64,000 nucleotides of DNA from an uncultured Bacilli bacterium. GTDB taxonomy: Bacteria > Bacillota_I > Bacilli_A > RF39 > UBA660. The notes under the pieces were generated by a model. The model made no database searches. It was not told where the DNA came from and saw only the letters and a list, made by a program, of their open reading frames with translations. Positions 1-64,000 of the stretch are shown here, piece after piece. Location of the stretch: NCBI GenBank assembly GCA_944358375.1, contig CALVQT010000001.1, positions 124,001 to 188,000 of the forward strand, given 5' to 3'. The number at the start of each line of letters is the position of its first letter. Within the stretch, counting starts at the first letter, position 1. The position numbers and the translations under genes are program-made.

Positions 1-1555
1 CATTAATTTTATTTTTACCCAAGACAGTATTTATTTCTTCTTTAATTGCATTTATACTTTCTTGATAAGGTAGAGTAACTGCTGGATAACTTTTAGATGA
101 AGTTTCATATATCATGCCATATGCATTTTTTCCTGATAATTGCATTCTTTGTATGTTTATTAAGTTAGTTCCTTCAGATATAACGATTGATTTACCTAAA
201 TTATATAGTTCTAATATATCTTGTGTTTCTACATTAGTTTGAAAGTTTTTATTTATTTTTTCCATTATTTCTATTGCTTGATTTGGATCTTTTAATTTAG
301 TTACTGCATTTAATATTCCCATTATAACTTTCATTTGATTTTTTCCTCTTACAAAGTCATTTCTAGTTCCCGAATTATAAGTAGGGCAATATTTAGCCAT
401 CTGACGTCCTGCAGAACTTCCATCATTAGGCTTATGTCTGTTTCTTGCTAATGCTAAGGCTTGTTCTCCATTTAAATGTTGATACCCTTCTTTAACATAT
501 ACAGTATTGTTACCCCATTTTCTTGAACTATTTTGTTCACAAAAAGAATATTCTACATCGATATCTATTCCTCCAACTGCATTTACTAAATCAACAATTC
601 CTTTAAAATTTACTTTTGCATAATAATCAATATCTACATCAAATAAATTTTCAATAGTTGAAACTGCACAGCTTGATGAACTTCCCCATGTAGTAGTATT
701 TATTCTTCTAAATTTTCCATTACTACAAGCAGTTTTTAAATACATGTCTCTAGGTACAGATGTAAGAGTTGCATTTAATGTTTTTGGATTAAACGATACT
801 AGCAGTAAAACATCTGCATTATACCCAGAAGTAACTCCATCTTTAGAAGAATCAACGCCAATTAATAACATATTAAATGGGTTAGTTAATGTTGAATTTT
901 GAGTTTTTATGTCTTCTTGATTGTCATTAAATTCTTTAGATTCAGTATATAAAACTTTAGTTTCTTTTTCTATATTTTCATAATCTTCTAATGAGGAAAA
1001 CATATCTATATAATTTGAACTAAAGAATGCAGCTGTTATATTTTCACTTTTCAATGCATTTAATAATTCAATAGTAGATTCATAATATACAATATCATTG
1101 TTATCTTCTAATTTAAGATTTTCTATTATAATATTTGGTAGTTGGTTACCTTCTATGTCTTTTTTATCTTTTATGATACCTATTTTAGCATTATTTAAAT
1201 CTTTATAATCTTTTAATTTTAAATCATATGTTACAAGTGAAGAAGAGTATAAATTAGTTGTATTACTATATTCATTAAAAGTTTTATATATTTTATTTAG
1301 ATAATAAAATCCAGATATATTTAAAATATTTAATAAAATTATTATTATAAAAGGTATAAACATTTTATTAGTTTTAATATTTTTTCTTAATAAATAAAAT
1401 AATAATATAAATAGGTATAAGATTATTAATATCGCAAGAATTCTATATAGTGTAGCAAAGTTTTTGTATAATATTAAGGCATATGATAATAAGAAAAAAC
1501 TAATTATACTAATTATTAATAAAATAGAATCTAATATTGCTTTAATTTTATTCAT
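1..1555 (-). CDS. LytR-CpsA-Psr (LCP) family glycopolymer transferase, C-terminus cut by window edge
   Basis: Reading the minus strand from ATG at 1555 gives an open frame through position 1, so 518 codons are visible and the C-terminus is missing. The N-terminal ~90 residues hold several hydrophobic segments. From about residue 230 there is an LCP core: MLLIGVDSS, then SVPRDMYL, NAVGGIDIDV and GEQALALARNRH. LCP proteins transfer lipid-linked glycopolymers such as wall teichoic acid to peptidoglycan at the outer membrane face; this fits the teichoic acid genes from 5347 onward. The start overlaps the end of the cohesin gene by 8 bases (ATGAATAA), with AAAGGA upstream, so the two are translationally coupled. 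Family assignment is firm; the substrate is inferred from context. Confidence 0.88.
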   Translation of the reverse strand, partial: MNKIKAILDSILLIISIISFFLLSYALILYKNFATLYRILAILIILYLFILLFYLLRKNIKTNKMFIPFIIIILLNILNISGFYYLNKIYKTFNEYSNTTNLYSSSLVTYDLKLKDYKDLNNAKIGIIKDKKDIEGNQLPNIIIENLKLEDNNDIVYYESTIELLNALKSENITAAFFSSNYIDMFSSLEDYENIEKETKVLYTESKEFNDNQEDIKTQNSTLTNPFNMLLIGVDSSKDGVTSGYNADVLLLVSFNPKTLNATLTSVPRDMYLKTACSNGKFRRINTTTWGSSSSCAVSTIENLFDVDIDYYAKVNFKGIVDLVNAVGGIDIDVEYSFCEQNSSRKWGNNTVYVKEGYQHLNGEQALALARNRHKPNDGSSAGRQMAKYCPTYNSGTRNDFVRGKNQMKVIMGILNAVTKLKDPNQAIEIMEKINKNFQTNVETQDILELYNLGKSIVISEGTNLINIQRMQLSGKNAYGMIYETSSKSYPAVTLPYQESINAIKEEINTVLGKNKIN

Positions 1556-2999
1556 TTTCCTTTTTTTCATCATTATCTACCATCTTTTTTTCTTTATTTT
1601 TTCTTTTAGTTTTCTTATTTTTTTCATCATTTTCTTCTTCTTTTTGTTTTTCTAGTTCTTCATATAGTTGTTTTCTTTTTTTATTGTTAGAAACTTGTTT
1701 AATTAACATACATATAAGTACAAATATAATTATAATAGTTTCTACGCCTAATACTAATATTAGTTTTTTATATTTAGATATTTTATTTTGAGCTAATAAT
1801 AGTTGCTCATCTGTGTATCTAATAACTGTGTTAGTTAAGCGATCATATGTATAATAATTATCATTACCTGTTAATAAGTCTCTTGCATGTATAATAAAGA
1901 AATCACTATCTTGATTTAATTTTAAAGCATCAAATTCTACTGAATTTATATTTATTTTAGTTTTAAAATAATCGTTTTTATTATTATCAATTAAATTTGT
2001 ATTTGCTGAGAAAGAGTCTTCTATCTCTAGTGGAAGCAGTTTAATATCATTCATACTAACTTCTGTATATTTTGAATAATTGTTGCTATTTTTATTATAA
2101 ATGTATAATCCAATTTCACCATTAGCATCTTTAAGACCAACTAAAGTTATATCGTTTGTTTCATTATAAAATCCAGGTACCTTTTGTTCATTAATTTCAA
2201 TAGTTGTTTTTTCAAATTCTTCAGGTGCTTCAAGAGAACTTTCTCTTTTAACAACTGTTAATTCTTCATCATTTATCTTAATATTTATTGGATTTGGATC
2301 TTTTACGCTAATAGTAATTGTATATGTTTTTGTACTACCATTTTCAGCAGTAACAACAATTTTAAATTTATTGTCTCCTTCGCTTACTTTATGTGTTCCT
2401 GTTCCTGTTAGGGAAGATTTACTATCATCTAAAGATGCATTAATTTTAATTTCTTCAGTATTTGCATTAGCTTCAACTTTATAATCAGTCGTATTTTTAG
2501 AGAAAGAAGGCTCTAATTTTAAACCATCTATAGATAGAGATTTTAAATTATTATTTTTTGAATATGTTGCTTCTAATTCAGCTTGTGTTATTACAGATAT
2601 TGTCTTAGAACTAATTGAAAGTGATAAACTATTTTCGCTTGTATCTAAAGCTCCATAAGATTTAACAGATATTTTACTACTTCCAGTTCCTATTGCTTTA
2701 AATTTATATGTATATGATTTTGATTTAGTATTTTCTTTCTCAAAAACATCAGCAACATTAGCCTCTCCACTTATTAATTGTAATTTCTTCTTATCATAAT
2801 CTATTGTCCATTCCCATGCACCTAAACTACTACTTGATGATATTTTAATTGTAACATTAAATGTGTTTCCAATTACAACTCTACTTGTAGAAGATGACAC
2901 ACTTATAGTAGCACTTGCGGCTTTTATATTTATCATGTTTAAAAATGTAAATGATAAAATAATAATTAATAAACAAAAAAATTTAATAATTTTTTTCAC
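1548..2999 (-). CDS. Membrane-anchored cohesin-domain surface protein
   Basis: A 483-residue exported protein with a GTG start behind AGGAGG. It has a lysine-plus-hydrophobic signal peptide (about 1-28), a cohesin-like beta-sandwich (about 29-140, with features such as GAWEWTIDYDKKKLQLISG), and a cadherin-like beta-sandwich repeat (about 148-232, LKSLSIDG...PSFSKNTTDY). A ~170-residue unassigned region follows, then one C-terminal transmembrane helix (about 415-435) and a very Lys/Glu-rich cytoplasmic tail. Cohesins bind dockerins. The gene directly upstream, only 11 bases away, encodes a secreted hydrolase ending in a dockerin, so this protein probably tethers it to the membrane. The binding partner is an inference; the domain calls rest on motif and fold pattern. 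Confidence 0.8.
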   Translation of the reverse strand: MKKIIKFFCLLIIILSFTFLNMINIKAASATISVSSSTSRVVIGNTFNVTIKISSSSSLGAWEWTIDYDKKKLQLISGEANVADVFEKENTKSKSYTYKFKAIGTGSSKISVKSYGALDTSENSLSLSISSKTISVITQAELEATYSKNNNLKSLSIDGLKLEPSFSKNTTDYKVEANANTEEIKINASLDDSKSSLTGTGTHKVSEGDNKFKIVVTAENGSTKTYTITISVKDPNPINIKINDEELTVVKRESSLEAPEEFEKTTIEINEQKVPGFYNETNDITLVGLKDANGEIGLYIYNKNSNNYSKYTEVSMNDIKLLPLEIEDSFSANTNLIDNNKNDYFKTKININSVEFDALKLNQDSDFFIIHARDLLTGNDNYYTYDRLTNTVIRYTDEQLLLAQNKISKYKKLILVLGVETIIIIFVLICMLIKQVSNNKKRKQLYEELEKQKEEENDEKNKKTKRKNKEKKMVDNDEKKENE

Positions 3000-3010
3000 A
3001 AATTTTCCTC

Positions 3011-5218
3011 CTATAGATATTTAATATTTTTAATATGCTTTTGTACTTGTAATAAATCAAGAATAGTTATTTTACTATCACCAGATGTATCTCCCGCTAT
3101 TAATGCAGCATTGTTCAATTTTGATAAATTTTTAATATGCTTTTGAATTTGTAACAAATCAAGAATAGTTATTTTGCCATCACCAGATGTATCTCCATTG
3201 ACAGATATTATAAAATCTTTACTTTCAATTGCTGTTTGAATGGTTATTTTATGATTAGTCGCAACAATTGAATTATCTGATAGAATATTATTGCTTGAAT
3301 CGCTAATTGTAACTACTTTAGCACCATTCTTAATTAATAAGTCTTTTAAACTTTTAACAGTTGTAGAGTTTTTAACTTTAGTTAAGTAATTATTATTAAT
3401 TACAAAAGATGTATTTGATAATACGTTTTGTATTGTAGTTGTATCATTAACTTTGTGAATAGATATTGTATAATCTTTTTTACTTCCAGATTGCGATATA
3501 ACAGTTATTGTTACAACTGACTCTTCTGTTTCAAGTACTATTTCACCATTACCGCTGATTGTTGATAAATTACTCTTAGCATCAGCTTTAATATTAATTT
3601 TATTAATACTTGTTGGAATATATGCTTCATAAGTTAATATATCAGATTCAAATGATGGTGTTAATGAAAAACCTTCTATTTCTAAATTAGATAATTCATT
3701 ATTTGTGTTACCAGATAATGGTAAAGAAGTATAATCAGGCATATTATCATATATTGGAATATAAAATGTTAAATTAGAATTTAATATATCTGCTGATTTA
3801 TAAGCATTATATGTTTGTGCACCTTCAATAGCCGGAGCTTGTATATTAGTCATATATTGATGAGTAAAATGAGAAGAAGCAGAATCTGGAGATACATTAA
3901 ACTTTTGATAATATAGAGTATTTTGTCCTTTATTAACATACTGTTTTGCAAGTGTATTACTTCCTTCAATAATAGCCGTTTGTGGATTATTCCACAATTC
4001 CCCGGTTCTATCAATTAATTTTGCTGCATATAATAATCCTCTTTTAACAGCTGAGACTTTTATACCATCAATTGTGTCTTCATAAGCGCCAATATTAAAA
4101 AAATTATAATATCCACTATATGTTTTACCATTCCAAGTAAAGCTTTCTCCACTTGTTGAAGCACTTCCATTAGCACCGACTTCAAGCCTTATTCTTGTTG
4201 CAATAGCAAGTGGACTCATATTTAAATCTTTACCTGCATTAAACATAGGTATTGTATACTTATCATTTGCTAATTTTCCACTACCAAATATTGATTTAAT
4301 AAGTGATGAATACATATTTTCAAGTTCATTTGAATATTTTAAATCTTCAAACATAAATATTCTATCTTCAAGTAACCAGTTTCTAGGATCCATATAAAAC
4401 GCAATGACAGAGGAATTAACTTTATACCAAGAATTTCCTTCAGCAGGCTTGGTTGACGTTACAAAATTTTCATTAGAATTTTGCATTAAGTTTTTACCTT
4501 CTTCCATATCAACTGCCGTAGCAAAATTGATATTTGTTTTTATAGCCTCGAAATTCCAGTTAGAAAATTTATTGTGTAAGTATGTTAAATATGGTACATA
4601 TGAGTCAGGAAATCCTTTATCATTTAAAAATTTTTTATAATCATCATCACTAGCAGTTATTTCTTCTTTTTTCTTAATATAATCTTTACAAATATATCCA
4701 ATTTGATTCCCATAATATTGAATTTTATACCAAGTTTTGGAGTCACACCCACTAGATGAACTATTGACAGTATCTAATATTTCAACATTTGTTCCCAAAC
4801 TTAATGAAGTTATAAAAGTAGAAGAAGTACTAGAACTTTTTCTAACAGATACATCATTACCAATAACTCTAGCGTTATAGTCCATAACAGTTATTCCATC
4901 AAAAGTATTATCAACAATTGAAATATACTTGCTACACATATATCCGGTAGTATTTTTATATGAAACCTGAAGCCATCCATCTGAACATCCATCACCTTCA
5001 TATAATTTCTTATCTATCACGGTAATTGCGGTATTTATATTTAAAGAATATAAAACTTTTCCATTAGTATTATGATCATTTCTAATTCTAACATCATTTC
5101 CTGTTACAACTGCACTATAAGAAGCAAAAATATTTAGAGGCATAAAAAAGAAAAATGTTACTAATAATAAAATTAATAATAAATATTTTTTAATAATAAT
5201 ATACCTCCTTATCATCAT
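3011..5218 (-). CDS. Secreted SH3b / N-acetylglucosaminidase autolysin with C-terminal dockerin
   Basis: Domains in order: signal peptide (LLLILLLVTFFFF), two bacterial SH3 domains (about 34-95 and 115-180), and an endo-beta-N-acetylglucosaminidase domain (about 190-480, with YMDPRNWLLED, IATRIRLEVG and YYNFFNIGAYE). Then come a cadherin-like beta-sandwich (about 510-595) and a type I dockerin (last ~65 residues) with duplicated calcium-loop/helix segments DTSGDGKITILDLLQIQKHI and DTSGDSKITILDLLQVQKHI. It should cleave peptidoglycan glycan strands outside the cell and dock on the neighbouring cohesin protein. The first ATG (5218) is doubtful: AAGGAGG lies inside the frame at 5210-5204, and a -10 TATAAT lies only 10 bases upstream of it. 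Translation probably starts at an ATT codon at 5194 or 5197, giving a normal signal peptide beginning KKYLLL. Confidence 0.88.
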   Translation of the reverse strand: MMIRRYIIIKKYLLLILLLVTFFFFMPLNIFASYSAVVTGNDVRIRNDHNTNGKVLYSLNINTAITVIDKKLYEGDGCSDGWLQVSYKNTTGYMCSKYISIVDNTFDGITVMDYNARVIGNDVSVRKSSSTSSTFITSLSLGTNVEILDTVNSSSSGCDSKTWYKIQYYGNQIGYICKDYIKKKEEITASDDDYKKFLNDKGFPDSYVPYLTYLHNKFSNWNFEAIKTNINFATAVDMEEGKNLMQNSNENFVTSTKPAEGNSWYKVNSSVIAFYMDPRNWLLEDRIFMFEDLKYSNELENMYSSLIKSIFGSGKLANDKYTIPMFNAGKDLNMSPLAIATRIRLEVGANGSASTSGESFTWNGKTYSGYYNFFNIGAYEDTIDGIKVSAVKRGLLYAAKLIDRTGELWNNPQTAIIEGSNTLAKQYVNKGQNTLYYQKFNVSPDSASSHFTHQYMTNIQAPAIEGAQTYNAYKSADILNSNLTFYIPIYDNMPDYTSLPLSGNTNNELSNLEIEGFSLTPSFESDILTYEAYIPTSINKINIKADAKSNLSTISGNGEIVLETEESVVTITVISQSGSKKDYTISIHKVNDTTTIQNVLSNTSFVINNNYLTKVKNSTTVKSLKDLLIKNGAKVVTISDSSNNILSDNSIVATNHKITIQTAIESKDFIISVNGDTSGDGKITILDLLQIQKHIKNLSKLNNAALIAGDTSGDSKITILDLLQVQKHIKNIKYL

Positions 5219-5227
5219 CTTTATTGT

Positions 5228-5233
5228 ATTATA
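5228..5233 (-). promoter_or_regulatory. Extended -10 promoter element of the autolysin-cohesin-LCP operon
   Basis: The minus strand reads TATGGTATAAT with the -10 hexamer at 5233-5228. Transcription would begin near 5221, almost on top of the annotated ATG, which supports a downstream translation start. No strong -35 is visible. Confidence 0.55.
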
Positions 5234-5346
5234 CCATATACATGTGTTTTTTTCATTAAATATACCAATACTTTACACAACTATAACTATAAAAATATAG
5301 AAAAAATATATTATTTGATTTATAATAATTTTTAAGGAGTGAGAAT

Positions 5347-6402
5347 ATGGATTATACTGTAAATGGACATAATATATTTTTAATAGTATTTATATGTTTT
5401 GTATCATCTGTTATATTTGTTGAAATGATGAAAAAAATAGCTATATTTTTAAATATATTAGATGTTCCAAATGATAAAAGGAAAATACATAAAAAGCCAA
5501 TGCCGTTACTTGGTGGAATAGGAATATTTTTAGCATTTTTATTAGGATATATGCTTTTTGCACCAAAAGATAATTTGATGTTATCAATATTGATTTCATC
5601 GTTTTTAATAGTTTTATTAGGATTATTTGATGATATGACAAAAAGTAATACACCTATGCCAAATAAATATAAATTATTAGTACAATTGGCAGTTGCGTGT
5701 ATAATAGTATTTTATGGTGGATTAGAAATAACAAAAGCTAATATGTTTGGAATAAATATTAACTTTGGAATATTTTCAAAACCACTTTCAATATTTATAA
5801 TAATTGCTTGTATAAATGCTATTAATTTAATTGATGGCTTAGATGGTTTATGTGCTGGAATTACATCAATATATTTTTTAACGATATCAATAATAGGATT
5901 TATATTAAATAAATTTGGTGGTTTAGATATTATTATTTCACTTATGATGCTTGGTTGTACTCTTGGATATTTAGTACATAATTTCCCACCAGCAAAAATT
6001 TATCAAGGTGATTCTGGTAGTACTTTTTGTGGATTAATGATATCGGTTGTATTTTTACTAGGATTTAAAACTACAACATTAACATCACTTATAATACCAA
6101 CATTATTACTTGCCATTCCAATAATGGATACATTATTTGCCATAATTAGAAGAAAATTAAAAGGGCAAAAAATTGATCATGCAGATAAACAACATTTACA
6201 TCATCAATTATTAAAAAAATTTAGCACAAAAAATAGCATTTTATTAATATATGCAATAAATTTATTATTTTCAATAACAAGCATTTTTTATGCATTAGGG
6301 CATGATATAGAAGTGGTTGTATGTTATATAATACTTTTATTTATAGTGTTATTTCTTATACTTAAAACTGATATTATATTTGAAAGATCTAAAAATAAAT
6401 AG
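5347..6402 (+). CDS. tagO: Undecaprenyl-phosphate GlcNAc-1-phosphate transferase (TagO/WecA family)
   Basis: A 351-residue polytopic membrane protein of normal family length. It carries the conserved cytoplasmic loops: DVPNDKRKIHKKPMPLLGG near residue 38, GLFDDMTKSN near 90, NAINLIDGLDGLCAG near 155, and HADKQHLHHQL near 280, the HxHH-type motif of the polyprenyl-phosphate HexNAc-1-P transferase family. It starts the lipid-linked assembly of wall teichoic acid by moving GlcNAc-1-P from UDP-GlcNAc to undecaprenyl phosphate. AAGGAGTG stands 6 bases before the ATG. It heads a run of teichoic acid genes, which favours TagO over other family members, though the enzyme may also feed other glycopolymers. 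Confidence 0.88.
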   Translation: MDYTVNGHNIFLIVFICFVSSVIFVEMMKKIAIFLNILDVPNDKRKIHKKPMPLLGGIGIFLAFLLGYMLFAPKDNLMLSILISSFLIVLLGLFDDMTKSNTPMPNKYKLLVQLAVACIIVFYGGLEITKANMFGININFGIFSKPLSIFIIIACINAINLIDGLDGLCAGITSIYFLTISIIGFILNKFGGLDIIISLMMLGCTLGYLVHNFPPAKIYQGDSGSTFCGLMISVVFLLGFKTTTLTSLIIPTLLLAIPIMDTLFAIIRRKLKGQKIDHADKQHLHHQLLKKFSTKNSILLIYAINLLFSITSIFYALGHDIEVVVCYIILLFIVLFLILKTDIIFERSKNK

Positions 6403-6413
6403 GTCTTTTTATT
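6383..6413 (+). terminator. Rho-independent terminator after tagO
   Basis: AAAGATCTA (6383-6391) pairs with TAGGTCTTT (6400-6408), nine pairs with one G-U, followed by a T run. The stem overlaps the stop codon of tagO. Confidence 0.7.
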
Positions 6414-6454
6414 TTGATATATTTTTGTTAAAATTAATTTAGGATGTGATTATA

Positions 6455-7326
6455 TTGAAAGTAGGAATATGCTTATTGTAACAAGAAGAAGTCCAAAACT
6501 TCCAAACTATATTTTACCAAGCAGCATTTATGTTACTAATGATATGAAAAAAGCAGTTGCAGATAAAGATTTAGTTGTTATAAGTGTTGCTGCACATGCA
6601 TTTGAAAGTACAATAAAAGAATTAAAAAAATATATTAATAAAAAAACTGTTGTTTTAATTGCAACTAAAGGTATTCAACAAGAAACTTGTCTTTTTTTAC
6701 ATGATATATTTAGAAATTATTGTAAAAATCCATATGCAATAATAGCGGGTCCTACTTTTGCAAATGACATGATATATGACGTTCCAATTGGATTATCTCT
6801 TGCAACTAAAAGTAATAAAGCAGAAATTATAGTTAGAAAATGTTTTGAAAATGAGAAAACAAAGTTTAGAAGAACTAATGATATAATTGGTGTAGAAATA
6901 TGTGCTAGTGTTAAAAATATAATGGCAATAGCATCAGGTATACTAGAAGGTATGAATATTACCGAATCAACAAGAGCATTATTTTTAACAGAAAGCATGA
7001 ATGATATTAAAGAATTGATTCATGCGCTTGGTGGTAAAAAAAAGACAATAGTTTCTTTTGCTGGATTTGGTGATATATTAATGACTTGTACATCAAAAAA
7101 ATCGAGAAATTTTAATTTTGGTTTTTTGATTGGTATAGGTGCTAATAAAAAACAATTAGATGAATTTTTAAGTACATATACTGTGGAGGGAATGTATACT
7201 CTAAAGTCAATACATAAATTAGTAAGGAAGAAGAAAGTTAAAATGCCAATAATTAATTTGATAAATGATATTGTAAGTGGTAAAAAGCATAAAGAAGAAA
7301 TATTAAAATTTTTAATAGAAAAGTAA
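6455..7326 (+). pseudogene. Decayed glycerol-3-phosphate dehydrogenase (gpsA-like), NAD-binding motif lost
   Basis: The 285-residue frame from 6469 aligns from end to end with the body of NAD(P)-dependent sn-glycerol-3-phosphate dehydrogenase: VVISVAAHAF, IATKGIQQET, AGPTFANDM, GVEICASVKNIMAIASGI, FAGFGDILMTCTS, and TVEGMYT. The normal N-terminus, MKVxIxGxGxxGxALA, is missing. A TTG codon at 6455 begins MKVGIC and then hits TAA at 6479-6481 in that frame, while the remaining frame resumes after where about 30 residues should be. The usual TRG near the C-terminal half reads TES. I read this as an internal deletion plus frameshift in a former gpsA. A catalytically altered paralog made from the ATG at 6469 is possible but would lack the dinucleotide-binding loop. 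Confidence 0.7.
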
Positions 7327-7346
7327 TATATTTTATTATATTGTGA

Positions 7347-7352
7347 TATAAT
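7347..7352 (+). promoter_or_regulatory. Extended -10 element (TTGTGATATAAT)
   Basis: TATAAT at 7347-7352 within TTGTGATATAAT, 34 bases before the glycosyltransferase ATG. The same TRTGATATAAT pattern recurs near 11058, 37210 and 48170, so it is probably the local vegetative promoter style. Confidence 0.5.
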
Positions 7353-7385
7353 AACACATGAAACCAATTTGATAAGGAGTAGAAA

Positions 7386-9962
7386 ATGTTAACAAATTAT
7401 AAAGTCAGTGTAATAATTCCTTGTTATAACTGTGAAAAATATTTACAAAAAACAATAAAAAGTTTAATAAAACAAACAATAAAATTTCATAATATTCAAG
7501 TAATATTAGTAGATGATGGTTCGACTGATGATACAAAAAATATCTGTGAACAATATTTAAATAAATATAAAAACATTGAATATTATAGTCAAAAAAATAA
7601 TGGGGTTAGTACAGCTCGTAATTTAGGAATTAAAAAATCTTTAGGAAAATACATTATGTTTTTAGATTCAGATGATTATTTATGTAAACAAGCAATAAAA
7701 AAATTATATGATTTTTTTGAAAAACATTATGATGAAGTAGATTTACTTACTTATCCAATATATTACAATTCTAATGGTAAATTAAAAGAAAGAGAAGGAT
7801 ATTTAGACTATAATACTGGAGTATATGATTTAAATAAATTTTATCATTTTAACCAATCTACAATTAATGTGATGGTAAAAAATAATAAAGAGCTACCAAT
7901 GTTTGATAAAAAACTTAAGCTTGCTGAAGATCAAAAATTTGATACAGAAGTATTGTGTAAAAAAAATAAAATTGGTTTTGTAAAAGAAGCAATATATTAT
8001 TATAGAAAATCAGTTGGTGGAGCTTCTCAACTATATAATAATATGTATTATTGTTATGATTCAATTTATAATTATTTTGAAGAATTGTTAAATCCTAATA
8101 AATATAATAATAAAAAAGTACCAAGATTTGTTATGTCAAATATAGTAAATACTATTGGTTGGAGACTTTCAGAAGATAAATTATTTCAAAATTACCTTGA
8201 AGGTGAAGAAAAAGAAATAATGATTTATCGATTTGTCAATATATTAAACAAAATAGATGATGAAATTATATCTACACACCCAAGATTAAATGAGTTTAAA
8301 AAATATTACTTATTTAAATTAAAAAAATATAATTTGTTTTTTGATATCAATGAAAAAGGATATAAAATATTAAATGGTGATAAAGTATTAATTGAGAAAA
8401 ATAGCGTTGAAGTAGTTTTAAATGAAGTTAGATTAATTAATGAAAATAAAATAGAATTATTAGGATCATTAAATACATGCATATTTGATAAAAAGAAACC
8501 AAAGTTATATATGTATATTAATGATGAAAAAAAAGAAATTGAATTAACTGAATCTATAGTAAGTTATATAAACGCTGATTTAAAAGCATCAAATGCATAT
8601 AAGTTTGATGTATATATAGATATTACAAATTTTGAAAATATTAAATTTGAATTAAAATATGATAAATATAATATAAATTGCAATTTAAAATACAGAAATA
8701 GAGAAATAGATAAATTTTATTTTGATGAATTCTGTTTAAAAATAAATTCAAATTTTAGTATAAGTGTTATTAAAACTAATAAGTTAAAAACAATATTAAA
8801 TATCATTAAATCTTCCAAATATTTTAGTAACAAATTAATAGTTTTGTATAAAATATTGGCTATATTAATTAGAAAAAATGAAAAAATATGGCTATACTCT
8901 GATAGTGGTGGTATTTTAGATAATGCATATTATCAATTTAAGCATGATATTAAGAAACAGGATGGAGTAAAAAGATATTATATATTATTTGATGATGTAT
9001 CTAAAGTTAAAGATAAATTATCTAGTGAAGAATTAAAACACACTATAAGATTTAAAAGTATAAAGCAAAAAATTCTATTTTTAAATAGCAAAAAAATAAT
9101 TTGTTCATATTCAAATACATCAAACTACTCTCCCTTTGGAAAATCATTAAATTTATATGAAGATATTATTAAACATGAAGTTATTTATATGCAACACGGA
9201 ATATTACATGCTAACCTAAAGAAAATGTATTCTAAAGAACTTTCACATATAAGTAAAGTAGTAGTGTCATCTAATTTTGAATTAAAAAATTTTGTAAAAA
9301 ATTATGGATACTTAAAAGAAGATTTAATTCCGTATGGAATGCCAAGACTATTTATAGAGTCTAAAGAATTAAAATCTAAAAATAAAATATTGATAGCTTT
9401 ATCTTGGAGAAAATATTTAATAGGAGATATTATAAATGGAAAAAGGGAAGTTTACATAGAGAAATTTAAGAATTCTAATTTTTATAATAAAATAGATGCA
9501 TTATTGAATAATAATAAACTAATCAAATTTATAGAAGAAAATAATATTGAAATTGATTTTAAACCTCATCCAATATTTAAACCATATTCAAAATTAATAA
9601 AATCTAAATCAAAAAATATTAGTGTTAATTTTGATAAAACATTCTTATCTGAATATAAAATATTCATAACTGATTTTTCATCTTATCAATTTGATTATAT
9701 TAAATATAAAAGACCGATAATTTATTTTTTACCAGATAAAAAAGAATTTTATGCTGGTCTTCATACATATAGAAGTTTAGATTTAAAATACGAAGATGCA
9801 TTTGGTAATTTAACTACAAATGAAGATGAATTAATTGAAGAAATAATTAGAATTTATAATAATAAATTACATGTAGATAGTAAATATTTATCAAGAATGA
9901 AAAATTTTTATATAAAAAACAATAATAAATGTTGTGAAAATATATACAAATATATAAAATAA
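7386..9962 (+). CDS. Bifunctional GT2 glycosyltransferase / CDP-glycerol-type glycerophosphotransferase
   Basis: 858 residues in two catalytic halves. Residues 1-~230 are a GT-A family 2 glycosyltransferase: VSVIIPCYN, VDDGSTDDT, NNGVSTARNLG, and the DSDDY metal site. Residues ~500-858 are a teichoic-acid-polymerase-type domain: MQHGILHANL near 605, IDFKPHPIFKPY near 722, and ITDFSSYQFDYIKYKRPIIYF near 760. The polymerase half would add glycerol- or ribitol-phosphate units from a CDP-activated donor, and the GT2 half would add sugars. It acts at the inner face of the membrane. GGAGT sits before the ATG. Which polyol it uses cannot be read from the sequence; tarI and tarJ nearby make ribitol plausible. 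Confidence 0.85.
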   Translation: MLTNYKVSVIIPCYNCEKYLQKTIKSLIKQTIKFHNIQVILVDDGSTDDTKNICEQYLNKYKNIEYYSQKNNGVSTARNLGIKKSLGKYIMFLDSDDYLCKQAIKKLYDFFEKHYDEVDLLTYPIYYNSNGKLKEREGYLDYNTGVYDLNKFYHFNQSTINVMVKNNKELPMFDKKLKLAEDQKFDTEVLCKKNKIGFVKEAIYYYRKSVGGASQLYNNMYYCYDSIYNYFEELLNPNKYNNKKVPRFVMSNIVNTIGWRLSEDKLFQNYLEGEEKEIMIYRFVNILNKIDDEIISTHPRLNEFKKYYLFKLKKYNLFFDINEKGYKILNGDKVLIEKNSVEVVLNEVRLINENKIELLGSLNTCIFDKKKPKLYMYINDEKKEIELTESIVSYINADLKASNAYKFDVYIDITNFENIKFELKYDKYNINCNLKYRNREIDKFYFDEFCLKINSNFSISVIKTNKLKTILNIIKSSKYFSNKLIVLYKILAILIRKNEKIWLYSDSGGILDNAYYQFKHDIKKQDGVKRYYILFDDVSKVKDKLSSEELKHTIRFKSIKQKILFLNSKKIICSYSNTSNYSPFGKSLNLYEDIIKHEVIYMQHGILHANLKKMYSKELSHISKVVVSSNFELKNFVKNYGYLKEDLIPYGMPRLFIESKELKSKNKILIALSWRKYLIGDIINGKREVYIEKFKNSNFYNKIDALLNNNKLIKFIEENNIEIDFKPHPIFKPYSKLIKSKSKNISVNFDKTFLSEYKIFITDFSSYQFDYIKYKRPIIYFLPDKKEFYAGLHTYRSLDLKYEDAFGNLTTNEDELIEEIIRIYNNKLHVDSKYLSRMKNFYIKNNNKCCENIYKYIK

Positions 9963-9985
9963 CATTAAGTTAGGAAATAGACATT

Positions 9986-11005
9986 ATGAATAAAAAAGAG
10001 AATAAAAGACAAAGAAGTAAAGATAAATCAGAAAGAATATATTATTTTGATAATCTAAAATATATATTAATATTATTAGTAGTTATTGGACATGCAGTTG
10101 ACTTAATTACTTATAAATCTGATTATGCAAAAAGTGTATATATTTTTATATATTTATTTCATATGCCTTTATTTGTATTTATATCAGGATATTTTTCAAA
10201 AAACACAATAAAAAATAATAATAAAAATAAAATTATAAGTTATTTTATATTATTTATTTTGTTAACATTTTTGTATGAAGTATTAAATTGTATTCAATAT
10301 AAAACAATGAATTATAGTTTATTTACGGTAGGTGGAATATCATGGTATTTATTTGCAATGGTAGGGTGGTATTTAATATCAATGATAACAAAAAAAGTTA
10401 ATAAAAAGTATTTATTAATTTTAACTATTTGTTTATCTCTTATTATAGGATATGATAGTTCAGTCTCTGATTTTTTAGTTTTATCAAGAATAATAGTATT
10501 TTATCCATATTTTTTACTTGGACAAATTTGTGAAGAAAAATATATAAAAAAAATAATAAATAATAAAAGACTAAAATATTTTTCTATCACAATGTTAATA
10601 TTATGGGGAGTTATTTGTTTGTTTTTTATAGATATAGTTTATAATATAAGACCAATATTAACATCAAGAACACCATATGAAGACTTAGCATATTTTAAAA
10701 ATTTTGGCGCCTTGTTGAGACTTTTATTTTATTTATCTAGCATAATTACAGGAATTGCAATATTAAGTTTAATACCTCGTAAAAAAATATTTTTTAGTAA
10801 GTTTGGCTCTAGAACATTGGCTATATATTTTTTTCATTATATAGTACTACGCGTAATTGTGATAATTTTTGGTCTCAAATTTAGAGTATATCAATTGATA
10901 ATTTTATCAATAATAATAACACTATTATTATCATTAAAAGTATTTAGTAAGCCATTTAATCTATTATTTAAAATAAATTTCTTTGAAGAAAGTAACAAAA
11001 ATTAA
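9986..11005 (+). CDS. Acyltransferase 3 family membrane protein (OafA/fucose 4-O-acetylase type)
   Basis: A 339-residue protein with about ten hydrophobic segments. The N-terminal motif YYFDNLKYILILLVVIGHAV contains the invariant His of acyltransferase-3 proteins, and LFHMPLFVFISGYF is the second family signature. Such proteins O-acetylate surface glycans. Placement between two teichoic acid polymerase genes suggests acylation of the wall polymer or its sugars, but the substrate is an inference. It starts 23 bases after the preceding gene with a modest TTAGGAA site. Confidence 0.82.
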   Translation: MNKKENKRQRSKDKSERIYYFDNLKYILILLVVIGHAVDLITYKSDYAKSVYIFIYLFHMPLFVFISGYFSKNTIKNNNKNKIISYFILFILLTFLYEVLNCIQYKTMNYSLFTVGGISWYLFAMVGWYLISMITKKVNKKYLLILTICLSLIIGYDSSVSDFLVLSRIIVFYPYFLLGQICEEKYIKKIINNKRLKYFSITMLILWGVICLFFIDIVYNIRPILTSRTPYEDLAYFKNFGALLRLLFYLSSIITGIAILSLIPRKKIFFSKFGSRTLAIYFFHYIVLRVIVIIFGLKFRVYQLIILSIIITLLLSLKVFSKPFNLLFKINFFEESNKN

Positions 11006-11008
11006 TGA

Positions 11009-11043
11009 AAAGAACAAAATATATCAATAATATTTTGTTCTTT
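11009..11043 (+). terminator. Terminator hairpin between the acyltransferase and tarI
   Basis: Fourteen perfect pairs, AAAGAACAAAATAT (11009-11022) with ATATTTTGTTCTTT (11030-11043), loop of seven. Confidence 0.75.
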
Positions 11044-11057
11044 AACTTTATATATGA

Positions 11058-11063
11058 TATAAT
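11058..11063 (+). promoter_or_regulatory. -10 element of the tarI transcription unit
   Basis: TATGATATAAT with TATAAT at 11058-11063 follows the terminator. GGAGG at 11070-11074 and ATG at 11082 imply a very short 5' leader of about 12 bases. Confidence 0.5.
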
Positions 11064-11081
11064 TTTGTTGGAGGTATATAT

Positions 11082-11795
11082 ATGGTATATGGAGAGATTT
11101 TGGCTGGTGGTTCTGGAAGTAGAATGGGAAATACAGATATGCCAAAACAATTTTTACAATTAGGAGATAAGCCTATTATTTTACATACATTAGAGCAATT
11201 TTTAATAAACCCAAAGTTTGATAAAATAATAGTTGTTTGTCCAAAAGAGTGGATAAGTTATTTTAATGATTTGTTAAAAAAATATGAAATAGATGAAGAA
11301 AAAATAGATGTAGTTGCAGGTGGATCAAATAGAAATGAATCTGTTATTAATGGATGCATATTTATAAAAGATAAGTATGGTATAAAAGATGGAGATATTA
11401 TAGTTACTCATGATGCCGTTAGACCTTTTGTTACTCAAAGAATATTAGATGATAACATTAAAGCGGCTAAAAAATATGGTGCTTGTGATACAGTTATTCC
11501 AGCAACAGATACGATTGTTATTTCAGATAATTCTAAGTTTTTAACCGAAATTCCTGTTAGAAATGATTGTTATCAAGGACAAACACCTCAAAGTTTTAGA
11601 ATAAAAGATTTGTTAGATACTTATAATTCTTTATCATTTAAAGAAAAAAATATTATGACTGATTCGTGCAAAATATATACTATTAAAAATAAACCAGTTT
11701 CTATAGTTATAGGAGAATTATATAATATTAAAATAACTACACTATATGATTTCAAAATTGCAAATGCTATATTAATGGGAGAAAATGAAAAATGA
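11082..11795 (+). CDS. tarI: Ribitol-5-phosphate cytidylyltransferase
   Basis: 237 residues, normal for the IspD/TarI family. The nucleotide-binding N-terminus reads EILAGGSGSRMGNTDMPKQF, and THDAVRPFV, PATDTI, and GQTPQSF are the other family motifs. IspD and TarI are close relatives; the immediate overlap with tarJ (the stop of this gene lies inside ATGA at 11792) decides for TarI, which makes CDP-ribitol from CTP and ribitol-5-phosphate for wall teichoic acid. Cytoplasmic. Confidence 0.88.
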   Translation: MVYGEILAGGSGSRMGNTDMPKQFLQLGDKPIILHTLEQFLINPKFDKIIVVCPKEWISYFNDLLKKYEIDEEKIDVVAGGSNRNESVINGCIFIKDKYGIKDGDIIVTHDAVRPFVTQRILDDNIKAAKKYGACDTVIPATDTIVISDNSKFLTEIPVRNDCYQGQTPQSFRIKDLLDTYNSLSFKEKNIMTDSCKIYTIKNKPVSIVIGELYNIKITTLYDFKIANAILMGENEK

Positions 11796-12811
11796 TATCA
11801 CAAGCTTATAGATTATTTTCTCCAAGACAAATTAGAACAGATTTTATAAATATAGTTTTTGGTGAAGATAAAATAATTGTAAGGCCTACATATTTAGCTA
11901 TATGTGCTGCTGATCAAAGATATTATCAAGGCAGAAGAAGTGCAAGTGTATTAGCAAAAAAATTACCTATGTCTTTAATACATGAAGCAGTTGGCAAAGT
12001 AATATATGATCCAAAAGGAAAATTTAAGGTTGGTGATAAAGTTGTATTAATACCAAACACACCAACAGAAACAGATAATATAATTAAAGAAAATTATTTA
12101 AGAAGCAGTTATTTTAAATCAAGCGGACATGATGGATTTATGCAATCTGTTGTTAGTATTCAAAGAGATAGAGTAATTAAATATAGAAAAATCAAAGATA
12201 GAGTAGCAGTTTTGCTAGAAGTAGTTAGTGTTGCGATGAATGCACTTGAACATTTTGAGCATTTTAGTCATTTAAGAAAACAAACTATTGGTGTATGGGG
12301 AGACGGAAGTGTTGGATATGTAACTGCTTTAGTATTGAAGAAAACTTTTCCAAATGCAAAAATAATAGTGTTTGGTAATAGATATGAAAAACTTCATTAT
12401 TTTCAATTTGCTGATGAAATATATCAAGTAAACAACGTGCCAGAAAATATTAAAATAGATCATGCTTTTGAATGCGTAGGTGGATCAAAATCAGAAAATG
12501 CAATTAATCAAATTATAGATTTAATAAATCCAGAAGGTACAATTGCATTAATGGGTGTATCTGAGGATAATGTTGCAATAAACACTAGAATGGTATTAGA
12601 AAAAGGATTAACAATTATAGGCAATAGTAGAAGTGGTTATGAAGATTTTGATAATGCTATTAAATTTATTGAAGAATATAAAGATGTAGAAGAATATTTA
12701 AATAATATTATATCTGATGAAATAGTTGTTAAAACAATTAATGATATACATACAGCTTTTGAAGAAGATATGAATAATAATTATAAAACTATTATGAAAT
12801 GGGAAATATAA
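11792..12811 (+). CDS. tarJ: Ribulose-5-phosphate reductase (alcohol dehydrogenase family)
   Basis: 339 residues, medium-chain zinc dehydrogenase. The N-terminal catalytic domain has ICAADQRYYQGRR and the catalytic-site segment MSLIHEAVGKV, both typical of TarJ; the Rossmann part begins near residue 165 (IGVWGDGSVGYVTALVL). It reduces ribulose-5-phosphate to ribitol-5-phosphate with NADPH, which TarI then activates. A four-base overlap with tarI indicates coupled translation. Confidence 0.88.
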   Translation: MISQAYRLFSPRQIRTDFINIVFGEDKIIVRPTYLAICAADQRYYQGRRSASVLAKKLPMSLIHEAVGKVIYDPKGKFKVGDKVVLIPNTPTETDNIIKENYLRSSYFKSSGHDGFMQSVVSIQRDRVIKYRKIKDRVAVLLEVVSVAMNALEHFEHFSHLRKQTIGVWGDGSVGYVTALVLKKTFPNAKIIVFGNRYEKLHYFQFADEIYQVNNVPENIKIDHAFECVGGSKSENAINQIIDLINPEGTIALMGVSEDNVAINTRMVLEKGLTIIGNSRSGYEDFDNAIKFIEEYKDVEEYLNNIISDEIVVKTINDIHTAFEEDMNNNYKTIMKWEI

Positions 12812-12835
12812 TATAGATACATAAAAGGAGAAGTA

Positions 12836-13981
12836 ATGACTATAATAATTAATATTGGAAAATTTATATTAAATATAATTTATACTTTTATTAAGTTATT
12901 TAAAGTTAAAAATAAGATAACTATGATAAGTAGGCAATCTAATAACATTAATATAGATTTTAAATTATTAAAAGATGAAATAAATAAAAGTATTAGTGAT
13001 TATGAAGTCGTTATATTATGTAAAAAGATAGAAAATGGATTATTAAATAAAATATCTTATGTTTTTCACATGTTTAAACAAATGTATCATATTGCTACAT
13101 CTAAGGTTGTTATCTTAGACTCATATTGTATATGTATAAGTGTGTTAAAACATAAGAAGAGTTTAAAAGTAGTACAAATGTGGCATGCTCTTGGAGCATT
13201 TAAAAAGTTTGGTAAAAGCTTGAATGATACATCGGAATCAAAATCTAGTATAAAGTTTTTAAATAAAATGAACTCTATTAAATTGGCAGAAGTAATGAAG
13301 ATGCATAATAATTATAATTATATATTAGTTAGTAGCAAAAATATTATTAATGAATATAAAGAAGCTTTTGGATATACAGAAGATATATTTAAAGTATATC
13401 CTTTACCAAGATTAGATTTAGTTAAAGATTCTAAAAATATAAAGAAGGTGTCAAATAAAATATTAAAAGAATATCCGACTTTAAAAAGTAAGAAGAATAT
13501 ATTATATTGTCCAACTTTTAGAAAAGATGCAACTGACATAAAATATATAAAAAAATTAATTGATTCAATTGATTATACAAAATACAATTTAATATTAAAA
13601 TTACATCCACTTACAAAATATCCTTTTAATGACAAAAAAATTATAAAAGATAATAAATTTGCAACATATGAAATGGGTATGGTAGCAGACTATATAATTA
13701 CTGATTATTCTGCGGTTATATATGAATTATCATTTTTAAATAAACCTATATATTTTTATGCTTATGATTTAGAAGTTTATATAGATAAAAGAGATTTTTA
13801 TTTAGATTATGAGAAAGATATTCCAGGAAAAAAATATAAAAATATAGAAGATTTAATTAAATCAATTGAAAAAGGTAAATATGATTATATTAAATTGATT
13901 AATTTTAGAAATAAATATATTGCTAAAGAAAAAGTAACATATACTAAAGATTTAGTATTATTTATTAAAAGTTTATGCTAA
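12836..13981 (+). CDS. CDP-glycerol/CDP-ribitol polyol-phosphate transferase (TagB/TagF/TarL family)
   Basis: 381 residues, the size of a single-domain teichoic acid primase or polymerase. Motifs are QMWHALGAFKKFG near residue 115, ILYCPTFRKDA near 222, LILKLHPLTKYP near 247, and YIITDYSAVIYELSFLNKPIYFY near 285, the conserved acidic/Ser site and HP motif of the family. It would add or extend ribitol- or glycerol-phosphate on the TagO-initiated lipid. AAGGAGAAG stands before the ATG. Which of primer, priming or polymerising step it performs cannot be settled by eye. Confidence 0.85.
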   Translation: MTIIINIGKFILNIIYTFIKLFKVKNKITMISRQSNNINIDFKLLKDEINKSISDYEVVILCKKIENGLLNKISYVFHMFKQMYHIATSKVVILDSYCICISVLKHKKSLKVVQMWHALGAFKKFGKSLNDTSESKSSIKFLNKMNSIKLAEVMKMHNNYNYILVSSKNIINEYKEAFGYTEDIFKVYPLPRLDLVKDSKNIKKVSNKILKEYPTLKSKKNILYCPTFRKDATDIKYIKKLIDSIDYTKYNLILKLHPLTKYPFNDKKIIKDNKFATYEMGMVADYIITDYSAVIYELSFLNKPIYFYAYDLEVYIDKRDFYLDYEKDIPGKKYKNIEDLIKSIEKGKYDYIKLINFRNKYIAKEKVTYTKDLVLFIKSLC

Positions 13982-14033
13982 ATTTTGATTAATTTTTATA
14001 AATATGGTAGAATTATGTAGTTTTGGAGGCATT

Positions 14034-14822
14034 ATGAGAAGATTTTTTAAAGATTTAAAAAGATATAAAAATTATATATTATATGCAACTTGGGCTGAGT
14101 TAAAAACTGAAGTTATTAATTCACATTTAGGATTTTTGTGGATGATTTTAGAACCAATGGCATTTATGTTAATATATACTTTTATTGCAATAGTAGTATT
14201 TAATTCAAATGTGCAATACTTTCCAATATTTGTTTTTATTGGGCTTTCTATATGGAATTTTTTTAATAAAATGGTGACTGTAAGTGTAAAATTGGTATCT
14301 AATAATAGAGATACAGTTACAAAAGTGTATCTACCTAAATTTGTATTAATATTAATAAAAATGGGTGTAAACTTATTTAAAATGTTTGTCTCATTTTTAT
14401 TAGTATTTGTATTTATGCTTATTTACAAAGTTCCAATTAGTTTAAATATTTTATGGTTTATACCTATAATTATTACTGTTATTATTTTTACATTTGGAGT
14501 GTGCACATTCATTTTACATTTTGGGGTATTTGCTGAAGATTTATCTAATTTAGTAAATATAGGTCTTAGATTTTTATTTTATTTAACAGGAGTATTTTTT
14601 GATTTATCGACAAAGATACATGATGTAGTATATAGAACTATACTAATAGATTTAAATCCACTTGCTAATTTAATATATAATATGAGAAATATTTTAATAT
14701 ATAAATCTTCTCCAGTAGGAATGTGGATGTTAATATGGTTTTTAGTAGGTCTTGGCCTTAGTTATTTGGGAATTAAGACTATATATAAATATGAAAACAC
14801 ATATGTTAAGGTGATGAAATAA
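14034..14822 (+). CDS. tagG: Teichoic acid ABC exporter, permease subunit
   Basis: An ABC-2 type permease with about six membrane helices and a cytoplasmic N-terminus (RFFKDLKRYKNYILYATWAELKTEV, split here as the family-typical start of TagG). An ATG at 14004 is in frame, but TTGGAGGC stands just before the ATG at 14034, giving MRRFFKDLKRY, so I prefer 14034. With the ATPase encoded one base downstream it flips lipid-linked wall teichoic acid outward. The stop and the next start share bases (TAATG). Confidence 0.87.
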   Translation: MRRFFKDLKRYKNYILYATWAELKTEVINSHLGFLWMILEPMAFMLIYTFIAIVVFNSNVQYFPIFVFIGLSIWNFFNKMVTVSVKLVSNNRDTVTKVYLPKFVLILIKMGVNLFKMFVSFLLVFVFMLIYKVPISLNILWFIPIIITVIIFTFGVCTFILHFGVFAEDLSNLVNIGLRFLFYLTGVFFDLSTKIHDVVYRTILIDLNPLANLIYNMRNILIYKSSPVGMWMLIWFLVGLGLSYLGIKTIYKYENTYVKVMK

Positions 14823-15556
14823 TGAAAAAACAAGAAATAGCAGTAACTGTAAAAGATTTGCATGTTTATTATAGAGATATGAATAGATTTTCTATAAAAA
14901 AAGGACTAAAAGCTAAAGGTTCAGGAAAAGTATTTAAAGCAGTAAAAGGTGTATCTTTCGAAATTCCAAAAGGACAAATACTTGGAATATGTGGTAAAAA
15001 TGGAAGTGGAAAATCAACTCTTTTAAGAGCAATATCTGGTATATTTTCACCTGATTCAGGTAGTATTAATTTACATGGAAATAGTGTTTCATTGTTATCA
15101 ATTGGAGTTGGATTTCAAAAAAAATTAACGGGATATGAAAATATATTCTTATCAGGTATGTTACTTGGATATTCGAAAGAAGAAATTGAAAAAAGAATTG
15201 ATGAAATAATAGAATTTTCTGAGTTAGGAGAATTTATATATAGACCAGTTAGAAGTTATTCAAGTGGAATGTACTCTAAATTAGCTTTTTCAATAACAGC
15301 AATTTTAGAGACTGATATTATGTTAATTGATGAGGTATTAAGCGTAGGAGATATTCATTTTAAAGAAAAAAGTTATAATAAAATGAAAGAATTAATTAGT
15401 GATTCTAATAGGACTGTTGTTATAGTATCTCATAGTTCTAAAACAATTGAAGAATTATGTGACAAAGTTATATGGCTTCATGATGGATTAATTATGAAAG
15501 AAGGAGATCCTAAAAAAATAATGACTGAATATGAAGAATTCATGAGAAGAGATTAA
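14822..15556 (+). CDS. tagH: Teichoic acid ABC exporter, ATPase subunit
   Basis: 244 residues with all ABC ATPase motifs: Walker A GICGKNGSGKSTLLR, signature YSSGMYSKLAFS, Walker B IMLIDEVLSVGD, and the switch His in IVSHSS. The short form lacks the long C-terminal tail seen in Bacillus subtilis TagH. It powers TagG and is encoded immediately after it. A terminator follows, closing the teichoic acid unit. Confidence 0.88.
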   Translation: MKKQEIAVTVKDLHVYYRDMNRFSIKKGLKAKGSGKVFKAVKGVSFEIPKGQILGICGKNGSGKSTLLRAISGIFSPDSGSINLHGNSVSLLSIGVGFQKKLTGYENIFLSGMLLGYSKEEIEKRIDEIIEFSELGEFIYRPVRSYSSGMYSKLAFSITAILETDIMLIDEVLSVGDIHFKEKSYNKMKELISDSNRTVVIVSHSSKTIEELCDKVIWLHDGLIMKEGDPKKIMTEYEEFMRRD

Positions 15557-15584
15557 AAAATTACTTGTTATTAGTAATTTTTTT
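15555..15584 (+). terminator. Terminator after tagH
   Basis: AAAAAATTACT (15555-15565) pairs with AGTAATTTTTT (15573-15583), followed by T residues. Confidence 0.7.
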
Positions 15585-15618
15585 ATATATAATTATAATG
15601 AAAAGTAGGTGAGCAATA

Positions 15619-16203
15619 ATGAATATATATGATTTTGATAATACAATATATAATGGAGATTCATGTAAAGATATAGTAAAATATGGATTTAAGAAATATC
15701 CCAAATTAGTATGGAAATGTATAAGAAATGCTAAAAGATTAAATAGAGAATATAAACATGGATTAATACCCTTTGAAAAAGTAAAAGAAGAATTATTATC
15801 ATTTATATTTAAAATTAATAATTATCCTCAATTTATAAATGAATTTGTCAATTCTCATATGAAAAATATTAAGCCTTGGTATATGTCTAAAAAAACAGAA
15901 AATGATATTATAATAACCGCTTCTTATGATTTATGGATAAATCAATTTGCTAAGAGATTAGGGGTAAAGGTAGTAATAGCAACTAAAGTTGATAGTGAAG
16001 GAAAAATATATGGAAAGAATTGTAAAGGACAGGAAAAAGTAAGAAGATTAAATGAAATATTACCTGGTGTTAAAGTGTCATGTGCATATTCAGATGCTGA
16101 ATCAGATATTCCTATGTTAGAACTTGCGCAAACTGCGTTTGTAGTAGAGGGAAATAAATTAAAAGGATATTTTAAAGGATATAAATTTAAAAATAAAGAA
16201 TAA
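15619..16203 (+). CDS. HAD-superfamily (subclass IB) phosphatase
   Basis: 194 residues with the four HAD motifs: DFDNT with the nucleophile Asp5, IITASYD as motif II, the lysine in GQEKVRRL, and SDAESDIPML as motif IV. The helical cap between motifs I and II places it with phosphoserine-phosphatase-like IB enzymes. Its substrate is unknown. It has its own AT-rich promoter region after the tagH terminator and a GTGAG ribosome site. Confidence 0.78.
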   Translation: MNIYDFDNTIYNGDSCKDIVKYGFKKYPKLVWKCIRNAKRLNREYKHGLIPFEKVKEELLSFIFKINNYPQFINEFVNSHMKNIKPWYMSKKTENDIIITASYDLWINQFAKRLGVKVVIATKVDSEGKIYGKNCKGQEKVRRLNEILPGVKVSCAYSDAESDIPMLELAQTAFVVEGNKLKGYFKGYKFKNKE

Positions 16204-16226
16204 TATAATTAGTAAACAAAAAAAGG

Positions 16227-16255
16227 TTGACATAAAAAAAGAATTGTTGTATATT
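16227..16255 (+). promoter_or_regulatory. Sigma-70/sigma-A type promoter of rpsP
   Basis: TTGACA (16227-16232), 17-base spacer, TATATT (16250-16255). AAGGAGG follows before the ATG at 16278. Confidence 0.75.
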
Positions 16256-16277
16256 ATTTACGCAAGGAGGTAAAGAG

Positions 16278-16547
16278 ATGGCAGTAAAGATTAGACTTAA
16301 AAGAATGGGCGCTAAAAAAAGACCTTATTATCGTTTAGTAGTAGCTGATTCAAGAGCTAAGAGAGATGGTAATGTTATTGAATCTATTGGAACTTATATG
16401 CCTTTAGAAGCAGAAAAATATAATGTAAATAATGAAGCTGCTTTAAGATGGCTTAAGGAAGGAGCTCAACCTACAGATACAGCTAAGAATATTTTAAGTG
16501 AAGTAGGAGTTATGGAAGAATTCCATAAATTTAAAAAGAATAAATAA
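16278..16547 (+). CDS. rpsP: Small ribosomal subunit protein bS16
   Basis: 89 residues with the invariant N-terminus [19 protein letters not shown] and IESIGTYMP. It is a component of the 30S subunit. Strong AAGGAGG site and a consensus promoter fit high expression. It is followed directly by khpA, a common arrangement in Bacillota, where rimM, trmD and rplS often follow; those genes are not seen here because the island begins instead. Confidence 0.97.
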
Positions 16548-16790
16548 ATGAATTTAGTAGATTTTTCTGAATTAATCGTAAAAAAGTTAGTAAAAGAACC
16601 AGACTTAGTAAAAGTACAAGAATTTAATAGCGATGATGAAAAAATTATTGAGATAGTTGTTTCAGAATCTGATATGGGAAGAGTTATTGGTAAGAAAGGT
16701 AAAATTGCTAATAGTATTAAAACATTAATACAGGCTAAAGCCTATAATGATGGCAATAGTAAAGTTAAAGTAAATATAGATTCATTTTAA
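16548..16790 (+). CDS. khpA: KH-domain RNA-binding protein KhpA
   Basis: 80 residues, a single KH domain with the loop VIGKKGKIANSI (the GxxG RNA-binding loop being GKKG). KhpA with KhpB binds many RNAs in Gram-positive bacteria and influences cell division and sRNA biology. Its ATG follows the rpsP stop with no spacer, so it relies on translational coupling. Confidence 0.92.
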   Translation: MNLVDFSELIVKKLVKEPDLVKVQEFNSDDEKIIEIVVSESDMGRVIGKKGKIANSIKTLIQAKAYNDGNSKVKVNIDSF

Positions 16791-16813
16791 GGCTTTTAAA
16801 AAAGTCTTTTTTT
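16789..16813 (+). terminator. Terminator after khpA
   Basis: AAGGCTTT (16789-16796) pairs with AAAGTCTT (16801-16808), one G-U pair, with a T run to 16813. It begins inside the khpA stop codon. Confidence 0.7.
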
Positions 16814-16851
16814 ATAATAAAAATAAAAATTGTAAAATATTAATTTTATAA

Positions 16852-16881
16852 TTGACAACAATACTTAAAACATTATATAAT
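16852..16881 (+). promoter_or_regulatory. Consensus promoter of a small RNA
   Basis: TTGACA (16852-16857), 18-base spacer, TATAAT (16876-16881). Both hexamers are perfect. No ribosome site or ORF of note follows before the hairpin terminator at 16955. Confidence 0.75.
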
Positions 16882-16886
16882 TATCT

Positions 16887-16980
16887 TGACATAGCAATAT
16901 GTCAGAATACTTCTACGATAACATATTGGAAGTATTCAACCAAAACCCCCTGAAGGAGCCGCAAGGCTCCATTTTTGTTT
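16887..16980 (+). ncRNA. Putative regulatory small RNA of about 90 nt
   Basis: Directly after a perfect promoter are two abutting perfect stem-loops, TGACATA-GCAA-TATGTCA (16887-16904) and a nine-pair stem GAATACTTC/GAAGTATTC (16905-16937). A single-stranded linker with a run of five C (16946-16950) follows, and then a terminator hairpin GGAGCC-GCAA-GGCTCC (16955-16970) with a T tract. The arrangement promoter, two stems, C-rich linker, terminator is that of Gram-positive regulatory sRNAs whose C-rich loops pair with Shine-Dalgarno regions. I recognise no named family. The target and function are inference. Confidence 0.6.
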
Positions 16981-17010
16981 ATATTAAAGGGTTTTAGACC
17001 TATTAAGCAA

Positions 17011-17034
17011 TTTTAGGTACACTTTTAGGTACAC
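17011..17034 (+). repeat. Left-end tandem arm-type repeats
   Basis: Two perfect adjacent copies of TTTTAGGTACAC (17011-17022 and 17023-17034). Related copies occur at the right end (36751-36772) in the same orientation. Paired 10-12 bp repeats near both ends are what tyrosine integrase N-terminal domains bind in Tn916-like elements; that role is inferred. Confidence 0.6.
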
Positions 17035-17057
17035 AAATTTAAAATAAGTTAATTTTT

Positions 17058-17105
17058 TTTGACAAATCTAATGAAAATTTATGTTTTTTCATTAATTTTG
17101 TCAAA
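17058..17105. repeat. 20-bp imperfect inverted repeat near the left end
   Basis: 17058-17077 and 17086-17105 are inverted copies matching at 18 of 20 positions, with an 8-base loop. It could be a recombination-accessory binding site or a hairpin; it has no T tract. Confidence 0.6.
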
Positions 17106-17159
17106 GATGTAAAAGTGCAAAAAGTGAACTTTGAAATTTCTTTTTTTATGTATATAATA

Positions 17160-17188
17160 CTGACAAATAGGAACTTTTTTGTTATAAT
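17160..17188 (+). promoter_or_regulatory. Promoter of the Fic gene
   Basis: CTGACA (17160-17165), 17-base spacer, TATAAT (17183-17188); GGAGGTG then ATG at 17210. Confidence 0.6.
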
Positions 17189-17209
17189 GTTATTAGTGGA
17201 GGTGCTAAG

Positions 17210-18058
17210 ATGTCTGAGAGAGAATTAGATTCAAGTATAAATGATTATATTGAAACAGAAACACCTAAAAACTATGTAAAACAATTACAATGGGATATGG
17301 CTATTGGACTTCAAGAAGTTGATAACTTAAAACCATCTAAGTATTTAGAAAAATTGTTACAAGAAAATGTAACAGGTGAAAAAACAATTTATGAAGTTGA
17401 AAATGAATTAAAACAATATTATGTAGAAAAAGATAAAACTGATAAAACAATTCAAGATGAATTTGAATGTGATTTAGTTTCTACTAGAATAGTTCAATTA
17501 TTAGAAGAAGATAATTTTGAACTATCAGTAGATTATATAAAATATATTCATGAATATTTATTTAAAGATGTTTATGAATTTGCAGGGGAATTTAGAAAAG
17601 TAGACTTTTCTAAACACGAAAGAATTTTAAATAATGATTCAGTTGCTTATGGTGATTGTAAATTATTAGAACAATCATTAGATTATGATATATCGTTAGA
17701 AAAAAATAAAAACTATAATGAAATGAATATAGTTGATGTAATTAATAATATAACTAACTTTTCTTCAAGCATATGGCAAATACATCCATTTAGAGAAGGT
17801 AATACTAGAACTACAGCATTATTTATAGAAAAGTATTTAGTATCACTTGGATATGATGTAGATAACACTATGTTCAAAGAAAAATCAGTTTATTATAGAA
17901 ATGCATTAGTAAGAAGTAATTATTTTAATAATTATTTAAATATAAAAGAAGATAATAGTTTCTTAATTAAATTTTATGAAAATTTATTATTAGGTAAAAA
18001 TAATAATTTACATTCAAAGGATTTAATTGTAGAAGAATTATTTAATAAAGAGAATTAA
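17210..18058 (+). CDS. Fic-domain protein (AMPylase-type) with N-terminal VbhA-like segment
   Basis: 282 residues. The Fic core motif HPFREGNTRT begins at residue 192 and contains the catalytic His and the Gly-Asn-x-Arg nucleotide loop. Fic enzymes usually transfer AMP or another nucleotide moiety to protein hydroxyls. The N-terminal ~75 residues (WDMAIGLQEVDNLKPSKYLE, then a GEKTIYEVENELKQYY helix) resemble the VbhA-type antitoxin segment often fused to Firmicutes Fic proteins; the usual inhibitory S/TxxxE(G/N) is degenerate here. It has its own promoter and terminator, so it is a stand-alone cargo gene, probably a toxin-like or regulatory enzyme. Confidence 0.85.
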   Translation: MSERELDSSINDYIETETPKNYVKQLQWDMAIGLQEVDNLKPSKYLEKLLQENVTGEKTIYEVENELKQYYVEKDKTDKTIQDEFECDLVSTRIVQLLEEDNFELSVDYIKYIHEYLFKDVYEFAGEFRKVDFSKHERILNNDSVAYGDCKLLEQSLDYDISLEKNKNYNEMNIVDVINNITNFSSSIWQIHPFREGNTRTTALFIEKYLVSLGYDVDNTMFKEKSVYYRNALVRSNYFNNYLNIKEDNSFLIKFYENLLLGKNNNLHSKDLIVEELFNKEN

Positions 18059-18065
18059 AAAGAGG

Positions 18066-18114
18066 CGCTAGTACAGGCTTATTAATTTAATAGGTTTTTG
18101 TATTGGCGTTTTTT
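18066..18114 (+). terminator. Terminator after Fic
   Basis: CGCTAGTACA (18066-18075) pairs with TGTATTGGCG (18099-18108) and an inner stem TTATTA/TAATAG closes the tip; six T follow. Confidence 0.7.
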
Positions 18115-18131
18115 AGTAGTAGGAGGTAAAT

Positions 18132-20633
18132 ATGAATAATGAATTAGATTATATTGAAAAAGTAAAAAATAAAATTTCTATGTGGGGTAAATGGGATTTA
18201 CATATACATACCCCTGTTACAAATTTGATGGTACCTCATGATTATAAAAATCCAGAAAAATATAATGATGATGAATTAATTAATAAATTGTATGCAAATG
18301 ATATTACTTTGGGCGTAATAACTGATCATAATATATTTGATGCTTCTAAATTTAATATACTTAGAAGTTTAGTAAAAACTAGAAATAAAAAAGAAAATAA
18401 GAATCTTGTGTTGCTTCCAGGTGTTGAATTAAATGTTAAATTTCCAAATTCTCAAAAAGATTCAATTCATTTTATATTAATATTTGATGAAAAAGAAAAT
18501 TTAAATAATATTCAATTAGCAGTTGAAAATTTAAATAAAAAAACAGGATTTACTAAAGGCAATCCACAAGATGCAACTATTGATGATATTGCTGATGTTT
18601 TTTCAGCATTTAATTATATTGTTAGCATACATTTAGGTAAATCTTCGAATGTTCCTAGAGAACAAAATTATGATGAATTTTTAAAAATTTATATTGGAGG
18701 TTTTGTTAACATTTGCGAAAACAATCCAAGTAATAAAGTAAAAAATAAAGAATATTTAGAAAAAAGAGTTAAAGACATTACAGGAAATAATAATGAAAGT
18801 ATTTTTATTGTAAGTAGTGATAATCATGATGTTACTAAATATCCATTAGGAGAAAATGCTACTTGTATTCCTAAATTAACTTATTTTAAAGCAATTCCGT
18901 CATTTGAAGGATTGAAAATGATTATTACAGAACCTACAAGAATATATAATTCGGATAATGATACTCTTCCTAATTATGTAAATACAACAAATGATTTGAA
19001 TAAAATAGAAGCTATTAGTATAAAAAGTGATAAGATAGGAACAAAAGAATTGTATTTTAGTAGAGAATTGAATTCTATTATAGGTTCGAGAACAAGCGGA
19101 AAAAGCTTATTGCTAAATATTATTAAATACGCTTTAGGAAAAGAATATGATGTAGAAAAATATGATGAATATATTAATGAGTTGGAAGTTAAAGTAAAAA
19201 CTTTTGATGATAATGAATTTAAAGAGAATAATTCTTTGCAAATCGAAGTGTTTGATCAAAATAGGTTAATGGATGAATTTAATAAAATAAAGTCCGAAAG
19301 AGATTTTTTTAAAGAGACATATATTTCAAAAAAGTTTGATGAAATTTCATTAGATGATAATACAATAAATGAAATTTATAATAATGAAATTGAAATTGAA
19401 TGTGATTTTATAAAAAAAATAAATGATTTATATAAAATGATTGATGACATAAAAACACCAAATGTATATTTAAAAAATTATATAAATTTTGGGAAGAATA
19501 CAACGGAAATGTCAAAGTTTTATTTAAAAGTATTAGAAACAAAAAAGTTTGAAATAACAATGAAAGACCTTGGTGAAAGGCAATTATATTTAAGTGAATC
19601 AATAAAAACATTAAATAACATGATAACTAATGATAAGTATGGCTATATTAATAAAAAGCATTTAATAATTTTAAATGAAATTTTAGGTGATTTTAAAAGA
19701 CAACTTGATATTGTTGATAAAAAAATAATAGGTATCAGGAGTATTCAAAATTTAGACATAAGTACTTATAAACCTTTTTCTGTAAATGAAAGTTTTATAA
19801 CCGAACATCAAAATTTTATTAAAGATATCAAGAAAATAGCTATGGTGAAGAAAGAATTAGATAATATTTCAGCTAAAATAGATTTGTTTGAAAATAGAAA
19901 ATTCAAAATTGATGGAAAAGAAAGGTATGAACAAAGCATAGAGGTTAGAGAGTTTAAATTTTGTAGTTCTTTGGAATATAAAACTAACTTCTATACAAAT
20001 GAAGCAGAACCTAAACATATCGTTGCAAGACACTTTTATAGTGAAGATATTAAAAACGGATGGAAACAATTAATAGAAAAAGTATTTTTGAAGAAAACTG
20101 CAAATAAAAATTTGTTTAAATCAGGCAATGTTGAAAGTATTACAAACGAGATAAAATTGGAAAAGCCTAAAATATATAAAACAATAATAGATAATAAAGG
20201 AATAGATATTAATAGTACATCTCCAGGAAATAGGGCTTCGGTATTAATTAGTATTATTTTGGAGAATACAGAGAACAAAGTTTTAATTATTGACCAACCA
20301 GAGGATAATTTAGATAGCAAATTTATATATCAGGAAATTGTAAAAAGAATAAAATCATTGAAAGAATCAAGACAAATATTTCTTGTGACACATAATGCAA
20401 ATATTGTTGTTAACTCTGATAGTGAAAATGTAATTTGTTGTAAAAATGATGATAATAAAATAAAATATGAGCATGGTGCAATTGAGTATAACCAGAATAT
20501 ATTTGATAGTAAAAACATGAAGGAATACATATTGGATAATCTAGAAGGTACTGAAGAAGCTTTTAAATTACGAAATAATAAGTATTTTTTGAAAGGAGTT
20601 TTAGAAAATGAAAATAACAATAATAAACAATAA
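18132..20633 (+). CDS. TrlF-type PHP-domain plus AAA/SMC-like ATPase
   Basis: 833 residues. The N-terminus is a PHP phosphoesterase domain (KWDLHIHTP near residue 20, VITDHNIFD near 63, LLPGVELNV near 98, and SSDNHD near 230). From about residue 300 there is an SMC/RecN-like ATPase: Walker A GSRTSGKSLLL near 322, long helical arms, then a C-terminal Walker B LIIDQPEDNLDS near 720 and FLVTHNANIV. This architecture is annotated as TrlF family and lies in defence islands; the PHP part would hydrolyse a nucleic acid or nucleotide under ATPase control. Located within defence cargo. Role inferred. Confidence 0.82.
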   Translation: MNNELDYIEKVKNKISMWGKWDLHIHTPVTNLMVPHDYKNPEKYNDDELINKLYANDITLGVITDHNIFDASKFNILRSLVKTRNKKENKNLVLLPGVELNVKFPNSQKDSIHFILIFDEKENLNNIQLAVENLNKKTGFTKGNPQDATIDDIADVFSAFNYIVSIHLGKSSNVPREQNYDEFLKIYIGGFVNICENNPSNKVKNKEYLEKRVKDITGNNNESIFIVSSDNHDVTKYPLGENATCIPKLTYFKAIPSFEGLKMIITEPTRIYNSDNDTLPNYVNTTNDLNKIEAISIKSDKIGTKELYFSRELNSIIGSRTSGKSLLLNIIKYALGKEYDVEKYDEYINELEVKVKTFDDNEFKENNSLQIEVFDQNRLMDEFNKIKSERDFFKETYISKKFDEISLDDNTINEIYNNEIEIECDFIKKINDLYKMIDDIKTPNVYLKNYINFGKNTTEMSKFYLKVLETKKFEITMKDLGERQLYLSESIKTLNNMITNDKYGYINKKHLIILNEILGDFKRQLDIVDKKIIGIRSIQNLDISTYKPFSVNESFITEHQNFIKDIKKIAMVKKELDNISAKIDLFENRKFKIDGKERYEQSIEVREFKFCSSLEYKTNFYTNEAEPKHIVARHFYSEDIKNGWKQLIEKVFLKKTANKNLFKSGNVESITNEIKLEKPKIYKTIIDNKGIDINSTSPGNRASVLISIILENTENKVLIIDQPEDNLDSKFIYQEIVKRIKSLKESRQIFLVTHNANIVVNSDSENVICCKNDDNKIKYEHGAIEYNQNIFDSKNMKEYILDNLEGTEEAFKLRNNKYFLKGVLENENNNNKQ

Positions 20634-20832
20634 AATAAAGATAGGCTCAATCTATGAATTTAATTCTGATGGAAGTGATTTAAGCGAAGAAAAACTTTTG
20701 GAACTTTTATCTAAAATTCAAAGTAAAGTAGATATTCAAGTTGATGAAAAATTAACAGGGGATGATATCAAAAAATGCAATTTAATAAAAGAAATTTTAG
20801 ATGCTTATATAAATGAATATTTTGATGAATAA
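20608..20832 (+). CDS. Small acidic protein, partner of the TrlF-type ATPase
   Basis: 74 residues, start overlapping the 3' end of the TrlF gene by 26 bases with GAAAGGAG upstream, so the two are coupled. The sequence begins MKITIINNKIKIGSIYEF and continues with two acidic helices. I recognise no family. The tight coupling suggests a regulatory or stabilising subunit or an antitoxin-like partner. Confidence 0.65.
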   Translation: MKITIINNKIKIGSIYEFNSDGSDLSEEKLLELLSKIQSKVDIQVDEKLTGDDIKKCNLIKEILDAYINEYFDE

Positions 20833-20839
20833 AAAAAGA

Positions 20840-20865
20840 GACCTAGTCCATTAAAGGACTAGGTC
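20840..20865. terminator. Bidirectional terminator between the TrlF unit and the integrase
   Basis: GACCTAGTCC (20840-20849) and GGACTAGGTC (20856-20865) pair perfectly around a 6-base loop. On the minus strand it is followed by TCTTTTTTT. The integrase stop codon lies in the loop. Confidence 0.85.
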
Positions 20866-22152
20866 ATCTTTGCTTTTGGGTTTAACTATTTCATATTCTT
20901 CATACTCATATGATTCTTCAGGGTCAGGTAATGTTTCGTTATGTTCTAATAATATAGTTGGTTTAGTTTCAATAACTTTATTATTTAATCTACTATTTTG
21001 TAATTCAATAATATTAACAATAGTATCAAGTCTATTTTGATACATATGGGAATATGTATTTAAAGTTTCATCTATTTTAGTATGTCCAAGATATTTAGCA
21101 ACTAAAGTTATATTAGCACCACTATCTATTAATAAAGAAGCACAACTATGTCTAAAATCATGTATTCTTATATCTTTAACTCTAGCCATAAAAGCATTCT
21201 TTGTTTTTCTGTCTAATAGAGTAGTAGCAGATAATGGATCAATATTACCAAAAACATACCAAGATTCTCTGAAATCATAATAGTTAGCATCGTCATTATA
21301 TAAATCAGATAAATCTTTTAATAAAAAGTTTGGAATAGGGATAGTTCTATAACTTGAACTTGTTTTAGGGCTGGTAACAGTGTAAGGTTTACCAGTTTTT
21401 GGGTCAGGTACTTTAACAATATTTTTATTAACAGTTAAAGTACTTCTATTAAAGTCTATATCATTCCAAGTTAATCCTCTTAATTCACCATTTCTAAGTC
21501 CACAATAAAATAAAGTTTGAAATGCACATCTAAATTTTAAACTGGTTTCGACTGATAAGAATCTTTGAAACTCATCTAATGTATAAAATAACATTTCTTT
21601 TTTTCTTTCGTTTGGATTAGTAAAGTTTGTCATTTTATTATAAACTTTTACAAAATTAATATCATACCATTTAGTACCAAAATTCATTAATGCTTTTAAG
21701 TATTTATAAACACCATTTTTATATCTAGTAGAAATAGGTTTACTATTCATAAATTGTCTCCACATTTCAAAGTGTCTAATATTAAAAGATTCTAATTTAA
21801 TATTTTCTAATGGTTCTAAATATACCATCATATTTCTATAATTAGATAGAGTAGTTACTTTAACTTTATCTTGTTGGTATTGATAATGTTCTTGTATTAA
21901 ATCTTTAAAAGTTAAATCAGTAAACTCAGTTTGATTTTTAATTTTTACTTTAAATTTAGCTTCATGATCTTTTGCCTCTCTACGGGTAGCAAATTTTTTA
22001 GAATGGTATCTGCATCTTTTGCCTAATAAATCTCTATATGTTAAATCAACATACCAGCTTCTACCATCTTTTGTACATTCATTATTTTTAGCTTGTCTTA
22101 TTGATATAAATATCACATCCTTTCTATAATTCAAATAACCTGTGAAATTCAT
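20851..22152 (-). CDS. Tyrosine recombinase / integrase
   Basis: About 420-433 residues in the standard three-domain Tn916-like layout: N-terminal arm-binding domain (RSWYVDLTYRDLLGKRCRY), SAM-like core-binding domain (~65-165), and catalytic domain. Catalytic residues are visible as R in CGLRNGELRGL, the HDFRHSCASLL box, LGHTKIDETLNTYSH and the final Tyr in TYSHMY. It integrates and excises the element. The first ATG (22152) overlaps the relaxase gene by 29 bases; an AAAGG site near 22121 suggests translation may start somewhat downstream, so the first ~13 residues are uncertain. Confidence 0.92.
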   Translation of the reverse strand: MNFTGYLNYRKDVIFISIRQAKNNECTKDGRSWYVDLTYRDLLGKRCRYHSKKFATRREAKDHEAKFKVKIKNQTEFTDLTFKDLIQEHYQYQQDKVKVTTLSNYRNMMVYLEPLENIKLESFNIRHFEMWRQFMNSKPISTRYKNGVYKYLKALMNFGTKWYDINFVKVYNKMTNFTNPNERKKEMLFYTLDEFQRFLSVETSLKFRCAFQTLFYCGLRNGELRGLTWNDIDFNRSTLTVNKNIVKVPDPKTGKPYTVTSPKTSSSYRTIPIPNFLLKDLSDLYNDDANYYDFRESWYVFGNIDPLSATTLLDRKTKNAFMARVKDIRIHDFRHSCASLLIDSGANITLVAKYLGHTKIDETLNTYSHMYQNRLDTIVNIIELQNSRLNNKVIETKPTILLEHNETLPDPEESYEYEEYEIVKPKSKDDLVL

Positions 22153-23449
22153 CGGCAGCTTCTTCTGCTTCTTTATTGAGTTTATTAGCAGTTTTAATTG
22201 AATCAGCTAAACTAATATAATCACTTACATATCTCATAGGTTTTCTATTTAACTTAATATCTAAAGCACTAGATACTTTTTTAAAAGCATTTCTCCAATA
22301 ATCAATTTCATCATCTTTATTTTTCAGCTCTATATTTTGTTTATAAATATATTTTTTACTATCAATTAAGTCTTTATTATTCTTATAAAAATTATTTTCT
22401 ATTGATAATCTGTTAATAGTATTTTCATTAGAGTCTAATTTGCTTTTATTTAGATTATTTAATCTTTCTAAATTGGTAGAGTAGTCAATTAACTTTTCAA
22501 CATCTTTAGAACTATATCCAATAATATTTTTCTTAATATTTAAATTATTATTTTTAATATTATTTTCTAAAACTTCTTTAGATTTATTTAATTCAATATT
22601 GTAATTTTCGATATCCTTATATAAATTATTCATTTCAGATTTTAATTCATTTATTTTATATTCTAATTTAGTTTGATGAACTTTATTAGAACCAATATTA
22701 CCTCTATCTAACTTATAACCACAATCAGTTATATATTTATTAAATTTATCCTGGATATTAGCAAAAGAATTTCTGCCACCTAAATCTTTCCAAAATTGAT
22801 CGTTATTTAAAAAATCACCTTTAATAGATTCATAAATAATTTTATTATCTTTATCTCTAAGTAATATAGTTTTACCATTTTCTTTAATTAAATTTCCTTC
22901 TAAATCTCGTTTATAACATTTCCTTTTAACTTCATTAACAATAGGTAAGAAGTAAGCTTGTAGGTGAGGAGTATCTTCATCATAATGAACTTGTGCCATT
23001 ACTATATTTTCTTTGCCGACTAAATCTTCTAAAAACTTCATACAACAATCAAAATACTTAGTTACTTCATATGGTATGTCATCTTTAGATTTAATATTAG
23101 GTACTAATATATTTTGACCTTTCTTATCGCCTGATTGGTAAAACCTATCAGTTTCTGTAAATGGTAAACCCAGAGTCATAAAAAACTCTGGGCCACTTGT
23201 AAATGTTACACCATTTAATATATCTGTTTTAGTCTTATGAGAATATTCTATATTTCTATCTTCTAAAATAGATTTAACTTCTTGATATAAATTACTCTTA
23301 TTAATATCTTTATAATGTACATTAAATTTAGTTCTTTCAGAATCATAATTACCTGTACCAATTCTTTTATTCATTTCATTACCTATAAGATATAAATCTT
23401 TAGTTTTATAATTGTTAACAAATCTTAATACTTGTTTTCCATCATACAT
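22124..23449 (-). CDS. MobV-family (Pre/Mob) relaxase
   Basis: 441 residues. The N-terminal ~210 residues form the relaxase, with the metal-binding HYDEDTPHLQAYFLPI motif (HxDExTPH) near residue 157. The rest is a long coiled coil rich in Asn, Lys and Glu. MobV relaxases nick the origin of transfer and lead the strand into a conjugation channel supplied by a helper. GGAGGTTGATAT stands before the ATG; a near-identical ribosome site precedes the genes at 26118 and 26394, a reused expression cassette. Confidence 0.87.
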   Translation of the reverse strand: MYDGKQVLRFVNNYKTKDLYLIGNEMNKRIGTGNYDSERTKFNVHYKDINKSNLYQEVKSILEDRNIEYSHKTKTDILNGVTFTSGPEFFMTLGLPFTETDRFYQSGDKKGQNILVPNIKSKDDIPYEVTKYFDCCMKFLEDLVGKENIVMAQVHYDEDTPHLQAYFLPIVNEVKRKCYKRDLEGNLIKENGKTILLRDKDNKIIYESIKGDFLNNDQFWKDLGGRNSFANIQDKFNKYITDCGYKLDRGNIGSNKVHQTKLEYKINELKSEMNNLYKDIENYNIELNKSKEVLENNIKNNNLNIKKNIIGYSSKDVEKLIDYSTNLERLNNLNKSKLDSNENTINRLSIENNFYKNNKDLIDSKKYIYKQNIELKNKDDEIDYWRNAFKKVSSALDIKLNRKPMRYVSDYISLADSIKTANKLNKEAEEAADEFHRLFEL

Positions 23450-23473
23450 ATATCAACCTCCTTATATGAAAAA

Positions 23474-23492
23474 AACAACCTTAGTGGTTGTT
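23474..23492 (-). terminator. Terminator of the protease/HEPN module
   Basis: AACAACC (23474-23480), 5-base loop, GGTTGTT (23486-23492); on the minus strand a TTTTT run follows. It lies directly before the relaxase ribosome site, so it separates the module from the mobilisation genes. Confidence 0.75.
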
Positions 23493-24023
23493 AATTTTGT
23501 TTAAAATATAATCTGTTAAGTCTCTTGTTGTTTTAAGAAAATCCTCAGCTTTAACAAATAATGGTTTGTTTCTATATTCGTTATCATCTTGGTCTGTACT
23601 ATATCTGAGCATAGTCCCGGTTTTATCTAAAGTTTTAAAAGCTTTAATTAGTTGTTTAAAATTATCGTTATTAATTTTAGATTTATTAAATAGTTTATTT
23701 ATATCGTGATTACCTTGAAATTTTATATTGTTTTTTTCGAGATAATATTTTAATGATAATTCTATTGTGTGTCTACATAAAAATAGAAATGGTATACTTA
23801 ATGTATCACTTCTAAAAACATATGTTGCACCATATGCATGTGTTGAGATTGTCATTTGTTCATAGATGATTTTGGCAGCATTTAGATATGATTCGATAAG
23901 TTCTTTTTTACTACTATCTTTTCTAAATTCTTCTTTATATAGAGAACTTGTGTTTAGCAAATACCATTCATAAGCTTCACCTTTTTCTAAGTGAATATTA
24001 TCTTTTATAAATTTATTGTTCAT
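23481..24023 (-). CDS. HEPN-like helical protein paired with the protease
   Basis: 180 residues, all-helical in appearance. The segment PFLFLCRHTIELSLKYYL, the GNHDINKLF turn and the late GTMLRYSTD segment match the pattern of HEPN-related proteins common in toxin and defence modules. No clear RxxxxH RNase motif is seen, so it may bind rather than cut RNA. It is second in a two-gene unit, 23 bases after the protease gene, and ends inside its own terminator. Family call is tentative. Confidence 0.55.
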   Translation of the reverse strand: MNNKFIKDNIHLEKGEAYEWYLLNTSSLYKEEFRKDSSKKELIESYLNAAKIIYEQMTISTHAYGATYVFRSDTLSIPFLFLCRHTIELSLKYYLEKNNIKFQGNHDINKLFNKSKINNDNFKQLIKAFKTLDKTGTMLRYSTDQDDNEYRNKPLFVKAEDFLKTTRDLTDYILNKINNH

Positions 24024-24046
24024 AAATCCTCCGTATCTATTATTGG

Positions 24047-24835
24047 TTAATTGTCTTCAATTGATTCTAATATTTCTTTTATAACTTTCCATTTCCAAAC
24101 ATACCCTAAGTCACTATCTTTATTTATTCTTCCACTATATATTCCTACTTCTTTCATAAAAGGACATCCCCATACAGCTTTACCTATATTTTGACCATTA
24201 TTATAATGTGGATCAAATCCTGATTCGCTATAGTATATAACAGGTGAACCAGATTGACCTTGTCTAGTTTTGCTATCAATCAGAAATGCAGGTAAATTAT
24301 TGTCTTTAATCATTATATCTAAATCTGGATCACTAGCAACTGTTCCTGATGTCCATATAGCATGTGGCTCATCTTTTGAGTTTACAGTATAACCTAATGG
24401 AAAGCCCACTACAAATACTGGTTCAGTTACATTTAATTCATAATTAGAATTTATATTGTATGCTTCTTTATAATGTTGCGCTGTTGGGTGTTTTTCTAAT
24501 GGTATTGCTACGACATCAATATCATTTCCGTAAATAGGGTGTTCATACCATAATTTTTTTCCTTCTTCATTTAAAAGTTTTATTTCATTTTTGACCCATT
24601 CAAACTTATCATCAGGAAGATATTTTTTATATGTTATAACCAATTTGTCTGGTATAGCACAATTTGAATCTAAGCATTCTTTTGTTATAAAATTTCTTCC
24701 TGAAACAACATGCCAATTAGTAATTAAATACTTATACTTATATTGAATTTCAAATCCGGTTGCTGTACTGATTTTTTGGTCATTACAATATATTTCTATG
24801 AAGAAAGATTTTGTTGAATTTTCATTTATTTTCAT
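24047..24835 (-). CDS. Trypsin-like serine protease
   Basis: 262 residues, no signal peptide, so it should be cytoplasmic. The chymotrypsin/trypsin triad is visible: His in YLITNWHVVSG (about residue 42), Asp in YGNDIDVVAIPL (about 105) and Ser in RQGQSGSPVIYY (about 197). Cytoplasmic trypsin-like proteases in mobile elements are known triggers or effectors in antiphage systems. It shares a promoter with the HEPN-like gene behind it. Fold and triad are well supported; the defence role is inference. Confidence 0.82.
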   Translation of the reverse strand: MKINENSTKSFFIEIYCNDQKISTATGFEIQYKYKYLITNWHVVSGRNFITKECLDSNCAIPDKLVITYKKYLPDDKFEWVKNEIKLLNEEGKKLWYEHPIYGNDIDVVAIPLEKHPTAQHYKEAYNINSNYELNVTEPVFVVGFPLGYTVNSKDEPHAIWTSGTVASDPDLDIMIKDNNLPAFLIDSKTRQGQSGSPVIYYSESGFDPHYNNGQNIGKAVWGCPFMKEVGIYSGRINKDSDLGYVWKWKVIKEILESIEDN

Positions 24836-24855
24836 AAAGTTTCACCTCAACATCT

Positions 24856-24861
24856 ATTATA
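24856..24861 (-). promoter_or_regulatory. Extended -10 promoter element of the protease/HEPN unit
   Basis: The minus strand reads TGGTATAATAG with the hexamer at 24861-24856, about 21 bases before the protease ATG. The -35 is weak. Confidence 0.5.
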
Positions 24862-24890
24862 CCACCATAATTAGTCATTTTATGACTTAT

Positions 24891-24933
24891 CTCACTAGGG
24901 CATAGCCCAAAATGTGAGTTAGGAGAAATCCTA
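24891..24933. other. Two abutting hairpins between the RepA-like gene and the protease promoter
   Basis: CTCAC...GTGAG (24891-24895/24914-24918) encloses GGGC-ATA-GCCC, and next to it TAGGA-GAAA-TCCTA (24920-24933). There is no T tract on the minus strand, so it is not a standard terminator; it may be an RNA end structure or a replication or transfer signal. Confidence 0.45.
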
Positions 24934-24938
24934 AAACC

Positions 24939-25823
24939 TTATTCTTCTAAATTAAGTGGCTCTATAAATTTAGCTTTATAATTTCTTGATATAGCAGTTC
25001 TATTTAATTCAACATATATACCTTCTTGTTCCAATCTTTTAATATTACTATTTAATAATCTACCAAAGCGAGAAGGGGTAATTAATAAATTTAATTCAGC
25101 TACTATTTCAGCTGGAGTAAATATAACTTCTTTTTTCTTAATTACATATCTCATAAATGCTGATAAATTAAAATCTAATTCTGTATTATCTTCATTCATT
25201 ATTTCAAATATTAATTTATCGTTTTTTATCAAGTTAAGATTTTGTTCTTCAAAATCTCTGTTTATTATTTTTAATGTGTAGGTATTATCTCTGTTATTAA
25301 TTAAAGTTAATATACCATTCATATTTCCATCTATACCTGTACTACCTAAAGTTTTACCTTTTTTATTTAAATGGTGTACTAGTAGAAATGTTAAATTATA
25401 TTTTTTAGAAAGTTCTCTATACTTATCAAACATTCTCTTCATAACATCACTATAGTTATTTATATCTAATTCATAACCGTAATCAATACCACACATAATA
25501 TCAACTATTACAAATTTACCATTATAATTTTCCGAGAATTCTTTTAATTCTAATTGTAAGTCGTCGGTTAAACATAATTTATGATTAGAATCTTTCTCAA
25601 GGAAGAAGAACGAGTTAGGAGAAAACTCATAACTCGTTATATTTAATCTTTCCTTAAGTTGTAAACTTGAGAGTTCTGTGCTAATATATAAAACAGGAGT
25701 GGGGTTTACTTTAAATCCTAAGAACTCTTTATTGTTAGTTAGAGAATTGGCAATCTGTAGTGCTAAAAATGATTTGCCAACTTTAGGTTCTGCAACTAAA
25801 CAATATAATCCATTAGACTTCAT
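24939..25823 (-). CDS. RepA-like hexameric helicase / RecA-fold ATPase
   Basis: 294 residues. Walker A AEPKVGKSFLAL near residue 11, Walker B KFVIVDIMCGIDY near 103, and a sensor segment TFLLVHHLNKKGKTLGSTG near 145 match the AAA_25/RepA family of plasmid and integrative-element replication helicases. A C-terminal winged-helix-like part follows. It would help replicate the excised element. Start: ATG at 25823 preceded by GAAGGA; an upstream in-frame stop at about 25900 leaves no other canonical start. Confidence 0.75.
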   Translation of the reverse strand: MKSNGLYCLVAEPKVGKSFLALQIANSLTNNKEFLGFKVNPTPVLYISTELSSLQLKERLNITSYEFSPNSFFFLEKDSNHKLCLTDDLQLELKEFSENYNGKFVIVDIMCGIDYGYELDINNYSDVMKRMFDKYRELSKKYNLTFLLVHHLNKKGKTLGSTGIDGNMNGILTLINNRDNTYTLKIINRDFEEQNLNLIKNDKLIFEIMNEDNTELDFNLSAFMRYVIKKKEVIFTPAEIVAELNLLITPSRFGRLLNSNIKRLEQEGIYVELNRTAISRNYKAKFIEPLNLEE

Positions 25824-25878
25824 TATTCCTTCAATAATGTTGTCTTTTTTATGTCTATATTTAATTGTTCTATAGGTA

Positions 25879-26118
25879 TCATTTAACTTCCATCCTTACC
25901 ATATTTTGTAAATAATTAATATTAATGTTTAACTTATTAACAACTTCACACATCGGTATTAATCCACAAGGTAATTTATAACCTTTATCTTCTAAATCTG
26001 TAATAATTTCTTTTCTAATTTTTAGTGCTGAATTTCTACCAAGATTAGTTAACTTCATTAAATCTTGTAGAGAGCACCATTGTTTTGATAGTAATTCTAA
26101 AGTTTCGTTTGCGGACAT
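25879..26118 (-). CDS. Small helix-turn-helix DNA-binding protein (excisionase/replication accessory type)
   Basis: 79 residues. SLQDLMKLTNLGRNSALKI is an HTH-like segment, followed by YKLPCGLIPMCEVV, a pattern seen in small proteins beside RepA in Firmicutes integrative elements. It probably binds DNA at the element's recombination or replication region. Ribosome site GGAGGTTGATAT. Confidence 0.6.
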   Translation of the reverse strand: MSANETLELLSKQWCSLQDLMKLTNLGRNSALKIRKEIITDLEDKGYKLPCGLIPMCEVVNKLNININYLQNMVRMEVK

Positions 26119-26130
26119 ATATCAACCTCC

Positions 26131-26394
26131 TTATTCGAAATATTTCAAATAGTAGTTATTATATGGAATGCTAGGATCTATTTTTTCTATATCAACTAGC
26201 ATTTTATATAAAGCCTTTCTATCAGTTTTTTCACTATCACAATTATTTGTAAATTCATATTTTTTATAAATTTCTTCTTCACTCATATTTGCTAATTTCA
26301 TTAAATTAAACATAGCTTGGCATACATAAGCTGGTAATTCAATTTCATCAACATTATCAGTGAAATATTTAATATAATTATCTTTCTTTTTCAT
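26131..26394 (-). CDS. Small element protein of unknown function
   Basis: 87 residues, acidic and helical, beginning MKKKDNYIKYFTDNVDEIEL. It is the first gene of the leftward operon behind a 255-base structured leader. No family recognised. Confidence 0.55.
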   Translation of the reverse strand: MKKKDNYIKYFTDNVDEIELPAYVCQAMFNLMKLANMSEEEIYKKYEFTNNCDSEKTDRKALYKMLVDIEKIDPSIPYNNYYLKYFE

Positions 26395-26649
26395 TATATC
26401 AACCTTCTTTCTATATTTCTCTTTACTTGTGGGTCAAGAGGGTAGAGTATCCCATATACCTGAAATTTTAGTAATTCCATAACTCCCGTACCAATAGGGC
26501 AATCGCTAGGCACCACTTGTATTTATTTAACGAGCCATCAGAATAGGGCGCTTACAATATCTGACTCTATTTAGTTTTCAAAGAACAAATTGTAAGTTCC
26601 GAAATGGCACATTTTATATTAAAATAAAAGTTCCGATATGGAAATTACT
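26395..26649 (-). promoter_or_regulatory. Long structured 5' leader with boxA-like antitermination signal
   Basis: The leftward transcript would start near 26649 and run 255 bases before the first gene. Early in it, at 26587-26569, it reads TGTTCTTTGAAAACTAAAT, which matches the boxA antitermination sequence of Bacillota rRNA leaders. Downstream is a GC-rich, structured-looking stretch (about 26426-26560) unlike the surrounding DNA. No known riboswitch was recognised. Confidence 0.5.
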
Positions 26650-26763
26650 ATAAAAATAATAACATGCCAGTTCCATAATGTCAAGTTATAATTTAGAAAA
26701 ATTTAAAATTTTTGAAATTTGTATTTTTTCGACAAATTTTGTATCAAATGTTCCAAAATGGAA
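26597..26763. promoter_or_regulatory. Four operators of the XRE repressor
   Basis: A shared TTCC-N5-GGAA-type palindrome occurs four times: TTCCGAAATGGCA (26597), TTCCGATATGGAA (26631), TTCCATAATGTCA (26671) and TTCCAAAATGGAA (26751). Two are perfect. The third overlaps the leftward -35, and the fourth lies just upstream of the repressor's own -10 (TATAAT, 26773-26778). The layout is a lysogeny-type switch with autoregulation. The binding protein is inferred to be the adjacent gene product. Confidence 0.65.
26656..26684 (-). promoter_or_regulatory. Promoter of the leftward replication operon
   Basis: On the minus strand TTGACA (26684-26679), 17-base spacer, TATTAT (26661-26656). The -35 overlaps the operator at 26671-26683. 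Confidence 0.7.
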
Positions 26764-26809
26764 ATTTTGTGTTATAATAGATTTATGAAGGAAAATAGGA
26801 GGTAATTCT

Positions 26810-27355
26810 ATGGAAAAGAGAAAACCAATGGATGTTACTATAGGAACAAATATGAGTAAGTTAAGAAAGCAATTTAATCTAACTCAAAGAGAAATATGTT
26901 CAGTAGTAGGAGTAAATACATCTACATATAAGCACTATGAATTAGGTGATAGAATGGTACCTATTAGTGTATTACAAGATTTGGCTAAATTTTATAAAGT
27001 ATCAACAAATTATTTTTTTGAAAATATGCCAGAGTTATCTGATAAAGAATCATTAGAATTATCTAATTATGCTTTTAGAGTTGCTAATAATACACAAAAG
27101 TTTATAGCTATTGATTTAAAGAATCCTACTAAAGGATTAGACGAAATAGAAGAAAAAACACAAGCAAGAGCTAGACTTAGAATTAAGAACTTGAGATTAG
27201 AAAATAATAAATCTCAAAAAGAATTAGCAAAATACTTAGAAATAGATTTATCTACTTATAATAAATATGAAAAAGGTAGTAGAAAATTAAGTAATGAAGT
27301 AGTTAAGAAATTAGCTGAATATTACAATGTATCAGTAAGTGATATAGTTGATTAA
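26810..27355 (+). CDS. XRE-family repressor with two HTH domains
   Basis: 181 residues with two full HTH_3 domains: residues ~13-68 (MSKLRKQFNLTQREICSVVG) and ~122-178 (IKNLRLENNKSQKELAKYLE). Two tandem DNA-binding domains suit the repeated palindromes upstream. It probably holds the element quiescent by blocking the leftward promoter and regulates itself. TAGGAGG site; TATAAT at 26773. Confidence 0.85.
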   Translation: MEKRKPMDVTIGTNMSKLRKQFNLTQREICSVVGVNTSTYKHYELGDRMVPISVLQDLAKFYKVSTNYFFENMPELSDKESLELSNYAFRVANNTQKFIAIDLKNPTKGLDEIEEKTQARARLRIKNLRLENNKSQKELAKYLEIDLSTYNKYEKGSRKLSNEVVKKLAEYYNVSVSDIVD

Positions 27356-27358
27356 CAA

Positions 27359-27419
27359 ATGACAGAATGACATTAGAAACAGGTATAGGGTATATCCAGA
27401 GTTAATGTCATAGTGTCAT
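27359..27419 (+). promoter_or_regulatory. Hairpin with tandem GA/AG internal loop before the restriction operon
   Basis: ATGACA (27359-27364) pairs with TGTCAT (27414-27419), and ATGACATTA (27367-27375) with TAATGTCAT (27403-27411), separated by a GA facing AG loop. It ends right at the ribosome site of the next gene and has no T tract. It may be a translational control structure or, as DNA, a doubled operator of ATGACA half-sites. Confidence 0.5.
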
Positions 27420-27432
27420 AAGGAGGAAAAAT

Positions 27433-29895
27433 ATGAATGAGTTATTATCTTTACAAGATTTGTTTAATAAGAAAATATTTAGAATTCCTGATTATCAAAG
27501 GGGCTATTCTTGGGAAGAATTACAATTAAAAGAATTTTGGAGCGATTTATTAAATTTATTGCTAGATAGAGATCATTATACTGGAATGATTTCACTAAAA
27601 AAACTAGATAGTGAATATGTTAATAATGAGAAATGGAATGATGAGAAATGGTTAATCGATAACTGGGGATATGTTCCTTATCATGTTGTTGATGGTCAAC
27701 AAAGATTAACTACATTTATAATTCTTATTAATGAAATTGTAAATTATTATATAAATCAAAATCCAGAAAAGTCTTTAAATGAAATTTTTATAAATAGTAT
27801 TCCTTTGAGTAAAATTCAAGAAGACTACTTAGTTCAAACAAAACCAGATTCACAAGGAACAATAAGAACTTATAAATTTGGATATGAAGTAGATAATCCA
27901 AGCTATCAATTTTTCAAATATAGAATATTAGAACCTTCAAATCCACTTGCTGTAGATGAAACTTTTTATACATTAAATTTAGCAAAATCTAAACAATTTT
28001 TTGAAACTAAAATTAAGGAATTAGTTGAATCAAAAGGAATTAATGAATTAGAAAATATATTTAAAAAAGTTACACAAAGATTAAAATTTAATATGTATTA
28101 TATTGACAATGATTTTAATGTTTTTATTGCATTTGAAACAATGAATAATCGTGGCAAAAGATTATCCTACTTAGAATTATTAAAAAACAGATTAATATAT
28201 TTATCTACTGTCTTTGATGTTCCTGAAGACAATAAAACAGCAGTTAGAAAAAATATTAATGAGACTTGGAAAACGGTATATGAATATTTAGGAAAAAACA
28301 AATTAAAACCTTTAAATGATAATGAGTTTTTACAAGCACATTGGATGATGTATTTTGGATATACTCGTTCCAATAAAGTAACTTATGATTCGTTTTTACT
28401 AAATGATTATTTCACACAACAAAATATATCAAATGAATATAATTTTGAAATAAAAGAAGAAGATACTGAATTATCAATTGAAGAAGAGGATATTGATAAC
28501 GAAGAAATACAAAAAGAAGAAAAAGTAAGCAGTAAAAAAGAAAAACTTACTATAGGAACAATAAATAATTATATAAATAGCATGAAGTCATTAATTCCAT
28601 ATTGGTATCAAATACATTATCCTCATGAAATAGAAAATAAAAATATAAGAATGTATATTGAAAGATTAAATAGATTAGGATATGTAAACTTTAAACCATT
28701 AACAACAGTTTTATTATCTAAAAATAATTTAAGTGAAGAACAAAAAGTTGCCGTTTTAAAAGGTATGGAAAGATTTGTATTCTTACATTATAGATTAAAT
28801 GGTTATTTAGGGACCTATAAAAATAGTTTCTTCTATAACTTAGCCCATGATTATTATTTTAATAATGTTACTTATGCTGATGTTTTAAAAGAAGTAAATG
28901 ATATTGATTTCTTAAGTGATAATAAAGTTGCTAATATGAATGGTATCTATACTAAATTTGATAGATTATTTAAGAATAATAATGGATTCTATTCGTGGGC
29001 ATCAATAAGATATGTATTATATGAATATGAAAGAGAATTGATGACTGGTATGGCATCTAGTGTTAGATTATTGCCAGAAGATATATTTAAAAAAGATGAA
29101 AAAGATCATTATTCTATAGAACATATTTATCCACAAACCCCAACAGATGAATATTGGTTAAATAACTATAATATGTATACAGATAGTAATAAGCATAAAC
29201 TAACAAATACGATTGGTAATTTATTACCACTATCTAAAACAATTAATAGTTCATTACAAAACTATTCGTTTGAGAGAAAAAAAGAAATGAGATTTTGTGA
29301 TGGCTCACATAATGAATTAGAAGTAAGCAGAAGTGAAGATTGGACTTCAAAAGAAATCTTAGATAGAGGATTAAAGATAGTTAAATTTATGGAAAAAGAA
29401 TGGGACTTTATAATTCCTAATTTAGCTGAAAGAAAAAGATTCTTAGGTTTAGATTTTATGATAGAAGAAGATGATGAATGGATTGATTCAACTGATGTTA
29501 TAAATTATCAAGAAGAAACTAAAGTAAAAGAAATAACATTTGATGAAAATCAATTGAATAAATTAATGACAAATACTAGACCAGAACTAATAAAAGTTTA
29601 TGAAGAACTAAATCAGTATGTTTTATCTTTAAATGAAAACATAAAAAGAGGAACCTCAACTGTATATTTATCTTACAATTATGGGAAAAATTTCATTGAA
29701 TTATGGTTCCAAGTTAATAGCTTAAAATATGTTATTATGACTGGTGATTATGATGATCCAAAAGGGCTTGTAGTAGAATTAGCAGAATCATATAAATGGA
29801 CAAATGACCGTTGTATATTTGTTAATTTAGATTCAGATATAGAATATATAAAAAATATATTAAAACAAAGTTTTGAAAAACAATTTAATAGATAA
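27433..29895 (+). CDS. GmrSD-like DUF262 / DUF1524 (HNH) nuclease
   Basis: 820 residues. The N-terminal DUF262 domain has FRIPDYQRGYSWEELQLKEF (near residue 17) and the hallmark VVDGQQRLTTF (near 92), a ParB-like nucleotide hydrolase site. The DUF1524 HNH-type part has SIEHIYPQTP near 560 and TIGNLLPLS near 595. A further ~120-residue C-terminal domain follows. GmrSD proteins cut modified DNA (type IV restriction). Here it precedes hsdRMS by 29 bases, so one operon may combine type I and modification-dependent restriction. Confidence 0.83.
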   Translation: MNELLSLQDLFNKKIFRIPDYQRGYSWEELQLKEFWSDLLNLLLDRDHYTGMISLKKLDSEYVNNEKWNDEKWLIDNWGYVPYHVVDGQQRLTTFIILINEIVNYYINQNPEKSLNEIFINSIPLSKIQEDYLVQTKPDSQGTIRTYKFGYEVDNPSYQFFKYRILEPSNPLAVDETFYTLNLAKSKQFFETKIKELVESKGINELENIFKKVTQRLKFNMYYIDNDFNVFIAFETMNNRGKRLSYLELLKNRLIYLSTVFDVPEDNKTAVRKNINETWKTVYEYLGKNKLKPLNDNEFLQAHWMMYFGYTRSNKVTYDSFLLNDYFTQQNISNEYNFEIKEEDTELSIEEEDIDNEEIQKEEKVSSKKEKLTIGTINNYINSMKSLIPYWYQIHYPHEIENKNIRMYIERLNRLGYVNFKPLTTVLLSKNNLSEEQKVAVLKGMERFVFLHYRLNGYLGTYKNSFFYNLAHDYYFNNVTYADVLKEVNDIDFLSDNKVANMNGIYTKFDRLFKNNNGFYSWASIRYVLYEYERELMTGMASSVRLLPEDIFKKDEKDHYSIEHIYPQTPTDEYWLNNYNMYTDSNKHKLTNTIGNLLPLSKTINSSLQNYSFERKKEMRFCDGSHNELEVSRSEDWTSKEILDRGLKIVKFMEKEWDFIIPNLAERKRFLGLDFMIEEDDEWIDSTDVINYQEETKVKEITFDENQLNKLMTNTRPELIKVYEELNQYVLSLNENIKRGTSTVYLSYNYGKNFIELWFQVNSLKYVIMTGDYDDPKGLVVELAESYKWTNDRCIFVNLDSDIEYIKNILKQSFEKQFNR

Positions 29896-29924
29896 TTAAT
29901 AAATAAAAATAGGAGAGTGATAAA

Positions 29925-32912
29925 ATGGTTGAGTTCTCTGAAAATACAAGAGTAAAGATTCCTGCCTTAGTACATGCTACTAGATTAGGTTATAAATACT
30001 TATCTCTAAAAGAGTATAAAAATGAAATTGATGAAGAGACAAATATCTTTAAAAATATATTTAAAGAAAGTATCAATAGAATAAATAATTTAGAATTATC
30101 AGATGAGAATATAACTAAATTAATTAGTGAATTATCGTTTTCGTTAGCAAATGATGATCTAGGAAGACAGTTTTATAAATACTTAATTAATGGATATAAA
30201 GGAATTAAATTAATCGATTTTGAAGATGAAAAAAATAACGAATATAATGTTGTAACTGAATTAATATATAAAAATGGTGAAGATGAATTTAGACCAGATG
30301 TTATTATGTTAATAAATGGTATGCCGTTAGGGTTTTTAGAGGTTAAAAAACCAAATAATAGAGAAGGTATATTAGCAGAAAGAAATAGAATTAATGATAG
30401 ATTTAAAAATAAGAAATTTAAGAAATTTGTTAATATTACACAACTATTATTGTTTTCAAATAACCAAGAATATAATGAAGATTCAGGTGTACCAATAGAA
30501 GGTGCATTCTATGGAACAACTAGTTATAATAATGTGTTTTTCAATTGTTTTAGAGAAGAAGATACTTCTATTTTTAGCAAAATTCAAGATTTAGATTATG
30601 TACAAGAAAACAATATTTTAAAAGATAATAATTATGTATCCATTAAAGGAACTCCAGAGTATTCTACTAACTTAAGTAGTACATCACCAACTAATAGATT
30701 AATTACATCTTTATTTCATAAATCAAGAATTTTAAAACTATTAAAATATGGCATTGTATATGTTGAAAGATCTAATAAAGATGGAATTATTGAAATCCAA
30801 AAACATGTTATGAGATATCAACAATTCTTTGCCACATTAGCTATTGAAAATACTTTAGATAAAAATATTAAGAAAGGTGTAATATGGCATACACAAGGTT
30901 CAGGAAAAACTGCATTAGCATATTATAATGTTAAATATATTACTGATTATTTTCAAAAAAGAGGTAAAGTTGCAAAATTCTATTTTGTAGTAGATAGACT
31001 AGATTTATTAAAACAAGCTAGTCAAGAATTTACTGCAAGAGGATTAGAGGTTACAAGAGTAAATTCTAAAGAAGAATTTAAAAATACAATAAAAGAAACA
31101 TCTGCAGTTTCAAAAACTGGTAATTTAACAATTAATGTTGTTAATATACAAAAATTTTCAGAAGATTCTAGTGTTAAAGAAGCTGATTATAATGTAGATG
31201 TACAAAGAATATATTTCTTAGATGAAGCTCATAGAAGTTATAATCCAAGAGGTTCTTTCTTAGCAAACTTATTTGCATCTGATAGAGAAGGTATTTTTAT
31301 TGGACTAACAGGTACTCCATTAATTGGTGAAAACTATAGTACCAAAGATATTTTTGGAGATTATATTCACAAATATTATTATAATAAATCAATTGCTGAT
31401 GGTTATACTTTGAAATTAATTAGGGAAGGTATAGAAACATCGTATAAGACAGAATTAAATAATACCTTAGATGAGATTAAAAGAACATTAGGCTTATCTA
31501 AGGAAGAAGAAATTTTTGCTCATCCTAAATATACAAAAGCATTAACTAAATATATAGTAGATGACTTTAAAAAATCTAGATTAATGTATAATGATGAAAC
31601 CATAGGCGGAATGATTGTTTGCGATTCACAAGTTCAAGCAAGAAATGTATTTAGTGATCTAGCAGATTATGATTTATCAAAGGCATTAATTTTATATAAT
31701 GAAGATGATAAAAAGACAAGAAGCGAAGAAGTAGATGATTTTAAAAAAGGAAAAATAGATATTCTTGTAGTTCAAAATATGCTATTAACTGGATTTGATG
31801 CTCCAAGATTAAAGAAAATCTACTTAGGCAGAGTTATAAAAGCACACAATTTATTGCAAACATTAACAAGAGTTAATAGACCATATAAGAATTTTAAATA
31901 TGGATATGTTGTAGATTTTGCAGATATAAGAGAAGAATTTGATAGAACAAACGCTGCATATTTCAATGAATTACAACAGCAATTAGGAGAAGATTTTAAA
32001 ACTTATAGTGATATCTTTTTATCACAAGAAGAAATTGAAAAAAGTATAAAAGATATAGAAAATAAATTATTTGAATACGATAGTGAAAATCTTGAAATAT
32101 TCTCTCAACAAATTAATGAACTAGAAAAGAAAAATTTAATCGATTTAAAGAAAATAATGATTACTTACAAAGATCTTTATAATGTTATTAAAGCATTTGG
32201 ATATAATGATTTATTAGGAAGAATCAAGATTGATAGAGTAAGTAAAATGGTTCATGAAGTTGAAAGAAGAATCGATATAATAAATTTAACTAATAAAGAA
32301 AATCAAGATACTGCAAGTATGCTTAATGTAGCATTAGCTAATATTGACTTTAACTTCAGAAAAATAAGTGAAGAAGAATTAGTAATAGCTGATAAATATA
32401 AACAAAAATTTGATGAAGTAAGAAAAGAATTCTTAATTAATATTGATAAAGATGATATGAAATATATTCTGTTATTTAGAGAATACAATAACTTATTTAC
32501 ATCAATTAATTTTGAAGATTTAACAGTATCAGATATGAATAATAACACAGTTAAATTAGACGAGTTAATGAAAAAAATTCATTCACTAAATGAAAGTAAT
32601 AATAGGTTACTAGTAAAATATTCTGGTGATGAAAAATATGTTAAAATTCATAAGAGAGTATTAGAAAGAATTCCTGAGTTTAATCAAGTTGATTTATATG
32701 AAATATTAACAAATCTAAAAAATGAAATAGATGATATTTTATTAAGAAAATACGATATTATGGATACAGAATCTTACTTTAAACAAACAATTATGCCAAT
32801 GACTTTAGATGAATTTGATAAACATAATATTACAATTGTAATAGACGAAGTTCAATTCTTTACAGAAGTTATTGTTGAAACATACTTAGCAGAGAGGAGT
32901 CTAAACTTATGA
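29925..32912 (+). CDS. hsdR: Type I restriction enzyme, R subunit
   Basis: 995 residues, normal for HsdR. The N-terminal nuclease shows FRPDVIMLINGMPLGFLEVK (PD-ExK site). The motor has Walker A HTQGSGKTALA near residue 330, LDEAHRSYNPRG near 432, GLTGTPL near 463, and the late helicase motif TLTRVNRPYKN near 650. It translocates and cleaves unmodified DNA with HsdM and HsdS. Its stop overlaps the hsdM start (ATGA). Confidence 0.94.
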   Translation: MVEFSENTRVKIPALVHATRLGYKYLSLKEYKNEIDEETNIFKNIFKESINRINNLELSDENITKLISELSFSLANDDLGRQFYKYLINGYKGIKLIDFEDEKNNEYNVVTELIYKNGEDEFRPDVIMLINGMPLGFLEVKKPNNREGILAERNRINDRFKNKKFKKFVNITQLLLFSNNQEYNEDSGVPIEGAFYGTTSYNNVFFNCFREEDTSIFSKIQDLDYVQENNILKDNNYVSIKGTPEYSTNLSSTSPTNRLITSLFHKSRILKLLKYGIVYVERSNKDGIIEIQKHVMRYQQFFATLAIENTLDKNIKKGVIWHTQGSGKTALAYYNVKYITDYFQKRGKVAKFYFVVDRLDLLKQASQEFTARGLEVTRVNSKEEFKNTIKETSAVSKTGNLTINVVNIQKFSEDSSVKEADYNVDVQRIYFLDEAHRSYNPRGSFLANLFASDREGIFIGLTGTPLIGENYSTKDIFGDYIHKYYYNKSIADGYTLKLIREGIETSYKTELNNTLDEIKRTLGLSKEEEIFAHPKYTKALTKYIVDDFKKSRLMYNDETIGGMIVCDSQVQARNVFSDLADYDLSKALILYNEDDKKTRSEEVDDFKKGKIDILVVQNMLLTGFDAPRLKKIYLGRVIKAHNLLQTLTRVNRPYKNFKYGYVVDFADIREEFDRTNAAYFNELQQQLGEDFKTYSDIFLSQEEIEKSIKDIENKLFEYDSENLEIFSQQINELEKKNLIDLKKIMITYKDLYNVIKAFGYNDLLGRIKIDRVSKMVHEVERRIDIINLTNKENQDTASMLNVALANIDFNFRKISEEELVIADKYKQKFDEVRKEFLINIDKDDMKYILLFREYNNLFTSINFEDLTVSDMNNNTVKLDELMKKIHSLNESNNRLLVKYSGDEKYVKIHKRVLERIPEFNQVDLYEILTNLKNEIDDILLRKYDIMDTESYFKQTIMPMTLDEFDKHNITIVIDEVQFFTEVIVETYLAERSLNL

Positions 32913-34558
32913 CAACTGAAAGAGAAATAATAAGAAAAACAGAAAAGATGATTGATGAGTTAAAAAGTGTATGTTCTACATATGGTCTTGGAAACGCATC
33001 AAGTGAATATAAAATCATAACAGAAATTTTCTTATATAAATACTTAAATGATAAATTCATATATGAAACAAAAAAAGTGGCAAAAGAACTTAATGAAAAT
33101 TCAACTACTAAAGAAGTAGAAAAATATTTAGATTCTTTAAGTCCTGAACAATTCTCAATATTAACAATGAGAATGGGTGCAAATGTAGCTAAAATTCAAA
33201 ATTCATATAGAGTAAGTACATTATTTAATAACCAAAATTCAACTATGCCTGAATTTTATGAATTATTTGATAATGCTTTAATAGGTATCTCAAACGATAA
33301 TGTTGATATATTTTCAGTTAAAACAGGTTCAAAAGAAAAAATTAAATTATTTGATACATTATCTCAATATATAACTGAATCAGATAAAAGAAATGCATTC
33401 TTTAGAGCAATGATATCTAAACTAGTAGAATTTAGTTTTGAAAATGCATTTTCAGAAAAATATGATTTCTTTGCAACTATATTTGAATATTTAATTAAAG
33501 ATTATAATAAGGATTTTGGTAAGTATGCAGAATATTATACTCCTAATTCAATAGCTAGAATCATAGCAAAAATATTAGCGCCAGAACCAACACAAAATGT
33601 AACTTTGTATGATCCGGCAGCTGGCTCTGGAACTTTATTATTAGCATTAGCACATCAAATAGGAGAAGAAAATTGTACAATTTACTCTCAAGATATATCA
33701 CAAAAATCAAACGAATTTTTAAGATTAAACTTAATTTTAAATAATTTAGTTCATTCATTAGGAAACGTAATTCATGGTGATACTTTATTAAATCCTGTAC
33801 ATTTAAATAAAGAAAAAAATGGATTAGCACAATTTGATTACATAGTAAGTAATCCACCATTTAAAACAGATTTTAGTGAAACAAGAGATCAACTTGCTGA
33901 TGATAAGTATAAAGATAGATTTTTTGCTGGTGTTCCAAAAATCCCAAAACAAGATAAAGATAAAATGGCTATATATTTGCTATTTATACAACATATTTTA
34001 TTTTCAATGAAAGACAATGGCAAGGCTGCAATTGTTGTTCCAACAGGGTTTATTACCGCACAAAAAGGTATTGAAAGAAAAATTAGAGAATATCTGATTG
34101 AAAATAATATGGTTAGTGGCGTTATTTCTATGCCATCCAATTTATTTGCAACAACAGGAACTAATGTAAGCGTATTATTTTTAGAAAAAAATAGTAATAG
34201 TAATAAAAATAATTGTATTTTAATAGATGCATCAGATATTGGTAAAAAAATTAAAGAAGGTAAAAATCAAAGGACAATACTTTTACCAGATGAAGTTGAA
34301 ATGATTATTAATATTTTTAATAACATGGAAGAAAAAGAAGATTTTAGTGTTATTGTTCCTTACGATGAAATAAAATCAAAAAATTATTCGTTAAATGCTG
34401 GTCAATATTTTAAAATTAAGATTCAATTTAGTGAAATAACTAAAGAAGAATTTTCGAGTAAAATGAAAACTTACTCTCAAGATATTTCAGAATTGTTTTC
34501 CATCAATAATGATTTAAATAAAAAAATCCTCTCAGATATAGAAGGATTAGATTTATGA
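32909..34558 (+). CDS. hsdM: Type I restriction-modification, M subunit (N6-adenine methyltransferase)
   Basis: 549 residues. An N-terminal helical domain is followed by the gamma-class methyltransferase: SAM-binding DPAAGSGTLLLAL near residue 236 and catalytic NPPF near 315 (YIVSNPPFKTDF). It methylates adenines in the HsdS target sequence to protect self DNA. Four-base overlaps join it to hsdR and hsdS. Confidence 0.94.
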   Translation: MTTEREIIRKTEKMIDELKSVCSTYGLGNASSEYKIITEIFLYKYLNDKFIYETKKVAKELNENSTTKEVEKYLDSLSPEQFSILTMRMGANVAKIQNSYRVSTLFNNQNSTMPEFYELFDNALIGISNDNVDIFSVKTGSKEKIKLFDTLSQYITESDKRNAFFRAMISKLVEFSFENAFSEKYDFFATIFEYLIKDYNKDFGKYAEYYTPNSIARIIAKILAPEPTQNVTLYDPAAGSGTLLLALAHQIGEENCTIYSQDISQKSNEFLRLNLILNNLVHSLGNVIHGDTLLNPVHLNKEKNGLAQFDYIVSNPPFKTDFSETRDQLADDKYKDRFFAGVPKIPKQDKDKMAIYLLFIQHILFSMKDNGKAAIVVPTGFITAQKGIERKIREYLIENNMVSGVISMPSNLFATTGTNVSVLFLEKNSNSNKNNCILIDASDIGKKIKEGKNQRTILLPDEVEMIINIFNNMEEKEDFSVIVPYDEIKSKNYSLNAGQYFKIKIQFSEITKEEFSSKMKTYSQDISELFSINNDLNKKILSDIEGLDL

Positions 34559-35715
34559 AATATGATACATTAGATAAATATGTTAAATTAAGTCAAGGTT
34601 TAGCAATTAATAAAGCTTCTGAAAGCTTGGTATCCAATTTTAAAACTGATATTTTTTCTTATCCGTTGCTTAGGATTGCAGATATGATGAGTAATGAGTA
34701 CAGTAAATTTATATCAAAAAATGTTAATAGCAGTGTTGTAGCTAATAAAGATGATATTATTTATACACGAACTGGACAAATTGGTTTGGCTTTTAGAGGG
34801 TACATTGGAGTAGTTCATAATAATTGTTTTATAGTTAAGTTAATTTCTAAAGAAATTAATAAAGATTATTTATATTGTATTCTAAAATCTAATTTTGTAA
34901 GGGAACAAGCATTAAAATTTTCAAAAAGTTCTGTTCAACCAGATTTAACTCATGAAATGTTTAAAAATATTGTTATACCAATACCAACTCTTGAAAATCA
35001 AATTAAAATTTCAAAAATAATCTTAAATTTAGAAAACAAAATTGATAATAATAATCTAATTATAAATAAATTTGAAAAAATGATTGATTTGTTATTTGAT
35101 TATAAATTTTTACAATTAGATAAAAATAAAGAACAAGATTATGTGTTTAATGATAAATTAAATAGAAAAATCCCAAAAACATGGAATGTAATGAAAATTT
35201 CAGATGTAGCAAAAATAAGTGCGGGTGGAGATAAACCTAAAATATATAGTAGCATTAAAACAACAGATTGCAGTATTCCTATATATTCTAATGGTTCTGA
35301 TAATATGGGATTATATGGATTTACTAATAAACCTACAAAATCTAAAAATTCAATTACAGTATCAGCGAGAGGTAATATAGGGTATACTGTATTAAGAAAA
35401 GAAGATTTTGTTCCAGTTATTCGTTTGATTACATTAGTTCCAAATAACCCTAACATGGTTGAATATCTTACTAATTATTTAAAAAAAATAAATTTTTCAA
35501 AAAATGGCTCTATTCAACAGCAACTAGTAGTTCCACAAATTAGTGATATTGAAATTCTTATGCCAGATTGCGAGAGTATAGATTTTTATCACAATAAAAC
35601 AAAAAATATGTATGAGAAAATTTATTATTTACAAAAAGAGAATAATTCTTTGGAACACTATAAGAATTATATCTTTCCGATGTTGATAAATGGACAAATT
35701 AAAATAGAAGATTAA
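34555..35715 (+). CDS. hsdS: Type I restriction-modification, specificity subunit
   Basis: 386 residues with two target-recognition domains (about 1-150 and 200-340), each followed by a conserved helix: PTLENQIKISKIILNLENKI near 142 and the second spacer helix near 345. KIPKTWNVMKISDVAKISAG begins the second domain. It sets DNA sequence specificity. Only one hsdS copy is present and no inverted hsdS cassette was noticed. Confidence 0.9.
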   Translation: MKYDTLDKYVKLSQGLAINKASESLVSNFKTDIFSYPLLRIADMMSNEYSKFISKNVNSSVVANKDDIIYTRTGQIGLAFRGYIGVVHNNCFIVKLISKEINKDYLYCILKSNFVREQALKFSKSSVQPDLTHEMFKNIVIPIPTLENQIKISKIILNLENKIDNNNLIINKFEKMIDLLFDYKFLQLDKNKEQDYVFNDKLNRKIPKTWNVMKISDVAKISAGGDKPKIYSSIKTTDCSIPIYSNGSDNMGLYGFTNKPTKSKNSITVSARGNIGYTVLRKEDFVPVIRLITLVPNNPNMVEYLTNYLKKINFSKNGSIQQQLVVPQISDIEILMPDCESIDFYHNKTKNMYEKIYYLQKENNSLEHYKNYIFPMLINGQIKIED

Positions 35716-35776
35716 AAGGTTCTTTGTCAAGTAGTGTTGGTGGAACCAAAAACTAATGATAAATGAACTGTGTATG

Positions 35777-35804
35777 AGAGTCAAAATTTTGTCTCTCTTT
35801 TATT
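35777..35804 (+). terminator. Terminator after hsdS
   Basis: GAGAG-T-CAA (35777-35785) pairs with TTG-T-CTCTC (35790-35798), one T-T mismatch, then TTTTA. A TATAAT at 35810-35815 follows and would serve the next gene. Confidence 0.65.
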
Positions 35805-35837
35805 ATAGTATAATAAATTATCAAAGAAGGAGATATT

Positions 35838-36749
35838 ATGAACTATACAAATAAACAAATTAATAGAATACTACATATTCAAGATTTTTTAGGTACAGCA
35901 AATACTTTATCAAAGATATATAAAGAATACGATAATAAAGAACTTACTGCTGATAATATAATTGAAAAACAATGTATATATAAATTATTCTGTTCTTCTA
36001 TGTATAATTTAATAGATGCAATAAAAAAATCAAATGAAATATTTGATAATACTAAATCATTTAAATTATTTCAGCAAAACATAAATCAAAAATTTGTAGC
36101 AAATAATAATGAGTTTGTAGAAAGAGAAAATTATGAATCAAATCTATATAAAATATTAGCTCAAATAAGACACCAGAATAATCATTTTGAAAGAGATGAT
36201 AATGATGATACTATGTTATTTGAAATTTACATTGATTTTGAAATACTAGATGAATTAAGAAAAATAATAAATGAAATATTTTATGAAGTTTATAATGAAA
36301 TAGATAAAAATAAAATAAAACAACTTACTTTGTCTAAGCCCAAAATAAAGTATTCTTTTGATAAATTTGATAAGAAAGTTGATTTTGTAGAATTGAAATA
36401 TCTTGAATCTACTAATGAAATAGATAAAATATTTGCAAAAGATAATGAAAGAGCAATTGAGATATTACGAGAGTATTGTAATCCGAGTAATGTTTTTGAT
36501 TTAATGAATAAAGATAAAGAAGCAATTGAAAAGTATGATTTGATTGATAAAGAGATGGAAGAACTATTTAATAAACAAGATAAATATATTACTGAAAATG
36601 GTAATGAATTACAAAAAGAAACTATGAAATCATTAAAAGACTTTTTAATTAATAATGAATCAGTTACTAAAAATGAATATGATAAAAATATGAAAGAACT
36701 TGCTGATAAATTAAAAGAATTAATTGAAAAATCAGAAAAAAACAACTAA
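35838..36749 (+). CDS. HEPN-like protein at the right end of the element
   Basis: 303 residues. The first ~150 are helical and contain LAQIRHQNNHFERDD near residue 107, an RxxxxH pattern as in HEPN ribonucleases. The remainder is strongly charged and coiled-coil-like (Lys/Glu/Asp-rich). It has its own promoter after the restriction operon terminator and lies next to the right-end arm repeats. A toxin or abortive-infection role is plausible by motif and context; no named family is recognised. Confidence 0.55.
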   Translation: MNYTNKQINRILHIQDFLGTANTLSKIYKEYDNKELTADNIIEKQCIYKLFCSSMYNLIDAIKKSNEIFDNTKSFKLFQQNINQKFVANNNEFVERENYESNLYKILAQIRHQNNHFERDDNDDTMLFEIYIDFEILDELRKIINEIFYEVYNEIDKNKIKQLTLSKPKIKYSFDKFDKKVDFVELKYLESTNEIDKIFAKDNERAIEILREYCNPSNVFDLMNKDKEAIEKYDLIDKEMEELFNKQDKYITENGNELQKETMKSLKDFLINNESVTKNEYDKNMKELADKLKELIEKSEKNN

Positions 36750-36750
36750 T

Positions 36751-36772
36751 TTTTAGGTACAATTTAGGTACA
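36751..36772 (+). repeat. Right-end tandem arm-type repeats
   Basis: TTTTAGGTACA (36751-36761) and ATTTAGGTACA (36762-36772), same orientation as the left-end pair at 17011-17034, immediately after the stop of the HEPN-like gene. Confidence 0.6.
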
Positions 36773-36852
36773 AAAATACTAAAAAATCACGGTAAATGAC
36801 GGTTTATGCCAATATAAAAAGGCCCGTATTTAAAGGGCTTAACACAATTTGG

Positions 36853-36912
36853 TCTCTTCTAACTGAAGAGAACCGGCCCCCCTGAAGAGAGCCATTTGGC
36901 TCTCATTTTTTT
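36853..36912 (+). other. Right-end attachment region: stem, C-rich linker and terminator hairpin
   Basis: TCTCTTC-TAACT-GAAGAGA (36853-36871), a linker with six C containing CCCCCTGAAG (36878-36887), then GAGAGCC-ATTT-GGCTCTC (36887-36904) and a T run. The same order of parts occurs in the small RNA at the left end. It may be the original 3' half of that RNA gene left at attR. Confidence 0.5.
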
Positions 36913-37284
36913 GTTTTGCCCAGGTTTTATAAGGGTTTGTGAGCACTTTGATAGGTACCAAGTAAAATATGAATAATGTTAAAAAAATCGTATCTAATTC
37001 GTATATAAACATACTTTTGACCAAAAGAAACCCTTTATTTATAAGGGGATTTTAGCATTTTAGCTCTCTTCAGGTAGTAGACAGTAAAAAGTTACATACG
37101 ATTGATTTTGAAACAGATAAAAAAAGGCTAACTGAAGAGAAGAAAAAGCCCATAAAATAAGGCTTCTTTAAAATAATCAAAAAATAATCATTGCCCAGCA
37201 TTTGGTTGAATCAATTTATGATATAATTGTAAGTGTAAGAGAAAGACAAATAGTAATTTGCAGAAATGATTGGAGAAATATAAA
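36913..37284. other. Gene-free stretch between the two elements
   Basis: No convincing gene. It holds hairpins CCCTT/AAGGG (37031-37047) and AAGCC/GGCTT (37146-37165), and repeats of CTGAAGAGA: on the minus strand near 37065 and on the plus strand near 37127, echoing the motif at 36862 and 36882. A -10-like GATATAAT near 37216-37223 probably serves the next operon. Confidence 0.4.
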
Positions 37285-37824
37285 ATGACTTATAAATATA
37301 TGTATCAAACTCCAGAAAACTTTTCAAATATGATTATGAATAGTGATGGAGAATATTTAACAGGTTTATGGTTTGAAGATTCAAGAGATTCTTTTAAACA
37401 TATAATAAACTGCGAGGAAAAAGATTTAGAAATATTTAAAGAAACAAGTAAATGGCTAGATATTTATTTTAGTGGTAAAAATCCTAATTTTACACCGAAA
37501 TATAAAATAAAAAACTTAACACCGTTTAGACAAGAAGTAACAGATATAATGAACTCTATTGAATATGGAGAGGTGGTAACATACAAAGATATATCAAAAA
37601 TAATTGCTGAAAAAAGAGGAATAAAAATAATGTCATCACAAGCAGTTGGTGGAGCAGTTGGTTGGAATCCTATTTGCATTATAATTCCTTGCCATAGAGT
37701 AGTTGGAATAAATGGAAGTCTGACAGGATATGGTGGAGGAATAAAAAACAAAATAGAATTATTAAAACTAGAAGGAAACGATATAAGCAAATACCATGTT
37801 CCAAAACGAGGTACTGCATTATGA
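37285..37824 (+). CDS. Methylated-DNA--protein-cysteine methyltransferase (Ogt/MGMT)
   Basis: 179 residues from the ATG at 37285; an in-frame TTG at 37270 is disfavoured because the TGGAG ribosome site lies at 37271-37275. The active site IIPCHRVVG with the acceptor Cys, preceded by SSQAVGGAVGWNP, and GYGGGIKNKIELL are diagnostic. It repairs O6-alkylguanine by suicide transfer. It overlaps the following glycosylase gene by four bases, forming an alkylation-repair operon on the mobile region. Confidence 0.92.
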   Translation: MTYKYMYQTPENFSNMIMNSDGEYLTGLWFEDSRDSFKHIINCEEKDLEIFKETSKWLDIYFSGKNPNFTPKYKIKNLTPFRQEVTDIMNSIEYGEVVTYKDISKIIAEKRGIKIMSSQAVGGAVGWNPICIIIPCHRVVGINGSLTGYGGGIKNKIELLKLEGNDISKYHVPKRGTAL

Positions 37825-38363
37825 TAAGGTGCAAATGGTGTAATTTAAAAAATGAAAAATATATAGAATATCACGATAAAGAATGGTGTAAATCTAACTT
37901 TGAAGATAAATATTTATTTGAAATGCTAATACTAGAATCTTTTCAAGCAGGGCTTTCTTGGGAATGTGTTTTAAATAAAAGGGAGGATTTTAGAAAAGCA
38001 TTTGATAATTTTGATATAGAGAAGATATGTAATTACAATGATGAAAAAATTCATGAATTATTAAAAAATGAAAAAATTATAAGAAATAAACTGAAAATAA
38101 ATGCTACTATAAATAATAGTAAAATTTTTAAGAAAATACAAAATGAATATGGTACATTCCATAACTATTTAAAGACTTTTACCAATGATGTAATTATTTA
38201 TGAAATAGATAAAACGACAAATCAATTATCAGATGATTTGTCAAAAGATTTACAAAAAAGAGGAATGAAATTTGTGGGAAGTACAATTATATATTCTTAT
38301 TTACAAGCGATAGGAATTATTTACTCTCACGATAAAGAATGCTTTATGTATAAGAATAATTAG
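37821..38363 (+). CDS. tag: DNA-3-methyladenine glycosylase I (Tag)
   Basis: 180 residues. CKWCN near the N-terminus, YHDKEWC, and ESFQAGLSWECVLNKREDFR with the catalytic-site Glu are family signatures; the late HDKEC supplies the C-terminal zinc-type His and Cys. It excises 3-methyladenine from alkylated DNA. Coupled by ATGA to the Ogt-type gene. Confidence 0.92.
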   Translation: MIRCKWCNLKNEKYIEYHDKEWCKSNFEDKYLFEMLILESFQAGLSWECVLNKREDFRKAFDNFDIEKICNYNDEKIHELLKNEKIIRNKLKINATINNSKIFKKIQNEYGTFHNYLKTFTNDVIIYEIDKTTNQLSDDLSKDLQKRGMKFVGSTIIYSYLQAIGIIYSHDKECFMYKNN

Positions 38364-38400
38364 AGCGAAAAATTACAATTTATAAATCAGATAAAAAAGA

Positions 38401-38421
38401 GGCTAGGGTAAATTCCTAGCC
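38401..38421. terminator. Convergent terminator between tag and the integrase fragment
   Basis: GGCTAGG (38401-38407) pairs with CCTAGCC (38415-38421). The minus strand continues with TCTTTTTTAT. The integrase fragment stop lies in the stem, the same design as at 20840-20865. Confidence 0.8.
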
Positions 38422-38741
38422 TTCGTTCATTTCGTCTATTAAGTTTGTTATATCACTTAATGCATTAGAGTATAAATGAGTATAAGTATTTAGAGTTTCT
38501 TCAATCTTGGAATGCCCTAAGAACTTTGAAACCATATTGATACTTGCACCCTTATAAATTAAAAGCGATGCACAAGAGTGTCTAAAGTCATGTAGTCTTA
38601 TTTGTTTAACTCCAGCAAGCTTACAATTTTTATTCTTACGATCAGAAAATCTATTATTACTAGCAGGAACTATATCACCAACTACAAAGAATTTATCATT
38701 GAATCCGAGTAGCACATCATCATCACTTTCTTTGAGCGTCA
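38416..38741 (-). pseudogene. C-terminal fragment of a second tyrosine integrase
   Basis: About 108 codons remain, with RLHDFRHSCASLLIYKGAS and LGHSKIEETLNTYTHLY, that is, two of the catalytic boxes and the nucleophilic Tyr. The frame runs into the IS inverted repeat at 38742, and no N-terminal part is found beyond the IS, so insertion plus deletion removed it. It resembles the intact integrase at 20851 (HDFRHSCASLL, LGH-KI-ETLNTY) and marks a second, dead element. Confidence 0.85.
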
Positions 38742-40412
38742 GACTGTTGACAAATATGTATATAAATTACTTATTTGTCTTTTTTTATTTGAATTTAACT
38801 TGAAAATTATGAAAAATCTAAATATGCTAAGCATATTTCTATACTAAGCATAATGGTGTAATGCAAATTTCTTGAGATTCATGCACGCATAAAGCAGAGT
38901 TAGTTCACGACTGACTCTTTCTTTAGCTCGGAAATATGTTTTTCCAAGCCCATGTTTCATTTTACCATCGGCATACAATCGCTCAATATGTGTAGAACGT
39001 TGTTTATATATTTCTTTTACATCATCACGATATCTATAGTCATTTGCCATTTCTTTATATCCCTCCCATACATGTCTTAATATTTGCTTGGCTTTTGTCT
39101 TTGTGCATTGACCTTTAAACGGACATTTTTCACAATCATTTTTATCTGCTTTATAAATTATATATCCATCTTTGTTTATGCTGGTTGGAATTAAATCACA
39201 ATTATTAGGACAAATATAAATATTGTTTGCTTCATCATATACATATTCATATTTTTTGAAGTAACCTTCTTTAGTCATTGGTCTTTTATAAGGAAAACAT
39301 GGTATCATTTCTAAATCGATTAATGTTTTACAAATGTGTGGTGTTATATATGCAGCATCACCAACAAAGTATTTTGGCATATCGTTAGAAAACTTATCAA
39401 CAAATTTATCAAAGGCAGTATAGAAAGCTATGGAATCATGCATATTTGATGGATTAACATCTACTGTTAGTGCATAATTATTTCCATCACATATTACCGT
39501 TGAGTTATATGCAAACATCTTTTCTTTTTCATTTTTATATAACATTCCTGCATTTTTATCTGTATCACTGACTATTATTTCCTTTTCCCTAAGTAATTCT
39601 TCAGTTGGTATTTCTTCATTACATTTGACTATTTTTTGTACTTCTTCCAAATATTCATCATCTGTTAAATCTTCTTCTTGAAGAGCTTTTAATGCAATTT
39701 CCAATTCTAATTCTTTTTGATATTTTTTGGCTTCTACTTTTACTAACTCTTTATGATTTTTCTTTTTATTGGCATATGCTTTAGTATTTGTTGAATCGAT
39801 GTATACAGCAGTCATATCTAAACAGTTATGTTCTATTAATAAATCTATTACTTTATCAAATACTGTTTGCAATATATCTTTTTCTAACTTACAAAATTTT
39901 CTTTTATAGTTTTGGGAATATGTTGAATGATTAGGTACTTCTTCATTTAAGTTATATCCTATAAACCATCGATATAAATTGTTATATTTTAAACTTTCAT
40001 AAGTTTTTCTTAAACTATCTTCATTAAAAAGAAACTTTAATATATGAATTTTAAACAATACTACTGGATCTATACTTGGTCTTCCAAATAAAGAGTATTG
40101 TTTTTCTACTTCTTCATATATAAAGTTCCAGTCAAAATATTTTTCTATTACTCTTAAGAAATGATTTTGAGGTACCATTTCTTCTAAATTTACTATTTCA
40201 CTTAAATATTGTCTTTGAGGTCTTTTAGTTAACATTCTATCACTTACTTTCTTCATTATTCCTAATATAATTATATCAAAAATATATAAAAAAAGTAAGG
40301 TTTAGTAAGCTTTTAATTTGGAATAATAAAGCAACCTTACATTTATATTATAATATATTTTTTTCAAAATTAAAAGACTGTTAACAAATTTCTTTCGACT
40401 TTGTCAACAGTC
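38742..40412 (-). mobile_element. IS1182-family insertion sequence, 1671 bp
   Basis: Perfect 13-bp terminal inverted repeats: GACTGTTGACAAA (38742-38754) and TTTGTCAACAGTC (40400-40412). The transposase is intact. I see no clear target-site duplication next to the ends. It truncates the integrase fragment. Confidence 0.85.
38844..40256 (-). CDS. IS1182-family transposase
   Basis: 470 residues, intact. The N-terminal DUF772 part reads SLFGRPSIDPVVLFKIHIL, and the DDE catalytic part includes DMTAVYIDSTNTKAYANK, the second Asp in KYFVGDAAYIT, and ERLYADGKMKHGLGKTYFR near the C-terminus; a Cys cluster CEKCPFKGQC lies between. It should be able to move the element. AT-rich upstream region with AGGAAT. 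Confidence 0.9.
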   Translation of the reverse strand: MKKVSDRMLTKRPQRQYLSEIVNLEEMVPQNHFLRVIEKYFDWNFIYEEVEKQYSLFGRPSIDPVVLFKIHILKFLFNEDSLRKTYESLKYNNLYRWFIGYNLNEEVPNHSTYSQNYKRKFCKLEKDILQTVFDKVIDLLIEHNCLDMTAVYIDSTNTKAYANKKKNHKELVKVEAKKYQKELELEIALKALQEEDLTDDEYLEEVQKIVKCNEEIPTEELLREKEIIVSDTDKNAGMLYKNEKEKMFAYNSTVICDGNNYALTVDVNPSNMHDSIAFYTAFDKFVDKFSNDMPKYFVGDAAYITPHICKTLIDLEMIPCFPYKRPMTKEGYFKKYEYVYDEANNIYICPNNCDLIPTSINKDGYIIYKADKNDCEKCPFKGQCTKTKAKQILRHVWEGYKEMANDYRYRDDVKEIYKQRSTHIERLYADGKMKHGLGKTYFRAKERVSRELTLLYACMNLKKFALHHYA

Positions 40413-40415
40413 AAA

Positions 40416-40445
40416 TAATACCTAGTCTTACTAGGTATTATTTTT
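40416..40445 (+). terminator. Hairpin beside the IS right end
   Basis: TAATACCTAG (40416-40425), 5-base loop, CTAGGTATTA (40431-40440), then TTTTT on the plus strand. It lies 3 bases outside the IS. Confidence 0.6.
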
Positions 40446-40500
40446 ACTTATTATTGAATAATGAGTAATAGTAATCAAATACTAATAAATTATTATTAAT

Positions 40501-40799
40501 TTATTTGTCAATCATACTATCATTAAAGATAGTTTCATATGTATTAAATATCATTTCAATTGAAAAAGGTTTCTTTTCTTTTTCAGTAAGTTCTAAATAC
40601 TTGGCTGAAAAAAATAATAAATGCTTATATTTACTAAAATTAGTTTTAATATATTTATCATATTTTCTATGTCAGAATCAACATTAAAATATTTATTTTC
40701 TAGCAAATATATTGCCAATCTTACTTTATCAATATTGCTTAATTTATCAAATTGATATATTAAATCCATTACTTTATTTGTATTATTTTCTAATAACAT
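40501..40799 (-). pseudogene. Small unknown gene broken by a frameshift
   Basis: From ATG at 40799 with a GAAAGGAAG ribosome site, the frame runs MLLENNTNKVMDLIYQFD and on to DIENMINIL, then loses coding character. The next frame over continues KYKHLLFFSAKYLELTEKE and SIEMIFNTYETIFNDSM, ending in TAA at 40501-40503. Joining the two gives about 99 residues of consistent, helical sequence. The shift lies near 40645 in an A/T run. Function unknown. Confidence 0.55.
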
Positions 40800-40906
40800 A
40801 AAAATCTTCCTTTCAACTACCCAAAGGTTAAAATTAATATAATTTTGTTTAAACTTTTTAAAATTATATTCGTTGATTTACAAGTGTTTTAAAAAAGTAT
40901 GTGATA

Positions 40907-40956
40907 TGAGATTGCCTCCATGAAGAGGCCGCATAAAAGCGTGATCTCATTTTTTG
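40907..40956 (+). other. Third att-like / branched terminator structure
   Basis: TGAGAT (40907-40912) pairs with ATCTCA (40944-40949) and encloses two small stems, GCCTC/GAGGC and CGC/GCG, followed by a T run. The segment CCTCCATGAAGAGGCCGCA resembles the left-end CCCCCTGAAGGAGCCGCA, so this may be the outer end of the second element. Confidence 0.45.
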
Positions 40957-41850
40957 CTTATAAGTTCTCGTGGTCTTTTCATTTTTGTTTAGTTTATATT
41001 TAGGCAATAATCGTATAAATGAACAAGAATTTTGTAATATAATAGTAGTTAAAAATTAGGATGTCTTATGTACAAAATTATAAAAAATATTAGTTATTTA
41101 ATTAGACAATTTTGTTTGTAAAATTTATTTACAAATATTTGAATCAAATATAAAAAAATCGTTAAATGGTCTGTAGTAGGTATTTTTGTGTGCCTCGTAG
41201 ATTTAAAAAATGAGGATTAAAGTGATGAATCAAATTATTCTAGTAGTTCGTTTAGTTAAAAGTTATGGTGTGATTACTACAAAGTTTGGTAAAAACATGA
41301 GTTATATAACTTTCATAATTTTTTTAAATTGTATTTCTTTAAATTATACGATTAATTGTCTATAATAGTTATATTTTTATGAATAAAAAATCATAAAATA
41401 TTGTTTGATAATTAAAAACATGATAAAATAATGAAACATGAATTGAAATATGTATGATTTTTTGCTAGTGCTAGGTAAAAATTAAATTATCACAGAGAAA
41501 AATATCTATAAAAGCAAATGCATTAGCAAAGATTAAAAAGTATGAAAAAAGTAAATATATCATTTTGTTATTAAAAATATTAATTTTTATTAAATTTATA
41601 TTTATAAGAATTATTTTCAAGAAAAATTTTAAAATAATGGGCTATGAAGTTGATTATAAAAAAATAGAAATTTAAAATTAAATAGTAATACTAACAAAAA
41701 GTAATATATATTTTTTAGTTAATAATTATACGTAAATGAATGAAATACACTGTAGATTTGTGTTATAGGTTATTATTATATTAAAAATAATATGATAAAT
41801 TCTTATGCAATTTAAGTTAGTGAAAAATTATAATAATTATCAATATATAT
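40957..41850. other. Degraded non-coding stretch of about 0.9 kb
   Basis: No intact gene. A TGTAATATAAT promoter-like site occurs near 41032-41042. At 41224, behind GAGGATT, a short frame begins MNQIILVVRLVKSYG, like the start of an ABC-transporter ATPase, but it loses similarity at once. Near 41520-41670 a Lys/Ile-rich frame without a start is probably another remnant. Confidence 0.45.
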
Positions 41851-41866
41851 AAGGAGGTAATATATT

Positions 41867-43210
41867 TTGAATATTTTAGTAGTCAATCCGCCTAACAAAC
41901 CATTTACAAATAAGTCTATACTTGCAGAACCAATCGATGTATTACAAATAGCAACGATTGTTAAAGAAAAATATAGTGATGTAAGTGTAATAGATATGGA
42001 TGTTAATAAAATGAATAATAATTTAAACAATTATTTAAAAGATGATAATATTATTATTTTTGTATTTGATTATCAATTACCTCTACATACAAGTGATACT
42101 GTTTCTAATATATTTGAGATTATAAAAAACACTAATAAAAAATCAAAATATATTATTATAGGAAAAACTAGTGCTTATTATTATGATGAATTTTTAAATA
42201 ATGGTTTTGATGTAGTTATAAATGGCATAGCAGATGAAACTATTATTAATGTTATTAATAGTATTATTCAAAATAAAGATTTATCTTTAATTCCTAATAT
42301 TATTATAAAAAAAGATAATAATATAATACTAACTGAAAAAATCAAAATAGCTAATAATTTCAATTTGATTAATTACCCTGACCGAAGTTTAGTTAATATT
42401 GAAAAATATATGGACACAAGAACTATGATTACATCAAGAGGATGTATTGGCAAGTGTAATTTTTGTACAACACCAACTTTCTTTGGTAAATGGATTGGTA
42501 AAGAAGCTAATAAAGTAGTTGATGAAATTGAATATTTGATAAGTAATTTTAACACTAAGAAAATAATTTTTCTAGATGATAATATGACTGTAGATAAAAA
42601 AAGAATGTTTGAAATTTGTAACGAAATAGAAAAAAGAAATATTAAATGTTTATTTGGATGTTTAAGTAGTATTTCTTGTTATGATAAATATATGTTTGAA
42701 AAAATGTATTTAGTAGGATTTAGATGGGTTCATTTTGGTATTGAAACAGGAAGTAAAAGAATCCTAAAATTAATGAATAAACAAATGAATTTAAATTATA
42801 TTAGACAAGTTATTAAAGAAGTGAAAGATATGGGCTATAGAGTAAGAAATAGTATTATTCTAGATTATCCAAGTTCTACTAAAGAAGATATTATCGCTAC
42901 AAGAAATTTAATTAATATTTTACAGCCACATGAACTTAGAATGCATTATTTAGCATATAGAGTTGGAACACCAATATTTGAAGAAAATAAAAATATTAAA
43001 AATAAAACACAATATATTCACAGTAATCATCCTAATGTTGAAAATCCTAAATTAACTGAAGAAATAAATTTATTAATAAATGATTTAAAGAATAATGGTT
43101 ATATTTTAATATTTGATGATGTTAATTGGAATAAATATAATTTGTTAAATAAAGAGACAAAATTTGCTTCATTTATTCCAATAAAATATGGGATGTGTTG
43201 GTATGAATAA
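41867..43210 (+). CDS. Cobalamin-binding-type radical SAM enzyme
   Basis: 447 residues with a TTG start 8 bases after a full AAGGAGGT. The N-terminal ~130 residues have the B12-binding Rossmann pattern (MNILVVNPPNKP, then SVIDMDV, IIFVFDYQ). The radical SAM domain has SRGCIGKCNFC (CX3CX2C) near residue 190 and IIFLDDNMTVD near 227, typical of B12-type radical SAM proteins. Such enzymes methylate unactivated carbons or rearrange substrates. It is first in a six-gene operon and overlaps the next gene by eight bases. Substrate unknown; probably the small protein or a metabolite of this locus. Confidence 0.85.
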   Translation: MNILVVNPPNKPFTNKSILAEPIDVLQIATIVKEKYSDVSVIDMDVNKMNNNLNNYLKDDNIIIFVFDYQLPLHTSDTVSNIFEIIKNTNKKSKYIIIGKTSAYYYDEFLNNGFDVVINGIADETIINVINSIIQNKDLSLIPNIIIKKDNNIILTEKIKIANNFNLINYPDRSLVNIEKYMDTRTMITSRGCIGKCNFCTTPTFFGKWIGKEANKVVDEIEYLISNFNTKKIIFLDDNMTVDKKRMFEICNEIEKRNIKCLFGCLSSISCYDKYMFEKMYLVGFRWVHFGIETGSKRILKLMNKQMNLNYIRQVIKEVKDMGYRVRNSIILDYPSSTKEDIIATRNLINILQPHELRMHYLAYRVGTPIFEENKNIKNKTQYIHSNHPNVENPKLTEEINLLINDLKNNGYILIFDDVNWNKYNLLNKETKFASFIPIKYGMCWYE

Positions 43211-44657
43211 ATTAATAGGGATTACAGGTGGAATGTCATCTGGTAAAACAACTTTATGTAAAAAATTATTAAAGTTAAATCCTAATTGTATATATATAGA
43301 TGTTGATAATTTTAGAAGAAGTTTATATAAAAATAACGAATATATAGAAAAATTAAAATCAAAAATAATAGAATTAAAACAATATAAAGAAATTGATTCG
43401 TTTATTTTAAATAAATATATTTATTATGATAAAAAAAGCATGGATAAATATAAAGAAATTTTATATAATTTTTTATTCAAATATTTAAATGAATTTAACA
43501 ACAAAACAATATTAGTTGATTGGGCATTAATTATAAATGATAATTTAATTGATAAGTTTAATAAAATTGTATATTTAGATATTAATGAAGATATAAGATT
43601 ATCTAGATTATATAATAGTGATTTATCAAAAGAAGAAATATTAAGAAGATTTGAATTACAAAAAATAAACAATATAAAGAAATATGAGAATAACAACTTT
43701 ATGGTAGTAAGTGAAGAAAATATGAGTGTTGATGAAATAAATGATTTTATAAATTCTATGGAGTGTAAATTTACATTACCAGAAGATGGTGGAAAAGCAA
43801 TATGGGAAATCACTCATAATTGTAATTATGGTTGCTCTTATTGTATATTCTCTTGTGATAAAAAGAAAGTTGATGGCGAGTTGACAACTAAAGAATGTTT
43901 GCATGTTATAGATGAATTAGTAAAAAATGGTTTTAAATATTTGAAAATTACAGGGGGAGAACCATTTATTAGAGAAGATTTAATAGAAATATTAGAATAT
44001 GCTAGTAAAAAATTAATTGTTGATGTATCTACTAATGCATCACTTATAAATGATGAAATAGTTAATAAATTAAATAAGATAAATTTAAAAATGATTCATG
44101 TAAGTTTAGATGGAAATAAAGAAGAACACGAAGCTGTAAGAGGAAAACTAACTTATGAAAGAACCATTAATGGTTTAAAATCATTAAAGCATTCAAAGAA
44201 TAAAGTAAGAATTGGTTCTGTAATTCATGCTAAGAATGAAAATAATTTAGAAAATCTAGTTAAAGATTCGATTAATATTGGTGCTAATGAAATAATATTT
44301 TCAATAATGGAACCAGTTGATGGACAAAGTAAATTACTTGTAAAAACAATTTCAAATGAAGAACTTATTAAAACTATTGATTATATAAAAGAAAAATACC
44401 AAAACAATATAATTGTTAATTATAATTTTGGCAAACAACCTACATTTGTTAAGAAGTGCCCTGCAGGAGATAAATTTTTATATATTAACAATATGGGGTT
44501 TGTTAGTCCTTGTCCTTGGGTATATGAAAATAATAAGAACTGTATTTCAAAGATTTCATTAAGAGATAATAATTTAAAAAATGTTCTAAAAGATAAGAAT
44601 ATATATTTATTTTTAAATTCAAAATTAAAAGGAGTTTGTTATGGAAAGATTCAGTAG
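43203..44657 (+). CDS. Fusion of a CoaE-like P-loop kinase and a radical SAM/SPASM-type enzyme
   Basis: 484 residues from ATG 43203 (in-frame ATG 43188 has no ribosome site). Residues 1-~190 are a P-loop kinase: Walker A GITGGMSSGKTTL and a Asp-rich YIDVDNFRR segment, closest in pattern to dephospho-CoA or nucleoside kinases. Residues ~200-484 are radical SAM with ITHNCNYGCSYC (CX3CX2C) near 207, KITGGEPFIRED, and STNASLIN. A C-terminal extension with CPAGDKFLYINNMGFVSPCP and further Cys suggests a SPASM/twitch-type auxiliary cluster. I do not recognise this domain combination from described enzymes. The product overlaps the next gene by 17 bases. Confidence 0.8.
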   Translation: MNKLIGITGGMSSGKTTLCKKLLKLNPNCIYIDVDNFRRSLYKNNEYIEKLKSKIIELKQYKEIDSFILNKYIYYDKKSMDKYKEILYNFLFKYLNEFNNKTILVDWALIINDNLIDKFNKIVYLDINEDIRLSRLYNSDLSKEEILRRFELQKINNIKKYENNNFMVVSEENMSVDEINDFINSMECKFTLPEDGGKAIWEITHNCNYGCSYCIFSCDKKKVDGELTTKECLHVIDELVKNGFKYLKITGGEPFIREDLIEILEYASKKLIVDVSTNASLINDEIVNKLNKINLKMIHVSLDGNKEEHEAVRGKLTYERTINGLKSLKHSKNKVRIGSVIHAKNENNLENLVKDSINIGANEIIFSIMEPVDGQSKLLVKTISNEELIKTIDYIKEKYQNNIIVNYNFGKQPTFVKKCPAGDKFLYINNMGFVSPCPWVYENNKNCISKISLRDNNLKNVLKDKNIYLFLNSKLKGVCYGKIQ

Positions 44658-45456
44658 TATATATCTTTTTACTACCGAAAATATTGCTGGATATATGAAT
44701 GAACTTGATTTTACTAATAAAAAAATAATCACAGTAACAGGATCATCAGATCATATTATTAATGCAATTTTAAAAGGGTGCACAGATATAACAACATTCG
44801 ATATAAATCCCCTTACTAAATATTATATGGATTTAAAACTATCAGCAATTAAAGAATTATCATATAGTGAATTTTTAAATTTCATATTATATGATACAGA
44901 AAAATCTTTTAATTATGAATTAATAAAAAAATTAAATATGGATAGTGAAAGTAAAGCATTTTGGTTAAATGAACTTTCTAAAAATGAATATAATGGATTA
45001 AAAATGAAATATTCAGCTTTATTTAATTTAAAATACTTCGATTTTCAAAATAAAATCAATTGCAATTTATATCTAAATGAAGAAAATTATGATATAATCA
45101 AAAATAGATTAGCAATAGTCAAAATAAAGTTTGTAAAATCAAATTTGAAAGATTTAAAACTTAATAAAAACTATGATTTTATGTTTCTATCTAATATATC
45201 AGATTATATCAACACTATTTATAAGGATAACTATTTAATTAATTACAAAAAATTAATATTCAAATTTTCAAAGAAAGTAAAAGTACTATACTTTGCTTAT
45301 ATATATGATATAAAAAATAAAGAAAAAAGAAGTATGATAGATGATATAAAAAATGTTAAAGAAATATTTGGAGATATAAAAATAAAGAAGTTTAAAAGTG
45401 CTTTACTTAATGTAAAAATAAATACAGAAGATGCTGTATTGATAAAGGAGGAGTAA
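44641..45456 (+). CDS. DUF3419-like SAM-dependent enzyme (aminocarboxypropyl-transferase-like)
   Basis: 271 residues. The N-terminal pattern KIITVTGSSDHIINAILKG, TTFDINPLTKYYMDLKL and IKELSYSEFLNFIL follows DUF3419/BtaA-type proteins, which use S-adenosylmethionine to transfer a 3-amino-3-carboxypropyl group. The usual GSGDQ reads GSSDH here, so activity may differ. It sits between a radical SAM enzyme and the Ser/Glu-rich protein, and probably modifies that protein or a pathway intermediate. Family call moderate, function inferred. Confidence 0.6.
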   Translation: MERFSSIYLFTTENIAGYMNELDFTNKKIITVTGSSDHIINAILKGCTDITTFDINPLTKYYMDLKLSAIKELSYSEFLNFILYDTEKSFNYELIKKLNMDSESKAFWLNELSKNEYNGLKMKYSALFNLKYFDFQNKINCNLYLNEENYDIIKNRLAIVKIKFVKSNLKDLKLNKNYDFMFLSNISDYINTIYKDNYLINYKKLIFKFSKKVKVLYFAYIYDIKNKEKRSMIDDIKNVKEIFGDIKIKKFKSALLNVKINTEDAVLIKEE

Positions 45457-45459
45457 ATT

Positions 45460-45939
45460 ATGGAAAGTAATTATGCAAGCAGCGAAAGTAATTATGAATA
45501 TGGGGAATATTTTGGAAGAAGTTATGGGAGATTTCCTTCAGAGAGTGATTTTTCTAGTGAAAGTCACAATACTTATGTACCAACATCTTCATTTAGCAAT
45601 GAAAGTGCTTTAGAAAGTAGATCTTCATTTTGTTCATCAGAAAGCAGAAGCATTTCAACTATACCCGCTAAAACTCAAAGTAGTAAGAAATATAACTCTT
45701 TAGATGATGTTGATAAGTTAATTGAAAAATTAGAATTTTCTATGGAAGGTGCTAATTTAACTAGTGATAGGGCAAATCAGATTTTAGCACAAAGAAAACA
45801 AAAAATAGATGAATTAAAAAAGTTGGTTGCAGAAGCAAGAAAAGCTGAAGAAGAAGAAAGAATGATAAAACAATTAGAGCAAGAAAATAGAGAGCTTGAT
45901 GATTTAATTGATAGTTTAAATAAAGGATTTTATAGATAA
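45460..45939 (+). CDS. Ser/Glu/Tyr-rich small protein with coiled-coil tail; candidate peptide substrate or carrier
   Basis: 159 residues with AAAGGAGGAG before the ATG, the strongest ribosome site of the operon. Residues 1-~70 are low complexity: Ser, Glu, Tyr and Phe with repeated SES (SSESNYEYG, FPSESDFSSESHN, SSESRS) and a single Cys. Residues ~80-155 form a charged coiled coil (RKQKIDELKKLVAEARKAE) ending in GFYR. It has no catalytic motif. Surrounded by radical SAM, ATP-grasp, DUF3419-like and methyltransferase genes, it may be the substrate or carrier protein they modify. It could also be a structural protein. Confidence 0.6.
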   Translation: MESNYASSESNYEYGEYFGRSYGRFPSESDFSSESHNTYVPTSSFSNESALESRSSFCSSESRSISTIPAKTQSSKKYNSLDDVDKLIEKLEFSMEGANLTSDRANQILAQRKQKIDELKKLVAEARKAEEEERMIKQLEQENRELDDLIDSLNKGFYR

Positions 45940-46979
45940 TGGAAAACATATATAAAGGATTACACTCTAATCAAAAAATTTTTATATATGAAATGCTTAA
46001 AAGAGGCATAAATGTAGGTATAATTGATGCTGAAAAAGAAATTATTAAAGCATCATATAATGGTCATGATGAATTAATATGTGATAGGGATTCATCAATA
46101 ATGCCATATAATGTATCTATTTTAGCAGGAGATAAGGGATTTACTAAAAAAAATTTAATGATGCATGGAATATCCGTACCAGTTGGAGAAACATTCATTG
46201 CAAGAGACATTGATTATATCAAAAAAGCGTTTAAAGTTTTAAATTGTCCAGTTGTAATCAAACCAGTATTTGGTTCTCATGGATTTGATGTGTATACTGA
46301 TTTGCAAACAGAAGAGGAAGTTGTAGATGCTATAAACAATATTATTATGCACCGTGGAGATTTAACTAAGATAATTATTGAAGAATACTATAAAGCTAAT
46401 GAGTATAGAGTATTTGTTACTAAAAGGGGGGATTATGCAGTATTATTTCGTGATCCATCACATATTTATGGAGATGGGATAAATACTATTGAACATTTAA
46501 TTAAAAAAGAAAATTATGATAGAATGAATCCAAGAACTAATGCGTTATGTGAAATACTTATAGATGATGAGTTAGTAAAATATTTATCAAAAAATGGATT
46601 AACATTGCAAAGCATTCCTCAAAATGGAGAAAAAATTTATTTAAGAGCAAATTCTAATGTCGCAATGGGTGGGATATGTGAAGATTATACTGATAGAGTT
46701 CATCCAAGTGTTATAGAAATTGGATTAGAAGTTTTAAAAGCATTTCCAGGATTACCTTATGTGGGTATTGATTTTATGACTAATTCTATTGAACAAAAAC
46801 AAACTGATGATAGTTATAGAATAATTGAAATAAATACAGTCCCAGGTATTCACATGCATTTTAGACCTGCAATTGGAAAATCTAGAAACATTGCTAAATA
46901 TATTGTTGATATGATTTATCCAGAAACGATAGATAATAAAGAGGAAGTATTAGATGAAGAACCTATTAAAAGACTCTAA
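45939..46979 (+). CDS. ATP-grasp ligase of the cyanophycin synthetase / GshF type
   Basis: 346 residues. VPVGETFIARD, CPVVIKPVFGSHGFDV, ANEYRVFVTKRGDYAV, YGDGINTIEHLI, GLTLQSIPQNGEKIYLRANS, GGICEDYTDRVHP and YRIIEINTVPGIHMHF follow the ATP-grasp domain of cyanophycin synthetase and the C-terminal half of GshF. These enzymes ligate an amino acid to a carboxylate through an acyl phosphate. Substrates here are unknown; the Glu-rich protein encoded just upstream (TAATG overlap) is an obvious candidate acceptor. Compared with CphA it lacks the Mur-ligase half. Confidence 0.82.
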   Translation: MENIYKGLHSNQKIFIYEMLKRGINVGIIDAEKEIIKASYNGHDELICDRDSSIMPYNVSILAGDKGFTKKNLMMHGISVPVGETFIARDIDYIKKAFKVLNCPVVIKPVFGSHGFDVYTDLQTEEEVVDAINNIIMHRGDLTKIIIEEYYKANEYRVFVTKRGDYAVLFRDPSHIYGDGINTIEHLIKKENYDRMNPRTNALCEILIDDELVKYLSKNGLTLQSIPQNGEKIYLRANSNVAMGGICEDYTDRVHPSVIEIGLEVLKAFPGLPYVGIDFMTNSIEQKQTDDSYRIIEINTVPGIHMHFRPAIGKSRNIAKYIVDMIYPETIDNKEEVLDEEPIKRL

Positions 46980-47637
46980 AGCATATTATGAAGATAATGA
47001 TTATTATGAAATATTTAGCATAGCAGAAGATGCTGAAAATAAAGTTGCTAACTATTTAGATAATATTTCAAAGAAAAAAATAGTATTAGATGCAGGTTGT
47101 GGGACAGGCAAGTTTTTAAGAGTGTTAGAAGATAATGCTGAAAGATATATTGGTATAGATTTATCTAAAAATCAGTTAGAAAAGGCAAAATTAAAATCAA
47201 TAAATAATAATTCAAAATTCATATGTTCTAATTTATCAAAAATACCATTAGAAGATAATTCAGTTGATTTAGTTGTATCTACTTGGGTATTAGGAACAAT
47301 AACAAATATAGAAGAAAGAAATAATGTTTTAAACGAACTAAAAAGGATATTAAAACAAAATGGTCAAATAATTCTTGTTGAAAATGCTGAAAATAGTGAA
47401 TTTGAAAAAGTCAGAGGTAGAGATAAAGACAGCAGAACAACAGATTATAATGATTGGATTTTGAATAATGAGTTTATTTTATATAATACGATTAATACCT
47501 ATTTTGAATTTAAATCATTAGATCAAGCGAAAAAATGTTTTAAAATAATATATGGTAACGAAATTGCTTCTAGAATAGTAAATAATAAAATAAAACATAA
47601 AATTAATATCTATAAATATAGTAAGATGAAGCGATGA
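46954..47637 (+). CDS. Class I SAM-dependent methyltransferase
   Basis: 227 residues. Motif I VLDAGCGTGKFLRVL near residue 46, IGIDLSKNQLEKAK, and VDLVVSTWVLGTI mark a Methyltransf_11 type enzyme. It overlaps the ATP-grasp gene by 26 bases and ends the operon, with its stop inside a terminator stem. It could methylate the peptide or small-molecule product. Confidence 0.82.
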   Translation: MKNLLKDSKAYYEDNDYYEIFSIAEDAENKVANYLDNISKKKIVLDAGCGTGKFLRVLEDNAERYIGIDLSKNQLEKAKLKSINNNSKFICSNLSKIPLEDNSVDLVVSTWVLGTITNIEERNNVLNELKRILKQNGQIILVENAENSEFEKVRGRDKDSRTTDYNDWILNNEFILYNTINTYFEFKSLDQAKKCFKIIYGNEIASRIVNNKIKHKINIYKYSKMKR

Positions 47638-47654
47638 AAAACATTGCTTTTTTA
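47629..47654 (+). terminator. Terminator of operon I
   Basis: AAGCGATG (47629-47636) pairs with CATTGCTT (47642-47649), one G-U pair, then T residues. Confidence 0.75.
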
Positions 47655-47727
47655 GTTAGCATTATTATAAAAAATTAACAAAATGAAATCATATTATAAA
47701 TATTTTATAATTAAGGTGATGATAAAT

Positions 47728-48156
47728 ATGAGAGTTTTAAGTATAAAAGAACCTTTTGCTACTTTAATATAAAATAAAAAGAAATTTATAGAAACAAGAA
47801 GTTGGAAAACACATTATAGAGGAGAATTATATATACATGCTAGTAAGGAAAAAATAGGCAAACATATTGATGGAAGAGATGAATTAATAAAAATAATTGG
47901 CAATGATCAAATGAATTATGGTTTAATAATATGTAAATATAAACTAGTTGATTGTATAGAAATGACTGAAGAATATATAAAAATGATAAAAGAAAAATAT
48001 CCAGAACAATATATTTGTGGTAATTTCAGTGTAGGAAGATTTGCTTGGGTTTTAGAAGATGTAGAAGAATTGGAAAATAAAATAGAAGCAAAATGTAAAT
48101 TAGGAATATGGAAAATAGATGAAGAATTATTGTTTCATTTAAAATTAAAACAATAA
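47728..48156 (+). pseudogene. ASCH-domain gene with a nonsense codon
   Basis: The frame from ATG 47728 (GGTGATGATA site) reads MRVLSIKEPFATLI, hits TAA at 47770-47772, and continues in the same frame NKKKFIETRSWKTHYRGELY, LIICKYKLVDCIEM, and GRFAWVLEDVE to the stop at 48156. This is an ASCH/YTH-like RNA-binding protein of normal ~142-residue length, broken only by one codon where lysine would be expected. A shorter start inside (47911) would lack the core. Confidence 0.75.
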
Positions 48157-48248
48157 TTAATATTTGTGATATAATTTGTTTTAGAAAAAACAAGTTTAAT
48201 AATATCTTTCTTAATAATATATTGTTGTAATTAAATAGGAGGTATATA

Positions 48249-49133
48249 ATGAACAAGTTAGATATCAATTTAAATCTATATAGGAGCTTTTATTATGTTG
48301 CTAAGTATGGTGGATTTACTAAAGCTAGTAATTATGCAATGATTTCTCAATCAGCTTTAAGTAGTAGTATTAAAAATTTAGAAGATATTTTAAATGTAAA
48401 ATTATTTGAACGAAATATTGGAAACTTGACATTAACTAAGGAAGGTAAAGATTTATTTTTTAAAATAATTAATATTATAGATATTTTGGAAGAAAGTGTT
48501 GAAAAAAAAGAAATAAACATTGGATGCACAAGGTTTATAGCAGATAATTATATGGACAAGCCTATTGTCATATTTAAAAGAGATAATAAAAATATAAAAA
48601 TGTCTTTTAATTTTTCAAATACAACAGAGTTATTTCAATTGTTAAAAAAAGATGAACTAGATATAGTAGTATGCCGTTATCCAGTGTTTTATAAATTTGA
48701 TAAGAATATTAATGTAGAAAAATTATTGGATGTTGAAAATGCATTTGTTTGTTCAAAAGAGTTTTATTTAAAAGAAAGAAAAAACATGAGTGATAGTAAT
48801 TATTGCTATCCATTGATACTACCTGATAGTTCTGAAAAGAGAAGGAGAATTGTAGAATATTTAATAGATAATAATATATATTATAATATTGAAGTAGAAC
48901 TACCAAATTCTAATTTATTAAAAGCGTTAATTGCTGATAATATAGGAATAGGATATATTAATAAAAAATATGTTCAAAAAGAAATAGATGATGGTTCTTT
49001 TGTTGTAATTGATAAATTTAAAAACATACCAATAGATAATATAGCACTTATATATAAATCAAATATAAATAATGCTAGTATTAAGAATTTTATTGATATT
49101 ATTAAATTTACTATTAATAATACTAATAGTTAG
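48249..49133 (+). CDS. LysR-family transcriptional regulator
   Basis: 294 residues. The N-terminal HTH reads FYYVAKYGGFTKASNYAMIS, QSALSSSIKNLEDILNVKLFER, followed by a periplasmic-binding-like effector domain. It has an upstream TGTGATATAAT -10 near 48168 and an AGGAGG site. It lies between operon I and operon II on the same strand and is the natural candidate to control operon II in response to a small ligand. Confidence 0.88.
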   Translation: MNKLDINLNLYRSFYYVAKYGGFTKASNYAMISQSALSSSIKNLEDILNVKLFERNIGNLTLTKEGKDLFFKIINIIDILEESVEKKEINIGCTRFIADNYMDKPIVIFKRDNKNIKMSFNFSNTTELFQLLKKDELDIVVCRYPVFYKFDKNINVEKLLDVENAFVCSKEFYLKERKNMSDSNYCYPLILPDSSEKRRRIVEYLIDNNIYYNIEVELPNSNLLKALIADNIGIGYINKKYVQKEIDDGSFVVIDKFKNIPIDNIALIYKSNINNASIKNFIDIIKFTINNTNS

Positions 49134-49198
49134 TATTAAAAATTGATATGATACATATTTTATTTCTAATGTTATTATGTATATAAGGAAGTGAAGAT

Positions 49199-49273
49199 AT
49201 GTTAAGTTTAAAAAGTAGATGCTACAGTTTAGAAATAGATGATATAAAATTGAATTTTGCAAATTTTATTTGA
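49199..49273 (+). CDS. Possible 24-residue peptide upstream of a radical SAM gene
   Basis: ATG at 49199 preceded by AAGGAAGTGAAG, 24 codons (begins MLSLKSRCYSLEIDD, ends NFANFI), TGA at 49271. A strong terminator hairpin follows, then the radical SAM gene. It may be a precursor peptide modified by the downstream enzyme or a leader peptide. It lacks the repeated codons of an amino-acid attenuator. Too short to prove by composition. Confidence 0.4.
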   Translation: MLSLKSRCYSLEIDDIKLNFANFI

Positions 49274-49278
49274 TTTTT

Positions 49279-49317
49279 GATGACAAAACTAATATGAAGT
49301 TTTGTCGTCTTTTCTTT
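49279..49317 (+). terminator. Terminator/attenuator between the peptide ORF and the radical SAM gene
   Basis: GACAAAACT (49282-49290) and AGTTTTGTC (49298-49306) pair perfectly, extended by three more pairs, then TCTTTTCTTT. Placed between a short ORF and its downstream operon it would lower expression of the enzymes relative to the peptide. Confidence 0.7.
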
Positions 49318-49331
49318 AGGAGGAAAGAAAG

Positions 49332-50408
49332 ATGATAGAATATTTTAAAAAAATTGCAGTACAACATGGATTATCTTTAGAAAATGTGTTATCTATAGCA
49401 TTAAATAGGTATGGTATTATTGTAGATAATGTTAAAGATAATAGAATAAGATTTAATCTTAAACTATTAGGCAGTGATAAAAGTACATATTTTGCGGTTT
49501 GTGTGAATACTTACGAACAGTCTCCTTTTACTTTGAAAGATAATATTTTATATTTAGAGAATATACCAGTTGGCACTATTGAAGGACTTGAAAAAGACAC
49601 ATGTTTATCTACATATTTTAGAAATAATAAAAAGGCAATTACATTTAATTCGAATTCAAGAAGTAAATGTGTTGGATGCAAATTCTGTGGAACTTATAGT
49701 TTGACAGATGAAGATGTATATGATTTTTCTAGTAAAGAAAATATTGTTGAATACTTCACAAATTTATTAAGAGACAATGGTATAGAATCTATGAAAAAAA
49801 TTGAAAATGTAACTTTATGTACTGGATGTTTTGAAAATGAAGATAAATTAATTGAACATTTAATGACAGTAAATGAAGCTTTTAAATCAATGGGATATAA
49901 TGGTAGTTTGAATTATATAGGATCTCAATTAAGAGATTTTGATAAAATTAAAAGAATAAAAGAAGAAATAAATAATTTTGGTATATATTTAACAATTGAA
50001 AAATTTCTCGATAGAGAAAAATATATGAAACCCGAAAAATCAAGTTTAACATTACCAAAAGCAAAAGAATTATTAGAATATAGTTCATCACTTAATATAA
50101 CAGCAACCTTCTTATATATATTAGGTTTAGAAGATTTAGAAACTATAAAATATTATTTTAATTATTTTAAAGATAGTATTAATAAATTTCCTATAGTTCA
50201 AGTTTTTCAAAATTATAATGCTTTTCAGGAAAATTATAGATGCGAAGATGCTAAAAATATAGAGTATTATATAAAAGCTAGAGAAATAATAGATGAAATA
50301 TTTAAAGGAAAGCAATTGAATTTTAAATTGTGGGAGAATTTTAGAAGTCTATATTTTGATGATGATAAGGAGGAAAGAAAATGCCAAAGGAAGATACTAA
50401 CATTATAG
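49332..50408 (+). CDS. Radical SAM-like protein with a CX2CX2C cluster motif
   Basis: 358 residues with AGGAGGAAAG before the ATG. RSKCVGCKFCGTYS at about residues 110-123 gives Cys 113, 116 and 119 in CX2CX2C spacing instead of the usual CX3CX2C. TLCTGCFENEDKLIEHL occupies the place of the GGE-type motif, and later segments (LNYIGSQLRD, YLTIEKFLDREKYM, FLYILGLEDLE) fit the alternating strands and helices of a radical SAM barrel. Substrate unknown. It overlaps the next gene by 28 bases, so the two are coupled. Confidence 0.7.
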   Translation: MIEYFKKIAVQHGLSLENVLSIALNRYGIIVDNVKDNRIRFNLKLLGSDKSTYFAVCVNTYEQSPFTLKDNILYLENIPVGTIEGLEKDTCLSTYFRNNKKAITFNSNSRSKCVGCKFCGTYSLTDEDVYDFSSKENIVEYFTNLLRDNGIESMKKIENVTLCTGCFENEDKLIEHLMTVNEAFKSMGYNGSLNYIGSQLRDFDKIKRIKEEINNFGIYLTIEKFLDREKYMKPEKSSLTLPKAKELLEYSSSLNITATFLYILGLEDLETIKYYFNYFKDSINKFPIVQVFQNYNAFQENYRCEDAKNIEYYIKAREIIDEIFKGKQLNFKLWENFRSLYFDDDKEERKCQRKILTL

Positions 50409-52360
50409 AAAATTACATTAAAACAGCTAATTTAATATTAATTAACTTGATGTATTTTAACCGGTTTACAAATTATAAACAAGTATCAAAAGAGAATTTA
50501 AAAGAATATAATCCTGGGCATTTAGGATCTAGTTTGTCAATAAATTTTATTTTAGCTAATTTAAATTATTTTTTTAAAGAAAAAGGACTAAAGAGTCAAC
50601 TAATTATTGGAACTGGACATAGCGGTGCTTCTTTGATAACGAACAAGTGGCTTGATGGAACATTAGAAAAGAAAGATATTAATTTATCAAGAAATATAGA
50701 AGGATTAAATAATTTAATAAATAATTTTGGTTTAAACATTCGTTCTGAAATTAATCCACAATACCCTCAAACTATTTATAATGGAGGAGAATTAGGATAT
50801 TCATTAGGTATCGCGTATGGATATTCAATTGATTGTAATACTGATATTATACCTTGTATTATTGGAGATGGTGAAGCAGAAACAGGAACTTTATCTGCCT
50901 CTTGGCAATTAAATAAAATAATTGATTCATCTTCAAAAGTATTACCAATAATTAATCTTAATGGACTAAAAATGAGTTCTAATTCATTTTTATCAAATCA
51001 GACAGATGAAGAATTGTATAAATATTTTGAATCATTTGGATATGACGTTAATATTGTAGATATAAGAACGTGTTCTACTCTTTCAGAAAGTATCGACAAA
51101 TTTCAAAGAACTTTAAATAAAATTATGGATGATAAGCATCCTTTAATAATATTAAAATCATTTAAGGGATATACACTTCCTAGTGTTGATGGAATAGAAT
51201 TTGAAAATTCAGTAAACTCACATAAAAATCCACTTCAAAATTATGATAAAAGTAAAAAAATTGATATACTTAGACAATTTTTACTAAAGTATGATACTGA
51301 TTTTTTTGACAATGATGGCTTTTTGCTAGAATATTTTAAAAAAATTGAGCCAATAGATTCACAAAGAAAATTAGTAAATATAAATAAAATTAATATTTTG
51401 GAATTTAGTAAATTAGCTCAAGACAAGAAATTAGAGGAATATTTAAAAAAATATTTTAATGAAAATGAAGGGGTTATTTTTTCACCAGATGAAATTTATT
51501 CAAATAAATTAGCAGGAGTGAGTGGATATGCTATTGAAATATTAAATGAAAATTTATTACAAGCTTTATATCAGGGATATATTTTAGCAGGAAACCAAGG
51601 ATTTTATATTGCATATGAAGGGTTTATGTCTATTATAAGTAGTATGGTTGATCAATATTATAAATCACTAAAAGAAAGCAATAAATTAAAAGATAAAATT
51701 GATAGAAATTCAATGAATTATATATTAACATCAACTTGTTTCGAAAATACATATTCACATCAAAATCCTAATTTTGTTAATAATTTATTAGGAAAAGATG
51801 ATCATTATTATGATATTTTGTTTCCAAAAGATAAAAATAATTTATTAAAATGTTTGGAATATATAGCAAATACTAAAAATCAAATTAATGTTATAACAGT
51901 ATCAAAAAGACATAGAAAAATTTATCAAACTATTGAAGATGCGAATATAAGAATGGATACATTAATTGAATGTGATAATCCGGATATTATTTTATGTGCT
52001 ACTGGAGACTATATGCTGGATGTAATATTTGAAGTTGGTAAGCATTTGATAAATAATGGTGTTAAAGTTAAAATTAACTATATTACTAATCCTAAAATAT
52101 TAGATCTAAGTAGTAAAAATGCTTTAAATGATATTGAATTTAAAAGATATTTTAATAAAGATGTACCAACATTATATTTGTATTCCGGATATGCATATAT
52201 TATAAAATCATTATTATATGATAGGAATTGTTCATTTAATATTAGAGGATATGAAGATGGGATAGCGGGTTTTGGGAATTTGTTTAATAATTTAAGTGCT
52301 AATGGTTTATCTATAGATGATATAATAATAATAGCGGAGAATATGATTAAAAAAAAATAA
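50381..52360 (+). CDS. Phosphoketolase-like thiamine-diphosphate enzyme
   Basis: 659 residues, shorter than the ~790-825 of true xylulose-5-phosphate/fructose-6-phosphate phosphoketolases. Clear family motifs: NPGHLGSSLSINF (His47), IIGTGHSG (His80), GGELGYSLGIAYG, ThDP/Mg site IIGDGEAETGTLSASW, VLPIINLNGLKM, SHKNPL, and YSHQNPNF. The catalytic segment SIHEGGELGY reads TIYNGGELGY, that is, Tyr133 replaces a conserved His, and HDHNG before SHQ is missing. It may act on a different sugar or keto substrate. AAGGAGGAAAG site; overlaps the radical SAM gene. Confidence 0.8.
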   Translation: MPKEDTNIIENYIKTANLILINLMYFNRFTNYKQVSKENLKEYNPGHLGSSLSINFILANLNYFFKEKGLKSQLIIGTGHSGASLITNKWLDGTLEKKDINLSRNIEGLNNLINNFGLNIRSEINPQYPQTIYNGGELGYSLGIAYGYSIDCNTDIIPCIIGDGEAETGTLSASWQLNKIIDSSSKVLPIINLNGLKMSSNSFLSNQTDEELYKYFESFGYDVNIVDIRTCSTLSESIDKFQRTLNKIMDDKHPLIILKSFKGYTLPSVDGIEFENSVNSHKNPLQNYDKSKKIDILRQFLLKYDTDFFDNDGFLLEYFKKIEPIDSQRKLVNINKINILEFSKLAQDKKLEEYLKKYFNENEGVIFSPDEIYSNKLAGVSGYAIEILNENLLQALYQGYILAGNQGFYIAYEGFMSIISSMVDQYYKSLKESNKLKDKIDRNSMNYILTSTCFENTYSHQNPNFVNNLLGKDDHYYDILFPKDKNNLLKCLEYIANTKNQINVITVSKRHRKIYQTIEDANIRMDTLIECDNPDIILCATGDYMLDVIFEVGKHLINNGVKVKINYITNPKILDLSSKNALNDIEFKRYFNKDVPTLYLYSGYAYIIKSLLYDRNCSFNIRGYEDGIAGFGNLFNNLSANGLSIDDIIIIAENMIKKK

Positions 52361-52385
52361 TAAAGTATTAAGGAGGAAATAAAAA

Positions 52386-53489
52386 ATGAATAATTATGAG
52401 TTTTGGGAAAATTATTTAAAGGAATTAAAAAATGAAATGAAAAAATTATGTAAAGAAAAAGAAAAACTACATATTGATTTACACATTCATTCTAATTATA
52501 GTGCAGATGGTAAACAAAGCATCAAACAAATTTTACAAAGTACTAAAAATTTAGGGTTTGATATTATTGCAATTACTGATCATGATACTCTTGAAGCTTA
52601 TAATGAAATTTATGAATATGTTAAATCAGGCTTTACAAAGCCATTAATAGTACCTGGTATTGAATTTACTACTGATAATAGAAATTATGGTAATCAGTGT
52701 CATATATTACAATTGTTTGTTAATCCAAAAGATGAGGAAATACAAAAAAATGTTGATATAAATTATAAAGCAATGTTTAATAGAAGTAAAATTCAATTTA
52801 AAAGATTAAATGAAAATTTAGCAATAAAAGAAATTACTAAAAAGAATAAAATAAAATATTCATATGATGAATATTTAAAATATTTAACTGATAATCAATT
52901 AGTTCCAGAATATGATACTTTGTGTTTTTATTTAATTGATAAGTTTGAAGAAAAAAATATAACAACTTTTGATATATTAGATTTATTAGAAAAATATAAT
53001 GAAAAAGATTGTTATGAAGATAGGAAAATATATAAAAAAAATAGATATAAAAAACTTCGCGAAAAATATACTAAAGGTAATAGTGATTATAGTTCCCGCT
53101 TTTTACTATCAATGTTAGCAGTTAGAGAAGTTGATGATGATTGGTGGGATAAACCTAGTAGTGGTAGTTTATCTGTTAATTCATATGGACAGTTAAAAAT
53201 TGATGAAATAAATAAGAAGTTTTGTACAATATGGGCTCATCCAACTGAATCTAAATTAGAATTAGTAAGTGATACAATAAGGAAAGAAAAGAATATTATT
53301 GGATTAGAAAAAAATATAAGGAATGAATATAAGGACATAAATAACTTTGATAAAGTATTAAAAAATAATAATTTATTAATGATAATAGGTTCAGATAGTC
53401 ATGATAATACTTTACAATTTTATGAAGATATGCAGTTTTACTCAATTGATTCAAATGAAATATTGAAATTAATTAAATATATAATTTAG
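52386..53489 (+). CDS. PHP-domain phosphoesterase (long form)
   Basis: 367 residues. DLHIHSNYSADGKQS near residue 32, IIAITDHDTLEAY near 60, VPGIEFTTD near 92, and late IWAHPTESK and IIGSDSHDN carry the His/Asp metal ligands of the PHP family. A ~150-residue insertion in the middle is charged and unassigned. It is in operon II, 25 bases after the phosphoketolase-like gene, and probably removes a phosphate from a pathway intermediate. Confidence 0.78.
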   Translation: MNNYEFWENYLKELKNEMKKLCKEKEKLHIDLHIHSNYSADGKQSIKQILQSTKNLGFDIIAITDHDTLEAYNEIYEYVKSGFTKPLIVPGIEFTTDNRNYGNQCHILQLFVNPKDEEIQKNVDINYKAMFNRSKIQFKRLNENLAIKEITKKNKIKYSYDEYLKYLTDNQLVPEYDTLCFYLIDKFEEKNITTFDILDLLEKYNEKDCYEDRKIYKKNRYKKLREKYTKGNSDYSSRFLLSMLAVREVDDDWWDKPSSGSLSVNSYGQLKIDEINKKFCTIWAHPTESKLELVSDTIRKEKNIIGLEKNIRNEYKDINNFDKVLKNNNLLMIIGSDSHDNTLQFYEDMQFYSIDSNEILKLIKYII

Positions 53490-53504
53490 TAGAGGTAAGT
53501 TTAT

Positions 53505-54326
53505 ATGAAAAAAATAGATTTACATATGCATTCAAATTTATCTGATGGATTATTAACACCAGAGATGTTAGTACAAAAAGCAGTTGCTAGTGGATGTTCT
53601 TTAATATCAATTACTGATCATGATTTTGTTCAGGACTATTTAGAATTAGAACAAAAATATCATATACCAATAATTTCAGGTGTTGAATTTAATTCATCAG
53701 TTACTAATATGCATTTATTAGGATATGGTATGCAAAAGTTAGATAAAATTAATTATGTAATGGATAAGTTAAAGAAATACAATGAGAAAGTATGTTATGA
53801 AGTTATAGAAATGATGCAAAAAGATGGATATGATATATCAAAAGAACAAATTAATGATTATTTAACAAGCATTGGTCTTAAATATGATACTTTAGATAAA
53901 AGAAAAATAGTTATGTACTTAATGTATAAAGGTTATTCAAATGGTATATTAGAAACATATCAAACATTAATTGGAGTTAAACAAAAATATTATATACCAA
54001 ATAAAAAAATAAGTCCTATAGATATTATTGAACTTATTGATTCAAGTGGAGGAATAGTGGTTTTAGCTCATCCTAATACATTGAATTTATCAAATGATGA
54101 TTTATTAATAAAAGTAAAAGGGCTTATGAATTATGGCTTATCAGGAATAGAAATTATTAATGGTAAAATGAATTTGACTAAAATTTATGAATATGATAGT
54201 ATTGCAAGAAAATTAGGAATAATACAAACTGTTGGTTCTGATTTTCATATTCCAAGTGATCAATTAGGTATAGATGTAAGTGAAAAATTAAGTGAAGATT
54301 TTTGCAAACGATTGATATTAAAATAG
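53505..54326 (+). CDS. PHP-domain phosphoesterase (short form)
   Basis: 273 residues, resembling YciV/Trph-type nucleoside 3',5'-bisphosphate phosphatases: KIDLHMHSNLSDG at the N-terminus, LISITDHDFVQDY, PIISGVEFNSS, VVLAHPNTL and TVGSDFHIP. All PHP metal ligands seem present. It ends operon II. A housekeeping role in pAp removal is possible, but the operon context suggests a pathway-specific phosphatase. Confidence 0.8.
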   Translation: MKKIDLHMHSNLSDGLLTPEMLVQKAVASGCSLISITDHDFVQDYLELEQKYHIPIISGVEFNSSVTNMHLLGYGMQKLDKINYVMDKLKKYNEKVCYEVIEMMQKDGYDISKEQINDYLTSIGLKYDTLDKRKIVMYLMYKGYSNGILETYQTLIGVKQKYYIPNKKISPIDIIELIDSSGGIVVLAHPNTLNLSNDDLLIKVKGLMNYGLSGIEIINGKMNLTKIYEYDSIARKLGIIQTVGSDFHIPSDQLGIDVSEKLSEDFCKRLILK

Positions 54327-54355
54327 AGTTTATAAATAACAAATAAATTATTCAA

Positions 54356-54384
54356 TTGTTAATAAAGATTATATGTGATACAAT
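54356..54384 (+). promoter_or_regulatory. Promoter of the GrpB-HAD unit
   Basis: TTGTTA (54356-54361), 17-base spacer, TACAAT (54379-54384) with TATGTGA ahead of the -10. GAAAGGAG precedes the ATG at 54426. Confidence 0.6.
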
Positions 54385-54425
54385 ATTTATGTCTAATAGA
54401 TAGGCATATGAAAGGAGTTTAAAGT

Positions 54426-54953
54426 ATGGCATTAAAAAGAGGAATAGTTGAATTGGAAAACTACAATTCAGCATGGAAGGAAGATTATAAAAAAGAAGAA
54501 AAATTATTAAAAGATGTATTAAAAGATAGGATAATAGAAATACATCATGTTGGTAGTACTTCTATTGAAGGACTTAAAGCAAAACCAGTAATAGATATTT
54601 TAGTTGTAATTAATAGTTTGGATGAAATTACTGAAATTGAAGATATTTTAAAAGATTATGATTATTCAAATAGGGGACAGCAAGGAGTAGCAGACAGATA
54701 TTTCTTTGCTAAAGGACCCGAAGATTCAAGAACACATTATATTCATTTTGTTGAACCAAAGAGTAATACATATTATAATTTAGTATATTTTAAAAGATAT
54801 TTAATTGAGCATCCCAAATACATAAAAAAATATTGTGATTTAAAAGAAGATTTAGCTATTAAATATGCAAATGAAAGGCCAAAATATACAGCAGGTAAAA
54901 ATGAATTTATTACTGGTGTTATTAAACTTGCTAAAGAGGAGTATGATGATTAA
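54426..54953 (+). CDS. GrpB-family nucleotidyltransferase-like protein
   Basis: 175 residues, full length. HHVGSTSIEGLKAKPVIDIL is the GrpB/UPF0157 signature with the nucleotidyltransferase GS and DxD-like residues; THYIHFVEPKS and FKRYLIEHP follow. The family is related to nucleotidyltransferases, and its substrate is generally unknown. It overlaps the next gene. Confidence 0.85.
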   Translation: MALKRGIVELENYNSAWKEDYKKEEKLLKDVLKDRIIEIHHVGSTSIEGLKAKPVIDILVVINSLDEITEIEDILKDYDYSNRGQQGVADRYFFAKGPEDSRTHYIHFVEPKSNTYYNLVYFKRYLIEHPKYIKKYCDLKEDLAIKYANERPKYTAGKNEFITGVIKLAKEEYDD

Positions 54954-55587
54954 AGTTGTTTCATTTGATATAGGCGGAACACTTATTAAAAATAATAATT
55001 CTAATGAGTCACATTATGATTTACATGCTCTAGCAGAACTTACGAAAATACCTTATGAAAAAGTTCGTAATGTTTATAAAAATATATTTCAAAAAACAAA
55101 AGGAACATATGAGACTTTAATTTCAGAGTTTTGTAATCAATTATCTATTGATAACAATAAAGACATAAATGAATTTTTTAAAAATAAATTTAAATCAAAT
55201 GAAGTAAAAAAAATTTCATTAGATGATATAGAAGTATTAAAAAAATTAAAAAGTAAAGGTTATAAAGTAATATTATTTTCAAATAGTAGTTGTTTATTAG
55301 ATAACTATTTACCAAATGATATTAAAGAAATAGTTGATAATATATTTTATTCATATGATTTAGGATATACAAAAAGTGATTCAGAGAGTTATAAATATAT
55401 TGAAAAAATATTAGGAAATAAATCTAATGAATTTTTACATATAGGAGATACACTAAGTAGCGATTATTTAAATCCAATTAAAAATGGATGGAATGCTTTA
55501 TATTATGGAATTAGTGGTAATAAAGAAGTTAAATCAATTACTAACTTAAATGAAATATTTGATTGGTTGAACTCAATAAATAATTAA
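54946..55587 (+). CDS. HAD-superfamily hydrolase
   Basis: 213 residues from the ATG at 54946 (MIKVVSFDIGGTLI); a longer in-frame start at 54865 lies inside GrpB and has no ribosome site, while AAAGAGGAG stands at 54933-54941. Motif I is DIGGT instead of DxDGT/V-T, so the second Asp is replaced; motif II is VILFSNSS and motif IV HIGDTLSSDY. With Gly in place of the acid/base Asp, its activity may be phosphonatase-like or weak. Substrate unknown. Confidence 0.75.
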   Translation: MIKVVSFDIGGTLIKNNNSNESHYDLHALAELTKIPYEKVRNVYKNIFQKTKGTYETLISEFCNQLSIDNNKDINEFFKNKFKSNEVKKISLDDIEVLKKLKSKGYKVILFSNSSCLLDNYLPNDIKEIVDNIFYSYDLGYTKSDSESYKYIEKILGNKSNEFLHIGDTLSSDYLNPIKNGWNALYYGISGNKEVKSITNLNEIFDWLNSINN

Positions 55588-55728
55588 ATATCTTTTAATA
55601 TAGAAAGTATTATATTATAAATAGTATGAGAAAAAATAATATGAAAATAGAATAGACAGAGAATTAGTTACAAAAAATATTGTTGCATCTAGGACTAAAT
55701 TACAAGAATTATAGCAATAAAAATATAT

Positions 55729-56261
55729 TTGCGTTATCAAAAATATTATGCTAATGATGATAAAATATTTAAGGTTGCAAAATTCGCAAATATGAATAAT
55801 TTATCTGTTACATTTCATTGTGGTGAAATTTATGATGATAACGGTGAAAGTTCATATTCTGAATATTCTGATGCTAAATTTATTGAAGAATTAGCAGTAA
55901 AATTTCCAAAAGTTAATTTTATTGCTAGTCATAAATTGGCCTAATTTTGATAGTCTATTTTATTTATGGAATAAGTATGATAATATTTATACTTGTTTTA
56001 GTGATTGCAATGATGGCGAAGATATTAAACAAAGAGAAAAACAAAATATTATAATATCAAACATCATTAATAAATATTTTAAATTTTACCCTAATGTAAA
56101 GAAAAAAATAATGTATGGAACTGTTTTTTGCTGTATCAGATGAATATAGTGATGTATCTAGGTATATAAAGATACTTGATTTATTAAATATTGATGAAAA
56201 ATAAAAGCGAGATATTCTATATAATAATATTTGTAATGCTTATAATACAAAATTTGAATAA
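55729..56261 (+). pseudogene. Amidohydrolase-family gene broken by frameshifts
   Basis: Fragments in successive frames join into one protein: LSVTFHCGEIYDDNGESS and KFPKVNFIASHK in one frame; NFDSLFYLWNKYDNIYTCFS to KKKIMYGT in a second; FFAVSDEYSDVSRYIKILDL in a third, with a further TAA before RDILYNNICNAYNTKFE. The His/Asp pattern and the final NAxxxF are those of Amidohydro_2 proteins. At least two frameshifts and one nonsense codon; the N-terminus is missing. Confidence 0.7.
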
Positions 56262-57000
56262 CAAATAAAATAAATGAAAGAATGTAATGTACTTATTAGA
56301 ATATAAAAAAATTCTCATAATAATTAAAAAGAGTGTGTAAGGAAATCTGTGTAAATGATATCTTTTCACGATAATTGTAACTTATACAGTTTCTTTTTTT
56401 ATTACATTAATAATATAATATATAAAATATTTTTCAAAAAAATTAAATTCTATTATCAAACATGATAAATAATTCTGATAATATTGACCTCCCAGTTTCT
56501 ACATGCTTGATCTTATTTTTTATCAATATTTTTAACTGATAAATATAAATATTTTAATAAGGACATATCTGTTGTAAAAACAAATTTAGTTTTAGTATAT
56601 TTTTTAAATTATCTATCCAAAGATTCTGTTGTATTTGTTGTATACATTATTTTTCTTATCGGTTCAGAGAATTGGAAAAATGGACATATAGCATCCCAAT
56701 TTAATTCACATATTTTAAATGATGATGCGTATTTATCCTGCCATTTTTTTTAATTCTTGTAGTTTTTCGTATCCTTCTTAGAAGTATATATTAATTTTAA
56801 ATCGGCTGTAAAAGTTTTTAAATATTTATAATTTACATATTTAACTGAATTTCTAATCATATGAACTACACATCTTTGTTGGATAGTATTAGGAAAAGTT
56901 GATAGTAATTTGAAAGAAAAATTTTTAAAGTTTTTATTAACTATTTTTATATAAAATCAACTATTAGTTGAGATTTTCAACTTACTCTTTATTTCCTAAT
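56262..57000. other. Decayed stretch containing an IS256-type end
   Basis: No intact gene. Apart from the transposase remnant below, GTGTAAGGAAATCTGTGTAAATG near 56335-56357, split across its motif, resembles the terminal repeat of an IS256-family element. Confidence 0.45.
56456..56915 (-). pseudogene. IS256-family (mutator) transposase remnant
   Basis: Read on the minus strand in one continuous frame: FPNTIQQRCVVHMIRNSVKY, LKTFTADLKLIYTSKKD, KKWQDKYASSFKICELNWD, EPIRKIMYTTNTTESLDR, and KYTKTKFVFTTDMSLLKYLY. These match the C-terminal half of IS256 transposases. Three in-frame TAA codons interrupt it and the N-terminal half is absent. Confidence 0.85.
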
Positions 57001-57040
57001 ATAAGTTATTTTAATAAAATTAATCTAGAGAGGAGAAATT

Positions 57041-57748
57041 ATGAAAAAGAATTATATTTATATCATTACAATATTAGTATTGTTTGTAGGATTAGTTATA
57101 AGCTTATGTTTTAATTTTACAAGTAATAGTAATGAAATAGTACCATTACCAAAGCAAGAAAAAAGTGAAGGATTAAGAGGTACATATGATATTGATAAAA
57201 ATATCAATGAAAAAACCATTGATAATTATCTAGGAAGAAGCGATGTAGCATATAGGGATTTAAGATTACTTGTTGATACAGCTACTTGGGAAAATAAAGG
57301 AGGAGAAAGAGAATTAACTGGTTTTATTGAAGGATTTGAAGTTATTCCTTATCCGTATTTAACTGAGTTTCCACAAGAATATATTGATCAAAAGAAAGAT
57401 GAAAATGTTAGTAATTTATATGAAGGTAAAACATTATTTAGGTTAGGAGAAAATGGTGAATATATTGCTAATTATAAGGAATCTATGGAAATATTAGAAT
57501 ATATTTTTCCAAAAGACAAAACTATATTCTTAATGTGTGGTGCTGGTGGATATGCTAATTTCGCTAAACAAATGTTAGTTGCGCTTGGTTGGGATAAAGA
57601 AAAAATATATAATATTGGAGGTTATTGGAGTTATGAGGGAGATCATGCTATTAGCACTATTAATAATAATGGCTCCGAAGTAACATATGATTTTTGGAAA
57701 GTTCCATATTATAATATAGATTTTGATAGTTTACACGAAATTGAATAA
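57041..57748 (+). CDS. Membrane-anchored extracytoplasmic rhodanese-like protein
   Basis: 235 residues. One N-terminal membrane helix (about 6-26), then a rhodanese fold: LLVDTATWENKGG near 76, IPYPYLTEFP near 103, and the active-site loop TIFLMCGAGGYANFAKQML with Cys near 168, then IYNIGGYWSYEGDH. Rhodaneses carry sulfur or act on thiols. The active loop is longer than a classic CRxGxR loop. GAGAGGAG site. It lies before feoAB but is separated by a terminator. Confidence 0.75.
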   Translation: MKKNYIYIITILVLFVGLVISLCFNFTSNSNEIVPLPKQEKSEGLRGTYDIDKNINEKTIDNYLGRSDVAYRDLRLLVDTATWENKGGERELTGFIEGFEVIPYPYLTEFPQEYIDQKKDENVSNLYEGKTLFRLGENGEYIANYKESMEILEYIFPKDKTIFLMCGAGGYANFAKQMLVALGWDKEKIYNIGGYWSYEGDHAISTINNNGSEVTYDFWKVPYYNIDFDSLHEIE

Positions 57749-57753
57749 TTAAC

Positions 57754-57788
57754 AAACTATTAACAATATAATTGTTAATAGTTTTTTT
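57754..57788 (+). terminator. Terminator after the rhodanese gene
   Basis: Fourteen perfect pairs, AAACTATTAACAAT (57754-57767) with ATTGTTAATAGTTT (57771-57784), 3-base loop, then T residues. Confidence 0.8.
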
Positions 57789-57823
57789 ATGAATAAATTA
57801 TGTTTTATTTTCATATTATTATC

Positions 57824-58057
57824 ATGATTAGTTTAGATAAAGTTTTAATAGGACAAATATCTATTATTAAAAATATTGAAGAAGAAAATATAAAATTTAA
57901 AAAACGTTTACTTGATATGGGTTTAACAAAAGGAACTAAAGTAATAGTTAAAAGAAAAAATTTTAATAACAATCTAACAACTATCTTTTTAAGAGATTAT
58001 AATTTAACATTAAATTTAAATGAGATTAGTAAAATAAAGGTGGAGATAATAAATTGA
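57824..58057 (+). CDS. feoA: Ferrous iron transport protein A
   Basis: 77 residues from the ATG at 57824; an in-frame ATG at 57800 would add a hydrophobic MFYFHIII stretch not found in the family. The SH3-like fold is marked by RLLDMGLTKGTKVIVKRK. It binds FeoB and supports Fe(II) uptake. Its stop overlaps the feoB start. No clear ribosome site is visible, and I see no Fur box I would defend. Confidence 0.85.
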   Translation: MISLDKVLIGQISIIKNIEEENIKFKKRLLDMGLTKGTKVIVKRKNFNNNLTTIFLRDYNLTLNLNEISKIKVEIIN

Positions 58058-60099
58058 AAATAGCTCTTTTGGGTAATCAAAATAGTGGTAAAACAACATT
58101 ATTTAATAATCTTACTGGATTTAATAGTAAAGTGGGTAACTATCCTGGAGTTAGTGTGGATGAGAAAAGTGGATATATAAAAAATACTAGTTATGAAATA
58201 ATTGATTTACCAGGTATATACTCATTAAATTCTTATGGCGCTGATGAGGAAGTAACAATAAATTATATATTAAATAATAAAATCGATTTAATAATTAATA
58301 TTATTGATAGTAACACTTTAGAAAGAAGTTTAAACTTAACATTACAATTATTAGATTTGGATATTAATATAATAGTTGTATTAAATATGAATGATTTACT
58401 TTTAAAAAAAGGAATTATAATTGATGAAAATATACTTAGTAATATACTTGGAGTTAGTGTTATTAAAATATCTGCATCTAAGAATATTGGAATTGATAAT
58501 TTATTAAAATTAATTGAAAGTAATAAAATTAAAAGAATAAATAAAATATATGATGATAAGATAGAACAAAGTATATATAAAATACAAAATAGCCTTAATA
58601 ATAAAGTATATAATAAGAGGTTTGTAAGTATTAAGTTACTTGAAAATGAAGATAGATTTAATATATATAAAAGTAATGAAATAGATTGTATTATAAATAG
58701 TTTATCTTTTAGATATGAAAATAATTTATACGAAGAAATAATATATCAAAGATTTAAATACATCGAAAATATAAAATCAAAAGTATATAAAAAAAATAAT
58801 TATAATATTTCTATGAGCGAAAAACTGGATAAAATATTTTTAAATAAATATTTATCATTTCCAATATTTATATTAATAATGAGTTTTATTTTTTATTTAT
58901 CTATTAATTTAGTAGGAAATAATTTATCTATTATTTTAGAAAAGTCTATTGAGAATTTTAGTTATATTTTAAATAATTTTTTTGTTAATATTGGTGTTAA
59001 TGATGCTATTATAAGTTTATTTATAAATGGTATTGTAAAAGGAGTTTTAACTGTTTTAACATTTCTGCCTCAATTAATGATTTTATTTTTTTGTTTATCT
59101 ATATTAGAGTCAAGTGGTTATATGTCTAGAATTGAAATATTATTTGATAATATATTTAGAAAAATAGGCCTTAATGGTAAAAGTATAGTTCCTTTTATTA
59201 TTGGACTTGGATGTAGTGTACCTGGGATACTTGGCTGTAGAACAATAGAAAATAAAAATATTAGAAATATGACTTGTGCTTTAACCCCTTTCGTACCATG
59301 CAGTGCTAAATTACCAATTATAATAATGCTAAGTAGTTATTTTTATAAAGAACATCAAGTATTAATAATAATATCATTATATTTGCTATCTATTTTTGTA
59401 ATTATTATTTCAGCAATAATTATGAGAAAATATTTTAAAATAAATGATAATGATCTTTATTTAGAAGAGTTAGTGGAATATAAAATGATAGATATAAAAT
59501 ATGTATTAAAGGATGTTTATAATAGAAGCCTTTCTTTCATAAAAAGAGCTGGAACTATAATATTTTTATCATCTATTATTGTGTGGTTTTTATCATCATT
59601 TTCATTAAAATTTGAATATGGAGTTTCTTTAAATGAAACAATTATTGCTTTTATAGGTAAAAAAATTTCATGGTTTTTTGTTCCATTATTAGGTATTAAT
59701 TCATGGGAAGCATCTATATCAATAATTCAAGGCTTAATTGCAAAAGAACAAGTCGTAAGTTCTCTTTCAATCATAAATGAATTATCTAATAATAATTTTA
59801 TATTATCAGTATTTAATAATCATTCCGCATATTCTTTTATTGTTTTTAATTTATTTAGTGTACCTTGTATTTCATCCCTTTATGCATTAAAAAAAGAATT
59901 AAAAAACAAAAAAATTTTTATTTTATTAATATTTTATCAAATATTTTTTGCTTGGTTATTATCAATATTCATATATAACGTTTTAAATAATATTAACATT
60001 TTAATTATTCTCATATTAATAATAATTGTAATTATTTTATTTAATATTAAAAAATCAAATTGTGATTATTGTGCATTTAATGGTTGTTGTAGGAAATAA
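58054..60099 (+). CDS. feoB: Ferrous iron transporter FeoB
   Basis: 681 residues with a TTG start behind GGTGGAG. The N-terminal GTPase has GNQNSGKTTLFNNLTG (G1), NYPGVSVDEKSG (G2), DLPGIYSLN (G3) and VVLNMNDL (G4). About ten transmembrane helices follow, including the two gate motifs with Cys: LGCSVPGILGCRTI and ALTPFVPCSAKLPI. The C-terminus ends in a Cys cluster (CDYCAFNGCC). It imports Fe(II). Length and motifs are normal. Confidence 0.95.
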   Translation: MKIALLGNQNSGKTTLFNNLTGFNSKVGNYPGVSVDEKSGYIKNTSYEIIDLPGIYSLNSYGADEEVTINYILNNKIDLIINIIDSNTLERSLNLTLQLLDLDINIIVVLNMNDLLLKKGIIIDENILSNILGVSVIKISASKNIGIDNLLKLIESNKIKRINKIYDDKIEQSIYKIQNSLNNKVYNKRFVSIKLLENEDRFNIYKSNEIDCIINSLSFRYENNLYEEIIYQRFKYIENIKSKVYKKNNYNISMSEKLDKIFLNKYLSFPIFILIMSFIFYLSINLVGNNLSIILEKSIENFSYILNNFFVNIGVNDAIISLFINGIVKGVLTVLTFLPQLMILFFCLSILESSGYMSRIEILFDNIFRKIGLNGKSIVPFIIGLGCSVPGILGCRTIENKNIRNMTCALTPFVPCSAKLPIIIMLSSYFYKEHQVLIIISLYLLSIFVIIISAIIMRKYFKINDNDLYLEELVEYKMIDIKYVLKDVYNRSLSFIKRAGTIIFLSSIIVWFLSSFSLKFEYGVSLNETIIAFIGKKISWFFVPLLGINSWEASISIIQGLIAKEQVVSSLSIINELSNNNFILSVFNNHSAYSFIVFNLFSVPCISSLYALKKELKNKKIFILLIFYQIFFAWLLSIFIYNVLNNINILIILILIIIVIILFNIKKSNCDYCAFNGCCRK

Positions 60100-60149
60100 A
60101 GAGCAATAAAAACAAAATGATTTTTTTATTACATATTTCGACAAATTTA

Positions 60150-60179
60150 TTGACTTTATGTTAATGTTTAAAGTATAAT
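60150..60179 (+). promoter_or_regulatory. Strong promoter of the TasA-like protein cluster
   Basis: TTGACT (60150-60155), 18-base spacer, TATAAT (60174-60179). Confidence 0.75.
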
Positions 60180-60204
60180 TTAAATATATTATAAAGATAT
60201 CGAA

Positions 60205-60245
60205 ATATAGCCATATGCCAATGGTTATGTTTCCATTAGCTATAT
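60205..60245 (+). promoter_or_regulatory. Hairpin in the 5' leader of the TasA-like cluster
   Basis: ATATAGC (60205-60211) pairs with GCTATAT (60239-60245), and inside it AATGG (60220-60224) with CCATT (60233-60237). It ends just before the AAGGGA ribosome site of the first gene, so it could affect mRNA stability or translation. No known riboswitch recognised. Confidence 0.5.
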
Positions 60246-60260
60246 GAAGGGATATAGAAT

Positions 60261-60974
60261 ATGGGAAGGGTAAAATTAAGCAGTGAGAAATTAAAGCATG
60301 AAAAAAATCTTAAAAAGATATTAAAAATTGCAATTCTTGTTTTATTGTTATTTTTTCTTATTTTATATTTTGTAGTAGGTGTTTTTTATAATAATGGAAA
60401 TTTTAGCGTAACGCTAGACAGAAACTTATATTTTGATAAAGGATTATTAATTTATGACGATGTTAATTATAAGGTTTATCGTTCAGAGTTAAACGCTGAG
60501 TCTCCAGAGTCATTTGACAATATTTCAGGGCATTGGTTACCTGATAATCTTCATGATAGTGTAGGAGGTTCTCATAATGGTGATAATTATCTTGCATATA
60601 CTTTCTATATTGAAAATGAAGGTGAAGAGGTAAGCGATTATTATTATGAAATAGTAATTGATGATGTAATAAAAAATGTTGATGAAGCTGTGAGAATTAG
60701 AGTTTATACTGATGATGGTAATTATGTCACATACGCTAAAGAATCTGTAGAAGGTACTGCGGAGTCAGACACAGTTACTTTTCTATCAGATAGAATAGTT
60801 GCACGTGAGCACGTTGCAGACTTTAATCCAGGCGACATAAATAAATATACAATAGTGATGTGGATTGAGGGAAGTGATCCAGAATGTACAGATAACATTT
60901 TGGGTGGTGAGTTTAAAATTCATTTAGATTTTAAATCACAAATTATTGATGAAAAGGAGAAAGGAAACGAATAA
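60261..60974 (+). CDS. Membrane-anchored surface protein, first of the TasA-like cluster
   Basis: 237 residues with a basic N-terminus, one long membrane helix (about 22-43) and an extracellular beta-rich domain (YLAYTFYIENEGEEVSDYY, then EIVIDDVIKN and RIRVYTDDG). The repeated strand pattern and 'AYTFYIENEG' wording are like the donor-strand type TasA/camelysin family. It may be a base, anchor or accessory subunit for the secreted proteins behind it. TAATG overlap with the next gene. Confidence 0.6.
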   Translation: MGRVKLSSEKLKHEKNLKKILKIAILVLLLFFLILYFVVGVFYNNGNFSVTLDRNLYFDKGLLIYDDVNYKVYRSELNAESPESFDNISGHWLPDNLHDSVGGSHNGDNYLAYTFYIENEGEEVSDYYYEIVIDDVIKNVDEAVRIRVYTDDGNYVTYAKESVEGTAESDTVTFLSDRIVAREHVADFNPGDINKYTIVMWIEGSDPECTDNILGGEFKIHLDFKSQIIDEKEKGNE

Positions 60975-62218
60975 TGACAAAGAAAAATGACAAACATGAT
61001 AGAAGAGTAAAAAGATTAATAGTTGGAACTGGTCTTTTCACTGTTCTTTTAGCAACATCAACCTTTGCATGGTTTATTGGTATGCAAACAGTTAATGTTT
61101 CACCATTTGATGTTACAGTTGCAGCAATTGATGGTTTATCTTTATCTTTAGATGGTACAAGCTTTTCTGACTCAGTAACCATTAATAAAGATAATTTTGA
61201 TACTTATGATGGTAACACAAATACTTGGGGTGGTAAAGGTTTAAAACCTATTTCAACTCTTGGAAAAATGAATCCAGATACATCTAAATTGATATTATAT
61301 GAAAGTAGTAGTATCGATCCAACACAAGCTGGTGGTGGTTATAGATTAATGTCAAGTGTTATAGAAAATACTGATGAAGAAAGATCAGGATATGTTGCAT
61401 TTGATTTATTCATTAAAAACTTATCTGGGGATGAATATTATACTGAATATGATGAAAGAAATGAAGAAGCAGTATTCTTATCACCAGACTCAATGGTAAC
61501 AGTTGGATCTGCTGGTGTGGAAAATACTGGTATTGAAAATTCAGTTAGAGTTGCATTTGCACAAATAGGTCGTGTTATATCAACTGCTACTGCTGAACAA
61601 ATGCAAGCTATTTCTTGCCAAGAAGCAGAAGGCGTTACAACTATTTGCGACAAAAGAGATGCTGTAATTTGGGAACCAAATGACACAGATCACGTTGAAA
61701 ATGCAATTAATTGGTATGATAATGTATGTAAAGCAAGAACTGGTAAAGCAATTGATGATTCAGCGTCATATGGTGATGCCTGTGGTACTATAGAAGATGG
61801 TACTTATTACCCAACTTATGTAGTTGGTGGAACAATTAATTATACTGATGAAGTAAATGTTTATGATGGTGCAGAATATAATGGGTATACTGCTTCAATT
61901 GCAGCAGATACACCAACTAATGGTAAATTGTATAAATTAGATTATTTCACAGATACTGAAAAGAATTTAAGAGGAAATGATAGACCACAATTTATTTCTT
62001 TAGCACCAAATAGTGTTACTAAAGTTAGAATTTATATTTACTTAGAAGGTCAAGATGTAGATAATTATGATTTTGCATCATTAGGAAAACAAATTGCAGT
62101 TAATTTTAGCCTAAGTAAGGAAAGATACTTTGATCAAGATGTTAATTATGATCCAAGCGGAACTGCTACATTACCAGATGATGTAATCTATGACAATCAT
62201 AAAGATCCAAGTAATTAA
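60974..62218 (+). CDS. TasA/camelysin-like secreted fibre protein, paralog 1
   Basis: 414 residues. N-terminal helix LIVGTGLFTVLLATSTFAWF ends in the TFAWF motif that marks TasA/camelysin-like (SipW-type) exports. The mature part is acidic and beta-rich and contains two conserved Cys pairs (CQEAEGVTTIC and CKARTGKAIDDSASYGDAC), a DAVIWEPND segment and RPQFISLAPNSVTKVRIYIY. It is highly similar to the next gene in order and motifs. Probably a surface filament or matrix protein; no peptidase is seen in the window. Confidence 0.68.
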   Translation: MTKKNDKHDRRVKRLIVGTGLFTVLLATSTFAWFIGMQTVNVSPFDVTVAAIDGLSLSLDGTSFSDSVTINKDNFDTYDGNTNTWGGKGLKPISTLGKMNPDTSKLILYESSSIDPTQAGGGYRLMSSVIENTDEERSGYVAFDLFIKNLSGDEYYTEYDERNEEAVFLSPDSMVTVGSAGVENTGIENSVRVAFAQIGRVISTATAEQMQAISCQEAEGVTTICDKRDAVIWEPNDTDHVENAINWYDNVCKARTGKAIDDSASYGDACGTIEDGTYYPTYVVGGTINYTDEVNVYDGAEYNGYTASIAADTPTNGKLYKLDYFTDTEKNLRGNDRPQFISLAPNSVTKVRIYIYLEGQDVDNYDFASLGKQIAVNFSLSKERYFDQDVNYDPSGTATLPDDVIYDNHKDPSN

Positions 62219-62276
62219 TAAGCAACATAATAAATTAATATAAAAACAATATTATAAAATAAAAAAAGGAGAGACA

Positions 62277-63554
62277 ATGGCAACAAATAATAAAAAAAGA
62301 AATAGAAAAATATTTAATTTAATAACAATTTGTGCCTTATTTGCAATTGTACTTTCTGTTGGAACATTTGCATGGTTCATTGGAATTCAAACAGTAGATA
62401 TTCAACAATTTGAAATTGAAGTCGAAACTACTGAGGGATTACTAATTTCAATGGACGGTGAAAATTGGCAATATACATTAGATGTTAACACTGCTAATCA
62501 ATATGCTGGAAATACTAATATTTTGGATGAAGGTAGTGGATTTACCGGCTTAAAACCAATTTCAACTGTTGGTAGAGCTGATAGTACTTCATCTAGAATG
62601 ATTATGTTTGAAAAAGCAAGTTTAACATCTGGTTATGGAGGACTTAGATTATTAACTAGTAGAGTTGATAATTATAATCAAAGTACAGAAGGAGACGACG
62701 GTTTAAATCAAGGCGACGGTTATATAGCATTTGATTTATTTATTAAAAATATTTCAGAAGATGCATATTATACTGATAATGAACCTCTTAATGAAGAAGC
62801 TATATTTTTATCAACAAATTCAGCTGTTACAACTAGTGCTAATGGTGTAGCTGGTACAGGTATAGAAAATTCAATTAGAGTAGCATTTATGCAAGTTGGA
62901 CGTGTTATTTCTACAAATGAAAATCCTGCTACTATAACAGGTATTACTTGTACTAGTGGTGGAGCTGGAGATGATCAAGTTACTGGAATTTGTAGAGATG
63001 CTGTAATTTGGGAACCAAATGATTCTGTTCATGTTCAAAATGCAATTGAGTACTATAATGTATCATGTAAAGAAAGAATTGCAGAAGATATATATGTTGA
63101 TGGATATAATAAAGAAGGAACATGTGAAATAATTACAACAAATCAAGCAGTTTCTACATATGCAGTAAATAAAGAATTAGTAGTAGATGACATGGTTGAT
63201 ACGTATGATGGATTTAATAAATATGATGATACTATTACAAGTTATACTGATTTTGTGGCTGCAGATACTGATGCAAAAGATGACTATAAATTAGTTGATT
63301 ATGATTATTTTACTGATACTGAAAAAGTTAAAACAGGAAATGATAGACCACAATTTATGTCATTAGCACCAAATAGTATAACTAAGGTTAGAGTTTATGT
63401 ATACTTAGAAGGACAAGATATAGATAATTACGAATTTGCTTCTTTAGGTGAAGAAGTAACTATTAACTTTGGATTTACTAAGGAAAGATATACTGCTGCT
63501 GATGTTGATCATGTTGGTGAAGATGTTGATACAACACCAACTGCTGGTATTTAA
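62277..63554 (+). CDS. TasA/camelysin-like secreted fibre protein, paralog 2
   Basis: 425 residues, about half identical by eye to the preceding protein: TFAWFIGIQTV, YIAFDLFIKNIS, GIENSIRVAFMQVGRVIST, DAVIWEPNDSVHVQNAI, DRPQFMSLAPNSITKVR, and the same two Cys pairs (CTSGGAGDDQVTGIC; CKERIAEDIYVDGYNKEGTC). Acidic and exported. AAAAGGAGAGAC site 59 bases after the previous gene; a terminator follows. Confidence 0.68.
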   Translation: MATNNKKRNRKIFNLITICALFAIVLSVGTFAWFIGIQTVDIQQFEIEVETTEGLLISMDGENWQYTLDVNTANQYAGNTNILDEGSGFTGLKPISTVGRADSTSSRMIMFEKASLTSGYGGLRLLTSRVDNYNQSTEGDDGLNQGDGYIAFDLFIKNISEDAYYTDNEPLNEEAIFLSTNSAVTTSANGVAGTGIENSIRVAFMQVGRVISTNENPATITGITCTSGGAGDDQVTGICRDAVIWEPNDSVHVQNAIEYYNVSCKERIAEDIYVDGYNKEGTCEIITTNQAVSTYAVNKELVVDDMVDTYDGFNKYDDTITSYTDFVAADTDAKDDYKLVDYDYFTDTEKVKTGNDRPQFMSLAPNSITKVRVYVYLEGQDIDNYEFASLGEEVTINFGFTKERYTAADVDHVGEDVDTTPTAGI

Positions 63555-63578
63555 TAATACTAAATTATATAATATGGT

Positions 63579-63610
63579 GAAGAGTAATATTTAGTATATT
63601 ACTCTTCATT
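63579..63610 (+). terminator. Terminator after TasA-like paralog 2
   Basis: GAAGAGTAATAT (63579-63590) pairs perfectly with ATATTACTCTTC (63596-63607), 5-base loop. Confidence 0.75.
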
Positions 63611-63630
63611 TCATATATAGAGGTGTTTAG

Positions 63631-64000
63631 ATGGATAATAAGAAGAATGTAAAAAAGAAAAATGTTAAAATTAATAAAAACAAAAAATCTACATTGAAGA
63701 ATAAAGAATCTATGTCAAAGAAAAAGTTTTATTTAACTTTGGCAAGTATATTGTTTTTATCTATATTATTAATTTTTTCTACTTATGCATGGTTTTCTAC
63801 AACACTTAATGTAAAAATTACAACATTTAATATGCTGGTTGCTAAAAATGCAGGATTAGAAATTTCTTTTGATGCAGTTAATTATGCACAAAGCTTAGAA
63901 ATATCTGAGGATATACTATTTAATGATGTTGCGGTTAATTATCCAAATCATAAAAGTTTTTGGTCTACTAACGGACTATTTCCTGTATCTACAATAGGTA
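63631..64000 (+). CDS. TasA/camelysin-like secreted protein, paralog 3 (C-terminus beyond window)
   Basis: 123 codons are visible from ATG 63631 behind GAGGTG. A long Lys/Asn-rich N-terminus (MDNKKNVKKKNVKINKNK) leads to a membrane helix LASILFLSILLIFSTYAWF with the TYAWF motif. The mature part starts like its paralogs: TTLNVKITTFNMLVAKNAGLE, given here in two pieces as TTLNVKITTFNM and LVAKNAGLE, and GLFPVSTIG near the cut. It differs in the long basic tail ahead of the signal. Confidence 0.65.
   Translation, partial: MDNKKNVKKKNVKINKNKKSTLKNKESMSKKKFYLTLASILFLSILLIFSTYAWFSTTLNVKITTFNMLVAKNAGLEISFDAVNYAQSLEISEDILFNDVAVNYPNHKSFWSTNGLFPVSTIG

Follow-up and report, generated by a model that had tools for sequence, protein, structure and literature searches.

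A candidate RiPP-like protein-modification operon from an uncultured Bacilli bacterium

Closest described systems and the layout of the operon

The described systems closest to the operon analyzed here each share only part of it. Graspetides (microviridin, plesiocin, and fuscimiditide) have a Ser/Glu-site precursor encoded beside an ATP-grasp gene. BtaA, a SAM:diacylglycerol 3-amino-3-carboxypropyl transferase, uses a glycerol hydroxyl as the acceptor; we take DUF3419 to be the family of BtaA, and none of its members is known to us to act on a peptide. The 3-amino-3-carboxypropyl transfer by BtaA is described in PMC10491745. MgmA is a cobalamin-dependent radical SAM enzyme that C-methylates a glutamine in methyl-coenzyme M reductase and thus targets a protein side chain (PMC11796369). 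In graspetide loci, radical SAM enzymes of the SPASM sort have been reported, as have UbiE-like methyltransferases (PMC8939145), and the fuscimiditide ligase, a RiPP enzyme, remains active after its recognition sequence has been transferred to the opposite end (PMC13003496).

The operon lies in the window, by which we mean the whole 64,000-nucleotide stretch of DNA that was analyzed. Its six open reading frames (ORFs), A to F, occupy positions 41867-47637 of the plus strand (Table 1). The tight six-gene arrangement proposed in the earlier note was reproduced in strand and junctions, with overlaps of 8 (A/B), 17 (B/C), 1 (D/E), and 26 (E/F) bases and a 3-base gap between C and D, when B is taken to start at ATG 43203, the ORF start of its homolog in locus L001; the longest B ORF begins at 43188. 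The TTG start codon of A follows a GGAGGT sequence, and TTG is also used by the L001 homolog. One terminator-like hairpin is present, as the single terminator of the earlier note would have it, but it is weak evidence alone, since shuffled sequences give 0.5 by chance. Riboswitch control was considered and rejected: no Rfam family matched the 64-kb window at its gathering score. Operon A-F itself lacks genes for a protease or an exporter and any known leader-binding domain, in agreement with the earlier statement that it lacks a transporter.

Table 1. Positions of the operon features in the window
Feature	Description	Position	Strand
A	Predicted cobalamin-type (class B) radical SAM protein of 447 aa; TTG start codon	41867..43210	+
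B	Fusion of a CoaE-like P-loop kinase and a SPASM/twitch-sort radical SAM enzyme, 484 aa	43203..44657	+
C	Transferase-like protein of 271 aa, DUF3419 (BtaA) type; methyltransferase fold predicted	44641..45456	+
D	Proposed precursor/substrate protein, 159 aa	45460..45939	+
D tail (approximate)	Repeated E-S-[N/D/H/A/R], proposed modification sites	45460..45684	+
D helical domain (approximate)	KKYNSLDDVDKLIEKLE..., proposed to be recognized by the enzymes	45685..45936	+
E	Cyanophycin synthetase/GshAB-type ATP-grasp ligase, ATP-grasp part only, 346 aa	45939..46979	+
F	Accessory class I SAM methyltransferase of 227 aa	46954..47637	+
Hairpin	Terminator-like, operon end	47628..47650	+

Family and structure matches of the enzymes

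Family searches upheld the enzyme types that had been named from the sequence: a radical SAM enzyme, putatively of the B12 type (A), a kinase-radical SAM fusion (B), a DUF3419-like, aminocarboxypropyl-transferase-like protein (C), a CphA/GshF-like ATP-grasp ligase (E), and a methyltransferase (F). Protein A matched Radical_SAM at 59 bits and the B12-binding family at 15.7 bits, the latter below the Pfam cut-off of 32.1, and its C193xxxC197xxC200 motif is invariant in the aligned homologs. Its best solved relative by both sequence and fold is MgmA (PDB 9ccb, E value of 2.3e-15), which ranked first in Foldseek (TM scores of 0.55/0.59) with a predicted model of middling confidence, 75.1; the same model also finds TsrM, OxsB, and CysS, so that a B12-binding Rossmann domain ahead of the radical SAM domain is a candidate feature of A. 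However, the identity to MgmA is 18% in the alignment, and the scores of AprD4, TsrM, and OxsB are close behind. Protein B combines a CoaE match (44 bits) with a Radical_SAM match (86 bits) and falls below the cut-off of every NCBIfam family among its best 25 of 70. The best solved relatives of its second half (6efn, E value of 1.4e-15; 6c8v, E value of 2.1e-10) are the SPASM radical SAM RiPP maturases SkfB and PqqE, from which B differs by the CoaE-like kinase in front. We also considered viperin and rejected it, as the NCBIfam viperin score of B (60 bits) is exceeded by radical SAM families for heme and RiPPs, which reach 114 bits.

Protein C scored 56.4 bits against DUF3419 (cut-off of 28.2), and its relatives likewise score over the cut-off. 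The match is confined to residues 6-114 and covers positions 10-121 of the 385-position profile; we read this part as a putative SAM site, and C is a candidate SAM 3-amino-3-carboxypropyl transferase. While C shares with BtaA the DUF3419 match and the predicted fold, it differs from the BtaA family in its length and in matching the profile only partially. Protein E matched the RimK-like family at 31.5 bits, and its best NCBIfam family is cyanophycin synthetase, at 235 bits and below the cut-off of 850. Residues 62-332 align with CphA (E value of 3e-48) and residues 8-329 with GshAB (E value of 7e-41), but the second halves of both are missing from E, which adjoins a precursor-like gene. The second half of CphA is a Mur-ligase; the search of E as a full cyanophycin synthetase returned ATP-grasp matches and no Mur-ligase domain. 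Protein F matched Methyltransf_11 at 84 bits.

Protein D and the recurrence of the gene set

Protein D had been described in the earlier note as a small low-complexity protein. This holds for its tails but not for the whole protein: its homologs (113 distinct proteins, 107 from the homolog search and 6 from loci) have a conserved helical domain in addition to low-complexity tails, and the repeated Glu-Ser-Arg (ESR) motifs of the tails, often arranged as doublets, can lie on either side of this domain. ESR occurs 4.5 times per protein in this set, compared to 0.30 in shuffled sequences. In 86 nonredundant D proteins, ESR was counted 395 times and the other five letter orders 2 to 32 times; 394 of the ESR copies are in the tails, where 200 shuffles gave a mean of 20.4 and a maximum of 33, and a single copy is in the helical domain. 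A partner ESR is found 4 to 7 residues away for 240 of the 395 copies. Among the 113 homologs, the tail precedes the helical domain in 64, flanks it on both sides in 43, and follows it in 4, while 2 have no ESR; homolog P0186 has none, although its contig is as long as that of a B gene, which counts against the substrate reading. In the window, D has an N-terminal tail of Glu-Ser-X repeats followed by the helical domain, and only two of these sites are exactly ESR, the remaining ones being ESN, ESD, ESH, and ESA. No Pfam family matched the window D over its cut-off, and other D members match weakly.

As a sequence pattern only, this arrangement resembles a multicore RiPP precursor whose recognition domain can change place, the repeated core being separable from the recognition part; the helical domain would be that recognition part. 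Another mark of RiPP loci, a gene for a short putative substrate next to those of modifying enzymes, is also found here, while a dedicated protease or exporter, which is common but not obligatory, is absent from the operon. With most homologs at 120-200 aa and the longest at 231 aa, D is large for a precursor, which counts against its being a substrate. The DNA of nine loci bears on the origin of the repeats: the motif Ser is encoded by AGY at 32 of 41 sites and by TCN at 9, the latter confined to L025, L026, and L027, and AGY is commoner at the motif than among all Ser codons of these loci (148/254). Copying of repeat units may therefore explain part of the uniformity of ESR.

The gene order A-F is identical in five loci from other Bacillota metagenome-assembled genomes (L001, L002, L003, L024, and L027), although in L027 B is split over two overlapping frames. 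L005 has A-E; F is missing after E, and no match to it was found at an E value of 1e-10 anywhere in that genome. L025 retains B-F with a broken A, and L026 begins inside B at a contig edge. In the nine loci that include the stretch (the window, L001, L002, L003, L005, and L024 to L027), D lies between C and E. Matches to B, D, and E fall in the same five of 384 shared non-center genomes, all from one taxonomic order. G031, where B matched at an E value of 2.6e-51 with seven stops in the stretch, was excluded from this count because the genes are generic radical SAM genes without the kinase, D, or E. The flanks are little shared: only LysR regulators (window, L002, and L005) and ABC ATPases (L006, L025, and L027) occur in as many as 3 of the 11 loci, and no family occurs in more. 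Since the set recurs in other loci, it is more than a chance grouping, and the concern raised at the outset that homologs might never co-occur elsewhere was answered by their co-occurrence, in the same order, in independent loci. Directly downstream of the operon, ABC genes are present in L025 and L027 and not in the remaining loci; the L025 copy resembles a C39 peptidase-ABC gene. A link to type VII secretion was considered and dropped, as related EssC-like genes are downstream in only 2 of 11 loci (L001 and L005).

The family libraries, solved structures, and literature searched showed no described pathway with this set, as had been supposed. In open PMC texts, no paper was found for DUF3419 with radical SAM or for an amino-group carrier protein with ATP-grasp, and none on a system joining aminocarboxypropyl and RiPP, as judged from the listing. 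A phage or plasmid origin was not favored by the searches: two peptide patterns detected no relative of E in viral contigs, the 17 phage records matching B include none that covers 80% of the query, and the 127 plasmid records matching E are all below 60% identity (among 20 listed, 18 are annotated as cphA or gshAB, one as ngg, and one is unannotated). For anti-phage defense, PADLOC gave partial single-protein matches only, and none for C and E.

Proposed chemistry and alternative explanations

We consider it probable that these genes make up a self-contained system for RiPP-like protein modification in which D is the substrate and its ESR sites are modified. A, B, C, E, and usually F would act on these sites. 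The helical domain would dock the enzymes, while the flexible tails would present the ESR sites, often in pairs. Each chemical assignment is drawn from distant homology and is put forward conditionally. C could transfer the 3-amino-3-carboxypropyl group of SAM to the Ser oxygen, as BtaA does to its hydroxyl; A could place a methyl group on an unactivated Glu carbon, as MgmA does on protein glutamine; B could phosphorylate Ser or a cofactor and then form a radical bond or carry out an elimination nearby; E could activate the Glu side chain carboxylate with ATP and join it to an amine or hydroxyl; and F could methylate the new amine or carboxylate. That this exact scheme holds as a whole is unlikely. 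With no protease or exporter in the operon or conserved beside it, the product may remain intracellular as a modified protein, or host enzymes may release it. The operon is a candidate new RiPP class; it is similarly doubtful that it would represent a new class of modification in the full sense, combining alkylation of the motif Ser with the SAM aminocarboxypropyl group by a BtaA-type enzyme, Glu C-methylation by a cobalamin radical enzyme, a phosphate serving the kinase-radical SAM fusion as handle or leaving group, and repeated rings closed by a cyanophycin-type ligase, on a protein that remains intracellular.

Amino-group carrier proteins such as LysW work with LysX, and it is conceivable that D is likewise a carrier, with E loading a small molecule onto its Glu side chains, the other enzymes building on it, and the product then being released. 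An ATP-grasp ligase, a kinase, and several tailoring enzymes surround a Glu-rich small protein, as such a role would have it, the operon has no exporter, and E does match archaeal LysX in NCBIfam (E value of 1.3e-10; 40.9 bits, far below the cut-off of 275.6) and the lysine biosynthesis enzyme 1uc8 in the PDB (E value of 0.014). However, the resemblance of E to cyanophycin synthetase and GshAB is far stronger, the operon shows no release enzyme, and the Ser-Arg following Glu is also kept, although an anchor consisting of Glu alone could do without it. A helical domain with ESR tails of changing place also makes D more likely to be a substrate than a small-molecule carrier, and we regard the carrier role as quite improbable. 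We give still less credence to the notion that D is a structural or regulatory enzyme subunit in an operon making a free small molecule: its helical domain has weak coiled-coil-like library matches, but a subunit would not need the ESR tails that 111 of 113 homologs carry on either side of that domain.

A special case of the substrate reading is that E joins Ser and Glu side chains of ESR doublets by graspetide-like ester or amide crosslinks and that the other enzymes decorate the product. Ser/Glu sites are repeated beside an ATP-grasp gene, with one Glu and one Ser per motif, and radical SAM enzymes of the SPASM sort as well as UbiE-like methyltransferases are reported for graspetide loci (PMC8939145). 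On the other hand, crosslinking leaves the conservation of Arg unexplained, and the operon differs from graspetide loci in the additional enzyme types A, B, and C, in the lack of an exporter or peptidase, in the conserved helical domain of D, and in E being closer to another ATP-grasp branch. Graspetide-synthetase entries are part of the NCBIfam and PDB libraries, but the 20 NCBIfam matches of E (to an E value of 0.1) and its 16 PDB matches (to an E value of 10) include no graspetide ligase. We give the crosslinking case only a slim chance, on a par with the carrier.

If the protein-modification reading of the operon is true, the system would be a RiPP-like class with a DUF3419 transferase, a kinase-radical SAM fusion, and a CphA-type ligase, which, to our knowledge, are not known from peptide modification. 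It would also provide a natural example of a recognition domain that functions on whichever side of the core it stands, a property so far shown by engineering in fuscimiditide. Since the ESR motif is short, repeated, and well defined, the chemistry is directly testable in E. coli. The operon would then show what uncultured small-genome Bacillota may make.

The operon and its recurrence

The six ORFs of the operon, A to F, lie where the earlier note had placed them, and the junctions that it described, overlaps of 8, 17, 1 and 26 bases plus one 3-base gap, are exact when the ATG at 43203 is taken as the start of B. Its domain assignments were likewise upheld by Pfam and NCBIfam searches.

Features of the window operon, of related loci (L) and of their surroundings
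Location	Coordinates	Strand	Feature
Window, A		+	Radical SAM; B12-binding match weak
Window, B		+	CoaE-like kinase and radical SAM
Window, C		+	DUF3419
Window, D		+	Small protein; no family above cut-off in Pfam or NCBIfam
Window, E		+	ATP-grasp; top NCBIfam match cyanophycin synthetase, 235 bits
Window, F		+	Class I methyltransferase
Window	47628-47650		Terminator-like hairpin (chance expectation 0.5)
Window	49332-54326		Protein with below-cut-off radical SAM match, adjoining short phosphoketolase-like gene (659 aa); PHP-like genes (by eye) next
L001	7297-7878		D homolog with extra module
L001	12554-16110		143-aa ORF with Cys- and Gly-rich end, then two radical SAM genes; preceding gene methyltransferase-like by eye
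L001	17292-18914		EssC-like gene; FHA below cut-off
L005	11833-16656		EssC-like gene; FHA and FtsK/SpoIIIE above cut-off
L006	9881-11132		Start of A fused into second half of E
L006	12578-13525		Additional DUF3419 protein; identity to C, 32-36%
L025	12847-14961 (reverse-strand numbering)	-	ABC-type gene; C39 peptidase-ABC transporter look, by eye
L027	11961-14461 (reverse-strand numbering)	-	ABC-type gene

A search of genome contigs using E as the query yielded six loci, and whole-genome searches a further four; the relatives are Bacillota metagenome-assembled genomes, and the ten genomes with operon loci have listed sizes of 1.0-1.7 Mb. The order A-F is identical in L001, L002 and L003. L024 also has A-F, as does L027, where B occupies two overlapping frames, through either a genuine split or a frameshift introduced during assembly. 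L025 holds B-F and a broken A, L026 begins inside B, and L004 is cut by a contig end that leaves part of E and F visible. L006, where F has an in-frame stop, is an operon relic. L005 contains A-E; F is absent after E and has no match at an E value of 1e-10 elsewhere in that genome, and F is therefore accessory.

The order of G003 was searched with B and D and that of G001 with E, in samples of 385 genomes each that have 384 in common and differ in their centre. B matched 7 genomes, E 6 and D 6. Apart from the centres and, for B, G031, excluded as holding generic radical SAM genes only, all three match the same five genomes (G002, G054, G187, G207 and G240). Of the ten genomes carrying operon loci, 8 have a single D match; the other two, G004 and G006, contain cut or relic operons and have no match. 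In a class-wide sample of 395 genomes, B matched three: G005 (the centre), G054 and G031.

Among 7,995 scored metagenomic candidates, 493 are relatives of B at E values up to 1e-3, and all 120 listed of these carry both CoaE and radical SAM Pfam domains. For 20 of 107 D relatives, the longest contig is exactly the same size as for one of the listed B relatives (jittered sizes gave a mean of 0.45 and a maximum of 3), which is indirect evidence that they share a contig. The gene set is not rare in metagenomes.

Surroundings of the operon

Among 136 flanking ORFs at 11 loci, no family occurs at more than three loci, and only LysR regulators and ABC ATPases reach three. Since the flanks differ between loci, the gene set behaves as a stand-alone cassette.

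Individual flanks hold further features. L025 and L027 are the only loci in which the operon is immediately followed by ABC-type genes. The ORFs at L001:12554-16110 may form a separate RiPP-like cluster. The EssC-like genes of L001 and L005 are related to each other, and that of L005 is followed by a small YukD-like-looking protein; a type VII secretion locus is perhaps present near 2 of the 11 operons. The second DUF3419 protein in L006 is near the relic, away from any intact ESR operon. The phosphoketolase-like neighborhood in the window has no counterpart in the other flanks.

Repeats and tail position in D

We compiled 113 distinct D proteins, 107 metagenomic relatives and 6 from the loci, some cut at contig ends. 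Their alignments contain a helical domain (YNSLDDIDKLIERLE..., then a second helix), with helices deduced from sequence, and a tail of variable length and sequence in which Glu-Ser-Arg (ESR) is kept. The motif occurs on average 4.5 times per protein, compared with 0.30 in whole-protein shuffles, and is absent in only two, P0186 and the truncated-looking P0214; it is preceded by Ser at 321 and Gly at 113 of 510 sites. When redundancy is reduced to leave 86 proteins (5-mer containment at most 0.6), the count of ESR is 395, as against 2 for ERS, 18 for SER, 32 for SRE, 14 for RES and 4 for RSE. The tails hold 394 (shuffle mean, 20.4; maximum, 33 in 200) and the helical domain 1, and 240 of the 395 sites have a partner at 4-7 residues. 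The window D is a thin family member, with two exact ESR and ESN, ESD, ESH or ESA at its remaining sites.

Across nine loci, the motif Ser is encoded by AGY at 32 and by TCN at 9 of 41 sites; overall, 148 of 254 Ser codons are AGY. Selection on the motif at the protein level is seen in L025, L026 and L027, since only there do both codon blocks encode the motif Ser; in the other six loci, it is indistinguishable from copying of a repeat unit. In 17 of the 113 homologs, an extra module of ~35 residues (YEDWLKTDPWIARGGLSSASEMHQAYQEW) lies at the junction of tail and helical domain; it is doubled in L025 and had no Pfam match above cut-off in five proteins scanned.

Of the 113 proteins, 64 carry ESR N-terminal to the helical domain, 43 carry it on both sides and 4 carry it C-terminal to the domain; 2 have no ESR. 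We placed tail position, with ESH counted together with ESR, on a B tree of 29 rows (27 different) comprising nine loci and those 20 of the 120 listed relatives that are paired with D by longest-contig size. It requires 6 changes, with 3 the least possible and 10 in shuffles, on a tree of modest support (7 of 24 inner branches well supported; long branches in three rows). The tail moves relative to the helical domain. An engineered form of fuscimiditide is reported to have a recognition sequence that is still functional once relocated to the opposite end (PMC13003496); the recognition part there is active from either end, and in D tail position varies naturally.

Reading of the gene set

By architecture, the operon is RiPP-like, and the set A-F matched nothing in the family libraries, solved structures or literature searched. 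D is constantly positioned between C and E. This fixed placement points to D as the likely substrate, as do its repeated ESR motif, its separable helical domain and the kinship of A with an enzyme that acts on a protein (MgmA, a glutamine C-methylase). D could instead be the carrier of a carrier-protein pathway, which we consider improbable.

Our preferred reading, that D is modified, comes at several levels of detail. A specific chemistry at the ESR sites, in which C would aminocarboxypropylate Ser, A would C-methylate Glu, E would activate the Glu carboxylate and B and F would perform further steps, is doubtful, and there is a slighter chance that the system works as a graspetide. The general form, modification of D in its ESR tails by the operon's enzymes, is probably correct; its likelihood overlaps that of the graspetide, since the latter is a sub-case of it.
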